Below, piece by piece: positions 1 to 64,000 of a stretch of 64,000 nt of DNA. The position numbers and the translations under genes are program-made. The notes beneath the pieces were generated by a model. That model ran no database searches. It was not told the origin of the DNA and saw only the letters and a list, made by a program, of their open reading frames with translations. How positions within the stretch are numbered: position 1 is the stretch's first letter; each line of letters opens with the position of its first letter. The DNA comes from Minisyncoccota bacterium (GTDB lineage Bacteria > Patescibacteriota > Minisyncoccia > Minisyncoccales > Minisyncoccaceae). The stretch spans positions 3,864 to 67,863 of the forward strand of contig JAQUXE010000001.1 of the NCBI GenBank assembly GCA_028692555.1, read 5' to 3'.

Positions 1-72
1 GATTATGAGCAAGAAAAAGATCCACAATTAGAAAAAGCAATTGAAGAAATAATTAAAAAAATAAACATATGA
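1..72 (+). CDS. 3' end of an unidentified gene, cut by the window edge
   Basis: Frame 1 is open from the first base to a TGA at 70-72 and encodes 23 residues ending in a charged helical stretch ([13 protein letters not shown]). The stop overlaps the rplI start as ATGA, the usual sign of translational coupling. Too little is present to name the protein. In many bacteria rplI sits beside rpsF, ssb, rpsR or dnaB, but nothing in these residues identifies any of them. Confidence 0.6.
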
Positions 73-503
73 AAGTAATACTATTAAAAGATGTCAAAAA
101 ACTAGGTAAAAAGTTTGAAGTTAAAGAGGTTTCATCTGGTCATGCAAGAAACTTTCTACTTCCTAATGGTTCTGCTATAATAGCAGACAAAGAATCATTA
201 AAAAGATTAGAGAATCAGAAAAATATTGAACTTAAGAACAAGGAAGAAACACAGAAAGAAAATGAAAAAATAATTAAGGAGCTAGAAAACAAAGGAATAA
301 AAATTGAAACAAAGATAGGCGAAGAGGGACAACTTTTTGAATCAATAAATGAACAAAAAATATCAGACAAATTAAAAGAATTAGGTTTTAATGTTGATAA
401 ATCAAACATAGAAATTGATGAGCCAATTAAGCGCCAAGGAGATCATTTAGTTAAAATTAAATTAGGAAATAATTTAGAAGCAAAAATTAAAATAATTATT
501 TAG
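69..503 (+). CDS. rplI: 50S ribosomal protein L9 (bL9)
   Basis: The 144-residue product has the L9 N-terminal fold signature [15 protein letters not shown] followed by the [11 protein letters not shown] loop that binds 23S rRNA. After that come the long exposed helix (about 42-78, rich in E, K and N) and a C-terminal domain with [11 protein letters not shown]9 sits near the base of the L1 stalk and limits frameshifting. Length is normal. The start overlaps the upstream stop by ATGA and pyrG follows 3 nt later, so the three genes look like one transcript. Some CPR lineages lack L9, so its presence helps placement. Confidence 0.97.
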
Positions 504-506
504 AAT

Positions 507-2126
507 ATGACACACTACATCTTTGTTGCAGGAGGCGTAATGTCAAGCGTAGGTAAAGGCGCGGCTACAGCTTCAATAGCAAAAATACTTCAAAACAGAG
601 GGTTTACTGTTTCTGCAGTTAAAATTGACCCATACATCAACGTCGATGCTGGAACCATGAATCCAATTGAACATGGTGAGACATTTGTCACTGATGATGG
701 AACCGAATGCGATCAAGATTTAGGAAATTATGAACGATTCTTGAATATTAGTCTTTCCACAGAAAGCTCAATCACCACAGGCAGAGTCTACCAATCAGTT
801 ATTGAGAAAGAAAGAAATCTTGAATTTAATGGAAGGTGCGTTGAGGTTGTGCCTGATATTCCTAATGAAGTAATATCTAGAATAGAAAAAGTAGCAAAAA
901 AAGACAAAGTTGATTTTGTAGTTATTGAGATAGGGGGAACAGTGGGAGAATATCAAAATCTTCTATTTTTAGAAGCAGCAAGAATGATGAAGTTAAGATA
1001 TCCTAAAAGAGTTCTATTCACATTGGTAACTTATCTTCCAACTATTAAGACAATAGGGGAAATGAAGACAAAACCAACTCAAACATCTTCAAGATTATTA
1101 AATGAGTCAGGAATTCAAGCTGATTTCATCTTAGGAAGAGCCAGTGTTCCATTAGACCAAACAAGAAAAAGAAAAATATCAACATTTTGTAGTATCGACC
1201 CAAAGGATGTAATTTCTGCACCAGACGTTGATTCAATATATGAAATACCTATTAATTTCGAAAAAGAAGGATTGGGCGATAGGATAATTAAGAAACTAAA
1301 ACTAAGGAACAAAAAGAGAGATGGCAGTGAGTGGGAAAAATTAGTAAATAGAATAAAAGACCCAAAAAAGAAAGATATCAAAATTGGTATCGTTGGAAAG
1401 TATTTCGAGAGTGATGGCTTCTCATTAACTGATTCATATATCTCAATCCTTGAAGCAATAAAACATAGCTCTTGGGCCAATAATAGAAATCCCATAATTG
1501 AATGGATATCTTCTGGAAAAATAGAAGAGGATAGCAAAGAATTAGCAAAGCTTAAAAGTTATGATGGTATAATTGTTCCTGGTGGTTTTGGAGTAAGAGG
1601 AACAGAAGGGAAGATAAAAGCAATAGAATACTGTAGAAAGAATAAAATACCTTTCTTAGGACTATGTTTAGGTCTTCAATTGGCCGTAATTGAATTTGCT
1701 AGAAATGTTTGTGGAATAAAAGATGCTACATCAACCGAATTTGACCCTAAGGCAAAAAATCCTCTGATTGATTTAATGGAGGAACAAAAAGAAGTTATGC
1801 ATAAGCATAAATATGGAGCAACTATGCGTTTAGGTGCATGGAATTGTAAACTTAATAAAGGAACTATAAGTAGCAAGGCATATAAGACAGAGAACATATC
1901 AGAAAGACACAGGCACAGATATGAAGTTAATAACAGCTACAAAGATATACTTACTTCAAAGGGCCTTGTGATAGCTGGCGTTAATCCAGAAAAAGAATTA
2001 GTTGAAATTATTGAACTTAAAGATCATCCATTTTTCGTTGCAACACAATTTCATCCAGAATTAAAATCAAGACCATTAAGTCCGCATCCATTATTCAATG
2101 AATTTATAAAAGCTGCTAGTAAATAA
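507..2126 (+). CDS. pyrG: CTP synthase (glutamine-hydrolysing)
   Basis: Converts UTP to CTP with ATP and glutamine, the last step of pyrimidine nucleotide synthesis. The N-terminal amidoligase domain carries the P-loop-like GGVMSSVGKG at about 9-18 and the IDPYINVDAGTM motif. The C-terminal class I glutaminase domain (about 290-535) has the nucleophile in GLCLGLQ (Cys387) and the FHPE His/Glu pair near 514-516. The 539-residue length is that of a complete enzyme. It follows rplI by 3 nt and ends at a bidirectional terminator shared with rpmA. Confidence 0.98.
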   Translation: MTHYIFVAGGVMSSVGKGAATASIAKILQNRGFTVSAVKIDPYINVDAGTMNPIEHGETFVTDDGTECDQDLGNYERFLNISLSTESSITTGRVYQSVIEKERNLEFNGRCVEVVPDIPNEVISRIEKVAKKDKVDFVVIEIGGTVGEYQNLLFLEAARMMKLRYPKRVLFTLVTYLPTIKTIGEMKTKPTQTSSRLLNESGIQADFILGRASVPLDQTRKRKISTFCSIDPKDVISAPDVDSIYEIPINFEKEGLGDRIIKKLKLRNKKRDGSEWEKLVNRIKDPKKKDIKIGIVGKYFESDGFSLTDSYISILEAIKHSSWANNRNPIIEWISSGKIEEDSKELAKLKSYDGIIVPGGFGVRGTEGKIKAIEYCRKNKIPFLGLCLGLQLAVIEFARNVCGIKDATSTEFDPKAKNPLIDLMEEQKEVMHKHKYGATMRLGAWNCKLNKGTISSKAYKTENISERHRHRYEVNNSYKDILTSKGLVIAGVNPEKELVEIIELKDHPFFVATQFHPELKSRPLSPHPLFNEFIKAASK

Positions 2127-2152
2127 AAAAATGAGGGAAAGCCCTCATTTTT
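2127..2152. terminator. bidirectional intrinsic terminator between pyrG and rpmA
   Basis: A 7-bp stem (ATGAGGG 2131-2137 with CCCTCAT 2142-2148, loop AAAG) is flanked by A4 and T4, so it gives a U-run on either strand. It begins right after the pyrG stop and overlaps the rpmA stop codon at 2151-2153, so it serves both converging genes. Confidence 0.9.
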
Positions 2153-2423
2153 ATTCTACGTTTACTGTCTTTGCTATTCTTTGAGAACCATCAAACAGTT
2201 TCTTTCTTTTAGTTGTGAAGTAAACCTTTCCTTCTTTTACTGCGTAAAGAGTATTGTCTTTACCCATTTTTACATTTTTACCCGCAATAAACTTAGTCCC
2301 TCTTTGACGGATAATAATTGAACCTATTTTAGTTTTCTGTCCTTCAAATAATTTAACGCCTAAGTACTTTGGGTTTGAATCTCTTCCTAGCTTACTTGTA
2401 CCGGCGGATTTCGTTGTTGCCAT
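2151..2423 (-). CDS. rpmA: 50S ribosomal protein L27 (bL27)
   Basis: The 90-residue basic protein has the L27 core: GRDSNPKYLGVK, then GSIIIRQRGTKFIAGKNV and a GKDNTLYAVKEGKV ending. L27 sits next to the peptidyl transferase centre. There is no Firmicutes-type cleaved N-terminal extension. It stands alone on the - strand among + strand genes; its common partner rplU (L21) is not adjacent. No clear Shine-Dalgarno precedes the ATG, only an A-rich run. Confidence 0.97.
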   Translation of the reverse strand: MATTKSAGTSKLGRDSNPKYLGVKLFEGQKTKIGSIIIRQRGTKFIAGKNVKMGKDNTLYAVKEGKVYFTTKRKKLFDGSQRIAKTVNVE

Positions 2424-2445
2424 TTTTTTTGACTCTTTATTAATT

Positions 2446-2475
2446 TTGATCTAATATGTAGTTATTCGATAATAA
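2446..2475 (+). promoter_or_regulatory. possible promoter for the small membrane ORF / uppS
   Basis: TTGATC (2446-2451) and TAATAA (2470-2475) are 18 nt apart. A start site 7 nt after the -10 falls at 2482, one base before the ATG at 2483. Both hexamers are imperfect, so this is a moderate call supported by the same leaderless geometry seen at other genes in the window. Confidence 0.4.
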
Positions 2476-2482
2476 CAAGCAA

Positions 2483-2653
2483 ATGCTACCAAAAATAATC
2501 AATTTTGTCAAAGATAAAAGAGGTGAAATAATAGCATTGATATTAATATCTTCTTTCTTCTTTTCTTTAGGGTTGATTTACAGTAAAAAGCAAGAAAAAG
2601 AACCAATTAAAATAGTATATGAATATTCCAAATCATATTGCGTTAATTCCTGA
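2483..2653 (+). CDS. small single-span membrane ORF overlapping the start of uppS
   Basis: A 56-codon ORF from ATG 2483 to TGA 2651-2653. It encodes a short basic N-terminus (LPKIINFVKDKRGE), one hydrophobic helix (about residues 16-34, IIALILISSFFFSLGLIY) and a charged tail. The last 35 nt overlap uppS in another frame. The shape, a short anchor followed by a truncated tail, resembles the N-termini of small CPR membrane proteins with an extracytoplasmic domain, so it may be a decayed remnant. It could equally be a real leader peptide that couples translation into uppS. Function unknown. Confidence 0.4.
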   Translation: MLPKIINFVKDKRGEIIALILISSFFFSLGLIYSKKQEKEPIKIVYEYSKSYCVNS

Positions 2654-3305
2654 TGGAAACAGGCGCTGGGCTAAGAAAAGAGGATTATCATCGCTTATGG
2701 GGCACAAAAAGGGCGCTGAGGCACTAGAAAAGATAATAAATGAAGTTATCTCTCTTAAGATACCTTACTTCTCCTTTTGGGGAAGTTCGCTAGACAATAT
2801 AACTAAAAGAAGTGAAGACGAAGTTAATCATCTTTTTAATATTTTTGAAGAATATTTTAATAAAATTGCAGAAGAAAAAAACATTCACGAAAACAAGGTA
2901 AGAATAGAAATAATAGGGAAGTGGGCTGATTATTTTCCAGAAGAAACAAAAATTGCAATGCAAAAAGCAATAGACAACACAAGAGATTATAATAATCAAA
3001 TAATTACTTTTCTAATGGCTTACAATGGAACAGACGAGATGATTGATTGTTTTGAAAATATTAATGGGGAAGTAACAGAGCAAAAAATCAAAGAGAATCT
3101 TTGGACAAAGAATTTACCAGGAGTTGATTTTGTAATTAGAACAGGATGTAAAGATGATCCCCATAACTCTGCTGGCTTTATGATGTGGGACACAGTATAC
3201 TCTCAACTATACTTTACTAATAACTTCTTTCCTGATTTCAAAGAAAAAGAATTTAAAGAAGCAATAGAAGATTACTCAAAAAGAGAAAGAAGAAAAGGGG
3301 CTTGA
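2619..3305 (+). CDS. uppS: isoprenyl (undecaprenyl) diphosphate synthase
   Basis: Cis-prenyltransferase that makes the C55 lipid carrier for cell-wall glycans. The hallmark PDGNRRW occurs at residues 11-17 with catalytic Asp12, followed by the GHKKGAEAL helix and the FWGSS substrate motif. The 228-residue length is normal. The C-terminal signature is unusual: the classical RTSGExRxSNFLLWQ is replaced by RTGCKDDPHNSAGFMMWD (about 174-191). Start 2619 is the only ATG that keeps the N-terminal motif. The downstream promoter's -35 box includes this gene's TGA stop. uppP, the recycling enzyme for the same lipid, lies at 40.2-40.9 kb. Confidence 0.93.
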   Translation: MNIPNHIALIPDGNRRWAKKRGLSSLMGHKKGAEALEKIINEVISLKIPYFSFWGSSLDNITKRSEDEVNHLFNIFEEYFNKIAEEKNIHENKVRIEIIGKWADYFPEETKIAMQKAIDNTRDYNNQIITFLMAYNGTDEMIDCFENINGEVTEQKIKENLWTKNLPGVDFVIRTGCKDDPHNSAGFMMWDTVYSQLYFTNNFFPDFKEKEFKEAIEDYSKRERRKGA

Positions 3306-3330
3306 CAAATTAACATATTATTTTTATAAT
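3302..3330 (+). promoter_or_regulatory. consensus sigma70 promoter, -35 built on the uppS stop codon
   Basis: Perfect TTGACA (3302-3307) and perfect TATAAT (3325-3330) with 17-nt spacing. The TGA inside TTGACA is the uppS stop (3303-3305). The predicted transcript start is about 3337, only 7 nt before the ATG at 3344. Confidence 0.9.
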
Positions 3331-3343
3331 TAAATTGGTTATT

Positions 3344-3565
3344 ATGGATTGCAGAAAGCTAAAGGTTTTGTCCCTTCTTAAAAAAGTTAGGGAGCTCGTG
3401 ATGGCAGGAAATGTACCAAAGGCACTACAAAAAATGTGTGATGCAGAAAAAATCTTGACACCACAGGAAAGAGAAAAATTAATGGAAGCCTTCACGAGCT
3501 CTGTAATAGAGCGAGGAAGGCAAGACATCGAAAGATATCAAGAAACACTAGTTGTAGCAACTTAA
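3344..3565 (+). CDS. small conserved-looking protein of unknown function
   Basis: A 73-residue soluble, mostly helical, charged protein (MDCRKLKVLSLLKKVRELV ...). It has two Cys and no recognisable catalytic motif. I chose ATG 3344 over an in-frame TTG at 3335 because the strong upstream promoter would start transcription near 3337, after the TTG. There is no Shine-Dalgarno, so a short-leader or leaderless mRNA is likely. A perfect promoter for so small a gene, next to the Xer gene, suggests high expression. I do not recognise the family. Confidence 0.75.
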   Translation: MDCRKLKVLSLLKKVRELVMAGNVPKALQKMCDAEKILTPQEREKLMEAFTSSVIERGRQDIERYQETLVVAT

Positions 3566-3598
3566 AAAAGTTCTTCAACTATTTTTTTTGCAAAAATC

Positions 3599-3627
3599 TT
3601 GACAGGGGGCAGGATACAATATATAAT
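3599..3627 (+). promoter_or_regulatory. consensus sigma70 promoter of the xer gene
   Basis: Perfect TTGACA (3599-3604) and TATAAT (3622-3627), spacing 17. The predicted start is near 3634, inside the left arm of the dif-like palindrome at 3633-3660, so recombinase binding there would be expected to block its own promoter. Confidence 0.88.
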
Positions 3628-3632
3628 AGTAA

Positions 3633-3660
3633 ATGTCGTACAATGTAGGTTAAGCGACAA
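3633..3660 (+). other. dif: dif-like Xer recombination site in the xer leader
   Basis: A 28-bp element with two 11-bp arms, ATGTCGTACAA (3633-3643) and TTAAGCGACAA (3650-3660), around the hexamer TGTAGG (3644-3649). The arms match as inverted repeats at 7 of 11 positions. Against E. coli dif the central ATAATGTATATTATG matches at 11 of 15 positions. It lies between the promoter and the ATG of the only Xer-type gene in the window. Lone-Xer systems such as XerS/difSL and XerH/difH also keep the site beside the gene. No genome-wide scan was possible here. Confidence 0.55.
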
Positions 3661-3667
3661 TTAATAT

Positions 3668-4624
3668 ATGAATAATTCAAACATACCAATAATTAAGCAT
3701 ATCCCTGATTTTCTTGACTATTGTGAAATTGAGAAAGGATTATCAGATAATACGCAAAAAAACTATAGCCGTTACTTAAAGAAATTTACTGACTGGCTTT
3801 TACTTACAGAAAAAAAAGATTTACTCCCTCACCAACTAACTCCGGAAATTGTTTGGGATTATCGACTATACTTAGCTAGGCATAAAGATGAAAAAAATAA
3901 GACATTATCTAAGCTTACTCAAAATTACTATTTAATCGCCCTACGATCCCTTTTAAGCTTTTTCAGTGATAAAGACATCATCTCTTTACCAGCAGATAAG
4001 ATAAAATTATCTAAAGAAGCTAATAAAGAAAAAAATGTTAAATTTTTAACATTAGAACAAATAGAAAAACTATTGCTTGCTCCTAATACTGAAACTATGT
4101 CTGGGCTCAGAGATCGTGCGATACTTGAATCATTATTTTCAACAGGGCTAAGAATAGCTGAACTTGTAGCCCTTAATAAAGAACAGTTTAAAAGCATAGA
4201 AAACAAGGAAGACCTCGAATTAAGTGTTATCGGTAAAGGCAACCACCCTAGAACTGTTTACTTCTCTAAACGAGCATTAGATTGGGTTAAAAAATACCTC
4301 AAAACACGCGGTGATGACGAGAAGGCCTTATTTATCAACTACAGGTCTAAAACGGCCTCAGAGGCCCGTTTAACGCCTCGTTCAATAGAAAGAATAGTAA
4401 AGAAGTACGCTACATTAGCAAACATCCCTTTCTTTACAACTCCTCATACATTAAGACACAGTTATGCAACTGATTTGCTTGGTCAAGGAGTTGATTTAAG
4501 AACTATTCAAGAATTTTTAGGACACAGAAATATTGCCACTACTCAAATATATACTCATGTTACAAATAAAAGACTGAGAGACGTTCATCGCCAATTCCAC
4601 AGCGGTAAAGATATGAAGAATTAA
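3668..4624 (+). CDS. xerC: XerC/D-type tyrosine recombinase
   Basis: A 318-residue recombinase. The N-terminal SAM-like core-binding domain (about 10-110) includes the SDNTQKNYSRYLKKF helix. In the catalytic domain I can place R162 (STGLRIAEL), K190 (GKGNHPR), H260 and R263 (HTLRHSYAT), H286 (GHRNIATTQ) and the Y295 nucleophile (IYTHV). All six active residues are present, so it should be competent to resolve chromosome dimers. A dif-like palindrome sits in its leader and a half-site copy follows its stop. XerC, XerD and single-Xer types cannot be told apart from sequence alone; the symbol is provisional. Confidence 0.93.
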   Translation: MNNSNIPIIKHIPDFLDYCEIEKGLSDNTQKNYSRYLKKFTDWLLLTEKKDLLPHQLTPEIVWDYRLYLARHKDEKNKTLSKLTQNYYLIALRSLLSFFSDKDIISLPADKIKLSKEANKEKNVKFLTLEQIEKLLLAPNTETMSGLRDRAILESLFSTGLRIAELVALNKEQFKSIENKEDLELSVIGKGNHPRTVYFSKRALDWVKKYLKTRGDDEKALFINYRSKTASEARLTPRSIERIVKKYATLANIPFFTTPHTLRHSYATDLLGQGVDLRTIQEFLGHRNIATTQIYTHVTNKRLRDVHRQFHSGKDMKN

Positions 4625-4640
4625 ATGTCGCACAATATAT
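4624..4640 (+). repeat. second copy of the xer-leader arm, just after the xer stop
   Basis: ATGTCGCACAA (4624-4634) repeats the left arm of the dif-like site with one mismatch. Counting flanks, 3632-3648 and 4623-4639 agree at about 15 of 17 positions. The right arm is not preserved, so this is a half-site: a decayed site or an extra binding site. Confidence 0.5.
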
Positions 4641-4683
4641 TTGACTATTTATCTTTAAGGAGAGGAACACCTCCATTTTTAAT

Positions 4684-4705
4684 CCGCAATCAATATGCGG
4701 TTTTT
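4684..4705 (+). terminator. intrinsic terminator of xer
   Basis: CCGCA (4684-4688) pairs with TGCGG (4696-4700) and is followed by T5. It overlaps the 3' end of the converging tpiA gene. Confidence 0.75.
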
Positions 4706-5343
4706 ATAATCTTTAAAAATTCTTCATTATTAAGAGATGCGCCACCGATTAAAAGTCCATCTGTAATTTCTAAATAATCTTTAGCGTTTTGAGAATTAAC
4801 ACTTCCACCGTAAAGAACTTTTCTTTCTTTTAAGAAATCTCTTACTTCTTTTACTTTTTCAATTGATGCATTTTCCCCCGTTCCTATAGCCCACAATGGC
4901 TCATAAGCTATGAGAACATCTTTATCTATATCTTTAATTTGTTCTTCTATTATTTCGAAAGTATTTTGATCTTTTGATTCACCAATACAAACTATTGGTA
5001 TTAATCCAGACTGTTGAGCTTTTATAACTTTATTACTAACGTCAACATTACTTTCATTAAATATTATTCTTCTTTCAGAATGACCAATGATTACATATTC
5101 ACAACCGATACTTTTAATCATCTGAGGAGATATCTCTCCAGTATATGCTCCCTTGTTTTCAGAGAAACAATTCTGAGCTCCAAACTTAATTCCTTCACAA
5201 ATTAAAGAAGATAGAAAAATTGTTGGAGGACAAATTACAACATTTTTATTCTCAATATCTTTTTTAATGCCGTTAAACAATTCTTGTGCTTCTTTCAATG
5301 TTTCTGGATTGCACTTCCAGTTTGCTATAATTAATGGTTTCAT
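4690..5343 (-). CDS. tpiA: triosephosphate isomerase
   Basis: Interconverts dihydroxyacetone phosphate and glyceraldehyde 3-phosphate. Active residues are visible: N8 and K10 (ANWKCN), H88 (IIGHSERR), E148 (AYEPLWAIGTG, start of loop 6) and the phosphate-binding GG at 179-180. At 217 residues it is shorter than the usual 250 and resembles the compact archaeal-length enzymes, with helices trimmed rather than a domain lost. Its start overlaps the upstream stop as ATGA (5340-5343). TGA is the stop codon. Confidence 0.95.
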   Translation of the reverse strand: MKPLIIANWKCNPETLKEAQELFNGIKKDIENKNVVICPPTIFLSSLICEGIKFGAQNCFSENKGAYTGEISPQMIKSIGCEYVIIGHSERRIIFNESNVDVSNKVIKAQQSGLIPIVCIGESKDQNTFEIIEEQIKDIDKDVLIAYEPLWAIGTGENASIEKVKEVRDFLKERKVLYGGSVNSQNAKDYLEITDGLLIGGASLNNEEFLKIIKTAY

Positions 5344-5798
5344 ATTAATATTATTCCTAAACTAATTAATGTAACTATTGCTCCTGCTATTATTACTCCT
5401 AATGATATCAAAGGAAAAGCTCTTTTGAAAGGAATTCCGAAAAGAAAAGCACAAAGAGAACCAGTCCATGCGCCTGTTATCGGTAAAGGAATTGCAACAA
5501 AAATAACTAAAAACAAATCTTTAAACCTTTCATAATTGCCTTGATGCTTTCTCCTTGTTCTAGCAAAAAGCCACTCAAATATTTTTTTGAAAAAAGTACT
5601 TCTCTGAGATAGAAAGTTAGAAACTTTTTCGAAAAAAAGTAAAATAAATATTACTGGAAAAATATTTCCTAGCACTGAAAATATAAAAGCTGAGGTAACA
5701 GATAATTCATAGTTGAATAAAGCTATTGGAATAGCACCCCTTAATTCAATGACTGGAGTTGCAGCAATAATAAATGTTTGTAACTCATGACTTATCAT
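5340..5798 (-). CDS. small multidrug-export-like membrane protein (COG2426 family)
   Basis: A 152-residue integral membrane protein with four to five hydrophobic helices and a basic cytoplasmic loop (RTRRKHQGNYERFKD). The opening ATPVIELRGAIPIAL and the central FVAIPLPITGAWTGSLCAFLFG motif are those of the family named small multi-drug export protein. The transported substrate of that family is not well established. It is coupled to tpiA by ATGA. About 50 nt separate it from the terminator of the upstream frameshifted gene, so it probably starts its own transcript. Confidence 0.8.
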   Translation of the reverse strand: MISHELQTFIIAATPVIELRGAIPIALFNYELSVTSAFIFSVLGNIFPVIFILLFFEKVSNFLSQRSTFFKKIFEWLFARTRRKHQGNYERFKDLFLVIFVAIPLPITGAWTGSLCAFLFGIPFKRAFPLISLGVIIAGAIVTLISLGIILI

Positions 5799-5831
5799 AT
5801 AGATATATTAACATCTTAAAGTTATTTTTAC

Positions 5832-5864
5832 AAAAAAAAGAGGGTTATCTTTATTTCGATAACC
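5832..5864 (-). terminator. intrinsic terminator downstream of map and the small frameshifted gene
   Basis: On the - strand GGTTATC (5864-5858) pairs with GATAACC (5849-5843), followed by a tail ending in T8. The TAA stop of the small gene (5851-5853) lies in the loop, so gene end and terminator are merged. Confidence 0.85.
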
Positions 5865-6014
5865 TTTGCTCATACCTCTTAACAGCATACATTGCTTTTT
5901 CGCTGTTTGCTTCTATTCTTTTCTTTCGCGCGATTCTTTCCATTCAGGAACGTTCCTCTTTTCGATCCTTGTGGTACTTGCACCAAAATATTCAATCAAC
6001 TTTCTTCCATTCAT
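5851..6014 (-). pseudogene. small basic protein gene split by a frameshift (about 54 codons)
   Basis: The 5' half reads from ATG 6014, 33 nt after map with an AAGG-type ribosome site, for 33 codons (MNGRKLIEYFGASTTRIEKR ...) to a TAG at 5913. In another frame, from ATG 5943, 30 codons follow (MERIARKKRIEANSEKAMYA ...) ending at a TAA in the terminator loop. Joined, they make a basic helical protein like small ribosome-associated proteins, but I do not recognise it. The gene may be broken, read by frameshifting, or carry a single-base assembly error near 5935-5945. Confidence 0.5.
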
Positions 6015-6046
6015 AAAAAAACCTTGTTAAGCATACTAAAAAACTA

Positions 6047-6847
6047 TCAATCTGTCAAAATCATTACTCCATCTTTAGTAACTGCAACCATATCTTCAAA
6101 ATGTGCATTTAAAGAATAGTCATCTGTAACATAGGCCGTGCCCCTTTTAAATATTTCATCACTTCCTAGCGAAAGCATTGGCTCAATACAAAAAACCATT
6201 CCTTCTTTCAACATCTCTCCATATTTTTTACTTCCGTAATGTAGAATATCTGGGTCCTCATGAAGTTTAGCTCCGATACCATGTCCACATAAATTTCTAA
6301 TCACTTGATAACCCTCTCTTAAAGCAAACCTTTCTATGGCTTCTCCTATCTCCCCTTTTTTAACTCCTGCTTTAACTTTTGAAATGCCTTTTTTGAGTGC
6401 TTTTTTATTGTTCTTCAACAATCTCCCTACTTCCTCATTGACATTTCCGACAGCATATGTTCTAGCCATATCAGTATGAAAACCGTTTTTAAGGTTAGGA
6501 TACTTTCTGTAATCTATTCCCCCTTTCAAGAAAGTATTAATTTGAAAGAATATCCCCAAATCAATTGTTACTATGTCCCCATCTTTCAGTTTTCTTCTAT
6601 TTGGTACTCCATGAACAATTTCTTCATTAACTGAAAAACAAAGACAAGACGGAAATCCGTCCTGTCCTCTGAAGTTAGGAACTCCACCCGTCTCTTTGAT
6701 TAATCTTTCTGCCTCAAGTTCTATTTCTTTTCCGCTTACACCGATATCAATCTTTTTACCTAATTTATCTATAGTTGATTTAAGTATTCTTCCGCCCTGA
6801 TGCATTAAGTCAATCTCTTCTTTTGTCTTAATTGTTATCATCTTCAA
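6047..6847 (-). CDS. map: methionine aminopeptidase, type I
   Basis: Removes the initiator Met from new proteins. The five metal ligands of the pita-bread fold are present: D96, D126, H189, E222 and E251, with the substrate His in VHG at 79-81. At 266 residues it is slightly long because about 22 residues are inserted between the two Asp ligands (about 100-122, FFQINTFLKGGIDYRKYPNL). Its start overlaps the adk stop by 20 nt (or 14 nt if Met3 is used), in keeping with the conserved adk-map order downstream of secY. Confidence 0.96.
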   Translation of the reverse strand: MKMITIKTKEEIDLMHQGGRILKSTIDKLGKKIDIGVSGKEIELEAERLIKETGGVPNFRGQDGFPSCLCFSVNEEIVHGVPNRRKLKDGDIVTIDLGIFFQINTFLKGGIDYRKYPNLKNGFHTDMARTYAVGNVNEEVGRLLKNNKKALKKGISKVKAGVKKGEIGEAIERFALREGYQVIRNLCGHGIGAKLHEDPDILHYGSKKYGEMLKEGMVFCIEPMLSLGSDEIFKRGTAYVTDDYSLNAHFEDMVAVTKDGVMILTD

Positions 6848-7505
6848 TTACTTTAATTATATCGCTATAAACATCTTCAACGCTCTGCTCTCCATTTATT
6901 CTTATTAGCTTATTTTTTTCCTCATAATATCTTATTGTTTGGCCAACTTCTTCTTCAAACCATGCTAGACGCTTCTTAGTTCCTTCTACTGTGTCTTCTG
7001 GTCTTTTTACAAGCTTCGTTCCACATTTAGGGCAATTCTCAATATCTGCATCATCTTTTGAAAACATTATAATGTTATTACATTCTGGACAAGTTTTTCT
7101 TCTTGTAATTCTTGCAATTGCCTCTTCTTCTGATATATCAATTAAAACAACCCTGACTCTTTTGTCCCATTCATACCATTCTAACGCTTCCTCTAATAAC
7201 CACGCTTCTTTAATTTTCCTAGGAGATCCATCTATGATAAGACCCTTAAAATCTCCCTTATTCTTAATCACTTCAAATGAGTCCATCCACAGTTTAAAGG
7301 GAATAGAAGAAACAATAATTCCTCCATTGTCAATGACGCTTGCTATTTTTTTACCTGTGAAATCATCTATCTTTTTTCTAGCCCTTAAGAGATCTCCGGT
7401 TCCAATAAACTCAAGGCCCAATCTTTCTTTCAATAAATTAAGTTGGGTCCCCTTTCCAGCACCTGACTTACCAAGCAAAATTAAAACTAATGGATTTTTA
7501 TTCAT
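6828..7505 (-). CDS. adk: adenylate kinase, long zinc-binding form
   Basis: Catalyses AMP + ATP to 2 ADP. The P-loop GKSGAGKGT is at 12-20, the AMP-site DGSPR at 92-96 and the ATP-lid R pair near 135. The LID carries a four-Cys zinc knuckle, C139/C142 and C158/C161. The 225-residue length is typical of the long form. An intrinsic terminator separates it from secY, so adk-map should have their own promoter; a TATAAT lies about 29 nt before the ATG (7529-7534). Confidence 0.97.
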   Translation of the reverse strand: MNKNPLVLILLGKSGAGKGTQLNLLKERLGLEFIGTGDLLRARKKIDDFTGKKIASVIDNGGIIVSSIPFKLWMDSFEVIKNKGDFKGLIIDGSPRKIKEAWLLEEALEWYEWDKRVRVVLIDISEEEAIARITRRKTCPECNNIIMFSKDDADIENCPKCGTKLVKRPEDTVEGTKKRLAWFEEEVGQTIRYYEEKNKLIRINGEQSVEDVYSDIIKVIEDDNN

Positions 7506-7540
7506 TTTTTTATTATTAAATTAATTATATTATAAAAAAC

Positions 7541-7571
7541 AAAAAAATAGAAGGCCATGAAAACCCTCTAT
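7541..7571 (-). terminator. intrinsic terminator after secY
   Basis: On the - strand ATAGAGGG (7571-7564) pairs with CCTTCTAT (7554-7547), 8 bp with one G-U, followed by T7. It ends the long ribosomal transcript before adk. Confidence 0.85.
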
Positions 7572-7585
7572 CTTGTTAATGATTA

Positions 7586-8830
7586 TTATGAATCGTATTC
7601 CCTCATCTCTAGTTGGGAATTAATCTGCCTCATTGTCTCTAAAGCAACTGATACGATAATTACTAGCGCTGTCCCACCAATCATAAAGGCAAACTCTTGA
7701 ATGCCTGTAATTCCTTGTATTATTAAAGGCATTACAGCGATAAGACCTAATGAAGTGGCACCAATAACTAAAACCTTATTTAAGATGCTTTGTAAGAACT
7801 GAGCTGTATTCTCTCCTGGTCTAATTCCTGGAATAAATCCTCCCATTTTCTGCAAATTAGTTGAAATACTTTTAGGATCAAATGTAACCGCGGTATAGAA
7901 GAATGTAAACATAAATACAAGAACGAAATAGATTATACCGTATACCCATGTGTTATTCAAAAAGTCAGAAACCGCCGTCCATCCTAGAAATGAAGAAAGC
8001 ATAGATGGAAGCATTAAAAATGATATTGCGAAAATGATTGGAATAACTCCTGCTGGATTAATATTTAATGGTAAATATGTTGAAGCTCCTCCATACATCT
8101 TATTCCCTCTCACTCTTTTAGCATAAGAGACTGAGATATTTCTTCTTCCTTCGTTAATTAATACAACTCCTGCAATAACTAAAAGAGACAATAATCCAAA
8201 AAGGATATAAGATAATAATTGTGTTTGATCAAATGTGATGAACATTCTTTGGATATTGTTTGGAAAATCAGCAACGATACCTGCGAAGATTAAAAGTGAA
8301 ACACCATTTCCGATTCCCTTCTCTGATATTAATTCTCCCATCCACATTAATATAATTGACCCAGCAACAATCGATAGAACTGCTGTAATCATAATTATTG
8401 GATCTAGTGATCCAATAGCTCCTTGTGATTTCAAAAAGAAAATCATACTATATCCCTGGATAAGTGCAAAAGGAACGGCTGCTATTCTACAATATTGATT
8501 AAACTTTTGTCTGCCTGCTTCTCCTTCTTCTTTGTACAATTTCTCTATTTGAGGGAAGATCATTGTTAATAATTGCAATATAATCACTGCTGTAATGTAT
8601 GGCCCCAATCCAAGCATAACTATTGAAACATTGTCAAGCGCACCTCCTGTGAAAAGATTCATTAAGCCAAAAAATTGATTACCTCCAAAGAATTCTCTAA
8701 TTCTCGCAACATCTATTCCAGGAATTGGAATATTAGCCATTAATCTAAAAACAGCAAAAATGAAAAGGACGAAAAGTATTTTAGCCCTTAAATCTTTTGC
8801 TTTTAAAATTTCTAATATTTTCTTAAACAT
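7586..8830 (-). CDS. secY: preprotein translocase channel subunit SecY
   Basis: The 414-residue polytopic protein has ten membrane helices. Plug and lateral-gate landmarks are visible: RLMANIPIPGID near the N-terminus, FNLMNLFTGGAL-like plug region (FGLMNLFTGGALDNVS), and IRPGENTAQFL in the C-terminal cytoplasmic loop. It forms the Sec channel with SecE and SecG; SecA is encoded at 55.8-58.2 kb. The ATG overlaps the rplO stop by one base (TAATG). Confidence 0.98.
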   Translation of the reverse strand: MFKKILEILKAKDLRAKILFVLFIFAVFRLMANIPIPGIDVARIREFFGGNQFFGLMNLFTGGALDNVSIVMLGLGPYITAVIILQLLTMIFPQIEKLYKEEGEAGRQKFNQYCRIAAVPFALIQGYSMIFFLKSQGAIGSLDPIIMITAVLSIVAGSIILMWMGELISEKGIGNGVSLLIFAGIVADFPNNIQRMFITFDQTQLLSYILFGLLSLLVIAGVVLINEGRRNISVSYAKRVRGNKMYGGASTYLPLNINPAGVIPIIFAISFLMLPSMLSSFLGWTAVSDFLNNTWVYGIIYFVLVFMFTFFYTAVTFDPKSISTNLQKMGGFIPGIRPGENTAQFLQSILNKVLVIGATSLGLIAVMPLIIQGITGIQEFAFMIGGTALVIIVSVALETMRQINSQLEMREYDS

Positions 8831-9267
8831 TATTTATTCTCTTTAACTGTTCCGCCAGCTTTTTCTATTTTTTCTTTAGCTGATTTTGACACTAAACAAC
8901 CTTCAATAATTAATGGTTTTTTAATCTCTCCTTTTCCTAATACTTTAATTGATGGAATCTTTCCGTCAATTCTTCTTACAATCCTATCATCAGTTAATAT
9001 CTTAGGAGTAATAATATTGTTCTCTTCAAAAACTTTCTCTAAAGTACTTACATCAACAACAGCATATTTTTTAATTATGTTAAAATTATATCCTCTTAAT
9101 TTAGGATACTTTTTAATCCATGTTCTGATAATTGGTTGAAAATTAGCACCAGCTCTTGATTTTTGTCCATTTTGTCCTTTTCCACAATAAGTGCCCTTCT
9201 TTCCACCCCTTCCAACTTGCTTCTTATTCTTGCAGGTTGTATTCTTTTTTATTTCGTGTAATTGCAT
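8830..9267 (-). CDS. rplO: 50S ribosomal protein L15 (uL15)
   Basis: The 145-residue protein has the Gly-rich basic N-terminal arm (GRGGKKGTYCGKGQNGQKSR) that threads through 23S rRNA, and the C-terminal globular part with KVLGKGEIKKPLIIEG. It directly follows rpsE; the rpmD (L30) gene usually found between them is absent, as in CPR bacteria generally. One-base overlap with secY. Confidence 0.97.
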   Translation of the reverse strand: MQLHEIKKNTTCKNKKQVGRGGKKGTYCGKGQNGQKSRAGANFQPIIRTWIKKYPKLRGYNFNIIKKYAVVDVSTLEKVFEENNIITPKILTDDRIVRRIDGKIPSIKVLGKGEIKKPLIIEGCLVSKSAKEKIEKAGGTVKENK

Positions 9268-9268
9268 T

Positions 9269-9739
9269 TTATTTATTCAACTTAGACAAGGCCTTCATCG
9301 TTGCTCTTGCATTATTTAATTTATTCTTTGTTCTGCTAATTGATTTTGATGAAACATCTTGTATTCCAGCTAAGGAGCAAATTACTCTCACTGTTCCTCC
9401 TGCAACAAGACCTTTTCCTTTCTTCTGTGGTTTTAAAATAATATGTGATGGTCCAAGTCTTCCTTCAACTTCAAAAGGAATTGTCCCTTCAGAAATGGGT
9501 ATCTCTTTTAATTCTTTTTTAGCAGCTTTTGTTGCTTTTTCAATTGCTTGAGAAACATCAAGACCTTTTGAAACACCTATGCCAACTTTACCTAACTTGT
9601 TTCCAACTACCATTACAGCTCTAAATCTCATTGTTTTTCCTCCTCCAGTTACTTTTGTAACCCTAGCTAAATCCAAAAGCTTTGAATCAAATTCATCTTT
9701 TACTACTTCTTTCTTTTTATCAAATCTTGTATTTTTCAT
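9269..9739 (-). CDS. rpsE: 30S ribosomal protein S5 (uS5)
   Basis: The 156-residue product has the double-stranded-RNA-binding N-domain with VTGGGKTMRFRAVMVVGN and the GKVGIGVSKG loop, the region where ram and spectinomycin-resistance changes occur in other bacteria. The C-domain contains GPSHIILKPQKKGKGLVAGG. It lies 4 nt after rplR. Confidence 0.97.
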   Translation of the reverse strand: MKNTRFDKKKEVVKDEFDSKLLDLARVTKVTGGGKTMRFRAVMVVGNKLGKVGIGVSKGLDVSQAIEKATKAAKKELKEIPISEGTIPFEVEGRLGPSHIILKPQKKGKGLVAGGTVRVICSLAGIQDVSSKSISRTKNKLNNARATMKALSKLNK

Positions 9740-9743
9740 AATA

Positions 9744-10076
9744 TTAGAATTTTAATCCGCCTTCTCTTGCTCCTTCAGCCAAAGATTTTACTCTTCCGTG
9801 ATATTTGTATCCTCCACGATCAAAAACAACTTCATTTATCTTATTCTCAATTGCTTTTTGAGCAATTAACTGACCAACTTTCTTTGATGATTCAATCTTT
9901 TTGTCTTTTGCTTTTGGACCCTTGTCATCAACTGAAATAATTGTCTTCCCATTGTCAATTATTTGAGCATAAATAAATTGATTACTACGAAAAACACACA
10001 ATCTTGGCTTATCGCTTCCTATTCTTGAAGTGACTCTTTTATGTCTCCTTATTCTTTTTTCCTTTTTTTCTATCAT
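9744..10076 (-). CDS. rplR: 50S ribosomal protein L18 (uL18)
   Basis: A 110-residue 5S-rRNA-binding protein: basic N-terminus KRIRRHKRVTSRIGS, then RLCVFRSNQFIYAQIIDN and a C-terminal YKYHGRVKSLAEGAREGGLKF-like ending (GGYKYHGRVKSLAEGARE). Normal length, placed between rplF and rpsE as in the standard spc order. Confidence 0.96.
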   Translation of the reverse strand: MIEKKEKRIRRHKRVTSRIGSDKPRLCVFRSNQFIYAQIIDNGKTIISVDDKGPKAKDKKIESSKKVGQLIAQKAIENKINEVVFDRGGYKYHGRVKSLAEGAREGGLKF

Positions 10077-10081
10077 ATTGT

Positions 10082-10621
10082 TTATGCAGCTGATTTTTTA
10101 CCTACTTTTCTTCTAATAACTTCACCAACATATTTAATACCTTTTCCTTTGTATGGTTCAGGTGGTCTTACTCTCTTAATTTGTGCAGAAACTTGTCCAA
10201 CTAAACCTTTATCAATTCCTGAAACAGTAATAACATTTTTTTCTGTAGTAAATTCAATTCCTTCGGGAGCTTCAATTTCAACTGAATGACTAAATCCAAC
10301 ATCTAGTATTAATTTTTTTCCTTCAACTCTTACCTTAAAACCAACTCCGTTAATCTCTAATTTCTTTTCAAATCCCTTTGAAACTCCTTCTATCATATTG
10401 CTAACAAGAGTTCTTGTTAGTCCCCAATAAGCCTTTGATTTTAAATCATCGCTATCTTTGGGAGTAAAATTAATAACATTATCTTTCTTTTCAATTAATA
10501 TCTCTGGCAAAGCTTTCATCTTAAGAGAACCCTTTGGTCCTTTTGCTTCTACCTTGTTTCCATTAACTTTTACTTCTACTCCTTCAGGTATTAAAATTTC
10601 TTGTTTTCCTATTCTTGACAT
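10082..10621 (-). CDS. rplF: 50S ribosomal protein L6 (uL6)
   Basis: I start it at the ATG giving MSRIGKQEILIPEG (10621), the family start. An upstream in-frame ATG at 10636 would add five residues and overlap rpsH. The junction with rpsH is TAATATG. The 179-residue protein has two L6 repeats, the second ending in GKGIKYVGEVIRRKVGK, which contacts the sarcin-ricin loop. Confidence 0.97.
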   Translation of the reverse strand: MSRIGKQEILIPEGVEVKVNGNKVEAKGPKGSLKMKALPEILIEKKDNVINFTPKDSDDLKSKAYWGLTRTLVSNMIEGVSKGFEKKLEINGVGFKVRVEGKKLILDVGFSHSVEIEAPEGIEFTTEKNVITVSGIDKGLVGQVSAQIKRVRPPEPYKGKGIKYVGEVIRRKVGKKSAA

Positions 10622-10622
10622 A

Positions 10623-11015
10623 TTACCAAATTTCACAAATTATTTCTCCTCCAATCTTATTTTTTCTTGCTTCTTTATTAGTTAACAATCCCTTTGATGT
10701 TGTTACAATTGAAATTCCGTGACCTGATTTAACTGGTTTCATTTCTCTGTAAGTTGAATATATTCTTTGTCCCTGCTTTGAAATTTTTCTAATCTTTATA
10801 ATCTTTGGACTTCCATCTTCACCATATTTCAAATCAATAACAATTTTTCTTTTTGAAAGGCGACCCTTCTTTTCTACGCTATCTACAAAACCTTCATTTT
10901 TTAAAAGCTCTAAGATGGCATACTTAAAATCAGAGTAAGGATAAAGTGTTACCTGTTTTTTGCCCACTGCTTGAGCATTATTTATTGAACAAATCATGTC
11001 TGCTATTGGATCCAT
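10623..11015 (-). CDS. rpsH: 30S ribosomal protein S8 (uS8)
   Basis: The 130-residue protein begins with the family pattern DPIADMICSINNAQ and ends with GHGISIVTTSKGLLTNKEAR, the rRNA-binding C-terminal block. In E. coli S8 represses spc translation; whether that applies here is not visible. It follows rpsN by 14 nt. Confidence 0.97.
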   Translation of the reverse strand: MDPIADMICSINNAQAVGKKQVTLYPYSDFKYAILELLKNEGFVDSVEKKGRLSKRKIVIDLKYGEDGSPKIIKIRKISKQGQRIYSTYREMKPVKSGHGISIVTTSKGLLTNKEARKNKIGGEIICEIW

Positions 11016-11029
11016 TTTTTTATATTATA

Positions 11030-11215
11030 TTACCAACTACTTTTCTTAACTCCGGGCAACTCACCACGGTTTGCCATTTCTCTAAAACAAATTCTACATA
11101 GACCAAACTTTCTAATATATCCTCCGTTCTTACCACACTTGAAACATCTATTCTCAGATCTTGTTGAAAACTTTGGTTTCTTATTTGATTTTGCTATTCT
11201 TGATGTTTTTGCCAT
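11030..11215 (-). CDS. rpsN: 30S ribosomal protein S14, zinc-binding type (uS14)
   Basis: The 61-residue protein has the four-Cys zinc site C24-x2-C27 and C40-x2-C43 of the short type Z S14, with [11 protein letters not shown]-like context ([16 protein letters not shown]) and the conserved C-terminus [11 protein letters not shown]. Zinc dependence is expected from the family. Confidence 0.97.
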
Positions 11216-11230
11216 AAATACTTATTGACT

Positions 11231-11797
11231 TTAGCTTTTCTTGAAAGGAAAGTCAAGTAATTTAAATAATTCTAAACCCTCTTCTTTACTCTTTGCGCTT
11301 GTTACTATTATTATTTCCATTCCAAGGATTATCGGTGATTTTTCTGGTGATATTTCAGGGAAAATGATGTGTTCTTTGATTCCTAAGTTAAAGTTACCAT
11401 TGCTGTCAACTGATGTTAATTTAATTCCCTGAAAGTCTCTTGAACGAGGTAAGGTGATGTTTACTAATTTCTCCATAAAGTCGTGCATCTTTTTTCCTCT
11501 CAATGTTACTTTAACACCAATAATACTTCCTTCTCTTAATTTAAAAGTAGAAATTGATTTCTTTGCAGGAGCCATAACAGGCTTTTGACCACAGATAGCT
11601 TGAATATTGTCATGAACATATTGAGTAAACTTCTTTTGTTCGTCCTTTGTTTTACTTGTTATGATCTTTCCAAAACCAGTATTGATAACAACTTTTTCTA
11701 TTCTAGGAATAGACATTACGTTACCATATTTAAACTTTTCCTCCATTCCTGGAATTACTTTATTCTTATATTTTTCTTTTATGCTAATTATTGCCAT
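11231..11797 (-). CDS. rplE: 50S ribosomal protein L5 (uL5)
   Basis: I place the start at 11797 (MAIISIKEKYKNKV), giving 188 residues, because the longer reading from 11851 overlaps rplX and adds 18 atypical residues. Landmarks are IPRIEKVVINTGFG, the P-site tRNA and 5S contact region GQKPVMAPAKKSI, and FKLREGSIIGVKVTLRG. It follows rplX with TAATAATATG. Confidence 0.96.
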   Translation of the reverse strand: MAIISIKEKYKNKVIPGMEEKFKYGNVMSIPRIEKVVINTGFGKIITSKTKDEQKKFTQYVHDNIQAICGQKPVMAPAKKSISTFKLREGSIIGVKVTLRGKKMHDFMEKLVNITLPRSRDFQGIKLTSVDSNGNFNLGIKEHIIFPEISPEKSPIILGMEIIIVTSAKSKEEGLELFKLLDFPFKKS

Positions 11798-11801
11798 ATT
11801 A

Positions 11802-12107
11802 TTAATTCTTTGCTCCGCATTTTTTACAAACACGATATTTTTTCTTATCAATTATCTCATAACCAACTCTTGTTGGTTTTCCACACTTAGAACAAATCAA
11901 ATTAACATTTGATACACTAATCGCTCTTGGAACACTTGCAATTTGTCCTTTTTGTCCTGATTTTTTTGGTTTAATATTCTTTTTAACCAAAGCAATTCCC
12001 TCAATAACAACCCTTTCCTTCAACGGAAAAGATCTTAGAACTTTTCCTTTCTTTCCCTTATCATTTCCTGCGATTATTAAAACTTGATCGTTCTTTTTTA
12101 TTTTCAT
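11802..12107 (-). CDS. rplX: 50S ribosomal protein L24 (uL24)
   Basis: The 101-residue protein has the KOW motif KKNDQVLIIAGNDKGKKGKV at the N-terminus. The C-terminal extension carries two CxxC pairs (CSKCGKP and CKKCGAKN), suggesting a bound zinc as in many bacterial L24 proteins. L24 initiates 50S assembly. It follows rplN by 4 nt. Confidence 0.96.
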   Translation of the reverse strand: MKIKKNDQVLIIAGNDKGKKGKVLRSFPLKERVVIEGIALVKKNIKPKKSGQKGQIASVPRAISVSNVNLICSKCGKPTRVGYEIIDKKKYRVCKKCGAKN

Positions 12108-12111
12108 ATCC

Positions 12112-12483
12112 TTAAATTAAATTTTTTGTCATTGTAGAAATCTTTTCAAATCCTTTTTCTCTAACTTCACGAGCAACTGGACCAATAATTCTTGTTCCTT
12201 TTGGTTCTTTTGAAGTTCCCTCTAACATCACAACGGCATTATCATCAAATCTAATATAACTTCCATTCTTCCTCCTTGTTACTTCTTTCTTTCTAACTAC
12301 TACTGCTTTTAATACTTGATGTTTTTTAACGTTTTTTCTTGGTTCCGCATCTTTTACAGCAACAACAATGATATCTCCTATTTCAGCAGATCTTTTTCTT
12401 GTACCACCTAAAACACGAATGCATTTTACCATTTTACCACCGCTATTGTCAGCAACTTTTAACATTGTTTCTGTCTGTATCAT
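12112..12483 (-). CDS. rplN: 50S ribosomal protein L14 (uL14)
   Basis: The 123-residue protein starts [21 protein letters not shown]-like and contains the highly conserved [14 protein letters not shown] and [14 protein letters not shown] blocks. It forms an intersubunit bridge and the site bound by the silencing factor RsfS. Normal length, normal position after rpsQ. Confidence 0.97.
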
Positions 12484-12489
12484 TTTCTT

Positions 12490-12729
12490 TTATTTATCTA
12501 ATCTTGAAATAATTTCCCACTTTTTATCTTTTGAAACTGGCGTACATTCTCTAATAACAACTTTATCACCCATCTTATATTCTCCTGATTCATTGTGTGC
12601 TTTGTATTTTTTGTGACTCTTATATCTTCTTTTATATTTTGGATGTTCTTTAATTGTCTCAACTTCAACCACAGCAGTTTTCTGCATTTTATCTGATACT
12701 ATTAATCCAATTAATTCCTTTTTAGGCAT
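12490..12729 (-). CDS. rpsQ: 30S ribosomal protein S17 (uS17)
   Basis: The 79-residue OB-fold protein has the family pattern GLIVSDKMQKTAVVEVETIK ... KYKRRYKSHKKYKAHNE and ends with IRECTPVSKDKKWEI. It binds 16S rRNA near the lower body. The junction with rpmC is exactly TAATATG. Confidence 0.97.
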   Translation of the reverse strand: MPKKELIGLIVSDKMQKTAVVEVETIKEHPKYKRRYKSHKKYKAHNESGEYKMGDKVVIRECTPVSKDKKWEIISRLDK

Positions 12730-12730
12730 A

Positions 12731-12904
12731 TTATTTTTTATTTAATATAGTCAATATTCTTGCGATATCTTTTTTATTCTCTCTCAATTCTTTTGTGTTT
12801 TTTAATCCACCTGCAACCGACTTAAATCTGAACTCTTTAATGTTTTCTCTTTTTTCATTAAGTAATTTAGGTAAATCTTCTTTTTGTAAGTCCTTTTTTT
12901 TCAT
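12731..12904 (-). CDS. rpmC: 50S ribosomal protein L29 (uL29)
   Basis: A short helical hairpin protein of 57 residues when started at MKKKDLQKEDL (12904). The longer reading from 12922 would overlap rplP. It shows the L29 core LNEKRENIKEFRFKSVAGGLKN and RENKKDIARILTILN. L29 lines the tunnel exit near the trigger factor and SRP site. The rplP junction is TAGTATG. Confidence 0.94.
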   Translation of the reverse strand: MKKKDLQKEDLPKLLNEKRENIKEFRFKSVAGGLKNTKELRENKKDIARILTILNKK

Positions 12905-12905
12905 A

Positions 12906-13319
12906 CTATTGTTTTTTAACAAATTTTGTCTTTAATGGCAACTTATCTCCTGCCTTTCTTAGCGCTTCTTTAGCATCACTCTCACTAATTCCCTCTATTT
13001 CAAACAATACTCTTCCTGGCTTCACTGGGAAAACATAGTGATCTAATGAACCTTTTCCTCCTCCCATCGGTACTTCTTGTCCTTTTTTAGTAATAACCTT
13101 GGCAGGAAAAATTCTAATCCACATTTTACCTCCCTTTCTTAAATATCTAATAATCACTCTTCTACAAGCTTCAATTTGATTACTAGTAATCCATTTTTCT
13201 GTAGTAGCTTTTAATCCAAAGGTTCCAAAATCAATATTAGTTCCCCTACTTTCAAAAAGACGTTCTGTTCCTCTACCTTTGTGGTGTTTTCTATGTTTTA
13301 ATTTCTTTGGTGCTAACAT
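12906..13319 (-). CDS. rplP: 50S ribosomal protein L16 (uL16)
   Basis: The 137-residue protein has the N-terminus LAPKKLKHRKHHKGRG, the GTFGLKATTEKWITSNQIEA block and the loop KVITKKGQEVPMGGGKGSLD that approaches the peptidyl transferase centre. Full length, in standard order between rpsC and rpmC. Confidence 0.97.
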   Translation of the reverse strand: MLAPKKLKHRKHHKGRGTERLFESRGTNIDFGTFGLKATTEKWITSNQIEACRRVIIRYLRKGGKMWIRIFPAKVITKKGQEVPMGGGKGSLDHYVFPVKPGRVLFEIEGISESDAKEALRKAGDKLPLKTKFVKKQ

Positions 13320-13321
13320 AT

Positions 13322-13996
13322 TTATTTATCAAATTTATCTCCCTTATATATCCAAACTTTAATTCCAATTGTTCCATAAGTACACCTTGCTTCTGATAAA
13401 GAATAATCAATATCTGCTCTAATTGTTTGCCTTGGTAATCTTCCTCTTTCTAGCCATTCTGATCTTGCAATTTGAGATCCATCTAATCTTCCTGAAACCT
13501 GTATCTTGATACCTTTAACTTCTTTGTTAGCTAAAACTTTTTCAAGTGCCTGTTTAATTGTTTTCCTAAAAGGCATTCTTTTTTCAATTCTTTGAGCAAT
13601 CCATTGTCCAATTAAAACAGAAGATGTCCATGAATTTGAAACTTCTTTAACCTCTATTTTCAACTTTCTCTCAAGATCTTTCCACTCAACTAAAGTCAAA
13701 TTATTTTTCTTAAAAATTTCTTTTAAAAGCTCTAATCTTAATTTTTCAATTCCTTCTCCACCTCTTCCAATAATTATTCCTGGTCTTGCTGAATAAACAA
13801 CAATATTAATTTTGTTTAAATATCTTTCAATTTCAATTCTTTCTACGCTAGATTCTTTTAATTTTTTAGTTAAAAAACTTCTTATGATAAAATCCTCCTT
13901 AACATTTTTTAAGGGCTTCTTTCCATAGAATCCTTGAGATAACCAATCTTCTATGCCTTTTATTCTAAAAATTTTGGGGTGAACTTTATGACTCAT
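13322..13996 (-). CDS. rpsC: 30S ribosomal protein S3 (uS3)
   Basis: The 224-residue protein has the MSHKVHPKIFRIKGI-like N-terminus, the KH domain loop GRGGEGI at about 77-83 (SARPGIIIGRGGEG) and the C-terminal domain with YGTIGIKVWIYKGD at its end. S3 lines the mRNA entry tunnel. The start overlaps the rplV end by 11 nt. Confidence 0.97.
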   Translation of the reverse strand: MSHKVHPKIFRIKGIEDWLSQGFYGKKPLKNVKEDFIIRSFLTKKLKESSVERIEIERYLNKINIVVYSARPGIIIGRGGEGIEKLRLELLKEIFKKNNLTLVEWKDLERKLKIEVKEVSNSWTSSVLIGQWIAQRIEKRMPFRKTIKQALEKVLANKEVKGIKIQVSGRLDGSQIARSEWLERGRLPRQTIRADIDYSLSEARCTYGTIGIKVWIYKGDKFDK

Positions 13997-14336
13997 TTTT
14001 TTGATTTTTAATATCTAAAACTAAATTAACGTGTGACATTCTCTTCTTTATTATCTCTCCTCTACCTCTTGATTTTGGAAGAATCCTTTTTAAAACTGGA
14101 CCCTCATCAACTGTAATCTTTGAAATAAAAAGTTCCTTTGGTTCAATATTCTTTAACATTTTTGCATTTGCTATAGCAGAGTTTAATAATTTCAAAACTG
14201 GATCACTTGCACTTTTAATTGTGAATTGCAAAATCGTCTGTGCTTCTACTGCATTTTTCCCTCTAACCAAATCAGCAACTAATCTAGCTTTTCTTGGACT
14301 TATATGTAAATATCTTAACTTTGCTTCAAATGCCAT
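13986..14336 (-). CDS. rplV: 50S ribosomal protein L22 (uL22)
   Basis: The 116-residue protein has the signature RYLHISPRKARLVADLVRG and the long hairpin arm region LKRILPKSRGRGEIIKKR that reaches into the exit tunnel (macrolide-associated loop). It overlaps rpsC by 11 nt and follows rpsS by 4 nt. Confidence 0.97.
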   Translation of the reverse strand: MAFEAKLRYLHISPRKARLVADLVRGKNAVEAQTILQFTIKSASDPVLKLLNSAIANAKMLKNIEPKELFISKITVDEGPVLKRILPKSRGRGEIIKKRMSHVNLVLDIKNQKNES

Positions 14337-14340
14337 AATG

Positions 14341-14664
14341 TTATTTTATCTTTGCTGGCTCGTTTGATTGAGCTCCTTTACCTTTATTCTTTTCTTGTTC
14401 TTTCTGCATCTTACCTCCATGTCTTATAAATTTTGTTGTTGGAGAAAATTCACCTAACTTATGTCCAACCATCTCTTCTGTAACTTTTACTTGAAGGAAA
14501 TCTTTACCATTATGAACTCCAAAAGTAAAACCAATCATATCAGGTGTAATTGTACAAGCTCTTGACCATGTCTTAATAGGCGGAGTTTCAAGCGGCTTTT
14601 TTCCTTCAATTTTTTTTGTTACGTTAGGGTCGATGTATGGACCCTTTTTAAGACTTCTTGACAT
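14341..14664 (-). CDS. rpsS: 30S ribosomal protein S19 (uS19)
   Basis: The 107-residue protein has [12 protein letters not shown] at the N-terminus and the [21 protein letters not shown] core. It is about 15 residues longer than usual, with a Lys/Gln-rich tail ([19 protein letters not shown]). S19 helps form the head bridge to the 50S. Junction with rplB is TAATATG. Confidence 0.96.
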
Positions 14665-14665
14665 A

Positions 14666-15478
14666 TTATTTTCTCTTTTTCTTAACTCTTCTACTTACAA
14701 TTAAACTTGATGATTTCTTATTCTTCTTTCTTGTTTTAACTCCTAGTGCAGGTTTTCCCCAAGGTGTCTTTGGATGCTTAAGACCAATTCCTGTTCTTCC
14801 CTCTCCACCTCCATGAGGATGATCACATGGATTCATAACTGAACCTCTTACTGTTGGTCTAACTCCCTTCCTTCTACTTGTTCCTGCCTTTGACCAATTA
14901 ATAAATCTATATTCAGAATTAGAAACCTTACCAATTGATGCAAAACATTCTCCGGATATTCTTCTAATTTCTGATGAAGGCATCTTTATTTTTGCATAAC
15001 CACCTTCGTAGTTTTGTAGGACTGCTCCTGTCCCTGCCGCTCTAGCTAGAACACCTCCTTTGTTTGGCTGTAGCTCTATGTTATATACCATAGTTCCTTC
15101 TGGGATATTTTTCAACCTCATTCTGTTTCCTGTCTTTGCTTCTGCTTTGTCTCCAAATACAATTTTATCGCCTGCTTTTAGTTCTTCTGGAGCAATAATG
15201 TATTTCTTCTTTCCGTCTTCGTATTGAATTAAGGCAATAAATGCATTTCTGTTTGGATCGTATTCGATAGCCATTACTTCTGCTGGCATGTCCATAGTTT
15301 TCTGAGCAAACTCAACAATCCTATAAAGCTTTCTTGCTCCACCTCCAATGTGTCTAGTAGTGATTCTGCCATCACTTCCCCTTCCACCCGTTCTCTTTAT
15401 TCTAACCGTCAAGCTCTTTTCTGGCTTCTTTTTCGTTAGAACAAGAAAATTTTTCATTTTTGTCTTTTTTCTTTGCAT
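14666..15478 (-). CDS. rplB: 50S ribosomal protein L2 (uL2)
   Basis: The 270-residue protein has the [15 protein letters not shown] block, the SH3-like [16 protein letters not shown] segment and the essential [14 protein letters not shown] loop that supports the peptidyl transferase centre. The first residues are shortened compared with other bacteria ([15 protein letters not shown]). The next Met (codon 8) is an alternative start, but 15478 gives the TAATATG junction with rplW used elsewhere in the operon. Confidence 0.97.
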
Positions 15479-15479
15479 A

Positions 15480-15776
15480 TTACTGTGAAATCATTTCTAT
15501 TTTCTGACCTTCCTTAACTTTAATAATTGCTTTTTTGTATCCAGGTCTAAATCCTTCTGTTTTTCCTCTTTTTATTTTTTTCCTGGGAATACTAATTGTT
15601 CTGACCTGAAGAACATCTACCTTGTATCTTTCTTCAATTGCTTTCTTAATTTCAATCTTATTAGCATCATTAAAAACTTTAAAAACATAAAAGTTTCCTT
15701 GCGTAGATGCGTCAACTGCTTTTTCTGTAATGCATGGTGACTTCAAGATATTCCATTTTTCATTCTTAATTTCCAT
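15480..15776 (-). CDS. rplW: 50S ribosomal protein L23 (uL23)
   Basis: The 98-residue protein shows the ILKSPCITEKAV start motif, the NKIEIKKAIEERYKVDVLQVRT middle and the KRGKTEGFRPGYKKAIIKV ending. L23 is the docking site for trigger factor and SRP at the tunnel exit. Junction with rplD is TAATATG. Confidence 0.97.
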   Translation of the reverse strand: MEIKNEKWNILKSPCITEKAVDASTQGNFYVFKVFNDANKIEIKKAIEERYKVDVLQVRTISIPRKKIKRGKTEGFRPGYKKAIIKVKEGQKIEMISQ

Positions 15777-15777
15777 A

Positions 15778-16383
15778 TTACTTCTTAAATGTTTCCTTAA
15801 TCACTTCTAACCCCTCTTTATCTATTAATAAATACTTTGAAGATACAATGTCTAAACAATTAATATCCTTTGCTTGTATTGTTTTCACCTTAGGAATATT
15901 TCTTGTTGACAATATTATATTACTATCAATTTTTGGCAAAATAATCAAGCAGCTTTCTTTTATTCCTAAATTGTTAAGCATTTCTATAACTTTTTTTGTC
16001 TTAATTTCTTTAACATTAAAACTATCAACGAATATAATCAAATCACTTCTTGATTTTTCAGACAATGCAACGAACAATGCTTTTCTTTTAATATTTTTAG
16101 GTAACCCTTTCTTAAAAACTCTTTCATTAGTTGGTCCATGAGTAACTCCTCCACCGATCCATATAGGAGATCTTCTTGACCCATGACGCGCTCTTCCTGT
16201 TCCTTTTTGTTTCCATGGTTTAATTCCACCACCTCTAACTTCACTTCTATCTTTTGTATGAGCTATAGCAACCCTTCTATTTGCCATTTGTGAAACAACT
16301 ACTTGGTGCAACAAATCAGCATTCATTGGTACATCAAATATTTCTTTAGGTAAACTTGTTTTAATGTCTTCGTTTGTTGCCAT
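15778..16383 (-). CDS. rplD: 50S ribosomal protein L4 (uL4)
   Basis: The 201-residue protein carries the tunnel-lining loop with KPWKQKGTGRARHGSRRSP and the GGGVTHGPTNERVF segment. The C-terminal half is the globular domain (SRSDLIIFVDSF ...). In E. coli L4 controls its own operon by attenuation in the leader. Here a terminator-like hairpin lies just before rplC, which makes a comparable control worth testing. It follows rplC by 4 nt. Confidence 0.96.
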   Translation of the reverse strand: MATNEDIKTSLPKEIFDVPMNADLLHQVVVSQMANRRVAIAHTKDRSEVRGGGIKPWKQKGTGRARHGSRRSPIWIGGGVTHGPTNERVFKKGLPKNIKRKALFVALSEKSRSDLIIFVDSFNVKEIKTKKVIEMLNNLGIKESCLIILPKIDSNIILSTRNIPKVKTIQAKDINCLDIVSSKYLLIDKEGLEVIKETFKK

Positions 16384-16387
16384 AAAA

Positions 16388-16975
16388 TTATCCTCTTATT
16401 TCTAAAAGAGTCCCTCTTCTTCCAGGGATTGCTCCTTTAATAGAAATTATATTATTCTTTTTATCAATACCAACAATTTCTAGGTTCTTAACTGAAACCC
16501 TGTCACTTCCCATTCTACCAGGCATTTTTCTACCTTTTACAACTCTTGATGGTTTACAAGAACCCGTGGAACCTAATGTCCTATGCTCATGCTTGTTACC
16601 ATGACTTGAGGTAAGTTTTCCGGAAAATCCCCATCTCTTAACTGCTCCCTGGAATCCTTTTCCTTTAGATACTCCGGAAACCTTAACTCTATCTCCTAGT
16701 TGAAAAATTTCTAATGAAATTTTATCTCCCGCTTTAATTTCATTGATATCGCCTTTAAATTCTTTCAAGTGTCTATATGGTGTCCCTGATTTTTTAATCT
16801 TTCTTTCTGGCAAGTTTTCAAAGCCAAGTTTAATTGCTTCATACCCATCATTATCCTTTGTCTTTATTTGAACAACATTACATTCTTCTGTCTTAACCAA
16901 AGTCACTGGAACAACTGTTCCGTCTTCTTTGAATATCTGACTCATTTCAATTTTTTTTCCTAATATGAATTTCAT
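16388..16975 (-). CDS. rplC: 50S ribosomal protein L3 (uL3)
   Basis: The 195-residue protein begins MKFILGKKIEMSQIF and contains the finger that reaches the peptidyl transferase centre: SKGKGFQGAVKRWGFSG, SHGNKHEHRTLGSTGSC and GRKMPGRMGSDRVSVKNL. Full length. Its ATG lies about 12 nt after a terminator-like hairpin that separates it from rpsJ. Confidence 0.97.
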   Translation of the reverse strand: MKFILGKKIEMSQIFKEDGTVVPVTLVKTEECNVVQIKTKDNDGYEAIKLGFENLPERKIKKSGTPYRHLKEFKGDINEIKAGDKISLEIFQLGDRVKVSGVSKGKGFQGAVKRWGFSGKLTSSHGNKHEHRTLGSTGSCKPSRVVKGRKMPGRMGSDRVSVKNLEIVGIDKKNNIISIKGAIPGRRGTLLEIRG

Positions 16976-16987
16976 GTTATTTACAAT

Positions 16988-17011
16988 AAAAATCTAGGCA
17001 ACCAGCCTAGA
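16988..17011 (-). terminator. terminator-like hairpin between rpsJ and rplC
   Basis: On the - strand TCTAGGC (17011-17005), loop TGGTT, GCCTAGA (16999-16993), then T5. It is a good intrinsic terminator by shape, yet it sits inside the S10 operon with only 12 nt before the rplC ATG. A CTAG upstream (17017-17020) could pair with part of the 5' arm, so it may be an attenuator rather than a complete stop. Confidence 0.75.
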
Positions 17012-17059
17012 CAAGACTAGCGTTACCAATATTTAATTAAATTATTTTCCTGTTATCAT

Positions 17060-17401
17060 TTATAAAGTACTTTTAATTTCTGTATCTACTCCTGCTGGTA
17101 AGTTAAGTGTTTTTAATGACTCAACTACTTTTGCGTTAGGAGATAAAACATCGATTATTCTTTTGTGAACCCTCATCTCAAATTGCTCTCTTGATGATTT
17201 GTGAACAAATGTTGATCTGTTAACAGTAAACTTGCTAATTTCTATTGGCAAGGGAACTGGCCCAGCAGTTTTTACACCACAACGTATAGCCATGTCAATT
17301 ATCTGCTGAGCACTCTTATCAATTATTTTATGATCGTATGCTTTTAGCTTAATTCTAAGCTTAGGCACACTCTCTGTTTTTTTTGAAGTTTCCGCTGCCA
17401 T
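17060..17401 (-). CDS. rpsJ: 30S ribosomal protein S10 (uS10)
   Basis: The 113-residue protein has the family core KLRIKLKAYDHKIIDKSAQQ, GPVPLPIEISKFTVNRSTFVHKSS-type loop and RVHKRIIDVLSP ending. About 12 extra residues precede the core. S10 also serves as NusE in antitermination. It follows tuf by 6 nt, so tuf-rpsJ are one message up to the hairpin at 16988-17011. Confidence 0.97.
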   Translation of the reverse strand: MAAETSKKTESVPKLRIKLKAYDHKIIDKSAQQIIDMAIRCGVKTAGPVPLPIEISKFTVNRSTFVHKSSREQFEMRVHKRIIDVLSPNAKVVESLKTLNLPAGVDTEIKSTL

Positions 17402-17407
17402 TTTCTA

Positions 17408-18598
17408 TTATTTTATAATCTTAGTAATAACTCCTGCACCAACTGTTCTTCCACCTTCTCTAATAGCAAAACCTTGCTTTTCTTCTAATGCTACTGGCAC
17501 AATTAATTTAACAGTCACATCTACTGTATCACCAGGCATAACCATTTCTGTTCCCTCTGCTAAAGCCACATCGCCTGTAATATCAGCTGTTCTGATAAAG
17601 AATTGTGGTTTGTATCCTGAGAAAAATGGTGTGTGTCTACCTCCTTCTTCTTTTGTTAAAACATAGATTTGTGCTGTAAATTCAGTATGAGGAGTAATGC
17701 TTCCTGTCTTTGCTAAAACTTGACCTCTTTCAATGTCTTCCTTCTTTAATCCTCTTAATAAGATACCAACATTATCTCCCGCTTCTCCGTAAGTTAATGT
17801 CTTGTTAAACATCTCTACTGAAACAGCAGTTGATTTTGCTGTTGGTCTAATTCCAACAATCTCAACTTCTTCGTTAGAATTAATTGCTCCTCTCTCAATT
17901 CTTCCAGTTGCAACTGTTCCTCTTCCTTCAATTGAGAAAATATCTTCAATAGCCATAAGGAATGGTTTTTCTTTATCTCTAACTGGGTCAGGAATAAATG
18001 CATCTAGTTGATCCATTAATTCTAATACCTTTTTAACCCATTCATCATCAGCAGATGTTCCTTCTAGTGCTTTAAGGGCTGATCCTCTAATTACTGGAAG
18101 AGTGTCTCCTGGGAATTCATATTTTTTCAATAATTCTCTTACTTCATCCTCAACCAAATCAATCATTTCAGCATCTTCAACCATGTCACACTTGTTTAAA
18201 AATACTACAACAGAAGGTAAACCAACTTGTTTAGCTAATAGAATGTGCTCTCTTGTTTGAGGCATGGGACCGTCAGTAGCAGCAACAACTAATATTGCTC
18301 CATCCATCTGAGCAGCACCTGTAATCATGTTCTTAATGTAGTCGGCATGACCAGGACAATCAATGTGAGCATAGTGTCTCTTGTCTGTTTCATACTCTAA
18401 ATGAGAAATGTTAATTGTAACACCTCTTGCTTTTTCTTCTGGTGCTGAATCAATTTGAGCAACTGATTTTGTAGCTGTAGTTCCGCTTCTTAGAGCTAAA
18501 GCGTGTAATATTGCCGCACTTAAAGTAGTTTTACCGTGGTCAACGTGACCAATAGTTCCTATATTTAAGTGAGGTTTTGTTCTTGTAAACTCTGCCAT
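17408..18598 (-). CDS. tuf: elongation factor Tu
   Basis: The 396-residue GTPase delivers aminoacyl-tRNA to the ribosome. G1 GHVDHGKTT is at 17-25, the G3 motif DCPGH near 80-84 and G4 NKCD near 135-138. Domains 2 and 3 follow, with the ending [10 protein letters not shown]. Full length. It has its own promoter candidate at 18636-18663, directly after the 67-aa gene. Confidence 0.98.
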
Positions 18599-18635
18599 AT
18601 TTTTAATTTATTTTTATTATTTATTATGCTTACTT

Positions 18636-18663
18636 ATTTTAACTAAATTTTGAAAAAAGTCAA
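18636..18663 (-). promoter_or_regulatory. promoter of tuf
   Basis: On the - strand TTGACT (18663-18658) and TAAAAT (18641-18636) are 16 nt apart. The -35 begins right after the TAG stop of the upstream small gene. Predicted start near 18630 gives a leader of about 32 nt. Confidence 0.7.
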
Positions 18664-18867
18664 CTAGTTGAACGGTAAATCTTCTATTGTTAAAGATTCT
18701 TTTTCTAGCCCCCTAGGTGGTGCATCTTTCTTGTTCTGATGCTTAATTTCCTTTCCCTTTCTATAATCATCCAAAGTCATAATTATTAAGGTTGGAGAAT
18801 CTTCACCAGGAATAATTATTTTGCCACCCTCTTCTTCCATTATTTTTCTAATTTCTTGAATATCCAT
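18664..18867 (-). CDS. 67-aa protein between fusA and tuf, unknown function
   Basis: A small acidic/basic protein (MDIQEIRKIMEEEGGKIIIP ...) with an alpha-beta start and the segment PTLIIMTLDDYRKGKE, followed by a Pro/Lys-rich tail. The N-terminal part loosely recalls Phd/YefM-like small folds (a strand, then a DYxxxKE helix), but there is no toxin partner and I do not assign the family. It is tied to fusA by the TAATATG junction and sits where tuf normally follows directly. Expression with the translation factors suggests a housekeeping role. Confidence 0.8.
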   Translation of the reverse strand: MDIQEIRKIMEEEGGKIIIPGEDSPTLIIMTLDDYRKGKEIKHQNKKDAPPRGLEKESLTIEDLPFN

Positions 18868-18868
18868 A

Positions 18869-20980
18869 TTATTTTCTTTTACCTTCTACTATTTCTTGTG
18901 ATATATTTCCTGGAACTTTTTGGTAGCTTTCAAATTCCATTGATGATGTCCCCCTTCCTTGAGTTAATGATCTTAGTGTTGTGGCATAACTAAACATTTC
19001 TGATAGAGGAATTTTTGCATAAACTGCTTTAACGCCAGGCCTATCTACCGTTTCATCAATCTGACCTCTTCTTGATGATAAATCACCAATTACATCTCCT
19101 AAAAATTCTGGAGGAATAACAACTTCTATTTTCATTATTGGTTCCAATATATATGCTCCTGATTTTTTAGCACCATCTTGCAAAGCCATTGATCCAGCGA
19201 TCTTAAAAGCCAATTCAGAAGAGTCAACTTCATGGAAGGACCCATCATATAATGCAACCTTCATATCAATCAACGGATATCCAGCGACAACTCCTTTTTC
19301 CATTGCTTCTTTAATTCCCTTCTCAACTGCAGGAATATATTCTCTAGGAATAACTCCACCTTTAATCTCATTAAGAAATTCGAATCCAGTGCCTCTCTCT
19401 TTAGGTTCAATTCTTAGCTTAACATGACCATATTGACCCTTTCCACCAGTTTGTTTTACGTATTTACACTCTACTTCAGAATTTCTTTCAATTGTTTCTC
19501 TGTAAGAAACTTGTGGCCTTCCAACGTTTGTTTCAACATTAAACTCTCTTTTTAATCTATCAACAATAATGTTTAAATGAAGCTCTCCCATTCCTGATAA
19601 AATTGTTTCTCCTGATTCTTGATCTGTCTCCATTCTAAATGTTGGGTCTTCATCTTGAAGCTTTTTTAAAGATGCTCCCATTTTTTCTTGATCAGCTTTT
19701 GCTTTTGGCTCAACCTGAATAGAAATAACTGGCTCTGGGAAAACAATCTTTTCTAAGATTAATTGTGCTTTTTCATCACAAAGAGTGTGTCCTGTAGAAG
19801 TATTCTTTAGTCCCACAAAAGCAACAATGTCTCCAGCAAAAACTTCTTCTACTTCCTCTCTTTCATTAGAGTGCATTCTTAATATTCTACTGACTCTTTC
19901 TCTTTCTTGTGTTACTGTGTTGTACAAATATCCTCCCTTAGTAAACTTCCCAGAATAAGCTCTTACGTATGTAAGTGTTCCCACAAAAGGATCTGTTGCA
20001 ATCTTAAATGCCAAACCAGAGAATGGCTCATTGTCATCAGGATGTCTTTCTATTTTAATTTCTTCATTATTAACGTCTATTCCATGAATAGCTGGTAAAT
20101 CAATTGGGCTTGGAAGATAATGAACAACTGCGTCAATAACTAATTGAACTCCTCTATTTTTTAAAGAAGATCCAACCATAACAGGAATAAGCTTACAGTC
20201 AATAACTGCTTTTCTTAAAGTGATCCTTAGCTCTTCTGCTGAAATATCTTCTCCTGATAAATATTTATTCATCAATCCTTCATCTTCTCCAACAATTTTT
20301 TCTAGCATTTTTCCTCTCCATTCTTTTGCTTTTTCCATCATATTCTCAGGGATGTCAAAGAAAATAACATCTTTTCCCATTTCTCCTTCAAATTTAACGG
20401 CCTTCATTTCTATCAAATCAATGATTTGTTCAAATTGTGCTTCTTCACCAATTGGATACTGAATCGCAACTGCCTCTTTAGTTAATTTATCCCAAATAGA
20501 TTGTAAGCTCTTTTCAAAAGATGCACCCATTCTATCTAGTTTATTAATAAAGCAAATTCTGGGAACGTTATACCTATCTGCTTGTCTCCAAACGGTCTCT
20601 GATTGAGCTTCTACTCCAGCAACACCATCAAAAACAACAACTGCTCCATCCAGCACTCTCAAGCTTCTTTGTACTTCAGCTGTAAAATCAATGTGGCCGG
20701 GAGTATCGATTAAATTTATTCTGTGACTGTTTGTTTTTTCTTTATTTAAATATTCTCCTGGAGACCAAAAACAAGTAGTAGCAGCAGAAGTAATAGTAAT
20801 ACCTCTTTCTCTTTCTTGTTCCATCCAATCCATAATCGCCTCACCTTCGTGTGTTTCTCCTATTTTATGAGAAATTCCTGTGTAAAATAAAAATCTCTCA
20901 CTTGTTGTGGTTTTACCAGCATCGATGTGAGCAATAATTCCGATGTTTCTATATTTTTCTATTGGGTATTGGCGACTCAT
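18869..20980 (-). CDS. fusA: elongation factor G
   Basis: The 703-residue translocation GTPase has G1 [10 protein letters not shown] at 17-26, G3 DTPGHIDF, G4 NKLDRMGA and the domain IV tip region with [10 protein letters not shown]. The domain V end is [15 protein letters not shown]. Full length. It follows rpsG by 12 nt in the classic str order rpsL-rpsG-fusA. Confidence 0.98.
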
Positions 20981-20992
20981 ATATATTAATTA

Positions 20993-21463
20993 TTAAAATG
21001 CAAAATGTGCAAAAGCTCTGTTTGCTTCTGCCATCTTGTGTACGTTTTCTTTCTTCTTAATTGAATTTCCTTTATTTTCAGATGCATCCATTAGTTCTTC
21101 TGCTAACTTAAATTTCATTGCCTTGCCTTTCTTTTTTCTTGAAGATGTAATTATCCATTTCATTGCTAAGCTTAATTTTCTATTTCCCCTAACCTCGATA
21201 GGAACCTGATATGTTGCTCCACCAACTCTCCTTGGCTTTACTTCTAAAACAGGTGAAACATTTTGAATTGCCAATTTAAAAACATCTAAGGGTTCTTTTT
21301 TTGTTTTGTCCTTAATTATATCAAAAGCACTATAAACTATTTTTTGAGCTACAGTTTTTTTACCATCTTGCATAATTTGATTTATAAACTTAGCAACAAT
21401 CATGTCGTTATAAATCGAATCGGGTAATATTATTTTTTTCTTAAATTTTAATCCTGTTGACAT
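20993..21463 (-). CDS. rpsG: 30S ribosomal protein S7 (uS7)
   Basis: The 156-residue head protein has the [16 protein letters not shown] and [18 protein letters not shown] blocks that contact 16S rRNA and the E site. The C-terminus is [15 protein letters not shown]7 represses str translation in E. coli. It follows rpsL by 5 nt. Confidence 0.97.
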
Positions 21464-21468
21464 ATGTT

Positions 21469-21885
21469 TTAATTAGATGCTGGTTTTTTAACTCCGTAAG
21501 AACTTCTTTTCTTTTTTCTTCCATCTACTCCAGAACAATCAAATCTACCACGAACAACATGATATCTTACGCCTGGCAAATCTTTAACTCTTCCGCCCCT
21601 TATCATTACGATTGAATGCTCTTGTAAATTGTGTCCCTCTCCTGGGATGTATGCTGAAACTTCACTACCATTACTTAATCTAATTCTACAAACTTTTCTT
21701 AAAGCTGAGTTAGGTTTTTTAGGTGTCGTTGTAAAAACTTTTAGACAAACTCCTTTTTTAAATGAAGAATTATATTTTTTTGGTTTATTTTTTAATGGAT
21801 TAAATCCAAAAGCCAAAGCAGGTGTCTTATCTTTTGCTTTTAATGGTTTTCTATTTTTTCTGATTAGTTGTCTTATTGTTGGCAT
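21469..21885 (-). CDS. rpsL: 30S ribosomal protein S12 (uS12)
   Basis: The 138-residue protein has [20 protein letters not shown] with the streptomycin-site Lys, and [16 protein letters not shown] with the second resistance-associated segment. The Lys in KKPNS and the wild-type-like PGVRYH argue for no obvious resistance change. First gene of the long translation operon, with a promoter and a strong hairpin in its leader. Confidence 0.97.
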
Positions 21886-21903
21886 ATTTTAATTATAAAA
21901 TAA

Positions 21904-21929
21904 ATCGCAAGCGAAAATTCGCTTGTGAT
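21904..21929 (-). promoter_or_regulatory. long hairpin in the rpsL (str operon) leader
   Basis: A 12-bp inverted repeat (ATCACAAGCGAA 21929-21918 with TTCGCTTGCGAT 21915-21904 on the - strand, one G-U), loop about TT/TTTT. It lies directly after the predicted transcript start and ends 18 nt before the rpsL ATG. Only a weak T-rich tail follows, so it is either a leader control or stability element or a weak terminator for the upstream SDR gene. Confidence 0.6.
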
Positions 21930-21930
21930 T

Positions 21931-21959
21931 AAACTACCAAAAAATATCCTAAATGTCAA
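21931..21959 (-). promoter_or_regulatory. promoter of the rpsL-rpsG-fusA operon
   Basis: On the - strand perfect TTGACA (21959-21954), 17-nt spacer, then TAGTTT (21936-21931). The -35 begins 3 nt after the stop of the upstream SDR gene. Transcription would start right at the leader hairpin. Confidence 0.65.
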
Positions 21960-21962
21960 ATG

Positions 21963-22667
21963 CTATTGAGCTCTGTATCCTCCATCAACATATAGCGTTG
22001 TTCCTGTAGTGTACTTTGAATCACTTGACGCTAAATAAACTGCAGCGTTTGCTATGTCTTCTACGTCACCCATGCGCCCCATTGGAGTCATCATATTAAT
22101 AAAGCTAGAATATGCTTCATCTTCTTGAAGTCCTTTTGTCATATTGGTTTTTATAAATCCAGGAGCGATAGAATTAATTCTAATTCCCTTCTTGGACAAA
22201 TCAAGTGCACCTGCTTTTGTGATCTGATCAACGCCACCCTTTGCAGCACAATATGCAACAGCGTTAGCAAAACCAACTGAACCTAAAATCGAACTCATAT
22301 TAATAATTGATCCTCCTTCTTTCATTACTTTTGAGGCTGCCCTTGCTCCATAAAAAACTCCTGACAAATTAATTCCAATTACTTTTTGCCACTCTTCATC
22401 GGTTAAAGTAGTAATATCTGCTAAAGTTCCAATTCCAGCATTATTAACCATAATATCAAGACCACCAAATTTTTCTAGACAAAAATTAATTAAATCATTA
22501 ACTTCGTTTGATTTAGAAACATCACATTTCTTAAACAAAACATTATCTATTTCGTTAACATCAGAAAAGACAACTTTAGCGCCCTCTCTAATAAACTTCT
22601 CGGCGATAGCTTTGCCTATACCTGAACTTGAACCTGTAACAATTGCGATTTTGTTCTCTAATTTCAT
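21963..22667 (-). CDS. short-chain dehydrogenase/reductase (FabG/glucose-dehydrogenase-like)
   Basis: The 234-residue classical SDR has the NAD(P) motif TGSSSGIG at 11-18, NNAG at 75-78, a catalytic Ser near 126 and Y139-x3-K143 (YCAAK). The C-terminal GTTLYVDGGYRAQ is typical. It reduces or oxidises an alcohol/ketone. With no fatty-acid synthesis genes beside it, the substrate is unknown and a FabG name would be a guess. It follows the M50 protease gene by 10 nt. Confidence 0.9.
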   Translation of the reverse strand: MKLENKIAIVTGSSSGIGKAIAEKFIREGAKVVFSDVNEIDNVLFKKCDVSKSNEVNDLINFCLEKFGGLDIMVNNAGIGTLADITTLTDEEWQKVIGINLSGVFYGARAASKVMKEGGSIINMSSILGSVGFANAVAYCAAKGGVDQITKAGALDLSKKGIRINSIAPGFIKTNMTKGLQEDEAYSSFINMMTPMGRMGDVEDIANAAVYLASSDSKYTTGTTLYVDGGYRAQ

Positions 22668-22677
22668 ATTTTTTTTA

Positions 22678-23292
22678 TTAAAATAATAATTGGCCTGCGA
22701 AAAAATAAACTACTTGATTTGCTAAATTGAATAACCAGCTAATTCCTCCGGGAACCATAAAAATTAAAATAATTAACAAGAAAAAACCATATTGCTCTAA
22801 TGCTTTTTTAAATCCAATTGCTTTGTCTCCTAATAAGCTAAACAATATGTGAGATCCATCTAATGGAGGAATTGGAATTAAATTAAAAACACCCAGAACT
22901 ACATTATAAAATATTACTAGCAAAGAAACGACTAAAAAGCTTTCTGGCAAACTAACAAACATTACTAATAATCCAAAGACAAGAGCTAAAGAAAAATTAG
23001 CTAATGAGCCAGCAATTGAAACTTTAATGTCTCCCCATTTTTGATCTTTAAAATTATAAGGATTAATCGGAACTGGTTTTGCCCAACCAATAACTGGACC
23101 ACCCAATAGGATTAAGAATGCAGGTAGCATTACCGAACCAATTGGATCTAAATGACTAATTGGGTTTAAAGTTAATCTTCCAGCATCTTTTGCTGTAGAG
23201 TCACCTAGAGAATAAGCAACGCTACCATGAGCAACTTCATGAATAACTATCGAGAATAAAAGCACTATTAGTGATACTATTATTATTTCCAT
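22678..23292 (-). CDS. site-2 protease family (peptidase M50) membrane protein
   Basis: A 204-residue membrane zinc protease with HExxH (IVIHEVAHG, H18/E19/H22), the family Gly/Asn segment AGSLANF near 94-100 and the third ligand in NLIPIPPLDGSHIL (D145). Four to six hydrophobic helices. Members of this compact group often lack a PDZ domain, as here. It likely cuts membrane-embedded regulators, but the substrate is unknown. Its promoter region faces rpmB on the other strand. Confidence 0.92.
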   Translation of the reverse strand: MEIIIVSLIVLLFSIVIHEVAHGSVAYSLGDSTAKDAGRLTLNPISHLDPIGSVMLPAFLILLGGPVIGWAKPVPINPYNFKDQKWGDIKVSIAGSLANFSLALVFGLLVMFVSLPESFLVVSLLVIFYNVVLGVFNLIPIPPLDGSHILFSLLGDKAIGFKKALEQYGFFLLIILIFMVPGGISWLFNLANQVVYFFAGQLLF

Positions 23293-23334
23293 AAATTAAT
23301 TCTAACAAAATACTTGCAATTATTCAACTTTTTT

Positions 23335-23340
23335 GATAAT
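23335..23340 (+). promoter_or_regulatory. -10 box of rpmB, leaderless geometry
   Basis: GATAAT at 23335-23340 with a weak TTGCAA upstream (23313-23318, short spacing). The predicted start near 23347 is 4 nt before the rpmB ATG. Confidence 0.45.
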
Positions 23341-23350
23341 CTACTTGCAT

Positions 23351-23569
23351 ATGGAAAAAGAATGTCAAATCTGTGGAAAATCTTCATCAATGGGAGGAGG
23401 TTACTATAAGTTAATTTCTAAGTATAACCCTTCACCAAAGAAAAGAAAGTACCCTAATCTACAAAAAGTTACCGTGCCTGCCAACCCAAGCAATAAGAAG
23501 TTTAACGACTTTGCTGGCAAGAAGATTTTGGCTTGTGCAAAATGCATAAAATCATTAGACAAGAATTAA
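23351..23569 (+). CDS. rpmB: 50S ribosomal protein L28 (bL28)
   Basis: Started at ATG 23351, the product is 72 residues. It opens MEKECQICGKSS, followed by RKYPNLQKVTVP and the ending GKKILACAKCIKSLDK. The CxxC pair near the N-terminus and the CxxC near the C-terminus match the zinc-binding form of L28 found in many bacteria. A TTG further upstream is in frame but lies before the predicted transcript start. tRNA-Pro follows 5 nt after the stop, so the two are probably co-transcribed. Confidence 0.9.
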   Translation: MEKECQICGKSSSMGGGYYKLISKYNPSPKKRKYPNLQKVTVPANPSNKKFNDFAGKKILACAKCIKSLDKN

Positions 23570-23574
23570 TCTCT

Positions 23575-23645
23575 CGGGCTGTAGTATAATGGTATTATTT
23601 GCGCATGGGGTGCGTAAGACCCAGGTTCAACTCCTGGCAGCCCGA
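23575..23645 (+). tRNA. tRNA-Pro (anticodon GGG)
   Basis: Cloverleaf by eye: acceptor CGGGCTG (23575-23581) with CAGCCCG (23638-23644), and discriminator A. The anticodon stem is TGCGC/GCGTA with loop ATGGGGT, U33 and anticodon GGG at 23607-23609. The T arm is CCAGG-TTCAACT-CCTGG. The D arm is short (three firm pairs, GG in the loop). C1-G72 is typical of bacterial proline tRNAs. CCA is not encoded. Length is 71 nt. Confidence 0.95.
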
Positions 23646-23652
23646 CAAATGC

Positions 23653-24636
23653 ATGAAATACAATATTAAAGATAGGGTTTATGGAGAAATAGAAATTTCT
23701 GAACCAATGCTGGTTGAAATTATTAATTCTCCATCTCTACAAAGATTAAAAAAAATATCTCAAGCAGGATACTTTGAACCATACTTCCCAGGAACTTGGC
23801 ATTCACGATTCGAACACTCTCTCGGCGTTTGCATTCTTCTTAAGAAATATGGCGCCTCAATTGAAGAACAAATTGCTGGATTAATCCACGACGTTTCTCA
23901 TTCAGCATTTTCACATTGCATAGATTATGTTTTAAGTGCTGGTTCTGAAAAAGAACATTGTCATCAAGATAATGTTTTTTATGATTATATTAAAAAGACA
24001 GAAATACCAGAGATATTAAGAAAGTATAATTTTGATGTTGAGTATATTCTTGATGAAAGTAATTTTCCACTTGAAGAGAAAAACCTTCCTCAATTATGTG
24101 CTGATAGAATTGATTATTCTTTAAGAACTGCTCTCGTCTTTAATGAAATAGACGGCGCTCGATTTTTTCTTGAAAATCTTTATGTCGAAGATAGTAATTG
24201 GGTATTTAAAAATTTTGAAAGTGCAAAAAAATATGCTGAACTTTTTTTGAAATTAAATGAAAATTATTTCGCAGGAATAAATTCAGCAATAATGTTTTGT
24301 ACTGTTGGAGAATATCTAAAATACGCTCTTAACAAAGGATATATTTCAGAAAAAGATTTATATACTAATGATGATTTAGTACTTTCGAAAATAGATAGCT
24401 TTTTGAGTAAAGATGAACACCTAAGCTTCTTATTTAAAAAGATGAATAATAAGATTAAATGTGATAATCAATTAGATGATTTTGATGATGAAATCTTTTG
24501 CAAATCAAGGATTGTTGATCCTTTGTGTTGTCACAATGGAGAGATAAAGTTAGTTTCTCAAATTGACTCAAATTGGAAAGAAATAGTTGAAGATTGTTCT
24601 AAACCAAAACAATATTTTCTAAAGTTCAAACAATGA
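23653..24636 (+). CDS. HD-superfamily phosphohydrolase (dGTPase/COG1078-like)
   Basis: The start at 23653 (MKYNIKDRVYGEIEI) is chosen because the longer open frame runs back into the tRNA. The 327-residue protein has the HD metal site H55 (SRFEHSLG), H79-D80 (GLIHDVSH), H83/H88, and a later Asp in LCADRIDYSL. The PSLQRLKKISQAGYF opening is that of the COG1078 nucleotide phosphohydrolase family. The likely substrate is a nucleotide, but which one is not visible. It begins 7 nt after tRNA-Pro and ends 4 nt from the converging hydrolase gene. Confidence 0.88.
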   Translation: MKYNIKDRVYGEIEISEPMLVEIINSPSLQRLKKISQAGYFEPYFPGTWHSRFEHSLGVCILLKKYGASIEEQIAGLIHDVSHSAFSHCIDYVLSAGSEKEHCHQDNVFYDYIKKTEIPEILRKYNFDVEYILDESNFPLEEKNLPQLCADRIDYSLRTALVFNEIDGARFFLENLYVEDSNWVFKNFESAKKYAELFLKLNENYFAGINSAIMFCTVGEYLKYALNKGYISEKDLYTNDDLVLSKIDSFLSKDEHLSFLFKKMNNKIKCDNQLDDFDDEIFCKSRIVDPLCCHNGEIKLVSQIDSNWKEIVEDCSKPKQYFLKFKQ

Positions 24637-24640
24637 ACCA

Positions 24641-25597
24641 TCACCTTGCGTAGTAAACATAGTCAAAAATACTTTTTGAAATATCATCAAAAATACCTTG
24701 GATCTTTTTTTCAGAGAGATTGTTATTATTTCTAATAAAAACAGTAAGCAAGTAAGGTCTACCAGGAAGATAAAATACTCCAGAGCTGGCAGAAATCATT
24801 TTTTCATCATGAACTCCAAACTTGTGAGAAACATTAATTTCACTAGGAATAGAGCTGCAAAGAAAATTACATTCTGCTCCGTTTAATATATTTAAAAATA
24901 AATTAGAGTAATAAGGAGAAAGATATGTTGAATTATAAAGAGACCTAAAAAATACACTGTAGCGTTTTGCTGTTATACTAATATCGGAAGCACCCTCTTC
25001 TTCAAAAGTTTTCATCATATGAATAAATTCTTCATTCAATCCCAAATGATCAAAAACTTCTTCTACTTCTTTATTACTAACTTTGTTTATTAAAGTTAAG
25101 TATGCTGTGTTGTCAGAATTAATCAAAGTTTCTCTTAAAAGATTTTCAACTGAAAATCTAGATCCACTGGGCTGCAAATAAAGAGATCCATAATCATCAT
25201 CCTTAAATTCATCTTTAATTATTAAAAGCTGATCCATATCTAATAATCCCTTTTCTATTTTTTTCATAACAACCATAGAGAATGGAATTTTTATTAAGCT
25301 AGCTGGCCATATTTTCTCATCCTTATTTAATGAAAAGTTGGCACCCGTAGGAAGATACTCAAAATACATTGATACAAGAACATCATTATTTTTCTTATAT
25401 TTATTTATTAGCTTATTCTCTAATGGTTTAAAGTTAACTAATAAATCTTTCTTATCGATATAAGAAACATATGGACTTAAGAAATCATAAGAAGCTCTAT
25501 TATTATTAATAATAAAAACAAAAACACACAAAATTGAAGCAATTAGGAATAAAATAAACCAAAACCTATAATCAGTTATTAACTTTTTAATATCCAT
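24641..25597 (-). CDS. membrane-anchored beta-lactamase-like serine hydrolase
   Basis: The 318-residue protein has an N-terminal membrane anchor (about 12-31) and then a class-A-like penicillin-recognition fold. Motifs are SLIK (S100-K103), SDN (S161-N163) and, in place of KTG, HKFG (258-261). The class A deacylating Glu is not evident. It is therefore more likely a cell-wall peptidase or transpeptidase-type hydrolase than a resistance enzyme. The gene follows the structured RNA at 25.6-25.75 kb and may be reached only by readthrough of its terminator. Confidence 0.8.
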   Translation of the reverse strand: MDIKKLITDYRFWFILFLIASILCVFVFIINNNRASYDFLSPYVSYIDKKDLLVNFKPLENKLINKYKKNNDVLVSMYFEYLPTGANFSLNKDEKIWPASLIKIPFSMVVMKKIEKGLLDMDQLLIIKDEFKDDDYGSLYLQPSGSRFSVENLLRETLINSDNTAYLTLINKVSNKEVEEVFDHLGLNEEFIHMMKTFEEEGASDISITAKRYSVFFRSLYNSTYLSPYYSNLFLNILNGAECNFLCSSIPSEINVSHKFGVHDEKMISASSGVFYLPGRPYLLTVFIRNNNNLSEKKIQGIFDDISKSIFDYVYYAR

Positions 25598-25609
25598 TTT
25601 TTATTATGC

Positions 25610-25755
25610 GTAATAGAAACTGCTACAAAGTAGCAGTTCCCAAGGTCCTATCTGTGAATCCGAAGAATTCACGTGGGCACCTCATTTAATTACCACGGCA
25701 ATTAAATATTAAAGTTCCCAATTAGAAAAGTGTTCGGAATTTATTTGATAGGACT
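25610..25755 (-). ncRNA. ssrS: structured small RNA, candidate 6S RNA
   Basis: About 145 nt without an ORF, with its own promoter (25762-25790) and terminator. Closing stem: 25747-25754 with 25645-25652, 8 perfect pairs. The apical arm includes TGGG/CCCA (25717-25720 with 25674-25677) and an 8-bp A/T stem (25700-25707 with 25684-25691). On the 3' side a small hairpin with a UUCG loop (25654-25672) faces an unpaired 5' strand, like the central bubble of 6S RNA. The GAGGTGCCCACG segment also recalls bacterial 6S 3' strands. Terminator: AACTGCTAC-TTT-GTAGCAGTT (25638-25618). A riboswitch for the next gene is the main alternative. Confidence 0.55.
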
Positions 25756-25761
25756 AATTGT

Positions 25762-25790
25762 ATTGTATCATTAAATCTTAAAAACTTCAA
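25762..25790 (-). promoter_or_regulatory. promoter of the structured RNA
   Basis: On the - strand TTGAAG (25790-25785), 17-nt spacer, TACAAT (25767-25762). The predicted start at about 25755 is the first base of the closing stem. The -35 lies in the last codons of the upstream kinase gene. Confidence 0.7.
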
Positions 25791-26823
25791 CGAGTTGTTT
25801 TATCATAGAAACTACTACCGGAGCAGCCTGCAAACTTACACATTGAACGCCTTCGTCGTCTGCAACGATCCATGGCTCTTCTATAATTTTAATTTCTCCA
25901 TCAACCGTTTCAAAAGAATATCCTGGTGTCATTTCATAATCATCAACATAGTCGCGAGCAACATCAGCAGGAATTGCATTTCTTAATAATACCTTAGGAA
26001 CACCGTATAATGAATATGCTTTTCTAAGTATTTCTTCATCCATTAATAATCTATCTTTAATGGGCTCAATTCCCTTTTCGTCTCCTTCTTTCATTACCAT
26101 CTTGCCTCCATCACAATTCGCCTCATCACAAATTAAGTAATAGCCACCTTCATCTTGACCAATCTTTGATGTTGGTAATAATCGCAAACTTCTTGAGGCA
26201 TTACATTTTGGACAAATTCTTCTCCATTTAATTCTTTCGTTAATTATATTCATTGGCACATCTATTAAAACAAAAACGTCTGGATCGTCTCTATAGTCAA
26301 CCAAATCTCTAAAGAATAATGAAAAACTAACCTGATCTAAATTCCTTGGAAAACCATCAAGTAATATTACCTTTCCTTTTCTTTTTGTAATTTCTCTTTT
26401 AACTAAAACTAAAATAATTTCATCGGGCAATAAGCTTTTTGTGTCTCTATCTTCTAAGCTCTTGATAATATCTTCTAGAGCATAAAATCCTCTATAATTC
26501 TTTTCTAAGAATTCTACCAAATCTGCTTTCTTTTGAGGATCTTGCATTTCTTCATCAATTGCTCTTACCATATCTCCAACAGACAAGTGCTCAATTTTTT
26601 CAGCTCCAATAACTTCCGAAAACATTTTAGAATAAGTTCCTTTTCCTGAATTCTTTTTACCAAGCAAATAGGCAATAAAAGTATGTCCACTATTTAAGTG
26701 TTCTTTTAATTTTTCAATTTCAACACCGCACTTCAATTTGAAATATTCTTCTCTTTCTTTTGGGTCCGATAGGTTAAATTTTCTATCATCACCCATTTTT
26801 GTTTTTTCTATTGGAAAATCCAT
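25771..26823 (-). CDS. adenylate-kinase-like nucleoside monophosphate kinase with extra C-terminal region
   Basis: A 350-residue second member of the adenylate kinase fold. The P-loop GKKNSGKGT is at 55-63, the NMP site LLDGFPR ends at 160, and a LID has Cys pairs (CPKCNASRS ... CDEANC). About 50 residues precede the fold and roughly 70 follow it. It is distinct from the standard adk at 6.8-7.5 kb. The substrate may be another NMP, or it may act in a regulatory role. It is joined to the MBL gene by TAATATG. Paralogues like this recur in CPR genomes, but I cannot name a tested function. Confidence 0.8.
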   Translation of the reverse strand: MDFPIEKTKMGDDRKFNLSDPKEREEYFKLKCGVEIEKLKEHLNSGHTFIAYLLGKKNSGKGTYSKMFSEVIGAEKIEHLSVGDMVRAIDEEMQDPQKKADLVEFLEKNYRGFYALEDIIKSLEDRDTKSLLPDEIILVLVKREITKRKGKVILLDGFPRNLDQVSFSLFFRDLVDYRDDPDVFVLIDVPMNIINERIKWRRICPKCNASRSLRLLPTSKIGQDEGGYYLICDEANCDGGKMVMKEGDEKGIEPIKDRLLMDEEILRKAYSLYGVPKVLLRNAIPADVARDYVDDYEMTPGYSFETVDGEIKIIEEPWIVADDEGVQCVSLQAAPVVVSMIKQLVEVFKI

Positions 26824-26824
26824 A

Positions 26825-27670
26825 TTATTTTTTATTAGTTATTATCTTATAATTATTACCGTCTGTTGATATTTTAATATCTCCATCAATATCGTTTCTT
26901 AATACCTTAATACCAAAATTAGACAACCGTGTCAAAACATCATCAGCGGGATGACCATATGAATTCTTACCAACCTGAATAACTGCGATTAATGGATCAA
27001 CTTTAACAACAAACTCCTCGCATGTTGAATGTTTAGACCCATGATGAGAAACTTTTAAAACATCTGCAAAAATATCTTCATTAACTATTTCTTTTTCTAA
27101 TTTATTTGTAATATCTCCTGTAAAAAGAAATGAGCTATTCTTATATATCATTTTAGAGACAACTGAAATATCATTAGCGTTCTTTGAATATTTTTCGATA
27201 ATATACTCATTTGGAGAGATTATATCCATCACTACATCACCTAAGATTATTTTATTAATCTCGTTAGAATAAAATATATTAGCCCCCTCTACTTCAATCA
27301 TTGCTTCCCATTTTTCACTTTTTGAGCTGGTTCCGCTAATCCCTGACCATAATATATTTTCAACAACATAATTGTCTAATAATTCAAAAAATCCTGAAAT
27401 ATGATCGCTATCGGTATGAGTTAGAATAATTAAATCAATCGTTTTATCTCCAAAGGGCATAACTGAAGAAACTTTTTCAAGCAATGTTTTATTACCCGGC
27501 CCACTATCAATTATTATTTGATGTTTTTGTGGTGTTTCTATAAATATTGAGTCCCCTTGCCCAACATCAAAAAAAATCACCTGAAGTTCATTACCAGATG
27601 ACAATTCATAAACAAAAGAAAACGTTACTACATTCAAAAACAATAAAAAGAATATAATCTTTTTACTCAT
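26825..27670 (-). CDS. secreted/anchored ComEC-type metallo-beta-lactamase-fold hydrolase
   Basis: The 281-residue protein has an N-terminal signal or anchor helix (3-20), then FFDVGQGDSIFI at about 33-44, the typical ComEC C-terminal domain opening. The metal motif HTDSDH is at 85-90 and a later KVSHHGSKHS at about 210-220. It contains only the hydrolase domain, without the ComEC channel, so it may degrade extracellular DNA or a nucleotide for uptake. It overlaps the DUF1858 gene by 8 nt. Confidence 0.85.
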   Translation of the reverse strand: MSKKIIFFLLFLNVVTFSFVYELSSGNELQVIFFDVGQGDSIFIETPQKHQIIIDSGPGNKTLLEKVSSVMPFGDKTIDLIILTHTDSDHISGFFELLDNYVVENILWSGISGTSSKSEKWEAMIEVEGANIFYSNEINKIILGDVVMDIISPNEYIIEKYSKNANDISVVSKMIYKNSSFLFTGDITNKLEKEIVNEDIFADVLKVSHHGSKHSTCEEFVVKVDPLIAVIQVGKNSYGHPADDVLTRLSNFGIKVLRNDIDGDIKISTDGNNYKIITNKK

Positions 27671-27857
27671 TTAATTTCTTAATTAGTTTTTTATCATCAA
27701 TTCCATAATTATCACAAACATAGCCAATTTCTAATGTCTCAATTTCTGATTTCATATGTGGACAAAAAAGACACGGGAAACCAAACTCTTCTAAAACATT
27801 CCTTGATTTCTCGTTATCTATTATATCTTTTAATTTTGTTTTTCTGTTTATTTTCAT
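27663..27857 (-). CDS. DUF1858-like small redox (CxxC) protein
   Basis: Started at 27857 (MKINRKTKLKDIIDNEK), where it overlaps the iscU stop as ATGA; an upstream in-frame start at 27866 is possible. The 64-residue product has the DUF1858 pattern: a short helix, then GFPCLFCPHMKSEIETLEIG with a CxxC. This family is often linked to hybrid-cluster proteins or to redox chemistry, and its place behind iscU suggests a role in Fe-S or sulfur handling. Confidence 0.78.
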   Translation of the reverse strand: MKINRKTKLKDIIDNEKSRNVLEEFGFPCLFCPHMKSEIETLEIGYVCDNYGIDDKKLIKKLNE

Positions 27858-28291
27858 GAATGGCAACTTTCTCTTTTAGTAATTTGATTATGTCTTTCCT
27901 CTAAATCTTTTGGAATAACAATTTTGTTTTTAATATAATAATCATACACTGCCTGCGTTAATGCATCAATCGCTAAAACCGAGCAATGAATCTTAATCGG
28001 AGGTAATGCTCCTAGTGCATCAACAACATCTTGTTTTGTTATCTTAAGTGCGTCTTCTATGGTTTTCTTTTTTGCTAAATCAGTCAAAACGCTACTTGTT
28101 GCAATAGCCGCAACACAACCAAAAGTTTCAAACTTGATATCTTTAATTATATTGTCTTTTACTTTAATATAAACAAACATTTCGTCTCCGCATGCCATAT
28201 TGCCGACTCTACCCAAACCATCATAATTATCAATTTTTCCATAATTATGAGGTTTTGAAAAATGTTTTAATACTTCTTTTGAATAATTCAT
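27854..28291 (-). CDS. iscU: IscU/NifU-type Fe-S cluster scaffold
   Basis: The 145-residue scaffold has the three ligand Cys of the family: C34 (NMACGDEM, with D36), C59 (FETFGCVAAIATSS) and C103 (KIHCSVLA). The C-terminal tail after residue 130 adds further residues ending in CHS. It assembles clusters from sulfur supplied by the desulfurase encoded just upstream, to which it is joined by ATGA. Confidence 0.95.
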   Translation of the reverse strand: MNYSKEVLKHFSKPHNYGKIDNYDGLGRVGNMACGDEMFVYIKVKDNIIKDIKFETFGCVAAIATSSVLTDLAKKKTIEDALKITKQDVVDALGALPPIKIHCSVLAIDALTQAVYDYYIKNKIVIPKDLEERHNQITKRESCHS

Positions 28292-29424
28292 TTGTGTGGT
28301 GAAATGTCTCTTAATTTTTTAACTACTTCTGGTAATATTTTTAATAAATAATTTACCTCACTTTCTTTTGTCCATCTACCCATACTAATTCTAATTGATC
28401 CATGAGCTTCCTCTTGCTTTAGTCCCATTGATGATAAAACATGTGATGGTTCTAACTTGGGAGAAGAACACGCTGATGCAGTAGAAACAGCAATACCATA
28501 AGAATTGAGCATAAAAAGAATTGCTTCTCCCTCAATAGAAGAAAACCTTACATTCACATTATTAGAAACTCTCTTTGTTTGATGACCATTTAAATAACAG
28601 TTGGGAACTTCTTTGATTAATGTAGCAATAATTTTATCTCTTAATTTAGTCAATCTTTTTTGTTCTTTTTCCATTGTTGAAAGACATATCTCTGTTGCTT
28701 TAGCAAAACCAACTATCGCTGGAGTATTCTCTGTTGATGACCTTAAACCTCTTTCTTGACCTCCACCATGAAGTAGTGGTTCTATTTTAACTCCATCTTT
28801 AACAAATAAAGCTGCTGCTCCCTTGGGACCATATATTTTTTGTGATGATAAGGTTAATAAATCAATATTAGTAACATCAATTGGGATCTTGCCAAAGCTT
28901 TGAGCTGCATCGCTATGAAAGTATATATTATTCTTCTTACAAATCTTTCCTATTGTTTCAATTGGCTGGATTGTTCCAATTTCATTATTTACATGCATCA
29001 CTGAGACAAGTATTGTGTCTTTCTTTATTCTTTTCTCAACTTCTTTAGGATCAACTATACCATATTTGTCAACTGGCAAAAAATCTATTTCAAAACCATT
29101 CTCCCCTAACCACTTAGCGGTATTTAAAACACAGTCGTGTTCTATTGAAGAAACAAGAATGTGCCCTCTTTTTTTTGCAAAAGCAACTCCTTTTAATGCC
29201 ATATTATTACTTTCTGTCGCTGAACCAGTAAAGATTATCTCATTAGAGCTTGCATTGATTGCTTTAGCAATAATGACTCTACTTTTTTCTAATACTTTTT
29301 TTGTCTCGGAGCTAAAAGAGTGCATTGAAGAAGGATTACCAAACTTTTCATTCAAAAATGGCATCATTGATTTTATGACCCTTTTATCTACTGGTGTTGT
29401 TGCTGCGTAATCAAAATATATCAT
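28288..29424 (-). CDS. iscS: cysteine desulfurase (NifS/IscS family)
   Basis: The 378-residue PLP enzyme has the FDYAATTPVDKRV start, HSDAAQSFGK, the PLP-Lys in LSSQKIYGPKG and the catalytic Cys in STASACSS. It releases sulfur from cysteine as a persulfide for Fe-S clusters and tRNA thiolation. ATGA overlaps join it to mnmA upstream and iscU downstream, so it likely feeds both. NifS versus IscS naming is arbitrary here. Confidence 0.95.
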   Translation of the reverse strand: MIYFDYAATTPVDKRVIKSMMPFLNEKFGNPSSMHSFSSETKKVLEKSRVIIAKAINASSNEIIFTGSATESNNMALKGVAFAKKRGHILVSSIEHDCVLNTAKWLGENGFEIDFLPVDKYGIVDPKEVEKRIKKDTILVSVMHVNNEIGTIQPIETIGKICKKNNIYFHSDAAQSFGKIPIDVTNIDLLTLSSQKIYGPKGAAALFVKDGVKIEPLLHGGGQERGLRSSTENTPAIVGFAKATEICLSTMEKEQKRLTKLRDKIIATLIKEVPNCYLNGHQTKRVSNNVNVRFSSIEGEAILFMLNSYGIAVSTASACSSPKLEPSHVLSSMGLKQEEAHGSIRISMGRWTKESEVNYLLKILPEVVKKLRDISPHK

Positions 29425-30449
29425 TTTATTATTCCTCCTCCTATTACCTCCGATTTATTATAAAAAACAATTGATTGACCTTTTGTAATAGCTTTTTGAG
29501 GCCTATCAAAAGTAAACTTATTATTATCTAATACTCCAAAAGCACCTTTATGTCCATATCTAATTTTTGCTTTTACTCTCTTGATATCTTTTCTAAACCA
29601 ATTAGCATTTTTAAAAGAAACCTCCCTTGAAAGCAAATCTTTTTCTTCTAAAGAAACAATTAACCTATTTCTTTTAACGTCTTTATCAATTACCCAGTAA
29701 GGACCACCCGATAATCCGATACCTCGTCTTTGTCCAATGGTATAAAACCAAACTCCATTATGTTCTCCGATTGTTCTGCCCTCCTTATCTACTATATCTC
29801 CTTTTTCTTCTTTAATATATTTTTTAAGAAAACCATTGTTTGCTTCTGTAATAAAACAAACTTCCTGTGATTCTTTTTCATTAATAGATAAATTATTTTC
29901 TTTAGCAATCTTTTTGACAGCCTCTTTTGTATAATTACTTAATGGAAAAATTACTTTCTTTAGTGTCTTAGGATTAAGCTTCCATAAAAAGTATGATTGA
30001 TCTTTTTTAGAATCTTTTGCTTTATAAAGATGCCCATCTTTTACTTTTGCATAATGACCAGTAGCTATAAAATCAGTATCTAATTCTTTTAAGAATATTC
30101 CAAATTTGATCTTCTGGTTACATAATGCACATGGATTAGGAGTATTCCCTGCTTTATATTCTTCGATGAAATAGTTAATTATTTCCTCTTTGAATTGCTT
30201 CCTTAGATCAATAACTTTAAATGGTATCCCTATTTCCTTAGCTAGATTTCTTGCTCCATCTTCTTTGCTAAATTTATTTAATTTCATGAAAACAGCGGTC
30301 ACATCAAATCCTTTATTTTTAAGAATTAATGCAGACACTGCTGAGTCAACCCCGCCCGACAAAGCAACCGCTACCTTATTATTAAAAGAGCCCAAACTTT
30401 CATCTGGGCAACTCCATAGATTAATCTTTTTACTATTCCTCTTCTTCAT
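29421..30449 (-). CDS. mnmA: tRNA-specific 2-thiouridylase
   Basis: Makes s2U34 in tRNAs for Lys, Glu and Gln. The PP-loop SGGVDS is at 31-36. The catalytic pair is C110 (NPCALCNQKIKF, nucleophile) and C198 (ESQEVCFI, persulfide), with C107 an additional Cys. The YTIGQRRGIGL and GGPYWVIDKD segments are typical. At 342 residues it is complete. About 20 residues precede the PP-loop domain and overlap the ferredoxin gene by 17 nt. Confidence 0.95.
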   Translation of the reverse strand: MKKRNSKKINLWSCPDESLGSFNNKVAVALSGGVDSAVSALILKNKGFDVTAVFMKLNKFSKEDGARNLAKEIGIPFKVIDLRKQFKEEIINYFIEEYKAGNTPNPCALCNQKIKFGIFLKELDTDFIATGHYAKVKDGHLYKAKDSKKDQSYFLWKLNPKTLKKVIFPLSNYTKEAVKKIAKENNLSINEKESQEVCFITEANNGFLKKYIKEEKGDIVDKEGRTIGEHNGVWFYTIGQRRGIGLSGGPYWVIDKDVKRNRLIVSLEEKDLLSREVSFKNANWFRKDIKRVKAKIRYGHKGAFGVLDNNKFTFDRPQKAITKGQSIVFYNKSEVIGGGIIK

Positions 30450-30651
30450 CTATCTCTTCTCCATTATCGATTTCTATTGCTCCATAAGGGCAAACATCAA
30501 CCCCACCACACTCTTCAAGCTTAGCAGAACTAATTACTATTGCCTTACCATCAGTATCCATCTCTGTGCCCTCTGAACAAGTTAAGCTGCAGCTACCACA
30601 ACCAATGCATTTTTCTTTATTTATCTTGTATTCTTTTTTTGTATTTTCCAT
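30433..30651 (-). CDS. small ferredoxin, probably one 4Fe-4S cluster
   Basis: A 72-residue acidic protein with C15-x2-C18-x2-C21-x3-C25 (CIGCGSCSLTC) and C48 ... C54-Pro (CPYGAIEI). C15, C18, C21 and C54 can bind one 4Fe-4S cluster; C25 and C48 could form a disulfide as in monocluster ferredoxins. The tail is strongly acidic (DEEEE-type). It heads the mnmA-iscS-iscU set and has its own promoter candidate. Confidence 0.9.
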   Translation of the reverse strand: MENTKKEYKINKEKCIGCGSCSLTCSEGTEMDTDGKAIVISSAKLEECGGVDVCPYGAIEIDNGEEIDEEEE

Positions 30652-30659
30652 ATATTTAT

Positions 30660-30688
30660 ATTTTAACTTATTATTAATAAAATTTCAA
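30660..30688 (-). promoter_or_regulatory. promoter of the ferredoxin-mnmA-iscS operon, leaderless geometry
   Basis: On the - strand TTGAAA (30688-30683), 17-nt spacer, TAAAAT (30665-30660). The predicted start, near 30653, lies 1-2 nt before the ATG at 30651. Confidence 0.65.
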
Positions 30689-30691
30689 TAA

Positions 30692-31690
30692 TTATTCGGG
30701 CTTTCTTTCTCTTTCCATCATTTTCTTAAGTGCATCTATTGGTTTTAGGTTTTTGTATAAAATATTATAAACTGATTCAACTATCGGCATCTCCACTTTA
30801 TACTTCTTACTTAGCTCATAAACTGCCTCTGCTGTTGTTGCTCCTTCGATAATACTGTCCGTTGTTTCAATAATTTTTTCTAGTTTTTCTCCCTTGGCAA
30901 TCCTTTCACCTAATGTTCTATTCCTACTCTCGGGACTAATGCAAGTTGTTGATAAATCGCCTAATCCAGCTAGACCATAAAATGTTTTTCTTTTAGCCCC
31001 CATTTTTTGTCCTAATCTTTGTATCTCAACTATTCCTCTTGATAATATGGCTGCTTTTGCGTTTGAGCCAAAACCAAGACCATCTGATATTCCAGCAACT
31101 ACGGCAATAATATTTTTTAATGGTCCACCTAATTCAACTCCAATAACATCAGTTGAGGTGTAAACTCTAAAATATTCATTACTAAATATATCTTGTATTG
31201 TTTTTGCAATCTCTTTATCTTTTGATGCAATAACGACAAGTGCAGGTAATTCCTTAGCAACTTCAATGGCAATCGTTGGACCTGACAAAACACAAGTTTT
31301 AATATTGCCTAGCTCTTCTTTTAAAACCTCCGTCATTCTTTTTAATGTTTTTTGCTCTAATCCTTTCGTTACACTTATAAAAAATTTCTTATTCAAAGTA
31401 ATATTTTCTTTTTTAATCATTTGAGAAACGCTTCTAAAGAACTTAGAAGGAATACTAAAAACAATATAGTCACTAAATTCAATTGCTTTTTTAAGATCTT
31501 TTTCAAAAATAATATTATTAGGAATCATAATTCCCTTTAGATATTTCTTATTTTCTCTTTTCTTATCTAGCTCTTCTAAGTGATCATCAAAAACACTCCA
31601 AACTAAAACATCATGTCCATTTTTTGAAAGCAATATTGCTAAGGTTGTACCCCATGCTCCATCGCCTAATATTGTAATTCTTTTTTTCAT
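30692..31690 (-). CDS. gpsA: glycerol-3-phosphate dehydrogenase (NAD(P)+)
   Basis: The 332-residue enzyme makes sn-glycerol 3-phosphate, the phospholipid backbone, from dihydroxyacetone phosphate. It has the N-terminal Rossmann motif LGDGAWGTTLA at about 8-18, then SGPTIAIEVAKELPA and the catalytic-domain KNIIAVVAGISDGLGFGSNAKAA block and GDLSTTCISPESRN. It starts directly at a predicted transcript start, suggesting a leaderless mRNA independent of the upstream helicase gene. Confidence 0.96.
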   Translation of the reverse strand: MKKRITILGDGAWGTTLAILLSKNGHDVLVWSVFDDHLEELDKKRENKKYLKGIMIPNNIIFEKDLKKAIEFSDYIVFSIPSKFFRSVSQMIKKENITLNKKFFISVTKGLEQKTLKRMTEVLKEELGNIKTCVLSGPTIAIEVAKELPALVVIASKDKEIAKTIQDIFSNEYFRVYTSTDVIGVELGGPLKNIIAVVAGISDGLGFGSNAKAAILSRGIVEIQRLGQKMGAKRKTFYGLAGLGDLSTTCISPESRNRTLGERIAKGEKLEKIIETTDSIIEGATTAEAVYELSKKYKVEMPIVESVYNILYKNLKPIDALKKMMERERKPE

Positions 31691-31696
31691 AATTAT

Positions 31697-31726
31697 ATTA
31701 TATCCTAATTCTTCTTATGAGCACAA
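31697..31726 (-). promoter_or_regulatory. promoter of gpsA, leaderless geometry
   Basis: On the - strand TTGTGC (31726-31721) and TATAAT (31702-31697), 18-nt spacer. The start 7 nt downstream is 31690, the A of the gpsA ATG. Confidence 0.6.
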
Positions 31727-34647
31727 ATGTCTCTGAAGTCACAAAACTTACAGTGCCAACCAGAGGACGGCTTGAAGTTACTCCTTTTAATCTTCTGAAT
31801 TATTTCTCTAATCTCACTTTCTGTTTTCTCAATCATTCCATCTTTAATTTCAAAAGATGCTCTTGAGCAGTCGTCTAAATAATAGTAAGTTAGCTTAACA
31901 GGATTTAATCCTAGAACCTTTTTAGCAGCTAAAGCATAAATTAACAATTGAAGTTTATCATCTTTAGCTAGTGTCTTTTTGGGTGAACCTGTCTTATAAT
32001 CAATTATTTCTACCCCGCCTTTAACTTCATCAATCCTATCAATCATTCCAATAACAACATCTCCGTTTAGTTTAATTTGAAAGCCCTTTTCTAAGGCGCT
32101 ATCTTCGTTAATAATTAAAATATTGTTATTTTCTTTAAAGTCGTTATAGAAAAGCTTTAAACTTTCCTTGCCCTTATTATAGAACTCTTCTCTTTCTTTT
32201 TCTGATTGATACCAGTCAAATATCCACTCTTCGTCATAAATCTTATAAAGCTCCTTAAGTGTCACTTTTTCTTTTAATGCTTTTGTAGCAAATCTATGTA
32301 AAGTAGAATGAATAGTTTTACCAAAACTAAAGACTGGTTTTCCTCTAGCTTTTACCTTAAGAATACTTTTTAATTTATACTCAAGAGGACACTTCCTAAA
32401 TGACTCTAGTTGAGAATATGAAAAGTGATCAGGCATAAATCCTTTAAAATCTTTTCCTGATCCATTCGTTTCATCAGATTCTAACTTGAAGTTCATTGAT
32501 CTTCTAACACAGAACCCTGGGGACTTAATAAACTTCTGATTCTTGATCATTTCTTCATTGATTAAATTTGATTCATTTAGAAATCTAGAAGGCTTTTTTA
32601 ATTGCTTGCCACCATGATCAGTGCTCCAAGTTAAAAATAGCCCCTTTTTTGCTCTAGTTAAAGCAACATAGAATAATCTTCTTTCTTCTTGAATATGAAA
32701 ATCACCACCGGGCAAAACTTCTTTAACTAGGTCCCTTGGTATCTCTATTGGGTCCCTCTTTTGGTCAGATGGAAAAGCTCTTGCAACTAAATATGGCAAG
32801 AAAACATAATCAAACTCTAGTCCCTTTGAAGAATGAACTGTCATTATTTTTACTGCATCAAACTGAGATTCAATTTTCTTTTTTATTGGACCCTCCTCTC
32901 CAGCATCTAATTCCATTTGAAGGTTATAAACAAATGAGCAAAGTTTTGCATCCACTTGAGAGTTTTCAAAATCCTTCACTTTATCATAAAATTGATCAAT
33001 TAATTCCCACTTTCTAAAACCATCTTCTGTGTTTTCAGGAATGTTTTTTCCATATTCAAGGTCCTGAATGATACTAATAAAAACTTCACTTACATTTTTA
33101 TTTTTTGATAATTCGTAATGATTATTTAAATTATCAACTAGTTTTTTAATTTTTGTCTTTGTTTCTGAGGTGAACTTGCTTAACAGGTGACTGTCTTTTA
33201 ATGATTCAAAAATTGGAATTCCTTTTTTATCACTATATTGAATTATTCTAGAAACCTCTTCTGGAGAAAAATTCATCATCCTCAATACCCTATAGAAATT
33301 AAGAGAATCGTAAAAACTAAGAATTACTTTAAGGTATGATATTAAATCAATAATTAATGGCTCCTTATACAGTCCCTTTGAAGAAAAGAACTGATAGGGC
33401 AACCCCGCTCTCTCTAGTGCTCTAGAAAAAGTGTTAGCATGGTCATTGGTTCTAGTTAGTATCGCAAAATTTGAAAATGTTACATCGTGATCAATTTCTT
33501 TAACCTCCCATATCTTATTAACTATTCCTGTAATTTCTTCGTCGATTCCTTCAAAACTTAATAATTCAACAATGCCATCGTCTTTTTTATTACTCTTAAG
33601 CTTCTTGCTTATACCTCCAATATTCTTAATATCTATTCCCTTCTTTTCTGCATCTTCAATAATGCTCTTAGACTCACATAACTGACACTCTAATCTATTA
33701 GGATTATTCTTTTGTATAAAACAATATGATAAATCAAGAATATTTTGAGGCGACCTGTAATTCTCTACTAAAACAACCTCTTTTGCCTTAGGATAATCTT
33801 TTTTAAATCTTAAAACATTATTAAATGAGCTTCCTGAGAATGAATAAATTGACTGATCATCATCACCAACAATAGTAATATTGTTCTTAGGATGAGCTAA
33901 TTTTTGGATTAATTCATATTGAACCCAGTTAGTATCTTGGAACTCATCAACCATAACATACTTAAATTGACTTCTATATTTCTCTAGCACATCAGATTTT
34001 TTATCAAAGATCTTAAGAGCATAATTAATCAAATCGCCAAAATCTAAAACATTATTTTCTAATAATAATTGCTGATAAACTTCGTATGCCATTGCTACCT
34101 CTCTAATTCTCTCTTTTTCTTCATTGTCATCGCTAAGAACTTCAACATATTTTAAATAGTCCTCAGGATAGATGCCTTCATTTTTACATTGAGAAAAATG
34201 GTTCACAAGAGCTTGAATAAATTTAGTTGGATTGCCAAGTGGTTTGTATTCTTTCAAGAAATCAAAATGAGCAAAGTTTCTTTTAACCAACATCCAGCTA
34301 CCACTACCATCTAATAATCTATAATTCGTTGGAACTCCAATAAGTAGTCCGTATCTTTTTAGTACTCTATCGCAGAAAGAATGAAAGGTTGATATCCAAA
34401 AATCATAATAATCAAAGGGAAGTAGTGCTTCTACCCTATCCTCCATTTCTTTTGCAGCTTTATCTGTAAAAGTAACAGCCAATATCTCTTCAGGTTTGAT
34501 TCCCTTAGATATTAAATAAGCTATTCTCCTTGTTAAAACAGTTGTTTTGCCTGTTCCAGCACCAGCTACAATCAAAAGCGGCCCGTCTTCAAAAACTACC
34601 GCCTCTTTTTGTTCTTTATTTAAATCCAAAATCAAATCATCTTTCAT
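31705..34647 (-). CDS. UvrD/AddA-type helicase with C-terminal RecB-like nuclease domain
   Basis: The 980-residue SF1A helicase has Walker A GAGTGKTT at 29-36, Walker B in VMVDEFQDTNW and the GDDDQSIYSFSG motif. Motifs V/VI follow in VHSSKGLEFDYVF and FYVALTRAKKG. From about 760 there is a PD-(D/E)XK nuclease: FSYSQLESFRKCPLEYK, then IDYKTGSPKK, and a C-terminal HCKFCDFRDIC (C966, C969, C975). With the Cys in FRKC this could bind a 4Fe-4S cluster as in AddB and Cas4-type nucleases. It resembles a one-chain version of the AddA-type repair nuclease. Confidence 0.9.
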   Translation of the reverse strand: MKDDLILDLNKEQKEAVVFEDGPLLIVAGAGTGKTTVLTRRIAYLISKGIKPEEILAVTFTDKAAKEMEDRVEALLPFDYYDFWISTFHSFCDRVLKRYGLLIGVPTNYRLLDGSGSWMLVKRNFAHFDFLKEYKPLGNPTKFIQALVNHFSQCKNEGIYPEDYLKYVEVLSDDNEEKERIREVAMAYEVYQQLLLENNVLDFGDLINYALKIFDKKSDVLEKYRSQFKYVMVDEFQDTNWVQYELIQKLAHPKNNITIVGDDDQSIYSFSGSSFNNVLRFKKDYPKAKEVVLVENYRSPQNILDLSYCFIQKNNPNRLECQLCESKSIIEDAEKKGIDIKNIGGISKKLKSNKKDDGIVELLSFEGIDEEITGIVNKIWEVKEIDHDVTFSNFAILTRTNDHANTFSRALERAGLPYQFFSSKGLYKEPLIIDLISYLKVILSFYDSLNFYRVLRMMNFSPEEVSRIIQYSDKKGIPIFESLKDSHLLSKFTSETKTKIKKLVDNLNNHYELSKNKNVSEVFISIIQDLEYGKNIPENTEDGFRKWELIDQFYDKVKDFENSQVDAKLCSFVYNLQMELDAGEEGPIKKKIESQFDAVKIMTVHSSKGLEFDYVFLPYLVARAFPSDQKRDPIEIPRDLVKEVLPGGDFHIQEERRLFYVALTRAKKGLFLTWSTDHGGKQLKKPSRFLNESNLINEEMIKNQKFIKSPGFCVRRSMNFKLESDETNGSGKDFKGFMPDHFSYSQLESFRKCPLEYKLKSILKVKARGKPVFSFGKTIHSTLHRFATKALKEKVTLKELYKIYDEEWIFDWYQSEKEREEFYNKGKESLKLFYNDFKENNNILIINEDSALEKGFQIKLNGDVVIGMIDRIDEVKGGVEIIDYKTGSPKKTLAKDDKLQLLIYALAAKKVLGLNPVKLTYYYLDDCSRASFEIKDGMIEKTESEIREIIQKIKRSNFKPSSGWHCKFCDFRDICAHKKN

Positions 34648-34655
34648 AATGATTA

Positions 34656-34661
34656 ATTATA
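34656..34661 (-). promoter_or_regulatory. -10 box of the helicase-nuclease gene, leaderless geometry
   Basis: TATAAT on the - strand at 34661-34656 gives a start near 34649, 2 nt before the ATG. The -35 position overlaps the terminator stem of the preceding operon and matches only weakly. Confidence 0.6.
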
Positions 34662-34670
34662 CCCTAAAAA

Positions 34671-34698
34671 AGAGAAAATGACCATTATTATTGGTCAT
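34671..34698 (-). terminator. intrinsic terminator of the ATPase/repeat-protein operon
   Basis: ATGACCA (34698-34692 on - strand) pairs with TGGTCAT (34684-34678), 7 bp with a 7-nt loop, then a T/C-rich tail. The stop codon of the last gene (34688-34690) lies in the loop. Confidence 0.85.
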
Positions 34699-35029
34699 CT
34701 TTTCTTTTTGTTAATTCGTCGTGATACTTATCAACCCCATGAGGAGAAAACTTCTTTTTAATCTTATTAATGATTGATGATATTTTACCTATGCTTGCTC
34801 CCTGGGACTCCTTAATCTTAATCATTACATCTTTTTGTTCTTGACTAATGCCTTCGTCTGCTGAAGTTTTTTCTATGACCTCTGAGATATCAAAATTCTT
34901 TTCGACTATTTCATCTATACTTTTTTCCACTTTGCTTTCTTGTGGTTTTTCAAAAGACGAAGAAGGAGACACCTCTTTTCTCTCAATGTTTTCAAAATTA
35001 CTTTCAGGTATTTTTTCTTTATTCTCCAT
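34688..35029 (-). CDS. acidic low-complexity protein of unknown function
   Basis: The 113-residue protein is hydrophilic, with an acidic Ser/Glu/Lys-rich, probably disordered first half and a helical C-terminal part (DVMIKIKESQ ... IINKIKKKFSPHGVDKYHDEL). No domain recognised. It is last in the operon headed by the HerA/TraG-like ATPase and its start touches the end of the 100-aa gene. Real-gene status rests on operon position and the terminator at its stop. Confidence 0.75.
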   Translation of the reverse strand: MENKEKIPESNFENIERKEVSPSSSFEKPQESKVEKSIDEIVEKNFDISEVIEKTSADEGISQEQKDVMIKIKESQGASIGKISSIINKIKKKFSPHGVDKYHDELTKRKDDQ

Positions 35030-35331
35030 TAATCAATATTTTTTAAGATTTCTGATTTAACAGCATTTATTTCTTCATCTAGAATATCATTAAAATCAGG
35101 CATTTTAATTCTCAAGAACTCTAACTGCCTATCTTCATCTTCGCCAGTCATTATTTCATTAGCTTCGTCAACTTCTACATCACTAATTCTTCCCATTAAC
35201 TTTAATATTATTCTGTCACAGACAAGGCCTGACATTTTTTCTATAATCTCTTGTTTTCTTTCTTCGCTAAGAGCAAGAAGACCCATTTCTTCCATAACGC
35301 TCTCGCATTTGTTTATAATTTCTTTTTCCAT
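35029..35331 (-). CDS. acidic helical protein of unknown function
   Basis: The 100-residue protein is highly charged and predicted helical (EEMGLLALSEERKQEIIEKM ... DILDEEINAVKSEILKNID). It carries two Cys and no recognised motif. It resembles small CPR proteins usually listed as uncharacterised. It lies between the repeat protein and the 113-aa protein on one transcript, so it probably acts with them. Confidence 0.8.
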   Translation of the reverse strand: MEKEIINKCESVMEEMGLLALSEERKQEIIEKMSGLVCDRIILKLMGRISDVEVDEANEIMTGEDEDRQLEFLRIKMPDFNDILDEEINAVKSEILKNID

Positions 35332-35349
35332 TTTTGTATTATTAATTAA

Positions 35350-37104
35350 TTATTTTTTTGCTTTTTCTATTTTACTCAAATCAACATGTATGATTCTTGC
35401 ATCATTTCCTTGTTTCTTTTTTATTGAAATCATTGGTCTCTTGCCTTTCTCCTCCTTAACATCAGTAGCATACCAACCGAATTCTCCTTTATACTTTAAT
35501 TCCCTCTTTTCTCCCTTAGAAACACCTTGCTTAATAAAGTTAAGCATCTTTTCTTCTTCATTAACTTCATTATCAATTGATTCAATTTCATCAACTTTAC
35601 TTTCACTATTTATTTCTAAGAACTTATCTATCTTTATTTTTTGAACTACTCCATCTCTTCCTTCCCCTTTTGAGATTAAAACTACATCACCTACATGACC
35701 CATAAACTTCCACTCGCCATCAATTATTTCACTATCATGACGAGTAAATCCAAACACTGAATCTCCTTCTGCAAAAACAAACCCATCTACTTTTAATATT
35801 CTTTCAACCTTGAATAACTTTTGTATTTCCTTAGGATCACCTCTTACCAATTTTTCTTCTTCTTTTAATTCTGTTGTATTAATACCATCAAATCTTCCAA
35901 ACATTTCGTCTTTTTCGCTCCATTCTTCTTGTTTTTCTTCTTCTTGATTTTTTTGCCCTCTTCCATCATATCTCTCAAACATTTCGTCTTTTTCGCTCCA
36001 TTCTTCTTGTTTTTCTTCTTCTTGATTTTTTTGCCCTCTTCCATCATATCTCTCAAACATTTCGTCTTTTTCGCTCCATTCTTCTTGTTTTTCTTCTTCT
36101 TGATTTTTTTGCCCTCTTCCATCATATCTCTCAAACATTTCGTCTTTTTCGCTCCATTCTTTTCTTTTGTCTTGCTTCTTTTCATCATTCTCCTCTTTTA
36201 CTCCTTCTTGAGACGGATCAACTTCATCATTTTTTTCTAATATTTCTTCTTTATCTCCTGAATCAACTAAAACAGGTGAATCTCCTTGCTCTTCTTTTAA
36301 AGTTTTATCACCAAAATATTTTCTAATATTTCTTGTTAAAAAGTCACTATTTGCTATTTTCAAAACAGCAGCGGTACTCACTATTAATCCAAGATTAGCA
36401 TATTCTATAGGCATAAATGATTTTATACGACCACTAGTAATAAGCTCTAATGCATTCTCTCTTGGCATAGCAGCTAACATAGCAAGCAACCCTAATGTTA
36501 TAACAATCTCAAGACCATTCTTCTCAAACCTTGCTGATATTCTTTCAAAAAGGCCTGGCTTCTCTTTATTAACTTTTTCTATTTCTTTGCTTGTTTGTTC
36601 ATTTAATCCTTCTATTACCTCATCAACTTTTTCTGCTCTTTCTTCAGCTATTTCTTCTGCTTCTTTTTTAAATATTTCTATAAGCTCTTTTCTTTGTTCT
36701 TCGAAAATACCACCTTCGATTTCTTCTAATCTTTTATATATCTCTTGTGCTTCTTTCTGTCGAGACTTTATTTCTTCTGTTTCTTTTGCTTTGCCTCCCA
36801 TCAATCTAGACCAAATGCCTTGCCTCTTTTTTTCTTCTTTACCAGTTTCTTTATATTTGTTAAAAAAGGCCTCAATATCAGAAATTATCAAGTGAAATTC
36901 TTTCAATGATTCATCGTCTTCTTCTACTTTTTTTTCAACATTTTCTTCTTTTTCTTCTAGGGTTTTTTCTTTTTTCTCTCCAATTGCCCCCTCATCATTA
37001 ATTTCAAATGTTTCAGACATATCCAATTCTCTATTACTTGATTCAGAATCTTTAGGTAATACTTCTTCAATCTCAAAAGTTTCAGGTTTGTTTTTATTTT
37101 CCAT
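35350..37104 (-). CDS. coiled-coil membrane protein with 26-residue tandem repeats
   Basis: The 584-residue protein divides into an acidic low-complexity start (1-70), a charged helical/coiled-coil region (70-195), two hydrophobic segments (about 197-213 and 236-251), an acidic linker and a tandem repeat region. The repeats span about 323-400 (three identical 26-residue copies plus partial ends, core EEWSEKDEMFERYDGRGQ). A C-terminal part (410-584) follows with two similar beta-rich segments, e.g. GEWKFMGHVGDVVLI and KYKGEFGWYATDV. No family recognised. It follows the ATPase gene and may form its membrane partner or scaffold. Confidence 0.85.
   Translation of the reverse strand: MENKNKPETFEIEEVLPKDSESSNRELDMSETFEINDEGAIGEKKEKTLEEKEENVEKKVEEDDESLKEFHLIISDIEAFFNKYKETGKEEKKRQGIWSRLMGGKAKETEEIKSRQKEAQEIYKRLEEIEGGIFEEQRKELIEIFKKEAEEIAEERAEKVDEVIEGLNEQTSKEIEKVNKEKPGLFERISARFEKNGLEIVITLGLLAMLAAMPRENALELITSGRIKSFMPIEYANLGLIVSTAAVLKIANSDFLTRNIRKYFGDKTLKEEQGDSPVLVDSGDKEEILEKNDEVDPSQEGVKEENDEKKQDKRKEWSEKDEMFERYDGRGQKNQEEEKQEEWSEKDEMFERYDGRGQKNQEEEKQEEWSEKDEMFERYDGRGQKNQEEEKQEEWSEKDEMFGRFDGINTTELKEEEKLVRGDPKEIQKLFKVERILKVDGFVFAEGDSVFGFTRHDSEIIDGEWKFMGHVGDVVLISKGEGRDGVVQKIKIDKFLEINSESKVDEIESIDNEVNEEEKMLNFIKQGVSKGEKRELKYKGEFGWYATDVKEEKGKRPMISIKKKQGNDARIIHVDLSKIEKAKK
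35905..36138 (-). repeat. three identical 78-bp tandem repeats inside the coiled-coil gene
   Basis: Copies at 35905-35982, 35983-36060 and 36061-36138 are identical at the nucleotide level, and a partial fourth starts at 36139. 78 is 26 codons, so copy number can change without breaking the frame. Identity at silent positions points to recent expansion or gene conversion. Confidence 0.97.
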
Positions 37105-37122
37105 ATTAATATTATTTAACTA

Positions 37123-37128
37123 ATTATA
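37123..37128 (-). promoter_or_regulatory. extended -10 box upstream of the repeat-protein gene
   Basis: TGATATAAT on the - strand (TATAAT at 37128-37123) in the 55-nt gap before the gene starting at 37104. A start near 37116 gives a 12-nt leader. It suggests that the repeat protein and the two small proteins can be made separately from the ATPase. Confidence 0.5.
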
Positions 37129-37159
37129 TCAAACTTAGCTATATTCTAAATTATTTGAT

Positions 37160-39526
37160 TTATATGTCAACCCTTCTGCGCATTATTTCTTCGTCCACCA
37201 CATATCTACTTCTAGCATAAGTCAAAGAATAATATTCCTTAATATCCTTAGCTAGATCATAATTACCCCTCTCTGGTGGATATGTTTTAATGTTAAATGG
37301 CTTAGATGTTTGTCCATCTATCATCATTTTGATATAGAAATTAAAGTTATCTATATTCATCAAATCTTGACTGTTAAAAATTGGTTCAAATTCTTTCTCT
37401 AAAAATTGAGAGTCCTCTGCTCCCACCCTAAATGAAGCAATAGTTCCAACATTTCCGAAAACAGCATCTCTGATTTCTTCTGGTAATTGAGCAATAAATT
37501 GATGAGATATTATTAAAGACAATCTATACTTTCTTGCTTCTGATAAAATAGTAGAGATTGTGCTTGTTGCAAAGTTTTGAAACTCATCCATGTATAGGTA
37601 GAAATCATTTCTTTGATCCTCAGGAATATCAACCCTAGAAAAAGCAGCTAAAGACATTTTACTTGTAATAATTAGCCCAAGAAGAGAACTATTTAATTCA
37701 CCTAATCTACCCTTGCTTAAATTGACCAAGAATACTTTTTTGCCATCGATAATTTCTCTAAAGTTAAAGGTACTTTTTGTCTGACCAATAATTGGCCTCA
37801 TATAGTCATTAGAAATAAAATTATCAAACTTAGAGGTAATATATGGAACCATATTCTTTAGAGCCCCTTCTCCACCTGCTTGCTCTGCTTGTTTCTCCCA
37901 AAACTCTTTAACTAAAAAGTTTTTACATTTTAATAATAATCTTTTTCTAAAGTCAGCATCGGCTAATACTTTTGGCACCTCCATTAATGTATACACCTCA
38001 TTTGGATCGTCCATTAAAAGCATCAAAGCATTTCTTGCATATTGTTCAAACATCGGTCCACCAGTTTGTCTTAAATCATAAAGCTTGTCTAATATGTTTA
38101 TCATCTCATTAACAATAAACGTTTTTTGCTCAGGAAAACGAGTATCATATTCAAGCATATTTAAACCAATTGATCTTTCAAGATTTGTTGGATCAAACAA
38201 AACAACATCTTCAATCCTGTCTTTTGGCATTTTACTTAAAATGTCGTCTATCAAGTCCCCATGAGGATCTAACATGCCCATTCCCTCTCCATTTTTAATA
38301 TCTTGCAAAGCCATTGAGGATAATGCTGATGATTTACCAGTTCCTGTTTGACCAATAATATACATATGCCTTCTTCTATCATCTTTTTTAAGATGTATGT
38401 CTTTCTTTTCTTCTCTATAAATATTGTACCCCAACAAAAGACCTTCTTTAGGGATGTTTGTTGGTGGAACAGAAACTTTTGACTTAACTGTCTTAATATT
38501 AGGCGTCTTGGTTAGTGGTGTTGGAAAATGGAATATACTCGTAAGTTCTTCTATTCCTAATATATTTCTTTGAGAATCATCAAAAAGACGAAAACTATAT
38601 TTATATATCAACTCATCAAATGCACCCTTCTTGGTTCTTATTAATCTAAAATTATTTGTTTTGTTAGAGCTAAATTGAGCAAAAGAGTTTGCCATTTCTA
38701 GAAATATACTTTCACTTCTAATCTTACTATCAGCAGAAACAATTAACCTAATGTTTGTTTCAAAACTATCTTTGTTCAACTTAGCTCCTAATATTTTAAG
38801 CAATTCTTCATCTGGTGGGCTTCCACCTAATTTGTCCTCACTTTTCCCCTTAATAGTTGAAATGAAATTAGTTGCTCCCATTGCTTGAATAAAGTTTTTA
38901 CCTTGAGCGACCTCATTAGAAATCATCCTTCCTCTCTCGTACCAATTATTAGATCCTTTCTTAACAATTAACTGGACAGCTGCTTCTTCGTTAGTTTTTA
39001 ACTTTGTAAATATATTAGTAATTGAAGACAATGGATCTGTATCCATTTGATTATATGTCTTAATTGGTAAGTATAGCGGTTTAGTTGTTTTTAAGTATCC
39101 GCAACAGACATTTTCTGTTGGAGAAAATATATTGTAATCATCAGATTTTTCAACCTGCGCTGTTGGATATATGCTATATATTGATTTTTCAATGAAGTTT
39201 TCAAATCTTCTTGGAGCTGCAACATAGAAAATAATATCTTCTTTTAGTTTTACTATTTCTAAAGCAATCCATGGATCAACTCCAAAGAGACCTTCTTTAG
39301 ACAAAGAATTAAGAGAACTATAGAAATCTTCCATTAATCTAATCCAATCTTTTTCTTGCCTCCCTGAATCACGAAGCTCTTCAGCAGTTGAACCACTCAT
39401 CTTTACTGAAAACAAAGTAAGCTTTAGTGATTGCTCTATAGTTTTCATTTTCCTATTTCTTTTAATAAGAAAAATTACAATTAAAACTATTAACAATGAA
39501 ACTCCTGATAATATGTATTCAATCAT
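37160..39526 (-). CDS. HerA/TraG-VirD4-like membrane-linked ATPase
   Basis: The 788-residue protein has an N-terminal membrane helix (about 4-22) and a roughly 350-residue domain of unknown function. The P-loop ATPase follows: Walker A GQTGTGKSS near 394, MLDPHGDL soon after, Walker B LYMDEFQNFA near 645, and a sensor-type SHQFIAQL. The pattern is that of type IV secretion coupling proteins and HerA helicases. No relaxase or pilus genes lie nearby, so it may be the lone DNA- or protein-pumping ATPase that CPR genomes carry. TAATATG links it to the alkD-like gene. Confidence 0.85.
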   Translation of the reverse strand: MIEYILSGVSLLIVLIVIFLIKRNRKMKTIEQSLKLTLFSVKMSGSTAEELRDSGRQEKDWIRLMEDFYSSLNSLSKEGLFGVDPWIALEIVKLKEDIIFYVAAPRRFENFIEKSIYSIYPTAQVEKSDDYNIFSPTENVCCGYLKTTKPLYLPIKTYNQMDTDPLSSITNIFTKLKTNEEAAVQLIVKKGSNNWYERGRMISNEVAQGKNFIQAMGATNFISTIKGKSEDKLGGSPPDEELLKILGAKLNKDSFETNIRLIVSADSKIRSESIFLEMANSFAQFSSNKTNNFRLIRTKKGAFDELIYKYSFRLFDDSQRNILGIEELTSIFHFPTPLTKTPNIKTVKSKVSVPPTNIPKEGLLLGYNIYREEKKDIHLKKDDRRRHMYIIGQTGTGKSSALSSMALQDIKNGEGMGMLDPHGDLIDDILSKMPKDRIEDVVLFDPTNLERSIGLNMLEYDTRFPEQKTFIVNEMINILDKLYDLRQTGGPMFEQYARNALMLLMDDPNEVYTLMEVPKVLADADFRKRLLLKCKNFLVKEFWEKQAEQAGGEGALKNMVPYITSKFDNFISNDYMRPIIGQTKSTFNFREIIDGKKVFLVNLSKGRLGELNSSLLGLIITSKMSLAAFSRVDIPEDQRNDFYLYMDEFQNFATSTISTILSEARKYRLSLIISHQFIAQLPEEIRDAVFGNVGTIASFRVGAEDSQFLEKEFEPIFNSQDLMNIDNFNFYIKMMIDGQTSKPFNIKTYPPERGNYDLAKDIKEYYSLTYARSRYVVDEEIMRRRVDI

Positions 39527-39527
39527 A

Positions 39528-40232
39528 TTACTTTTTCATATAAAATTCTTTTTCTCTTGGATTAAACTTTTCTATAGAATATCTTAACATAGTTCTTGGC
39601 ATAAAGCGATAATATTTATTCAAGAATTCCTTCTCTACTTCTTTGTCTCTTTTTCCAATCTCTCTTAACATCCAGCCAACTGCTTTATGAATTAAATCAT
39701 GTTTATCATTTAATAAAATCTTTGATATTTTTAGAGCATCTTTAAAGTCATTGTCCTTTATAAAAGCAAAGGTGGCAATAATTGATATTCTTCTTTCCCA
39801 TAAATCATTAGAAATTGCTAAAGAATAAAGAATGTCTCTATTCTTATATTTCAAAAAATCACCCATAATTTTAGGCGCTGTTAAATCAACTAAATCCCAG
39901 TTATTAATATTTCTGAAGTTCTTAATATATTTATTATAAATTAACTCTTTATCTTCTTTGTATTTTTCAATTAATATAAAAAGCGCTATTAGACGATATT
40001 CGTGTATTTTGCTATTCAATAATTTCTGCACTTCTTTTAAAGAAATATCTTTATGCTTTTTTGCGATTATTCTTTGAACTGGAACCACTATTCCTAAAAA
40101 TATATCGCCTTCGCCATATTGACCTTTTCCGGTCTTAAAAAAGCGAGATAATATTTTAGCTCTAATTGGATCTTTTTTGTCTTGTATTTCTTTTTCTATA
40201 TTAACCATTCGATTATTCCTCCTATTATACAA
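39528..40232 (-). CDS. DNA alkylation repair protein (AlkD-like HEAT repeats)
   Basis: The 234-residue all-helical protein matches the AlkD family: RFFKTGKGQYGEGDIFLGI, VQRIIAKKHKDISL, NNWDLVDLTAPKIMG and WERRISIIATFAFIK. AlkD removes bulky cationic alkyl bases without base flipping. The Asp in NNWDLVD aligns with the active-site Asp of the family. The Met at codon 9 (40208) is a possible alternative start. It overlaps uppP by 37 nt with the longer start, or 13 nt with the shorter. Confidence 0.9.
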   Translation of the reverse strand: MYNRRNNRMVNIEKEIQDKKDPIRAKILSRFFKTGKGQYGEGDIFLGIVVPVQRIIAKKHKDISLKEVQKLLNSKIHEYRLIALFILIEKYKEDKELIYNKYIKNFRNINNWDLVDLTAPKIMGDFLKYKNRDILYSLAISNDLWERRISIIATFAFIKDNDFKDALKISKILLNDKHDLIHKAVGWMLREIGKRDKEVEKEFLNKYYRFMPRTMLRYSIEKFNPREKEFYMKK

Positions 40233-40933
40233 AGTATTCCAAATATCATAGTAAGTTTTGAAAAATTAACCTTCTTTGAAAAACCAAGGAGTAACTTAAG
40301 TGAAATTATTCCAAAAATAAAGCTTGATAATAACGTAATCCAAGGAAATGATGAAATCGTTGGATTATTTAAAAATATGTAGCCCGTTGATGCGGCAACC
40401 GCAGGCAAGGAAATAATATATGATCTTTTTAATATCTCTGATGGATCATTTTCTTTTAAGGATAATCCAAATATAGTTGAACCAGAACGAGAAACTCCTG
40501 GTATTACAGAAAGCCCCTGAAGTAGACCAACTATAATAGAGTTAAAATCTTTACTAATATTTAATCTAATGTTCTTTTTCTGGAACCATGAAGTGAGCAA
40601 CAGTCCAAAACCAATTAGAAATAGTAGTCCTGAACCAAGAGCGATATCTCCAATTGTTTTGTAAAGCACAAAACCCAAAGACAATGAAACGATACTTGCA
40701 ATTACAAAGAATCTTAATAATTCTTTATCTTTTAATAGAATTAAATTGATCCAGTCCTTCCTAAAAAAAATCAGAACAGCTAGCATTGTTCCTGAATGTA
40801 GAAATAAAGAAAAATCAATGGCACTCATTTCAATATCAACAAAACTAGAAAAAATAGTCATCACTCCTTGGCTTGATATTGGCAACCACTCAAATATTCC
40901 TTGCAATGCACCTAATAAAAAATATTCCCACAT
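40196..40933 (-). CDS. uppP: undecaprenyl-diphosphatase (BacA/UppP)
   Basis: The 245-residue membrane enzyme recycles C55-PP to the monophosphate carrier. Family motifs are ALQGIFEWLPISSQGV at the N-terminus (Glu plus PxSSxG; His is replaced by Val after G) and the second repeat LSVIPGVSRSGSTI. Six to eight membrane helices. It works on the product of uppS (2.6-3.3 kb). Junction with prmC-like is TAATATG. Confidence 0.94.
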   Translation of the reverse strand: MWEYFLLGALQGIFEWLPISSQGVMTIFSSFVDIEMSAIDFSLFLHSGTMLAVLIFFRKDWINLILLKDKELLRFFVIASIVSLSLGFVLYKTIGDIALGSGLLFLIGFGLLLTSWFQKKNIRLNISKDFNSIIVGLLQGLSVIPGVSRSGSTIFGLSLKENDPSEILKRSYIISLPAVAASTGYIFLNNPTISSFPWITLLSSFIFGIISLKLLLGFSKKVNFSKLTMIFGILCIIGGIIEWLI

Positions 40934-40934
40934 A

Positions 40935-41552
40935 TTATTTTCTAATTATTACAAATCTATATTCTCCAAATTGATCTTTAAAAAACTCCCCCTCTTTGAT
41001 TTCCTCTTTTTGCTGAGGATCAAACTCCATTATAGCATAACCATCATCATTTAAATAATTCTTAGCTTCGCCAAGAAACTTGTTTATCGTTTCCATTCCA
41101 TCTCCCCCTGAGAAAAGAGCGATATGAGGCTCGTACTCCAAAACATCGCTACCAACCTCATTAATTCTATTTATTGCAACATAAGGTGGATTAGCTAATA
41201 TATAATCATATTTTTCATTAATTCCAGAAAAAATATCTGTTTTAATTATCTTATATCTACTGCTATTAATGTCACTACAATTAATCTTAATTTGCTCTAA
41301 AAAAGAATCTTCAATTTCTCCAAAATGACAAACTGAATCTTTAATATTTTTTAATACCGCTACACCGACACAACCTGAACCAGAAAATAAATCGAGACAT
41401 TTTATTTTTCCATGATCTTGATTAATAAACCATTTGACCCAATGTTCAGTTTCTGGCCTAGGAATCAATGGTCTTTTTGATAAATCAATTTTAATTCCTA
41501 AGAATTCCTTAAAACCTTTTTTGTATTCTTCTGGTATTTCCATTTTAAACAA
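40935..41552 (-). CDS. prmC: short PrmC/HemK-type glutamine methyltransferase
   Basis: The family methylates the GGQ glutamine of release factors. Visible are PLIPRPETEHWV, the SAM motif DLFSGSGCVGVA, and the catalytic NPPYV (about 118-122). At 205 residues it lacks most of the N-terminal five-helix domain seen in the usual 280-residue enzyme, keeping only the last segment before PRPETE. Reduced PrmC forms seem plausible in small genomes; activity is not certain. It overlaps the PAP2-like gene by 8 nt. Confidence 0.85.
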   Translation of the reverse strand: MFKMEIPEEYKKGFKEFLGIKIDLSKRPLIPRPETEHWVKWFINQDHGKIKCLDLFSGSGCVGVAVLKNIKDSVCHFGEIEDSFLEQIKINCSDINSSRYKIIKTDIFSGINEKYDYILANPPYVAINRINEVGSDVLEYEPHIALFSGGDGMETINKFLGEAKNYLNDDGYAIMEFDPQQKEEIKEGEFFKDQFGEYRFVIIRK

Positions 41553-41979
41553 TAAGAAGAGAGCAAATTATTCCAATAATAATTCCACTTGATATTTCTA
41601 GTGCTGAATGTCCTAAAATCTCTTTTAGTTTATCAAAGTCCTCGCTACCTTCTCCGATCTTTTCTATTATTTTATTTAGCGACTGCGCTTGTTTTCCTGC
41701 TGCCCCTCTAATAACTTTAGCATCGTAAACTATGAAAAAGGCAAGTATTGTTGCAACTGCAAAGATGGCTGAATCAAACCCCTCTACTATTGCAACTCCA
41801 ACAACTAAAGCAGAAACAACTGCGCTATGTGATGATGGAAAATTACCTGGCAAAGAATAAAGTCCCCACCTAAACTTTTTTTGCTTATAAGCCAAAATAA
41901 AAGCCTTTATTGTTTGAGCAATAAACCATGCCAATATGCAAGAAATTAAAACTTTATTAATTATTAAATAATCATTCAT
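41545..41979 (-). CDS. divergent PAP2-like membrane protein (DUF212/COG1963)
   Basis: The 144-residue membrane protein has the motif GNFPSSHSAVVSALVVG and IVYDAKVIRGAAGKQAQSLN, both typical of the DUF212 branch of PAP2 phosphatases, then GHSALEISSGIIIG. The SH pair in PSSHSA could be catalytic. Given the nearby uppP, a lipid-phosphate role is reasonable but not shown. Overlaps its neighbours on both sides by 8 nt. Confidence 0.88.
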   Translation of the reverse strand: MNDYLIINKVLISCILAWFIAQTIKAFILAYKQKKFRWGLYSLPGNFPSSHSAVVSALVVGVAIVEGFDSAIFAVATILAFFIVYDAKVIRGAAGKQAQSLNKIIEKIGEGSEDFDKLKEILGHSALEISSGIIIGIICSLLIV

Positions 41980-42196
41980 ATTTTATATCAAAAATCTTAT
42001 TACTTTCCTTAAATCCTTTTATTATTTTAACCTTATGCTGAGGTAAATCAAAGTATTCTGCCAATAATTCTATTATTCTTTTATTAGCCATATTTCTTTG
42101 TGCCTCTGCTTTTACAAAAACTTCGAAACTATCTTCATTCTTCTTAACAACTTTATCTTCTTTTGACAATGTGCTTGCCTTCACTTTAATCAACAT
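41972..42196 (-). CDS. YggU/DUF167 family protein
   Basis: Starting at MLIKVKASTLSKEDK (42196; a longer in-frame start at 42214 would overlap the UDG gene further), the 74-residue protein has the DUF167 beta-alpha pattern with NMANKRIIELLAEYFDLPQHKVKIIKG. The function of the family is unknown. It overlaps the UDG gene by 11 nt and the PAP2-like gene by 8 nt. Confidence 0.85.
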   Translation of the reverse strand: MLIKVKASTLSKEDKVVKKNEDSFEVFVKAEAQRNMANKRIIELLAEYFDLPQHKVKIIKGFKESNKIFDIKYE

Positions 42197-42734
42197 ATTT
42201 CTTAATAATTTCAAAATCTTTCTTAAGCTCTCCTTTTTTACTAGAATTGTATATCGCTACCGCAGGATGATAAAGCGGAATAAAAATATATTTTCCTTTA
42301 AAGACAGTGCCATGAAGATTGCCTATTGTTTCTTTGTTTTCAATTCCAAGATTATTCATCATGAAATTCATTGAATGCCTCCCTAAAGAACAAACTACTT
42401 TTGGTTTAATAATTTCAATTTGTCTTTCAATATATCCCTTACAACATTCAATTTCGCTGTCTTTTGGATCCCTGTTCTTAGGCGGCCTACATTTTACTAT
42501 ATTAGTGATATAAACATCTTCTCTTTTAAGTTCAATGTGATTTAATAATTCGTTCAAAAAATCACCAGACCTTCCGCAAAAAGGAACTCCCGTGGCATCT
42601 TCTTTTGCCCCAGGAGCTTCTCCTATAAAAATTATTTTAGCATTATAACTTCCTTGTCCAATAACAGGAATATTTCTTTCTTGATATAAAGAACATTTCT
42701 TGCAAGCCAAGACATCTTCTTTAATCTTTTCCAT
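42186..42734 (-). CDS. type 4 uracil-DNA glycosylase (4Fe-4S)
   Basis: Removes uracil from DNA. The 182-residue protein has four cluster ligands by position, C11, C14, C82 and C98 (C97 adjacent), the GEAPGAKEDATGVPFCG active-site loop and the HPAVAIYN leucine-loop motif. These match the thermophile-type, family 4 glycosylases (UdgA). It follows the FKBP gene on the opposite side by 2 nt, reading into the DUF167 gene. Confidence 0.95.
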   Translation of the reverse strand: MEKIKEDVLACKKCSLYQERNIPVIGQGSYNAKIIFIGEAPGAKEDATGVPFCGRSGDFLNELLNHIELKREDVYITNIVKCRPPKNRDPKDSEIECCKGYIERQIEIIKPKVVCSLGRHSMNFMMNNLGIENKETIGNLHGTVFKGKYIFIPLYHPAVAIYNSSKKGELKKDFEIIKKYVD

Positions 42735-42735
42735 T

Positions 42736-43206
42736 TTAGTTAATTGCTAAAAGCTCTACTTCAAAAGTTAAAACTGCATTGGGTGGTATTACTCCAGAAA
42801 TACCTCTCTCGCCATAAGCATATTCTGGCTGAATTATAAGTTTTCTTTTTTCTCCAACCTTCATTCCTTCCATACCCTTTTCCCAGCCCTGAATTACTCG
42901 ACCAGCCCCTAAGGCAAAAACAAAAGGAGATCCCCTATCAACGCTTGAATCAAATTTAGTTCCATCTTCTAATGTCCCCGTATAATGAACTGTTAAGTTA
43001 TCACCTACTTTTGATTCTACTCCACTTCCTTCAATAATTGTTTCTATTTTTATCATATCTTTTTGATTATTATTTATTACTTCTGTTATATCTCCTTTTA
43101 GTAAATTATTATTTCCTGCTGATGTTTCTTCGCCTATTGAAGAAATGTAAAAAACACCAATAAGTATTAGTCCTGTAACTATTAATAATGTAACCTTGTC
43201 ATTCAT
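42736..43206 (-). CDS. FKBP-type peptidyl-prolyl isomerase, membrane anchored
   Basis: A 156-residue protein with an N-terminal membrane helix (about 6-22), a linker, and an FKBP domain: [50 protein letters not shown] and [16 protein letters not shown]. It probably folds proteins on the outer face of the membrane. It heads toward the UDG gene and is linked to DUF3298 by TAATATG. Confidence 0.94.
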
Positions 43207-43207
43207 A

Positions 43208-43927
43208 TTATTTTATAAAATTAGAATCTATAATATTTTTAATTTCTTCAAAATAGATTTCAATCACAATTGTTCCTTCAGCATAACTAGCAACTTGGTA
43301 TGGTGGAAAATAAATAATTAAAGAATCTCTTGCGATTGAGAATCTTTCGTAATTCTCTTTTTGACTTGGATCTATTCCACTATTGACCCAATCTTCATCA
43401 TAAAAACTTCCAAATTTTTGTAGTAGCTTTTCTTTTACCACTTGAGAAAATGCCTCCATATCCAGAACAACGTCTTGTAAATCATACATCTCTCCAGTTC
43501 TTATATCATATGTTTGCGTAATAGTGTCAACATATCCATGAGCTCCCCCTGAATACGTTGATACTGTAAAAGCATAACTTTTAATATCTTCTGAGAAGCT
43601 TTCAATATAATAATCAGCATCAAAAATAAATCTTCTATTCTCAATATCTGGTATAAATTCTGCATTTTCTTCTGCAACCTCCTTAAAGCTTTCGATTTGG
43701 CCCAATAGTAATTCATTGAAATTCTCATTAATACCCTTATTAACAATTGGATACCTTGCTAGGATATTATAAATATTGCTTTGACTTAGAATATATGCTT
43801 CTTTTTCAAAAAGAACAGTTACTACTTCTCCACTCTTTATAACTTCTTCTTTCTTTTCTTGATTAAAATAAATAAAAATATTTATTGACAATAAGATAAC
43901 GATTAATATTGCAATAAACTTTTTCAT
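43208..43927 (-). CDS. DUF3298/RsiV-like extracytoplasmic protein
   Basis: The 239-residue protein has an N-terminal membrane helix (about 3-20) and a domain with [22 protein letters not shown] followed by [19 protein letters not shown], the pattern of DUF4163/DUF3298 as in the RsiV ectodomain. A lysozyme-sensor function is known only for RsiV itself and cannot be assumed. Linked to SIMPL and FKBP by TAATATG junctions on both sides. Confidence 0.85.
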
Positions 43928-43928
43928 A

Positions 43929-44732
43929 TTACTTAATATTGTATAAAATATTTACCCTTGCTTCAACTTTGTTTTCCCTCACAACAATTTCCATATTTGC
44001 CCCAGATCCGGTTGTTGGACCATCGGAGAATAAAATCTCAGGAATATCATATTCTTCAGTAAAACTAAATGCATTACCAATTCTTATTCCTAATAATGTT
44101 GCAATCTCTGAAGCCTTTTTCTTAGCATCTTCTATTGCTAACTTTCTTGCTTCGTCTTTTACTTTTTCTTGATCACCAATAATAAACTTTAAATTACTCA
44201 CCTGACTTGCTCCTGCATCAATTGATCCCTGTATTACTCTTCCGATACTATCGCTATCTTTAATAACAACCTCTAATGATTCTACTGCTTCATAAGCAAC
44301 AATTACACGCCTTCCATTTGGATAAGCTGTTAAATCAACCCCTGTAGTCTGCCATTGATACTTAGGATAAATATTGAAGTCAAGAACTTTGAAGTCATCT
44401 TCGCTTATCCCTTGTCTTTTCAAAAAGTCAGTTACTCTATTAATTTTTTCTCTGTTTTTATTAAGAGCAGAGCCAATTGTGCTTTCTTCTGTGATTGCAG
44501 TAAAAGAAGCCACGGCAGTATCAGGAGTTATGTAAACAATTCCGCTACCAACTACTTCGATCTTGCCATCTCCTTGCTCTACTCCGATATATTTAGTTTC
44601 TTTTGATAAGTTTTGAATTCCAAAAAACAAATATATTATTCCAAGACAAAGAAGAACAATCAATATTATTGTTAGAGCTTTGAACATTGGGTTCTCCATT
44701 TTTGCTTCTTTTTCAAAATATTGTGATTCCAT
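43929..44732 (-). CDS. SIMPL-domain (DUF541) envelope protein
   Basis: The 267-residue protein has one membrane helix (about 18-36) and an external SIMPL domain: GKIEVVGSGIVYITPDTAVASF, then QGISEDDFKVLDFNIYPKY and the paired ARKLAIEDAKKKASEIATLLG segment. The family is found in many bacterial envelopes and its role is poorly known. First of three envelope genes (SIMPL, DUF3298, FKBP) on one transcript. Confidence 0.88.
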   Translation of the reverse strand: MESQYFEKEAKMENPMFKALTIILIVLLCLGIIYLFFGIQNLSKETKYIGVEQGDGKIEVVGSGIVYITPDTAVASFTAITEESTIGSALNKNREKINRVTDFLKRQGISEDDFKVLDFNIYPKYQWQTTGVDLTAYPNGRRVIVAYEAVESLEVVIKDSDSIGRVIQGSIDAGASQVSNLKFIIGDQEKVKDEARKLAIEDAKKKASEIATLLGIRIGNAFSFTEEYDIPEILFSDGPTTGSGANMEIVVRENKVEARVNILYNIK

Positions 44733-44751
44733 TTTTTTTATTTAATTATTA

Positions 44752-45078
44752 TTAACTAATCTTTGAGCCTATTTTAATTTCTTTATCTGTTCCTAACAAT
44801 GACAAGCTCTCACCGTCCTTAACTGCTAGGATCATTCCCTCACTATCGAATCCCATTATTTTCTTAGGAGAAAGATTAACCACTACTGCAACAACCTTAT
44901 CAATTAATTCTTCTGGAGTATAAAATTCTCCTATTCCTGCTAATACTTGCTTTTTATCTTCGCCCAAATCAACTATTGTTTTAATAATCTTAGTTGAACC
45001 TTCAACTTTTTCTGCTTCAATAATTTTACCAATCCTTAAGTCTATTTTAATAAAATCTTCAAAATTAATTATTTCCAT
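44752..45078 (-). CDS. stand-alone tRNA-binding (EMAPII/OB) domain protein
   Basis: The 108-residue OB-fold protein has IDLRIGKIIEAEKVEGSTKI, KQVLAGIGEFYTPEEL and SPKKIMGFDSEGMILA. These are the hallmarks of the C-terminal dimerisation domain of methionyl-tRNA synthetase, and of Trbp111 and CsaA-like proteins. Here it is a separate gene and may act as an accessory to MetRS or as a tRNA chaperone. It lies 24 nt downstream of uvrC. Confidence 0.92.
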   Translation of the reverse strand: MEIINFEDFIKIDLRIGKIIEAEKVEGSTKIIKTIVDLGEDKKQVLAGIGEFYTPEELIDKVVAVVVNLSPKKIMGFDSEGMILAVKDGESLSLLGTDKEIKIGSKIS

Positions 45079-45102
45079 ATAGTTATTTTAACATTAAAAA
45101 TA

Positions 45103-46281
45103 TCAAGAGGTCAACTTCTTTCTCTTAATTTGTCTTTGGTAATTAATTGCAAATCTATGTGCCTCATCTCTCACTTTAATTAATAATTCTTTATTATAAT
45201 CTTTAACCTCGGTGATTATTTCATCTTTCTTTCTGTCTTTACCCTTAGCAATTCCTACTACAGGAATATTTTTAATAACATTCTTAACAGCAGATATTTG
45301 CGGCTTGCCTCCGTCAATTAGTATTATATCAGGATACTTCCATTCTTTATGATTAAATCTTCTTTCTATTATCTCTCTAATACAACCTACATCACTTTGA
45401 TTTTTAACATTTTTAATTTTAAACTTTTTGTATTCCTTTTTAATTGCTTTGCCATTTTCAAAAACAACCATGCTCCCAACCATTACTTCGTCTCCCAAGT
45501 TTGAAATATCATAACCCTCTATTCTTTCAATTGACTTTCTTTTAATATCTTCAATAAAGCTCTTATCTAATAGAGAAAAATCGACTATTTTTTGAAGTGC
45601 TTTAATTTGATCTCTTATTCTTATCGCTTCTTCAAATTGATTGTCTTTAGAATATTGCTTCATCTGTTTTTCAAGAGAGGCCATCAAACTTTTCTTTTTT
45701 CCTCTTAAGAAAAGAATTAGTGGTTTAATAACTCTCTTATCATAAGCACTCCTTGTTATCTCACCAGTACAAACCCCTAAACATCTTTTAAGATTATAAT
45801 CAAAACAAGGCCTTTTTTGATTAGGACCACATCTTGATATAGAGAACAAGGAGTGCAATATTTTTAGAACTTCGGATATCTTTCCTTCTGCATAAGGACC
45901 AAAAGCATATTTATAATCTTTAATCTTTAAGTTTCTTTCTCTAACTGCTAACAACTTAGGAAAACTATCTTTTGTAATTACTAAATAGTTCCAACTTTTA
46001 TCATCTTTTTCTTTAACATTGTATTTTGGCTCAAACTCTTTAATATGATTTGCCTCTAAAATAATTGCTTCTAGAACTGAATTAGTTTCTTTCCACTTAA
46101 CCTCATCAACACTATCAATTAAAGTTTCTATTGGTCTAGTCGTTTTTGGATTTAAATAGCTTCTAATTCTATCTCTTAGTGATGTTGCCTTCCCAACATA
46201 GACAAGTTTACCTTTTTGATAAAAAAGATATATCCCTGAAGCTTGTGGTATTTGGTCAATTTTTTCTCTCCAATTTTTCAT
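45103..46281 (-). CDS. uvrC: excinuclease UvrC, short form lacking the HhH end
   Basis: The 392-residue protein has the GIY-YIG nuclease (ASGIYLFYQ ... LVYVGKATSLRDR), the Cys-rich region CGPNQKRPCFDYNLKRCLGVC, the UvrB-interacting UVR segment (QFEEAIRIRDQI) and the RNase-H-like nuclease with IDGGKPQ and the DEAHRFA His. It ends soon after that point, so the C-terminal tandem helix-hairpin-helix of the usual 590-620 residue UvrC is missing. Overlaps uvrA by 26 nt. Confidence 0.94.
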   Translation of the reverse strand: MKNWREKIDQIPQASGIYLFYQKGKLVYVGKATSLRDRIRSYLNPKTTRPIETLIDSVDEVKWKETNSVLEAIILEANHIKEFEPKYNVKEKDDKSWNYLVITKDSFPKLLAVRERNLKIKDYKYAFGPYAEGKISEVLKILHSLFSISRCGPNQKRPCFDYNLKRCLGVCTGEITRSAYDKRVIKPLILFLRGKKKSLMASLEKQMKQYSKDNQFEEAIRIRDQIKALQKIVDFSLLDKSFIEDIKRKSIERIEGYDISNLGDEVMVGSMVVFENGKAIKKEYKKFKIKNVKNQSDVGCIREIIERRFNHKEWKYPDIILIDGGKPQISAVKNVIKNIPVVGIAKGKDRKKDEIITEVKDYNKELLIKVRDEAHRFAINYQRQIKRKKLTS

Positions 46282-48769
46282 TTATTGTTTTTCTTAAATA
46301 ATATCCAGTCCAGCTAGACAATCTTGCAATTTCTTCAGGAGTTCCCTCTCCAACTATTTTCCCACCATTATCACCACCATCTTCTCCCAAATCAATTATC
46401 CAATCAGCACATTTAATAAAGTCCAGGTTATGCTCAATAACCATCACGGTATTTCCCCTATCAACAAGTTTTTGTAAAACCAAAATCAACTTCTTAATAT
46501 CATCATAATGAAGTCCTGTTGTTGGCTCGTCTAACAAATATAGCGTTTTACCAGTGCTTCTTTTGCTTAATTCGCGACCCAATTTAATTCTTTGTGATTC
46601 TCCGCCGGACAATGTAGTAGCACTTTGACCTAGTGTTAAATAACCAAGACCAACATCATTAAGAACTTTTAACTTGTCATTAATTAATGGAATATCCTTA
46701 AAGAACTTTTCAGCTTCTTCTATTGTCATTTCTAAAACCTCTGCAATATTCTTATTCTTATAATGAACTGCGAGCGTCTCCTTATTAAACCTCTTGCCCT
46801 TACAAAAATCACACATAATTTCTACATTAGGCAAGAAGTGCATTTCAATTTCCATCGTGCCCCTGCCTTGGCAATTTTCACATCGCCCCCCAGCAACATT
46901 AAAACTAAATCTTCCTGACTTGTAGCCCTTCATTCTCGCCTCTGGAGTTGAAGCAAAAAGATTTCTAATTTCATCATATGCTTTGGTATAAGTTGCTGGG
47001 TTAGAACGAGGAGATTTGCCAATCATTGACTGATCCATCTTAATTATTCTATCAATATATTCAATGTTTTTAATTTCTTTTACTTTAATGTCTCTTTTAA
47101 AGTGATTTAATTTGCCCGTAACATAGTTATAAACAATATCATTCATTAAAGTTGATTTACCTGAGCCAGAAACACCAGTAAGGCAAACTAATTTACCTAA
47201 TGGAATATTTGTACTTATATTTTTTAAATTATTTTCAAAAGCACCAATAACTTTTAATTGCGGAGTAGTTTTTGAAATTTCCCTTCTTTTACTAGGCGTC
47301 TCAATCACCTCTTCTCTTCTTAAGTACTTCCCTGTTAGTGATTTACTTTCTCCTTTTAATAGTTCTTTAACTTCACCGTTAAACATAATCTGCCCACCAT
47401 TTTTACCTGCTCTTGGTCCAAAATCAACAATCCAGTCGCTAGCTAAAATTGTATCTTCATCGTGCTCAACAACAATTATGGTGTTTCCCATATCGCACAA
47501 GTTCCTTAATGTTTTAACAAGTAATTCGTTATCTCTTTGATGAAGCCCTATCGTTGGCTCATCTAAAACATAAAGAGCGCCGACTAATTTTGTTCCTACT
47601 TGAGAAGCAAGACGTATCCTTTGAGCTTCGCCTCCTGACAAGGTTCCTGATTTTCTGTTTAATTTAATATATTGAAGACCAACATCAATTAAGAATTGCA
47701 ATCTATTAATTATTTCTTTTAAAATTACATCGGCAATTTCTTTCTCTTTTTTACTAATCTTTAAATTATTAAAAAACTCTAACGCTTTATCAATTGTCAT
47801 ATCAGTTGTTTCCCATATGTTTTTATCTCCCACCTTAATGCTTAGCGCATTCTTGTTTAATCTTTTACCATCACAAACGCTACAAGGAATTGAGCTATAA
47901 ATATTTTCTATTCCTAGGCCATTACAAGCTTCGCAATATCCATAAGGACTATTAAAACTAAATAGACGAGGTTCAATTTCTGGAAAACTAAAACCACACT
48001 GAGGACAAGAGTATTGTGTGCTAAATATTTGCTCTTCTTTGTTGGGAAAAATAATGGTGCATAATCCATCAGACATATCTATTGCTGTTTCTATCGCTTC
48101 ACTTAATCTAAAATCAAAATCATCGTCAATTTTAGAATAACTTATTTTATCAATTACTATTTCTATATTATGTTTAACTTCTTTTTTAATTAATATTTTT
48201 TGCTTCAAGCTTTTTTCTTTGCCATCAATTCTAACGCTACTAAATCCTGACTCATAGAGATCTTGAAGCATTTGATAATACTCCCCCTTTCTTCCTCTTA
48301 CAACGGGAGACAAAATAATCAATTCTCCCTCGGAGGGAAGCGATTCTTTTGTTCTTTTAAATATTTCGTCATCAGTTACTTTTTCAATTTCAATTCCACA
48401 ATTAGGACAAAATGGTTTTCCAATTCTAGCGAATAAAACTCTTAAATAGTCATATATTTCTGTAATTGTTGCTACTGTTGAGCGAGGATTACTACTATGT
48501 GCTTTTTGACTAATTGATATAGCTGGAGATAAACCTTCAATTTCATCAACATCTGGCTTACTCATGCCACCTAAAAATTGTCTTGCATAAGAAGAAAGAG
48601 ATTCAATATACCTTCTTTGCCCTTCTGCAAAAATAGTATCAAAAGCTAAACTAGTTTTTCCTGAACCAGATAAGCCAGTAAAAACAATCATTTTATTTCT
48701 GGGCATCTCAAGAGATATATTTTTCAAATTATGCTCTCTTGCTCCTTTTATTATTATTCTCTCTTGCAT
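46256..48769 (-). CDS. uvrA: excinuclease UvrA, short form without the insertion domain
   Basis: The 837-residue damage sensor has both ABC ATPases (GLSGSGKTSLAFDTIFAEGQ and GVSGSGKSTLMND), both LSGGE signatures, and the UvrB-binding region with GRKGEYYQMLQDLYE. Between YCEACNGLG and PCSVCDGKRL only about seven residues remain, where E. coli UvrA has roughly 110, so the insertion domain is absent. It overlaps uvrB by 41 nt and uvrC by 26 nt, forming a tight uvrBAC operon. Confidence 0.97.
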   Translation of the reverse strand: MQERIIIKGAREHNLKNISLEMPRNKMIVFTGLSGSGKTSLAFDTIFAEGQRRYIESLSSYARQFLGGMSKPDVDEIEGLSPAISISQKAHSSNPRSTVATITEIYDYLRVLFARIGKPFCPNCGIEIEKVTDDEIFKRTKESLPSEGELIILSPVVRGRKGEYYQMLQDLYESGFSSVRIDGKEKSLKQKILIKKEVKHNIEIVIDKISYSKIDDDFDFRLSEAIETAIDMSDGLCTIIFPNKEEQIFSTQYSCPQCGFSFPEIEPRLFSFNSPYGYCEACNGLGIENIYSSIPCSVCDGKRLNKNALSIKVGDKNIWETTDMTIDKALEFFNNLKISKKEKEIADVILKEIINRLQFLIDVGLQYIKLNRKSGTLSGGEAQRIRLASQVGTKLVGALYVLDEPTIGLHQRDNELLVKTLRNLCDMGNTIIVVEHDEDTILASDWIVDFGPRAGKNGGQIMFNGEVKELLKGESKSLTGKYLRREEVIETPSKRREISKTTPQLKVIGAFENNLKNISTNIPLGKLVCLTGVSGSGKSTLMNDIVYNYVTGKLNHFKRDIKVKEIKNIEYIDRIIKMDQSMIGKSPRSNPATYTKAYDEIRNLFASTPEARMKGYKSGRFSFNVAGGRCENCQGRGTMEIEMHFLPNVEIMCDFCKGKRFNKETLAVHYKNKNIAEVLEMTIEEAEKFFKDIPLINDKLKVLNDVGLGYLTLGQSATTLSGGESQRIKLGRELSKRSTGKTLYLLDEPTTGLHYDDIKKLILVLQKLVDRGNTVMVIEHNLDFIKCADWIIDLGEDGGDNGGKIVGEGTPEEIARLSSWTGYYLRKTINEKLERKN

Positions 48770-50732
48770 ATTTTTTTTCTAAAATTAATATCTCTTCTCT
48801 TAAGATTAGCGCTAATTCAAATTCTAGTTTTTCAGCCGCCTCTTTCATTCTCTCTTTTTTCTCTTTTATTGTTTCTTTAATATCATCGCCCACCATTTCA
48901 ATTTCTAATGTTTTTGTTCTTTTGCTCTCAATTCCAAAATCTTCTAATATATTTTTAATGCTTTTTTCAATTGTTTTTGGTGTGATATTATTATCCTTAT
49001 TATACTTCAATTGAATCTTTCTTCTTCTGTTGGTTTCTTTAATTGCATTGTCGATTGACTTGGTATTTTTATCAGCGTAAAGAATAACTCTACCATTTAC
49101 ATTTCTAGCCGCTCTTCCAATTGTTTGAATCAAGCTTGTCTCGTTTCTTAAAAAACCTTCTTTATCAGCATCAAGAATTGCCACTAACGATACTTCTGGA
49201 ATGTCTAATCCTTCTCTTAATAAGTTAACTCCTACAATTACATCAATAAGACCTTTTCTTAATTCTGTAATAATTTCAATTCTCTCTAGTGTTTTAATAT
49301 CGCTATGAATATATTTTACTTTAATTTTTCTCTGTTCTAAGTATCCCGTCAAGTCCTCAGCCATTCTTTTTGTTAGAGTAGTCACTAAGGTTTTTTCTTT
49401 TTTCGTAACTTGCTCAATAATGTTTATGATTAAATCATCAACCTGAGAAACCTTGCCATTAATTGGCTTGATTATTACTTCGGGATCAATTAGCCCAGTT
49501 GGTCTAACAATTTGCTCAACAATCTTTTTACTTTTATTAAGTTCAAAATCTTTCGGTGTAGCTGAGACATATATAATATTATCTGTCATTTTTTCAAACT
49601 CATTATATTTTAATGGCCTATTGTCATATGCACTCTCTAATCTAAATCCATGATCAATCAAAGCTTTCTTTCTTGATTTGTCTCCTTCATACATACTTCC
49701 TATTTGAGGAATCGTCACATGTGATTCATCTATCACGGTTAAAAAATCTTTATCAGCTTCTTTAAAATAATCTATTAATGTAAAAGGTGGCTCTCCTGAT
49801 GATCTTCCATCAAAATGCCTTGAATAGTTTTCTATGCCATGACAGTATCCAATGTTCTCGATCATTTCTAAATCATAATTAACCCTCTTTTTTAATCTTT
49901 CATATTCTAACTTCTTTGAACTTTTTTCAAAAAAAGATAATCTATCTGCTAAATCACTCCTTATCTCCTCAATAGCTTCTTTTCTTCTTTGTTCGCTAAT
50001 AACATAATGCTTTGAGGGGAAGATATAAATGATTTTATTTTCCTCAATAATGTTTCTCCTAATTGGATCAATTGTTTCAATCAAGTTTATTTTACCTCCT
50101 ATATCTATCCTATATATAATTCTTTTATTCACTGGCATTATTTCTAATGTTTGTCCTCTTAATCTAAAAGTTCCCATTCTTAAATCATCTTTTACTCTTT
50201 CAAACTGCATATCAATTAATTTGCTAGCAACTTCTTTTCTATCAATCTTTTGATTAACCTTTAATTCAAACAATGTATTTTTATACTCCTCGGGAGAACC
50301 TAATCCATATATACAAGAAACTGAAGAAACAATAATAACATCTTTTCTAGTTGATAATGATTGTGTAGAAGCGTGACGGAGGCGATCAATTTCTTGATTG
50401 ATTTGCGCCTCCTTTTCAATATATGTGTCAGTATTGACCATATATGTTTCTGGCTGATAGTAGTCATAGTAACTAACAAAATACTCTACTGCATTGTGAG
50501 GAAAGAATTCTCTAAACTCATTACACAATTGAGCTGCTAGTGTTTTATTATGAGATATTACAAGAGTTGGTTTTTGTATTTTGTTAATAACATTAGCAAT
50601 AGTAAAAGTTTTCCCTGATCCCGTGACCCCTAGTAATGTTTGCTTGCCCTTAGCGCCACCTAGTGATAATTCTTCAATTGCACTAGGTTGATCTCCCTTG
50701 GGCCTCAAAGATGTTTCCAGTTTGAACTTCAT
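48729..50732 (-). CDS. uvrB: excinuclease UvrB
   Basis: The 667-residue damage-verifying helicase has Walker A GVTGSGKT at about 35-42, the beta-hairpin region VSYYDYYQPETYM, VIDESH and the helicase end GLDIPEVSLVAILDADKEGFLR, QTIGRAARN. The C-terminal UVR motif (AAEKLEFELALILREEI) docks UvrC. Length is normal. The first gene of uvrBAC; the ATG lies 2 nt after its predicted transcript start and no SOS-type palindrome is evident upstream. Confidence 0.98.
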   Translation of the reverse strand: MKFKLETSLRPKGDQPSAIEELSLGGAKGKQTLLGVTGSGKTFTIANVINKIQKPTLVISHNKTLAAQLCNEFREFFPHNAVEYFVSYYDYYQPETYMVNTDTYIEKEAQINQEIDRLRHASTQSLSTRKDVIIVSSVSCIYGLGSPEEYKNTLFELKVNQKIDRKEVASKLIDMQFERVKDDLRMGTFRLRGQTLEIMPVNKRIIYRIDIGGKINLIETIDPIRRNIIEENKIIYIFPSKHYVISEQRRKEAIEEIRSDLADRLSFFEKSSKKLEYERLKKRVNYDLEMIENIGYCHGIENYSRHFDGRSSGEPPFTLIDYFKEADKDFLTVIDESHVTIPQIGSMYEGDKSRKKALIDHGFRLESAYDNRPLKYNEFEKMTDNIIYVSATPKDFELNKSKKIVEQIVRPTGLIDPEVIIKPINGKVSQVDDLIINIIEQVTKKEKTLVTTLTKRMAEDLTGYLEQRKIKVKYIHSDIKTLERIEIITELRKGLIDVIVGVNLLREGLDIPEVSLVAILDADKEGFLRNETSLIQTIGRAARNVNGRVILYADKNTKSIDNAIKETNRRRKIQLKYNKDNNITPKTIEKSIKNILEDFGIESKRTKTLEIEMVGDDIKETIKEKKERMKEAAEKLEFELALILREEILILEKKYARENNNKRSKRA

Positions 50733-50740
50733 AGCTTACT

Positions 50741-50746
50741 ATTATA
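50741..50746 (-). promoter_or_regulatory. extended -10 box of uvrB, leaderless geometry
   Basis: TGCTATAAT on the - strand (TATAAT 50746-50741) with no clear -35, which falls in the terminator of the upstream gene. The start near 50734 is 2 nt before the ATG. Confidence 0.7.
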
Positions 50747-50750
50747 GCAC

Positions 50751-50776
50751 AAAAAAAGAGCCCCGAGTAGGGGCTC
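50751..50776 (-). terminator. intrinsic terminator of the RRM gene
   Basis: GAGCCCC (50776-50770 on - strand), loop TACTC, GGGGCTC (50764-50758), then T7. The uvrB -10 box follows directly. Confidence 0.95.
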
Positions 50777-50792
50777 CTCTTTGAGTTAACTA

Positions 50793-51065
50793 TTACTCAC
50801 CTCTGAAGTCGTTTTCCTTCATTGGTCTAGCTTCGTCAACAATTAGTTTTCTTCCTTCAACTTCTTTTCCGTTGAATTCGTCTTTAGCTTTTTGAGCGTC
50901 TTCTTCTGTAGACATTTCTACAAAACCAAAACCTTTTGATCTCTTTGAAAACTTGTCTATAATTATAGATGCTGATGATACTTCACCAACTTCTGAAAAT
51001 AGATCTTTAAGAGATTCATCAGTAACAGTGTAAGGAAGATTTCCTACGTATAGTTTCTTTTCCAT
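50793..51065 (-). CDS. RRM-type RNA-binding protein
   Basis: I start it at MEKKLYVGNLPYTV (51065); the longer open frame back to 51119 is probably leader. The 90-residue protein is a single RRM: RNP2 KLYVGNLPY and RNP1 SKGFGFVEM (about 42-50). Bacterial single-RRM proteins are often cold- or stress-regulated RNA chaperones. It has its own promoter, a 64-nt leader with a hairpin, and a strong terminator, so it is a monocistronic and probably well expressed gene. Confidence 0.93.
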   Translation of the reverse strand: MEKKLYVGNLPYTVTDESLKDLFSEVGEVSSASIIIDKFSKRSKGFGFVEMSTEEDAQKAKDEFNGKEVEGRKLIVDEARPMKENDFRGE

Positions 51066-51135
51066 TGTTTCTTTTAATAAATTATTTTTTAAACGACCTA
51101 CTCTTTTGAGAGCACGCACCTAGAGTGTTAGTGGT

Positions 51136-51164
51136 ATCCTAGTTTAATTATAGATAAATGTCAA
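51136..51164 (-). promoter_or_regulatory. promoter of the RRM gene, with a structured leader
   Basis: On the - strand TTGACA (51164-51159), 17-nt spacer, TAGGAT (51141-51136). The start near 51129 gives a 64-nt leader with a CTCT/AGAG hairpin at 51101-51112. This is the longest leader of a protein gene noted in the window. Confidence 0.65.
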
Positions 51165-51173
51165 TGGTTATGA

Positions 51174-51179
51174 TATAAT
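51174..51179 (+). promoter_or_regulatory. extended -10 box of the hexosaminidase gene, leaderless
   Basis: TGATATAAT (TATAAT 51174-51179). Seven nt downstream is 51186, the A of the ATG. It is divergent from the RRM promoter. Confidence 0.75.
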
Positions 51180-51185
51180 AACTCT

Positions 51186-52310
51186 ATGAAAAAGATAATA
51201 TTAATAATAATAGTTGCTCTGGGTATATTATTTTTAACAAAAGGATACATCTATGCTCCACTCACCGAAGAAGAAAAATTAAGAGAAAAAATTGAACAAA
51301 TGTTGATTATTGGATTTAGGGGGACAAGTATAACTCCCTACATTGATCAAACATTAAAAGATTTAAATATTGGAGGAGTAATTTTATTTGATAGAGATGT
51401 TCCTTCGGGTGGAGAAATTGAAAGAAATATTATAAGCCCTCAGCAAACCAAAGAATTAATATCTCAACTAAATAAATTATCAAATGATATGTTTATTGCT
51501 GTTGATGCTGAAGGTGGCGATGTCAATCGTCTAAAAGAAAAATATGGTTTTACAAATATTCCATCTGCTGAAGAAATGGGAAAGGGGTCTGTTGAAGGAA
51601 CCAAAAGTCATGGTATTTTTCTAGGACAACAATTAAGTGATCTAGGATTTAACTTAAACTTTGCTCCCGTAGTAGATGTTAATGTTAATCCAGAAAATCC
51701 TGTTATTGGATGCCTAGAAAGATCTTTTAGTAATGATCCTGAAAAAGTATATAATCACGCAAGTTCCTTTATTGAAGGACTTCATCAAAGTAATATCGTT
51801 ACAGCAATAAAGCATTTCCCTGGCCACGGTAGCTCCGAAAATGATTCTCACTTAGGAATGACTGATGTCACTAATACATACAAAGAAGAAGAATTATTGC
51901 CATATGAATTGTTAATTGAAAATGGATATAATGATATGGTAATGACTGCCCATATAATGAACCAAAACATTGATGAAAATTACCCTGCAACTCTTTCTCC
52001 ATTGTTTCTTCAAAATATACTAAGAGAAAAGATTGGCTTTAATGGTATAATTGTTTCAGATGATATGAATATGGGTGCGATCGTTGATCATTACGGATTT
52101 GAAGAAGGATTAATTATGGCAATCAATGCTGGATGTGATCTTCTAATTTTGTCTAATAATGGGTTAGAGAAATATGATGAATTAATTCCATACAAAGCAG
52201 TTGATATAATTTTTAATGCTGTCAAGAATAACCTAATACCAGAAGAACTAATCAATCAATCATATGATAGAATACAGTCATTAAAAGAGTCTTACGGTAT
52301 AAAAAAATAG
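51186..52310 (+). CDS. nagZ: glycoside hydrolase family 3, beta-N-acetylhexosaminidase-like
   Basis: The 374-residue protein has an N-terminal membrane/signal helix (3-20) and a GH3 barrel: KQTKELISQLNKLSNDMFIAVDAEGG-type segment, GFNLNFAPVVDVN, AIKHFPGHGSSENDSHLG (the NagZ-type KHFPGHG and D-S-H dyad) and FNGIIVSDDMNMGAI. It likely trims GlcNAc from cell-wall material outside the cytoplasm. The symbol follows the closest motif set. It ends in a bidirectional terminator. Confidence 0.9.
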   Translation: MKKIILIIIVALGILFLTKGYIYAPLTEEEKLREKIEQMLIIGFRGTSITPYIDQTLKDLNIGGVILFDRDVPSGGEIERNIISPQQTKELISQLNKLSNDMFIAVDAEGGDVNRLKEKYGFTNIPSAEEMGKGSVEGTKSHGIFLGQQLSDLGFNLNFAPVVDVNVNPENPVIGCLERSFSNDPEKVYNHASSFIEGLHQSNIVTAIKHFPGHGSSENDSHLGMTDVTNTYKEEELLPYELLIENGYNDMVMTAHIMNQNIDENYPATLSPLFLQNILREKIGFNGIIVSDDMNMGAIVDHYGFEEGLIMAINAGCDLLILSNNGLEKYDELIPYKAVDIIFNAVKNNLIPEELINQSYDRIQSLKESYGIKK

Positions 52311-52324
52311 AGTATTTACTCTAT
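52301..52324. terminator. bidirectional terminator between the hexosaminidase and the frameshifted gene
   Basis: ATAGAGTA (52307-52314) pairs with TACTCTAT (52317-52324). A7 precedes it, so the - strand transcript gets a T7 tail; the + strand tail is weaker. The TAG stop of the + gene is inside the stem. Confidence 0.85.
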
Positions 52325-52325
52325 C

Positions 52326-52827
52326 TTATGTTTTTTCAAAGCTTGCTTCATATGCTTCTGAAGCATTCATCAGTAATAATTTAGCGATATCCTCTGGTCC
52401 CACTCCTGCTTCGTATAGGTGTTGAGCAACAATAGCATAAACCTGAGAATCTGCTTCATACTCACCCCATGAATAAAAATACATAGAAGAAATAACTTCC
52501 TTGAGCCCTTCTCCTACTTTTGAATGGATGGGTACAAATGTCTCAAGCTTGTTCTCTCCACTCTGTCTGCGACATCTTACTGCTCTTGCGGCGTATCTTA
52601 TCATTTCGGACTCTAACATACAATCTATGTCCTCATGGAAGATATTTACTAGGTAATGAGTAGGATCTCTTGGTCTAGCTAATTTGCCACCAGTAAGTAT
52701 GATCAATTTTTCTTATCGGAATGTTGCAAGTTTCAATTTTCAATTTCGGCTCATAGTCCAATGACGATAAAATTTCTTTTACCCTTTCAGCATTTTTATT
52801 GCTTAATTCTTTTTTCAACGAGTTCAT
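52326..52827 (-). pseudogene. unknown 160-170 codon gene interrupted by a frameshift
   Basis: The 5' part begins at ATG 52827 behind a textbook Shine-Dalgarno (AAGGAGGG, 52841-52834) and an extended -10 (TGCTATAGT; TATAGT 52865-52860). It encodes 50 residues to a TAG at 52675. The 3' part is a 126-residue frame (TTG start 52706) continuing as LTGGKLARPRDPTHYLVN ... EASFEKT. The frames meet at an A5 run near 52711-52715, where a single-base shift would join them into one protein of about 166 residues. The family is not recognised. It could be a real mutation, an assembly error or a frameshift site. Confidence 0.65.
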
Positions 52828-52859
52828 TACAAGCCCTCCTTTTTAAAGGTACTGGAAAT

Positions 52860-52865
52860 ACTATA
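52860..52865 (-). promoter_or_regulatory. extended -10 box of the frameshifted gene
   Basis: TGCTATAGT on the - strand, start near 52853, leader about 26 nt with AAGGAGGG six nt before the ATG. This is one of few genes here with a standard ribosome site. Confidence 0.6.
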
Positions 52866-52894
52866 GCACATTTCTCTAATATGTAAAAATAGTG

Positions 52895-52903
52895 TAATAT
52901 AAT
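52895..52903 (+). promoter_or_regulatory. -10 region of the hemolysin-III-like gene, leaderless
   Basis: Overlapping TAATAT (52895-52900) and TATAAT (52898-52903). The first places the start exactly at 52907, the A of the ATG. Confidence 0.55.
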
Positions 52904-52906
52904 TAT

Positions 52907-53542
52907 ATGAAAATAAAAGATCCATTCTCTGGCTTTAGTCACTTGTTAGGCCTTATACTTTCTATTGTGGGAACTATTGTTTTGGTTTCGCTTTCGAGCA
53001 ATTCAACTCAAATAATTGCTTTTCTTGTATTCGGTTTAAGTATGATTTTTCTTTATACCTCAAGTAGCACATATCATCTTTTTGGTCACTCTCCAGAAGA
53101 GGTGGACTTATTTAGAAAAATTGACCACGCAATGATTTATATCCTTATCGCAGGAACATATACCCCTTTTTGCCTCATTGCTCTTGATGGTTTGTGGGGA
53201 ATAATATCAATGATTGTAATATGGACACTTGCTATTTTAGGAATCAGCACGGTTTTTTTCAAATCTTTTTGGACAAAAGTACCAAGATGGTTTGCTACAT
53301 TTTTATATGTCTTGATGGGCTGGCTTTCTATGGCAATAATTTACCCTCTTTATCTATCAGTTGGCTTACCACTAATAATATATCTTTTGTTGGGTGGGCT
53401 TTTCTATAGTGTAGGAGCAGTAATATATGCTATAAAAAAACCAAACATAATTGAGGGCTTTGGTTTTCATGAAATTTTCCACATATTTGTTCTTTTAGGA
53501 ACAATTACACATTTTATAGGAATATATAATTATTTACTTTAA
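52907..53542 (+). CDS. hemolysin-III/PAQR family membrane protein
   Basis: The 211-residue protein has seven hydrophobic helices and the family metal residues: FSHLLG near the N-terminus, SSTYHLF, DHAMIYILIAGTYTP and the C-terminal FHEIFHIFVLLG HxxxH. The family is named for hemolysin III but in most bacteria is of uncertain function, with membrane-lipid roles proposed. The carbonic-anhydrase-like gene follows 5 nt later. Confidence 0.92.
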   Translation: MKIKDPFSGFSHLLGLILSIVGTIVLVSLSSNSTQIIAFLVFGLSMIFLYTSSSTYHLFGHSPEEVDLFRKIDHAMIYILIAGTYTPFCLIALDGLWGIISMIVIWTLAILGISTVFFKSFWTKVPRWFATFLYVLMGWLSMAIIYPLYLSVGLPLIIYLLLGGLFYSVGAVIYAIKKPNIIEGFGFHEIFHIFVLLGTITHFIGIYNYLL

Positions 53543-53547
53543 AGAAT

Positions 53548-53946
53548 ATGAATGATCATAATTGTCAAAACATTGTATTTCATTGTATTGATTTCAGATT
53601 AATCAATGAAACAAATGATTTTATAAAAAATAATTACGGAGGGTCCGACATTGTTTCTGTTGCAGGATCAAGTAAAGAAATTGCAGATGGTAATTCTTAC
53701 TTATTAAAGCAAATTGAAATATCACATAATTTACATCACTCATCTAAAGTAGTTTTAATTCACCACAGTGATTGTGGAGCATATAAGAGTTCTTATCAAT
53801 TCAATTCTCCCGAAGAGGAAAAAGAAAAACAAGTCAAGGACTTGCTTAAAATAGAATTAATAATTAAAGAGAGATTCCCTGATATGACTGTAGAAAAAAT
53901 ATGGGCGGAACTTGGAGAAAATAATGTAACTTTTAGTAAATTATAA
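53548..53946 (+). CDS. short beta-carbonic-anhydrase-like protein
   Basis: The 132-residue protein has the zinc pattern of beta-carbonic anhydrases: C13 and D15 with R17 (FHCIDFR), H72/H73 and C76 (HHSDCGAY), and the SVAGSSKEIADG loop. It is about 60-80 residues shorter than the classical enzyme, so some dimer or active-site parts are missing. CO2 hydration activity is plausible but unproven. Its stop abuts the converging typA stop with no gap. Confidence 0.82.
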   Translation: MNDHNCQNIVFHCIDFRLINETNDFIKNNYGGSDIVSVAGSSKEIADGNSYLLKQIEISHNLHHSSKVVLIHHSDCGAYKSSYQFNSPEEEKEKQVKDLLKIELIIKERFPDMTVEKIWAELGENNVTFSKL

Positions 53947-55737
53947 TTACTGCTTTCTCTTTTGCCTTGTTCTTTCGATCTCAGTTAGGTATTGTTTTCT
54001 TAAGCGAACAAAATTAGGAGTAATTTCTAAATACTCATCTTCACTCATAATACTCATTCCTTTTTCAATATTCAAAATATCTGGTGGAGTAAGTTTAATT
54101 GCTTCATCGGCCCCAGAAGACCTCATATTAGAGAGTTCTTTTCCCTTCGTTGGATTAACAGCTAAATCATTACCTTTAGAAACATTACCTATAACCATTC
54201 CTTCATAAATGTCTTCTGCGTGACCAATGTACAACACGCCTCTTTCTTGTAAATTAAATAATGAAAATCCTGATGACTTACCTGTTGCCATAGAAACCAT
54301 TGAGCCAACATTTCTTTTTTCAATTTCCCCTGCATACTTTTTAAAACCAATAACCCTGCTTGCTAATATCCCTTCTCCACGAGTATCAACAACAAATTCT
54401 GACTTGTATCCTAATAATCCCCTCGTTGGTATTTCAAAAATTATTCTTGTATGATTTGTGTCTGGCTTCATTTCCGTCATTACCCCTTTTCTTTTAGATA
54501 ACTTTTCAATTACCACTCCTGACATATCACTAGGAATATCAATAATTACTTCTTCGTATGGTTCTAATTTTTCCCCGTTTTCTTCTTTAAAAATTACCTG
54601 TGGTTGAGAAATTTGCAACTCGTATCCTTCACGCCTCATTTTTTCTAATAACACTGCAATATGAAGCTCCCCTCTTCCATTAACCTTGTAATATTCAGTT
54701 GAAGAAAAATCTATTTTAAGACCGACATTAACTTCTGTCTCTTTTTCTAATCTTTCTTTAATTTGTCTATTAGTAACAAACTTACCATCTTTTCCAGCGA
54801 AAGGAGAATTATTAACTAAAAAGTTAAGTGAAATTGTTGGTTCGTCTATATGAATAATTGGAAGTGATTCTACTTCTGGATTAATACAAATCGTTTCACC
54901 AATAAATATATCGGGTATTCCTGCAACGACTACGATATCTCCTGCAATTGCCTCGTCTAGCTCTACTTTTTCTAAGCCATGAAAAGTAAACATTTTAATG
55001 ATTTTGCTTTTTCTTAATTGACCATCAAGGCCCTTAACAAAAACATCATCTGCCTTTTTGATTTTTCCTTCATATATCCTGCAAATTGCTAATCTTCCTA
55101 AGAAATTATCATATCCTAAATTAAATGGCTGTGCTCTTAATTCTTTATTTGTTAATTCATCTGATGATGCAGGAACTACTTTTTCTAAAACTAAATCTAA
55201 AAGTGGCTCTAGGTTATTAGAGTCATCATCTATTTTTCTTTTAGCAATACCATCTCTTCCATTTGCATAAACAACTTCAAAATCAAGTTGTTCATCATTG
55301 GCTCCCAAATCTAGAAATAGTTCATAAACCATTTCCTTAACATCATCTGGTCTAGCTGCTGGCTTGTCAATCTTATTAATCACAACAATCGGTTTTAGCC
55401 CTAATTCCAATGATTTTTTTAAAACAAATTTTGTTTGAGGCATTGGACCTTCCTGAGCGTCAACAACCAACAACACAGAATCAATTGATCTTAAAACTCT
55501 TTCAACTTCTGAGCTAAAATCAGCGTGACCGGGAGTATCAACTATATTAATCTTTGTATCTTTATAGAAAATTGAGGTGTTTTTAGAATATATAGTAATC
55601 CCTCTTTCTCTTTCCAGTTCATTTGTGTCCATAGTAAAGCTGTCCTCAACTGCTCCTGATTGTTTCATCAAAGAGTCAGTCAATGAGGTCTTACCATGAT
55701 CTACATGTGCTATAATTGCGATGTTTCTTATCTCCAT
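53947..55737 (-). CDS. typA: ribosome-associated GTPase TypA/BipA
   Basis: The 596-residue EF-G-like GTPase has G1 AHVDHGKTSL at 10-19, G3 DTPGHADF, G4 NKIDKPAARPD, and the C-terminal TypA-specific domain (SGFSLFNLQERGVLYIGHAED). TypA helps ribosome assembly and stress adaptation. Its leader carries a terminator-like hairpin (see the site at 55746-55768). Confidence 0.97.
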   Translation of the reverse strand: MEIRNIAIIAHVDHGKTSLTDSLMKQSGAVEDSFTMDTNELERERGITIYSKNTSIFYKDTKINIVDTPGHADFSSEVERVLRSIDSVLLVVDAQEGPMPQTKFVLKKSLELGLKPIVVINKIDKPAARPDDVKEMVYELFLDLGANDEQLDFEVVYANGRDGIAKRKIDDDSNNLEPLLDLVLEKVVPASSDELTNKELRAQPFNLGYDNFLGRLAICRIYEGKIKKADDVFVKGLDGQLRKSKIIKMFTFHGLEKVELDEAIAGDIVVVAGIPDIFIGETICINPEVESLPIIHIDEPTISLNFLVNNSPFAGKDGKFVTNRQIKERLEKETEVNVGLKIDFSSTEYYKVNGRGELHIAVLLEKMRREGYELQISQPQVIFKEENGEKLEPYEEVIIDIPSDMSGVVIEKLSKRKGVMTEMKPDTNHTRIIFEIPTRGLLGYKSEFVVDTRGEGILASRVIGFKKYAGEIEKRNVGSMVSMATGKSSGFSLFNLQERGVLYIGHAEDIYEGMVIGNVSKGNDLAVNPTKGKELSNMRSSGADEAIKLTPPDILNIEKGMSIMSEDEYLEITPNFVRLRKQYLTEIERTRQKRKQ

Positions 55738-55745
55738 AACTTAAA

Positions 55746-55768
55746 AAATCTGCCCAAAAGCAGAATGC
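55746..55768 (-). promoter_or_regulatory. terminator-like hairpin in the typA leader
   Basis: On the - strand TCTGC, loop TTTTGG, GCAGA followed by T6, ending a few nt before the typA ATG. The stem is only 5 bp. Together with the upstream promoter it has the layout of an attenuator. Confidence 0.45.
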
Positions 55769-55784
55769 TTATTACATTGAGTAG

Positions 55785-55811
55785 ATTATACTATTAGGGA
55801 GCTTTTGTCAA
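55785..55811 (-). promoter_or_regulatory. promoter of typA
   Basis: Perfect TTGACA (55811-55806) and TATAAT (55790-55785) on the - strand but with short 15-nt spacing. The -35 starts 3 nt after the secA stop. Confidence 0.6.
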
Positions 55812-55813
55812 AA

Positions 55814-58228
55814 TTATTTCCCGCAACATTTCTTGTATTTTTTTCCACTACCACAAGGACATGGATCATTTCTATTTATGCCTGTCTTATTCTTAGGTGT
55901 AGAATATTCTTCTAATTTAGAAGGTGGTTGAATATTGATTGTCGCTTTCATAATCGCTTCAACCATATTACGCTCACAATTTTCTAGCAATTCTCTAAAC
56001 AATATATGTGCTTCTTTTTTGTACTCAATTAATGGATCTCTTTGTCCATATGCTCTTAATCTTACAGAATCTTTTAAGCTTTCCATATTTTCTAAATGCT
56101 CAATCCATATAGAATCAATTGCTCTAATTCCAGCTATCTTTTCAATCTGACGCATATTGTCTTTGCCAACCTCTTCTTCCTTTTTATTATAATCATCTTC
56201 GCTGTATCCATGTTTAGAAAGTAATGGAATAATCGTATCTCTTAGATTTTCTTTTTCTAATAATTCATCTCTTTTTATATAAATTGTATCCCTTTGTTTA
56301 TTTAAAACATCATCATAATCTAAAACATGTTTTCTTGAGTCAAAATTAAATCCCTCAATCTTGCTTTGAGCTGATTCAATACTTCTTGAAATCATTCCAT
56401 TTTCAATTGGCGTATCTTCATCAATATTAAATCTTTCCATTAATGCCTTGATTTTGTCTCCACCAAATATTCTAATAACATCGTCTTCTAGCGAAACAAA
56501 GAATTGTGTTTCTCCTGGATCACCCTGTCTTCCTGCTCTACCTCTTAATTGATTGTCAATTCTTCTTGCTTCGTGTCTTTCTGTTCCTATCACGCAAAGT
56601 CCGCCTAAATCTTTAACTTCTTGGTTTTCTTCTGGTGTTGATGGTGTCCCTCCTAAATAAATATCAACTCCACGACCAGCCATATTGGTAGCAATAGTAA
56701 CCGCACCCTTTTTACCCGCTTGAGCAATAATCTCACCCTCTTGCTCATGATGTTTAGCATTTAATACTTTATGAGGAACCCCTTCTCTACCCAATAATGC
56801 TCCTAGATATTCATTTTTATCAATTGATGTTGTACCAACTAAGACCGGCTGTCCCTTTTTATACTTTTCTTTTACCTCATTAACAACTGCCCTAAACTTT
56901 GCTTCTTCCGTTTTATAAACCTTGTCTGGCAAGTCCTTTCTTACAATTTCTTTATTTGTTGGTATTACAACCACCTCAAGGCCGTATACTTTATCAAATT
57001 CTTCAGCAGATGTTTCTGCTGTTCCTGTCATTCCAGAAAGCTTATCATACATTCTAAAGTAATTTTGAAATGTTACAGATGCTAATGTTATTGACTCCGG
57101 CATTACCCTAACACCCTCTTTAGCTTCAACTGCTTGATGAAGTCCACCTGACCATCTCCTTCCGGGCATCATTCTTCCTGTAAATTGATCAATAATTATT
57201 ACTTCTCCATTTTTGATAACATAATCCTTTTCTTTTTTAAAAAGAATTTCTGCTTTTAATGCTTGCTCTAAATGATGCAAATATTTTGAACCTCTTTCGT
57301 CATAGATGTTACCCATGGCTAAAATACTCTCCACCCTGTCTATTCCTTTTTCAGTCAATGTTACTGCTCTAAACTTTTCATCAATTTCAAAATCTTCATC
57401 TTTTTTTAATTTAGGAATAATCCTTGAAAATTCCCCATACCATTTTGAACTCTCTTCATCGGGTGATGAAACAATTAATGGGGTCCTTGCTTCATCAATC
57501 AATATAGAATCAACCTCATCAACTATAGTAAAATTAAATCCCCTTTGAGATTTACTTTTTAAGTCATAAACCATATTATCTTTTAGATAATCAAATCCAA
57601 ACTCATTGTTTGTTCCATAAGTAATGTCTGCACTGTATGCTTCTTTTCTTGTACAGGGCCTTAAAAAATCCTCAACAACTAAAAACCCTCCTAACTCATC
57701 TCTTACTTCGTCAGCTTCTTCTTTTTTGTAGTTAGAATCATATATAAATGATTGATCATGATTAACACAGGCAACGCTAAGCCCTAGCGCATCATAGATT
57801 TGACCCATCCAAACAGCATCTCTTCTTGAAAGATAATCATTAACAGTAACTAAATGACAACCTTTACCTGATAGGGCGTTTAATGCTAAAGGCAAAGTTG
57901 CTGTTAAAGTTTTTCCTTCACCTGTTCTCATCTCAGCAATTTTTCCTTGATGTAAAACTATTCCACCAATCAACTGACAATCAAAGTGTCTTTGATTTAA
58001 TGTCCTTTTACCTGCTTCTCTAGTTAAGGCAAACGATTCTTCTAAAACATCATCAAGTGACTCGCCATTTGATAACCTTTCTTTAAGTTCTTTTATTTTT
58101 TCTTTAATTTCATCTAAAGAAAGATTAGCAAAATCAGCCTCAAGAGAATTAATCTTTTGAATTACTGGATCTAAACTTTTAATATATTTTTCATTGGCAT
58201 TGCCAAAGAATCTCTCTAGAAATGACAT
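55814..58228 (-). CDS. secA: preprotein translocase ATPase SecA
   Basis: The 804-residue motor of the Sec pathway has Walker A MRTGEGKTLTA, the DEAD-box VDEVDSILIDEARTPL, GRAGRQGDPGETQFF and a C-terminal zinc-binding SEC-C motif (DPCPCGSGKKYKKCCG) that contacts SecB or phospholipids. Normal length for small-genome SecA. The ATG coincides with the predicted transcript start. SecY is at 7.6-8.8 kb. Confidence 0.98.
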   Translation of the reverse strand: MSFLERFFGNANEKYIKSLDPVIQKINSLEADFANLSLDEIKEKIKELKERLSNGESLDDVLEESFALTREAGKRTLNQRHFDCQLIGGIVLHQGKIAEMRTGEGKTLTATLPLALNALSGKGCHLVTVNDYLSRRDAVWMGQIYDALGLSVACVNHDQSFIYDSNYKKEEADEVRDELGGFLVVEDFLRPCTRKEAYSADITYGTNNEFGFDYLKDNMVYDLKSKSQRGFNFTIVDEVDSILIDEARTPLIVSSPDEESSKWYGEFSRIIPKLKKDEDFEIDEKFRAVTLTEKGIDRVESILAMGNIYDERGSKYLHHLEQALKAEILFKKEKDYVIKNGEVIIIDQFTGRMMPGRRWSGGLHQAVEAKEGVRVMPESITLASVTFQNYFRMYDKLSGMTGTAETSAEEFDKVYGLEVVVIPTNKEIVRKDLPDKVYKTEEAKFRAVVNEVKEKYKKGQPVLVGTTSIDKNEYLGALLGREGVPHKVLNAKHHEQEGEIIAQAGKKGAVTIATNMAGRGVDIYLGGTPSTPEENQEVKDLGGLCVIGTERHEARRIDNQLRGRAGRQGDPGETQFFVSLEDDVIRIFGGDKIKALMERFNIDEDTPIENGMISRSIESAQSKIEGFNFDSRKHVLDYDDVLNKQRDTIYIKRDELLEKENLRDTIIPLLSKHGYSEDDYNKKEEEVGKDNMRQIEKIAGIRAIDSIWIEHLENMESLKDSVRLRAYGQRDPLIEYKKEAHILFRELLENCERNMVEAIMKATINIQPPSKLEEYSTPKNKTGINRNDPCPCGSGKKYKKCCGK

Positions 58229-58234
58229 AGTATA

Positions 58235-58263
58235 ATACTATATCAATAATCAAAAAAGGTCAA
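58235..58263 (-). promoter_or_regulatory. promoter of secA, leaderless, -35 overlapping the hpf stop
   Basis: On the - strand TTGACC (58263-58258), 17-nt spacer, TAGTAT (58240-58235). Seven nt on is 58228, the A of the secA ATG. The TGA of TTGACC is the hpf stop codon. Confidence 0.7.
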
Positions 58264-58589
58264 AGTCCCCTTCTTTTCTCAATAGAATTCTTATCTTTAT
58301 ACTTTTTTACTTGGAGCATCAACTGTTCTTTAACATCATTTAGTGATAAGCGAAAATTCTCTCTGCTTGATTCCGCTCTTAACATTTTGCCCCCGGGAAC
58401 TTGAACTTGAGCCTCTGCTCTGAAAATATCTCCTTTTGAATGATGCTTAGTTGTTTTATCAAGCTCAACCTCAATAATTAAATTAGAATTTTCTGGAAAC
58501 AACTTTCCAATTTTCTTTATTTTTTGATCAACTAGTTTTCTTAAATATTCTGTTAATTCTAAATTAGTTGCTTTTATTTTTATTTCCAT
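58260..58589 (-). CDS. hpf: short ribosome hibernation-promoting factor (HPF/YfiA family)
   Basis: The 109-residue protein has the beta-alpha-beta fold of S30AE proteins: IKIKATNLELTEYLRKLVDQK, the IIEVELDKTTKHHSKGDIFRAEAQVQVPGG strand pair and a basic C-terminus (KKYKDKNSIEKRRG). It is the short form, lacking the long C-terminal dimerisation domain. It inactivates idle ribosomes as 100S or hibernating 70S particles. Its -10 (TATAAT 58604-58599) puts the transcript start about 3 nt before the ATG. Confidence 0.93.
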   Translation of the reverse strand: MEIKIKATNLELTEYLRKLVDQKIKKIGKLFPENSNLIIEVELDKTTKHHSKGDIFRAEAQVQVPGGKMLRAESSRENFRLSLNDVKEQLMLQVKKYKDKNSIEKRRGL

Positions 58590-58598
58590 ATTTTTATC

Positions 58599-58604
58599 AT
58601 TATA
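58599..58604 (-). promoter_or_regulatory. -10 box of hpf, short-leader geometry
   Basis: TATAAT on the - strand, predicted start 58592, three nt before the ATG at 58589. It lies in the tail of the upstream terminator. Confidence 0.55.
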
Positions 58605-58607
58605 ACT

Positions 58608-58632
58608 AAAACAACTCTTAATGAGCTGTTTT
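58608..58632 (-). terminator. intrinsic terminator of the histone-H1-like gene
   Basis: AAAACAGCTC (58632-58623 on - strand) pairs with GAGTTGTTTT (58617-58608), 10 bp with one G-U, loop ATTAA. The T-run is partly in the stem. Confidence 0.75.
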
Positions 58633-58640
58633 AGTAGAAA

Positions 58641-58853
58641 TTATTTTTTCTTCTTTGCTGGAGTTTTTTTCTTTGCTACTTTCTTTGTAGCTGGTTTTTT
58701 TGCAGGAACCTTTTTAGCTGGTTTTTTTGCAGGAGCCTTTTTAGCTGGTTTTTTTGCTACCTTTTTCTTTGCTACTTTCTTTGTAGCTGGTTTTTTTGCA
58801 GCTGGCTTCTTTTTTGCAGGAGCCTTTTTAGCTGCAGTTTTTTTTACTGCCAT
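58641..58853 (-). CDS. Lys/Ala/Pro-rich histone-H1-like protein
   Basis: A 70-residue protein almost wholly of K, A, P and T (e.g. PAKKKPAAKKPATKKVAKKK, with repeated PAKK/ATKK units). Such H1 C-terminal-like proteins bind and compact DNA or RNA by charge. The repetitive DNA (repeat cores GCTGGTTTTTTTGC) can slip, so length may vary between strains. The + strand frame over it is an artefact of the repeats. A TTGACA upstream (58953-58948) may be its -35. Confidence 0.85.
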   Translation of the reverse strand: MAVKKTAAKKAPAKKKPAAKKPATKKVAKKKVAKKPAKKAPAKKPAKKVPAKKPATKKVAKKKTPAKKKK

Positions 58854-58962
58854 TTTTTTAGAAAAAGTTAAACTTTATTAATCGACCTTTTCCTTCTTAT
58901 AAATTATTTTCACTTTCTATTTATATTTTCCTCTTTATAAAAAAATTTGTCAATAGTTTTTT

Positions 58963-59823
58963 CTAAAAAATTTTTATTTCTTCTTCAAGTTTAATTAAAA
59001 ATTTTTCTTCTACTTCTTTTTTAATAATTTTTATCAATGATAGAACATCATCTGATGTTGCATTGCCCAAATTAATAATAAAATTTGCATGATCTTCAGC
59101 TATTTTTGCATCACCAATCTGTTTCCCCTTTAATCCTGCTTTCTCAATCAATTCACCAGCAGAAAAATTGTCTCCGTTTTTAAAAATAGAACCAATTGAA
59201 AATCCTTTTGGTTGTTTTAATATTCTTTTACTTAAATTATTTTTAATGTTTTTTTTAATTTCTTCTGTGTTCCCTTTTTCTAATTCTAAAATAGCAGAAG
59301 TAATAATTAAATTATAATTATTTTTAAAAATACTATTTCTATATCCAAAATTACAATCTTTTTTAGAAAACTCTCTTTCTATAATTTTTTTGTTTTTGAC
59401 TTCTAAAACTTTAACTTGTTTTATTAATTCAGATATTTCTACCCCAAAGGCACCTGCATTGCCATTAATTGCTCCTGCAAGTGTTCCTGGTATGCCGATA
59501 GCCCATTCTAATCCAGTGTAGCTGTCTAGCTTATTAACCAAGTAATTAAGAGAAATGCTTGCGTTAACTTCTATTAGGTTGTCATTGATCAAAAAATTAT
59601 TACTTGAATTAAAAACAATTACCATGCCATCGTAGCCCTCGCTTGAAAAAAGAATATTACTTCCCCCACCAATTACTAGAAATTTTAAATTTAATTCCAA
59701 TGCTTTTTCAATTGCTCTTTTAATATCTTTTGGATCGCTTACCTCAATTAAATATCTTGCAGGTCCACCAATTCTAAAAGTAGAATATTTTGACAATAAA
59801 ACATTTTCTTTTATTCCTTCCAT
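58963..59823 (-). CDS. murB: UDP-N-acetylmuramate dehydrogenase
   Basis: The 286-residue FAD enzyme makes UDP-MurNAc. Visible are TFRIGGPARYLIEV, GGGSNILFSSEGYDG, the WAIGIPGTLAGAINGNAGAFG block, YRNSIF and the C-terminal LKGKQIGDAKIAEDHANFIIN. The type II short C-terminal form. It overlaps the O-antigen-ligase-like gene by 13 nt. Together with uppS, uppP and the GH3 enzyme it shows a peptidoglycan wall. Confidence 0.96.
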   Translation of the reverse strand: MEGIKENVLLSKYSTFRIGGPARYLIEVSDPKDIKRAIEKALELNLKFLVIGGGSNILFSSEGYDGMVIVFNSSNNFLINDNLIEVNASISLNYLVNKLDSYTGLEWAIGIPGTLAGAINGNAGAFGVEISELIKQVKVLEVKNKKIIEREFSKKDCNFGYRNSIFKNNYNLIITSAILELEKGNTEEIKKNIKNNLSKRILKQPKGFSIGSIFKNGDNFSAGELIEKAGLKGKQIGDAKIAEDHANFIINLGNATSDDVLSLIKIIKKEVEEKFLIKLEEEIKIF

Positions 59824-61499
59824 AATTCTATCTTATTAAATAATTCATTATCGTTTGGATTTAACTCTAATGCTTTTTTATATTCTTCTAGCGCCAATTC
59901 TTTTTCTCCACTTTCTTCAAACGCCCTGCCTAGTGCATAATAAATATCATAATTCTGTGGAGCTAATTTTTTTGCTTCTTGATAGTTGTAAATAATATCC
60001 TCTGTTTTTTCTTCTTCTAGAAAATTAATATTTTCATAAAGAAATCCTAATTTTTGCCATGATTGAAAATTATTCTTATCAATCTCTATAGCTTTTTTGG
60101 CATATTTTTCTGAAAGAGATATGTTTTCTTCAATCATATTTCTTTGTTCATTGATTTTTTCTTGAGTTACCCATCTTTCCTCAAAGTACTGACTTGCATT
60201 TAGTAAATATAGTTTTGACAAAGCAATATAATAATCACCAATTTCGAAAGATTGGATTGATTTTTCCATTTCATTTATTGATTTTCCTAACAATTCACCC
60301 GACAAGAAATATTCCAATGAGCGATTATAATGATTGTCTGCTTTAATATAATTAAAATAATTAAAACCAGCAAAAACAAATATAATTAATAATGCCACAA
60401 TTATTGCCTTGTCTATTTTAATTTCTTTTCTTTTATTAATCCAAGAATTAAATAATATAAAAAATATTAATATTATAAATATATCTATTGCTCCAAAGAA
60501 AAATAATAGAGAAAAGGAAAATGCCATAGGAAAAATAATATCATCTTCTTTTAAGAAATTTTTAAATCCCTCAAAGTAGAAAAATGAGAGAAGAATTAAT
60601 AGAGAAATAATGCCCAAAAGACCCAGCGTCACAATAAAAGTTAAAATCATGCTTGATCCCTCGCGAGCAACCAAGTAAGGATTAGTTAAGTTAATCTCCT
60701 TGTCTTTGTATAAAGAAAACTGATAATGATATGTTGATGGTCCCGAACCAAAAAATAAATTTTTTGCGCTCTCTGTTAAGCTGCCCCTAGCAATAGAAAT
60801 GCTTTGGTTATAAGAAATATTTCCAACTTCTTTAGTTTCACTTGATGGAATTGGAATTAAAAAACATATTAAAAAAGCAATTAATATAAATAAGAGAGGT
60901 ATTGTTTTTTTAATTTCAAAATTGCAATTTACAAGTTTTTTGTAAAAAATTAAAAATGTCCCAATGGATAAAATAAACCAAGCTATTTTTATATCAACAA
61001 AAATTAAAAATACAAAAAATAATATTATTGGCGCAATAATTCTTTTATCTCTATACTGAGGAATTAAAAATAATAAAGACAAGGCAGTTATTATTGATAA
61101 TTGACTAATATTTAACACTTCGTTGCCAATAAAAGATTGAATAAAAAAGTATATAACTGCTATTATGTTACCTAGCACAAAGAATTTGAATATTTCTCCA
61201 AAATATTCTTTTTTAAAGTAAGAAAAAATAACAAAAATAGAAATAAAAGCAAATAGTGATTCTGCACCTTTGCCCCATAAGCTAAAATATATATTTTTTG
61301 AAAAGATAAACGAGAGCAAGAAGGAGGAAAAAAATAATAATACTAATTTATTGTAAATTATTTTCTGTGGTTTAAAAAAGCTAAATAACAAAAGAGAAAA
61401 TGCAAAAGCAATAACAAAGATGGTGTTAACCAGACTTGTTTGAGTAATTAAAAACAAAGGCAAGAGAAATAAGAAAAATGAATATATATATTTAGTCAT
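59811..61499 (-). CDS. O-antigen-ligase/Wzy-like polytopic protein with C-terminal TPR repeats
   Basis: Started at MTKYIYSFFLFLLP (61499), where it overlaps the flavoprotein stop by 8 nt; the longer frame adds an atypical N-terminus. About ten membrane helices fill residues 5-385, with the external loop ARGSLTESAKNLFFGSGPST near 240-260 typical of O-antigen ligase family proteins. From about 390 on there are TPRs (e.g. YALGRAFEESGEKELALEEY). It may attach glycans to surface proteins or lipid-linked sugars; the donor is unknown. Confidence 0.85.
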   Translation of the reverse strand: MTKYIYSFFLFLLPLFLITQTSLVNTIFVIAFAFSLLLFSFFKPQKIIYNKLVLLFFSSFLLSFIFSKNIYFSLWGKGAESLFAFISIFVIFSYFKKEYFGEIFKFFVLGNIIAVIYFFIQSFIGNEVLNISQLSIITALSLLFLIPQYRDKRIIAPIILFFVFLIFVDIKIAWFILSIGTFLIFYKKLVNCNFEIKKTIPLLFILIAFLICFLIPIPSSETKEVGNISYNQSISIARGSLTESAKNLFFGSGPSTYHYQFSLYKDKEINLTNPYLVAREGSSMILTFIVTLGLLGIISLLILLSFFYFEGFKNFLKEDDIIFPMAFSFSLLFFFGAIDIFIILIFFILFNSWINKRKEIKIDKAIIVALLIIFVFAGFNYFNYIKADNHYNRSLEYFLSGELLGKSINEMEKSIQSFEIGDYYIALSKLYLLNASQYFEERWVTQEKINEQRNMIEENISLSEKYAKKAIEIDKNNFQSWQKLGFLYENINFLEEEKTEDIIYNYQEAKKLAPQNYDIYYALGRAFEESGEKELALEEYKKALELNPNDNELFNKIELWKE

Positions 61500-62691
61500 C
61501 TTTAATTGAATTAATGCCGGCGACATATCCCGTAGTCCAACAAACTTGGAGATTATATCCTCCAGAAGGGCCATCTATATCAAGCACCTCGCCAGCGAAA
61601 TATAAATTATTAATTATTTTTGATTTCATTGTTTTTGAATCAACTTCTTTGAGAGAGATTCCTCCTGAAGTAATCATTGCTTTATCAAAACCTAATAATC
61701 CAGCAACATTAAATTCTATTTCTTTAACAACTCTTACTAATCTCAATCTCTCTTCTTTAGTAAGGTTGTTTATTTTTCTTGTTTTTGGAATACTGCTAAA
61801 ATTAAGGATAAATGGAATTAATTTTTCGGGTATAAAATCAGATAAAAATGTAGAAACAAACTTATTTTTTTTCTTTTCAAATATTTTTTGAAAATATTTA
61901 TCAAGCTCTTCTTTATTTTTATTGGGGAAAAGATCTAAAATTATTATATCTTTTGGTTTAATATTTTTACTTATATTAAGAATCATTGGTCCACTTAATC
62001 CAAAATGGGTAAATAATAGATCACCGCAATATTTTTTCTTGTTCACAGTGATACAAATATCTTTTAGAGATATCCCCTGTAATGATTTTGTCCATTTTTC
62101 TTTTATCTCAATAGGGGTCAATGCTGGCTTTAATTCAGTAATAGTATGTCCAATGTCCCAAGCAAAAGCGTCTCCCGTTGAACCAGTAACACCATATGAT
62201 TTACCCCCTGTGCAAATAATATATTTCCTGCCTTCTATTACCTCTCCACTACTTAATATTATTGACTTAATCTTATCATCATCTCTTTTAATTTCTGAAA
62301 CAGGAGAAGATGTTAGTATCTTAACTTTGTTTTCCTTTAATTTAGACAATAAAAACTTCAAAACATCTTTTGAATTTTCACTTATTGGATATATTTTATT
62401 TCCTTCTTTTTTGATTCCAAGATCTTCAAAAAATTCAATTGCTTTTTGAAAATTAAATATAGAAAATGATGATAAGAGAAAATCTCCATTTTTACCAAAT
62501 TTACTGCAAAATTCTTTATTACTTTTTTCGATACAGGTTAAATTACACCTTCCTCCACCAGTTAAAAGTAGCTTGTTGCCTAGTTTATCATTCTTCTCTA
62601 TCAATAATACTTTCGCACCCAAAGAAGATGCACTGATTGCAGATATCATTCCAGCAGGACCTCCTCCAATTATAACAACATCATATTTCAT
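61492..62691 (-). CDS. HI0933/BaiN-family flavoprotein
   Basis: The 399-residue FAD protein has VVIIGGGPAGMISAI at 5-19, GNKLLLTGGGRCNLT, the central TGGKSYGVTGSTGDAF and the C-terminal YFAGEVLDIDGPSGGYNLQVCWTTGYVAG. These match the widespread HI0933-like flavoproteins, whose reaction is mostly unknown. It overlaps ychF by ATGA. Confidence 0.92.
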   Translation of the reverse strand: MKYDVVIIGGGPAGMISAISASSLGAKVLLIEKNDKLGNKLLLTGGGRCNLTCIEKSNKEFCSKFGKNGDFLLSSFSIFNFQKAIEFFEDLGIKKEGNKIYPISENSKDVLKFLLSKLKENKVKILTSSPVSEIKRDDDKIKSIILSSGEVIEGRKYIICTGGKSYGVTGSTGDAFAWDIGHTITELKPALTPIEIKEKWTKSLQGISLKDICITVNKKKYCGDLLFTHFGLSGPMILNISKNIKPKDIIILDLFPNKNKEELDKYFQKIFEKKKNKFVSTFLSDFIPEKLIPFILNFSSIPKTRKINNLTKEERLRLVRVVKEIEFNVAGLLGFDKAMITSGGISLKEVDSKTMKSKIINNLYFAGEVLDIDGPSGGYNLQVCWTTGYVAGINSIKDD

Positions 62692-63737
62692 ATCTTAAAC
62701 TCAATTACATCACCATCTTTAACAATATATTCTTTTCCCTCTGTTTTAATCATACCTTTTTCTCTTGCCCTTGCAAAACCATTGCAATCAATTAAGTCCT
62801 TCCAATTAATAACTTCAGCCCTAATAAACTTATCCTCAAAATCACTATGAATTGCACTGCCTGCCTGTGGAGCGCTTGACCCACTCTTAATAGTCCACGA
62901 CCTCGTCTCGTCAGGACCTGTTGTAAAAAAATTAATCAGACCAAGCAACCTATATGCCTCTTTAATTAATTCATTTAATTTTGGTTCTATTCCTAATTCC
63001 TTTTGTTCATCTTCGGACAATTCACCACTTTCAACCTCTGTTAATATGTCCATAAAAATATGGGCCTTATTTTTGAAGTAATCTAAAACTTCTGCAGAAA
63101 CATCTTTTTGTTCTCCATTTAATAAATATAATCTTGGCTTTGAAGATAGTAATTGATAACTATCAACTATTTTCTTTTCTTCATCACTTAAAGAAACATC
63201 AGATATTATTTTTCCATCTTTTAATAATTCATAAACTTTCTTAAGAATCTCTGATTCTTTAACTGCTTCTTTTTTATTTGCTCTAATTTCTTTCTCAAGG
63301 GAAGATAACCGCTTTTCTATTGTTTCAATGTCCTTCAATATCATTTCCATATCTAAAATTTCTTTGTCTTTCAAAACATCTAAGTCATCTCTTGTTTTAA
63401 TTACATTATCATTTTTAAAACAACGAAGAACATAAACAATTGCATCCGTCTCTCTGATATTAGCTAAAAACTTGTTTCCTAGACCCTCGCCCTTACTTGC
63501 TCCCTCAACAAGGCCAGCTATATCAACAAACTCAATGGTTGCATATATTTTCTTTGCTGATTTTGTAAGATTGGCTAATTCTCCCACTCTTGAATCAGGA
63601 ACACAAGTAACCCCAACATTTGGATCAATTGTACAAAATGGATAATTAGCAATATCCACTTGTTTTTTAGTAATTAATTGAAATAGAGTAGATTTTCCAA
63701 CATTAGGAAAACCAACAATTCCTATCTGTAATGCCAT
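62688..63737 (-). CDS. ychF: redox-regulated ATPase YchF/OLA1
   Basis: The 349-residue Obg-family protein has GFPNVGKST at 9-17, DPNVGVTCVPD and DIAGLVEGASKGEGLGNKFL, then a coiled-coil insertion. The C-terminal TGS domain includes IKSGSSAPQAGSAIHSDFEDKFIRAEVI. Unlike other Obg GTPases it prefers ATP. It binds ribosomes and its removal raises oxidative-stress tolerance in other bacteria. It touches the upstream partial gene by one base. Confidence 0.96.
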   Translation of the reverse strand: MALQIGIVGFPNVGKSTLFQLITKKQVDIANYPFCTIDPNVGVTCVPDSRVGELANLTKSAKKIYATIEFVDIAGLVEGASKGEGLGNKFLANIRETDAIVYVLRCFKNDNVIKTRDDLDVLKDKEILDMEMILKDIETIEKRLSSLEKEIRANKKEAVKESEILKKVYELLKDGKIISDVSLSDEEKKIVDSYQLLSSKPRLYLLNGEQKDVSAEVLDYFKNKAHIFMDILTEVESGELSEDEQKELGIEPKLNELIKEAYRLLGLINFFTTGPDETRSWTIKSGSSAPQAGSAIHSDFEDKFIRAEVINWKDLIDCNGFARAREKGMIKTEGKEYIVKDGDVIEFKI

Positions 63738-64000
63738 TATCTTTTATTTATTAAAATATCTGCCTGATTTCTAATTTTTTCTAAACTTGCTTTTGATATA
63801 CTAGCTGATTTTGATAATTTATCAATATCAACATCAAGAACCTCTCTAGCTAGCAATATCCCTTCTTTTTGAAAAATAGCAAATATATATTTTGTTAGTG
63901 CTGGTAAAATTGTAATGGGATATAATTTCTTTTCCTCAATTAATCTTTCTAGTCCTCTTTTTTGAGGATACTTCCAGCCCAATAATTTAATACCCTTGCA
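63737..64000 (-). CDS. C-terminal end of an ATP-cone/Mrr-like restriction-endonuclease protein
   Basis: The frame stays open to the window edge, so only the last 87 residues are seen. The pattern CKGIKLLGWKYPQKRGLERL then LYPITILPALTK matches the ends of proteins that combine an ATP-cone with an Mrr-type nuclease domain, common in CPR and other bacteria, where a conserved Cys-GI...WxYP segment precedes a helix-hairpin-helix-like tail. I am moderately sure; the catalytic part lies outside. Confidence 0.6.
   Translation of the reverse strand, partial: CKGIKLLGWKYPQKRGLERLIEEKKLYPITILPALTKYIFAIFQKEGILLAREVLDVDIDKLSKSASISKASLEKIRNQADILINKR

Follow-up and report, generated by a model that had tools for sequence, protein, structure and literature searches.

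The stretch of DNA analysed here (hereafter the window; 64,000 nucleotides) comes from a genome of the Patescibacteria (Paceibacterota) with 480,681 bases in 26 contigs. On its minus strand, a gene for a small structured RNA (25755-25610) is flanked by an adenylate-kinase-like gene and a beta-lactamase-family gene. The features of the locus, in the direction of transcription, are as follows.

25771-26823, minus strand: adenylate-kinase-like gene (Pfam ADK), upstream of the RNA and on the same strand
25762-25790, minus strand: sigma-70-type promoter, with -35 box TTGAAG (25790-25785), 17-nt spacer, extended TG and -10 box TACAAT (25767-25762)
25610-25755, minus strand: probable 6S RNA gene, with its +1 predicted at 25755 and its 3' end placed near 25610; matched at 25755-25644 by covariance model R2 (see below) with 85.9 bits
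25747-25754, minus strand: 5' strand of the closing stem, GUCCUAUC, pairing with 25652-25645; double changes at every pair in relatives
25733-25738, minus strand: 5' strand of helix P2, UCCGAA, pairing with 25664-25659
25732-25745, plus strand: predicted pRNA 14-mer, 5'-GUUCGGAAUUUAUU, a putative copy of the RNA template
25720-25732, minus strand: 5' strand of the central bubble, CACUUUUCUAAUU, placed by relatives aligned to RF00013; template C for the predicted pRNA start at 25732
25675-25719, minus strand: apical arm, with GGG/CCC, a conserved 1x1 mismatch, ACUUU/GAGGU, a bulge and a 9-bp hairpin with a CGUG loop (fold and covariation)
25654-25672, minus strand: alternative 3'-bubble hairpin, GUGAAUUC-UUC-GGAUUCAC, mutually exclusive with P2; two outer pairs compensatory in family members
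25659-25664, minus strand: 3' strand of helix P2, UUCGGA, shared with the alternative hairpin
25645-25652, minus strand: 3' strand of the closing stem, GAUAGGAC (fold and covariation)
25614-25642, minus strand: terminator-like hairpin of 13 bp with a weak U tract to about 25610; clear terminators in relatives
24641-25597, minus strand: beta-lactamase-family gene (Pfam Beta-lactamase2), downstream of the RNA and on the same strand

The adenylate-kinase-like protein (350 aa) is longer than usual and matches the ADK profile only in part; the -35 box of the RNA lies inside the last codons of its gene. Elsewhere in the window, a small DUF1858-like protein of 67 aa (27663-27866; below the Pfam cut-off) adjoins NifS/IscU-like genes, and an HD-domain ORF (23599-24636, TTG start) begins within a tRNA-Pro(GGG) gene on the same strand (23575-23646), its true start probably lying further downstream than the called TTG.

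Transcript ends and predicted fold

The first-pass annotation had described a promoter, TTGAAG-17-TACAAT, firing exactly at an 8-bp closing stem. Both elements are present: the promoter occupies minus-strand positions 25790-25762 and carries an extended TG besides, and the predicted +1 at about 25755 falls one base ahead of the stem, whose 8 bp are formed by GUCCUAUC and GAUAGGAC. As a bare pattern, the promoter is unremarkable (5 found by promoter scan, 3.2 expected). Of 96 homologues (described below), 68 have a TATAAT-like hexamer 3-11 nt ahead of the RNA, where 12 would be expected, and the distances peak sharply at 6 nt. Conservation of the -35 box in the close relatives of the window is partly owed to coding by the last kinase codons, and the -10 box lies past the stop codon.

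At the other end, the 3' end near 25610 was deduced from the terminator hairpin. A final intrinsic terminator had also been proposed, and this holds for the strong 13-bp hairpin and less well for the rest: the U tract is poor (UUUCUAUU), and the hairpin was not reported by the terminator scan of the window. Several relatives have a clear U run at this position, and a stem followed by a U run was found after the RNA in 67 of 96 homologues. The RNA is a stand-alone gene with its own promoter and terminator, the U tract of the window copy being weak.

The predicted fold has a free energy of -51.6 kcal/mol with the terminator hairpin included and is far better than chance (z = -6.3 relative to shuffles; z = -3.6 for a core fragment). 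The long imperfect apical arm of the first reading was recovered at 25675-25719 by both fold and covariation. From closing stem to closing stem, the RNA measures 112 nt in the window (median 124 in relatives), or about 145 nt with the terminator, and so does not reach the canonical 6S length of about 180-200 nt.

The proposed arrangement of an open 5' strand opposite a small UUCG-capped hairpin was borne out in part. The hairpin is predicted as an alternative fold; it shares bases with the UCCGAA/UUCGGA stem, and the two cannot exist simultaneously. Two computed folds of the window RNA lie close together in energy, that with P2 at -34.7 kcal/mol and that with the 8-bp hairpin 25672-25654 at -34.1 kcal/mol. 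The latter becomes the minimum when the 14-nt template is blocked in the computation. In the window's family, the outer pairs of this hairpin co-vary (U-A, G-C, G-U; G-C, U-A, A-U), which represents few events. The hairpin is not consistently predicted across the order (mean z of just -0.65 in 95 homologues). Good support for it is confined to the window's own family, and we make no claim for the order as a whole.

Conservation, covariation and neighbouring genes

Eight relatives of the kinase gene were collected, and the RNA lies directly 3' of the kinase in each. A covariance model (R1) was built from the window and these eight sequences, a seed of nine close relatives with no 6S model as input. 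Aligning 75 homologues to R1 gave alignment A5, from which a second model (R2) was built. One member of A5 (L060) entered only through a match to RF00013, the Rfam model of 6S RNA, and opposite-strand mirror matches of R1, the usual palindrome effect, were left out. R1 matched 100 of the 247 genomes of the order and R2 204 of them, nearly always in a single copy; in a phylum-wide set of 380 genomes, R2 matched 111. Three genomes have two R2 matches each (G070, G108 and G128; both at about 70 bits or more in G128), and the additional matches are possible second 6S copies.

Compensatory changes, which the first-pass annotation had proposed to look for in relatives, are abundant. In A5, 88.7% of cells are paired, double changes occur in 36 of 38 pairs, and the covariation score is 0.714, compared with 0.211 after shuffling and at most 0.122 with slid partners; all of these figures are inflated by the fitting of A5 to the structure. 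A plain offset count from the GGG, CCC, loop and end anchors over 95 sequences agrees with the covariation in A5: the second hairpin pair, for example, is paired in 100% of sequences (GC, CG, GU, AU or UA), as opposed to 55% in shuffles. RNAalifold on plain MAFFT alignments recovered the structure only in part because stem lengths vary. The closing stem, the open central bubble and the apical arm are all backed by covariation.

Sequence conservation is concentrated in a core, GGGA/ACCCAC, which is exact in 77 of 95 homologues, nearly all of the others being one base off. The apical loop (25697-25694 in the window) and its closing pair are also conserved, reading CCGUGG in 43, CCUUGG in 17, CUGUGG in 12 and CUUUGG in 10 of the 95. 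Such strong conservation of the loop goes beyond a simple helix constraint and may reflect a contact with polymerase.

It might be supposed that the locus holds a degenerating 6S copy, which still folds and no longer serves as a pRNA template or is released. A weak terminator, very short arms and a small genome are what such decay might look like. Near-universal retention in the order, the compensatory changes and the conservation of the putative template CCGAAC in the window's family all speak against it, and we regard it as very improbable.

The gene neighbourhood bears on the role of the RNA. Of 95 related loci, 57 have the kinase gene upstream in the same orientation as the RNA, and 38-39 have the MBL gene there. 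The downstream gene varies among relatives, being a convergent tRNA-Pro/L28, a tRNA-Leu or a beta-lactamase-family gene. The conserved neighbour is the upstream one, not the downstream one. The first-pass annotation had set a riboswitch against its own reading, and indeed a cis-acting leader or riboswitch of the beta-lactamase-family gene (24641-25597) would fit the window taken by itself, where that gene begins, in the same orientation, about 15 nt past the terminator-like hairpin with its weak U tract. This gene recurs beside the RNA in just one of 95 related loci; elsewhere, convergent tRNA-Pro/L28 or tRNA-Leu comes after the RNA. Since the downstream gene differs among relatives, the RNA is not a riboswitch of the beta-lactamase-family gene as far as the role of the family is concerned, and conserved association with one downstream gene is refuted; for the window, this reading has next to no chance of being right.

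Relationship to known 6S RNA

RF00013 has 187 positions and a cut-off of 46.4 bits. Searching the window with Rfam gave no 6S match, either at the gathering score or with E relaxed to 10, and returned just the tRNA and chance matches. The comparison that had been suggested with RF00013 therefore failed for the window itself, and it succeeded through relatives, with syntenic orthologues matching below threshold and other Patescibacteria above it. Over 60 relatives, RF00013 produced three weak matches, all at the genomic place of the window's RNA: an orthologue in the window's genus (G003), one directly downstream of the same MBL-fold gene (G009), and one in the gene order MBL-kinase-RNA followed by a convergent tRNA/L28 (G045). 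Over the 247 genomes of the order, there were 10 sub-threshold matches (best 42.7 bits) and none over the cut-off; eight of the 10 lie at the place and on the strand of R1 matches, and a ninth (G194) at an R2 place. One stretch, L062 (G064:C16:6028-6195), scores 18.6 bits with RF00013 and is not matched by R1 or R2, with R2 having a match somewhere in that genome. The short 6S RNA is conserved in most genomes of the order, and the standard database model almost never reports it.

Across the 380 genomes of the phylum, RF00013 gave 30 matches, of which four exceeded the cut-off (60.2, 56.3, 55.4 and 55.4 bits) and 23 coincide with R2 places from the genome scan. A direct search with R2 recovered all four RF00013-confirmed 6S genes with the right strand and ends, at 26.8-46.3 bits; the window RNA scores 85.9 bits with the same model. 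By these matches, the window RNA is homologous to sequences over the RF00013 cut-off. E. coli ssrS was matched by neither R1 nor R2, even after the filters were switched off, and the connection with 6S therefore runs via intermediate Patescibacteria sequences. The RF00013 alignments of relatives display the 6S core CCGAA..GGGAGCC..GGCACCCACCUGGA..CAGG, and the sub-threshold match L070 has the classical elements CCGAA, GGGAGCC, GGCACCCACCUGGA and CAGG.

The RF00013 matches to relatives, their overlap with R1 and R2, the covariation and the conserved core together support the proposal of the first-pass annotation. We conclude, with a probability of about 0.93, that the window RNA is a divergent, shortened 6S RNA which imitates an open promoter. 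A different possibility is a 6S-shaped RNA that binds core RNA polymerase without sigma and thereby stores the enzyme, like Ms1 of Actinobacteria. Ms1 has a structure related to that of 6S and is bound to core polymerase (PMC9130861), and the form of polymerase bound by an RNA cannot be told by computation. Nevertheless, relatives match RF00013, some of them above threshold, the locus has no convincing match to any other Rfam family (at the window and relative loci, there was no Rfam match besides 6S), and members of the window's family share a putative template site resembling the one in B. subtilis 6S-1, which makes an Ms1-like role improbable.

Proposed mechanism, significance and comparison with known systems

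On known 6S RNAs, polymerase synthesises a pRNA that starts in the 5' strand of the bubble and opens helix P2; the freed P2 strand of E. coli 6S then forms an extended hairpin that aids polymerase release, whereas in B. subtilis 6S-1 a small hairpin is already present in the free RNA (PMC8876501). In the window RNA, the template around P2 is UUCCGAAC, and copying from its last C (25732) would give 5'-GUUCGGAAUUUAUU. The predicted start, GUUCGG, equals the first six bases of the sequenced B. subtilis 6S-1 pRNA, 5'-GUUCGGUCAAAACUA (PMC12005410), the match being just six bases long. The putative template CCGAAC occurs in 14 of 95 homologues, which are the window's family, and all 14 give a predicted GUUCGGAA. 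The pRNAs of lactic acid bacteria characteristically carry GG at positions 5/6 (PMC8414754).

On the basis computed here (gene, fold, covariation, 6S homology, synteny, promoter conservation and two alternative folds), we infer a cycle of polymerase binding, inhibition, pRNA synthesis and release. The RNA would be transcribed from its own sigma-70 promoter and, as a rod with an open central bubble, would mimic an open promoter. It would then occupy, and presumably inhibit, the housekeeping RNA polymerase holoenzyme, mainly under limited growth. Once nucleotides are back, polymerase would copy the bubble from the C of CCGAAC (25732), yielding a pRNA that starts with GUUCGGAAUU. This pRNA would melt helix P2, leaving the 3' strand free to form the 8-bp hairpin 25672-25654, and release of the RNA would follow.

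Most bacterial groups are known to have 6S RNA, which regulates RNA polymerase globally. The Patescibacteria (CPR) are one of the largest bacterial radiations; members of the order considered here are ultra-small and mostly uncultured. In the open-licence papers that were searched, we found no report of 6S in Patescibacteria/CPR, the single co-occurrence being an SRP RNA paper, and "unreported" is therefore provisional. The literature describes a wide distribution of 6S and names Actinobacteria as the exception (PMC9130861). That genomes as small as about 0.5 Mb retain this regulator probably means that it is important, the small size of the RNA offers a natural test of which 6S parts are needed, and a lineage-specific covariance model could annotate short 6S RNAs across many genomes. 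More speculatively, and with the odds somewhat against it, the Patescibacteria may possess a phylum-wide, naturally minimised 6S RNA in which a pRNA start like that of B. subtilis is combined with a release hairpin like that of E. coli, and which acts as a main switch between dormancy and growth on a host where most other regulators have been lost.

Compared with known systems, the window RNA shares with 6S/SsrS (RF00013) the rod, the closing stem, P2, the open central bubble, the apical arm GGGA...CCCAC, the conserved 1x1 mismatch, an own promoter and single copy, and differs in its length (about 110-125 nt from stem to stem here, as opposed to a 187-position model) and in the window being unscored by RF00013. 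Ms1 of Actinobacteria has the same 6S-like rod but binds core polymerase. B. subtilis 6S-1 has the GUUCGG pRNA start predicted here (PMC12005410) and likewise a small hairpin opposite the open 5' strand; however, the hairpin of the window RNA uses the 3' strand of P2 and excludes P2, whereas the smaller one of 6S-1 is preformed (PMC8876501). An extended 3'-bubble hairpin made from the freed P2 strand is the release device of E. coli 6S (ssrS) (PMC8876501), and the window RNA resembles it in this respect, although its hairpin has 8 bp rather than 9 and its arms are much shorter.
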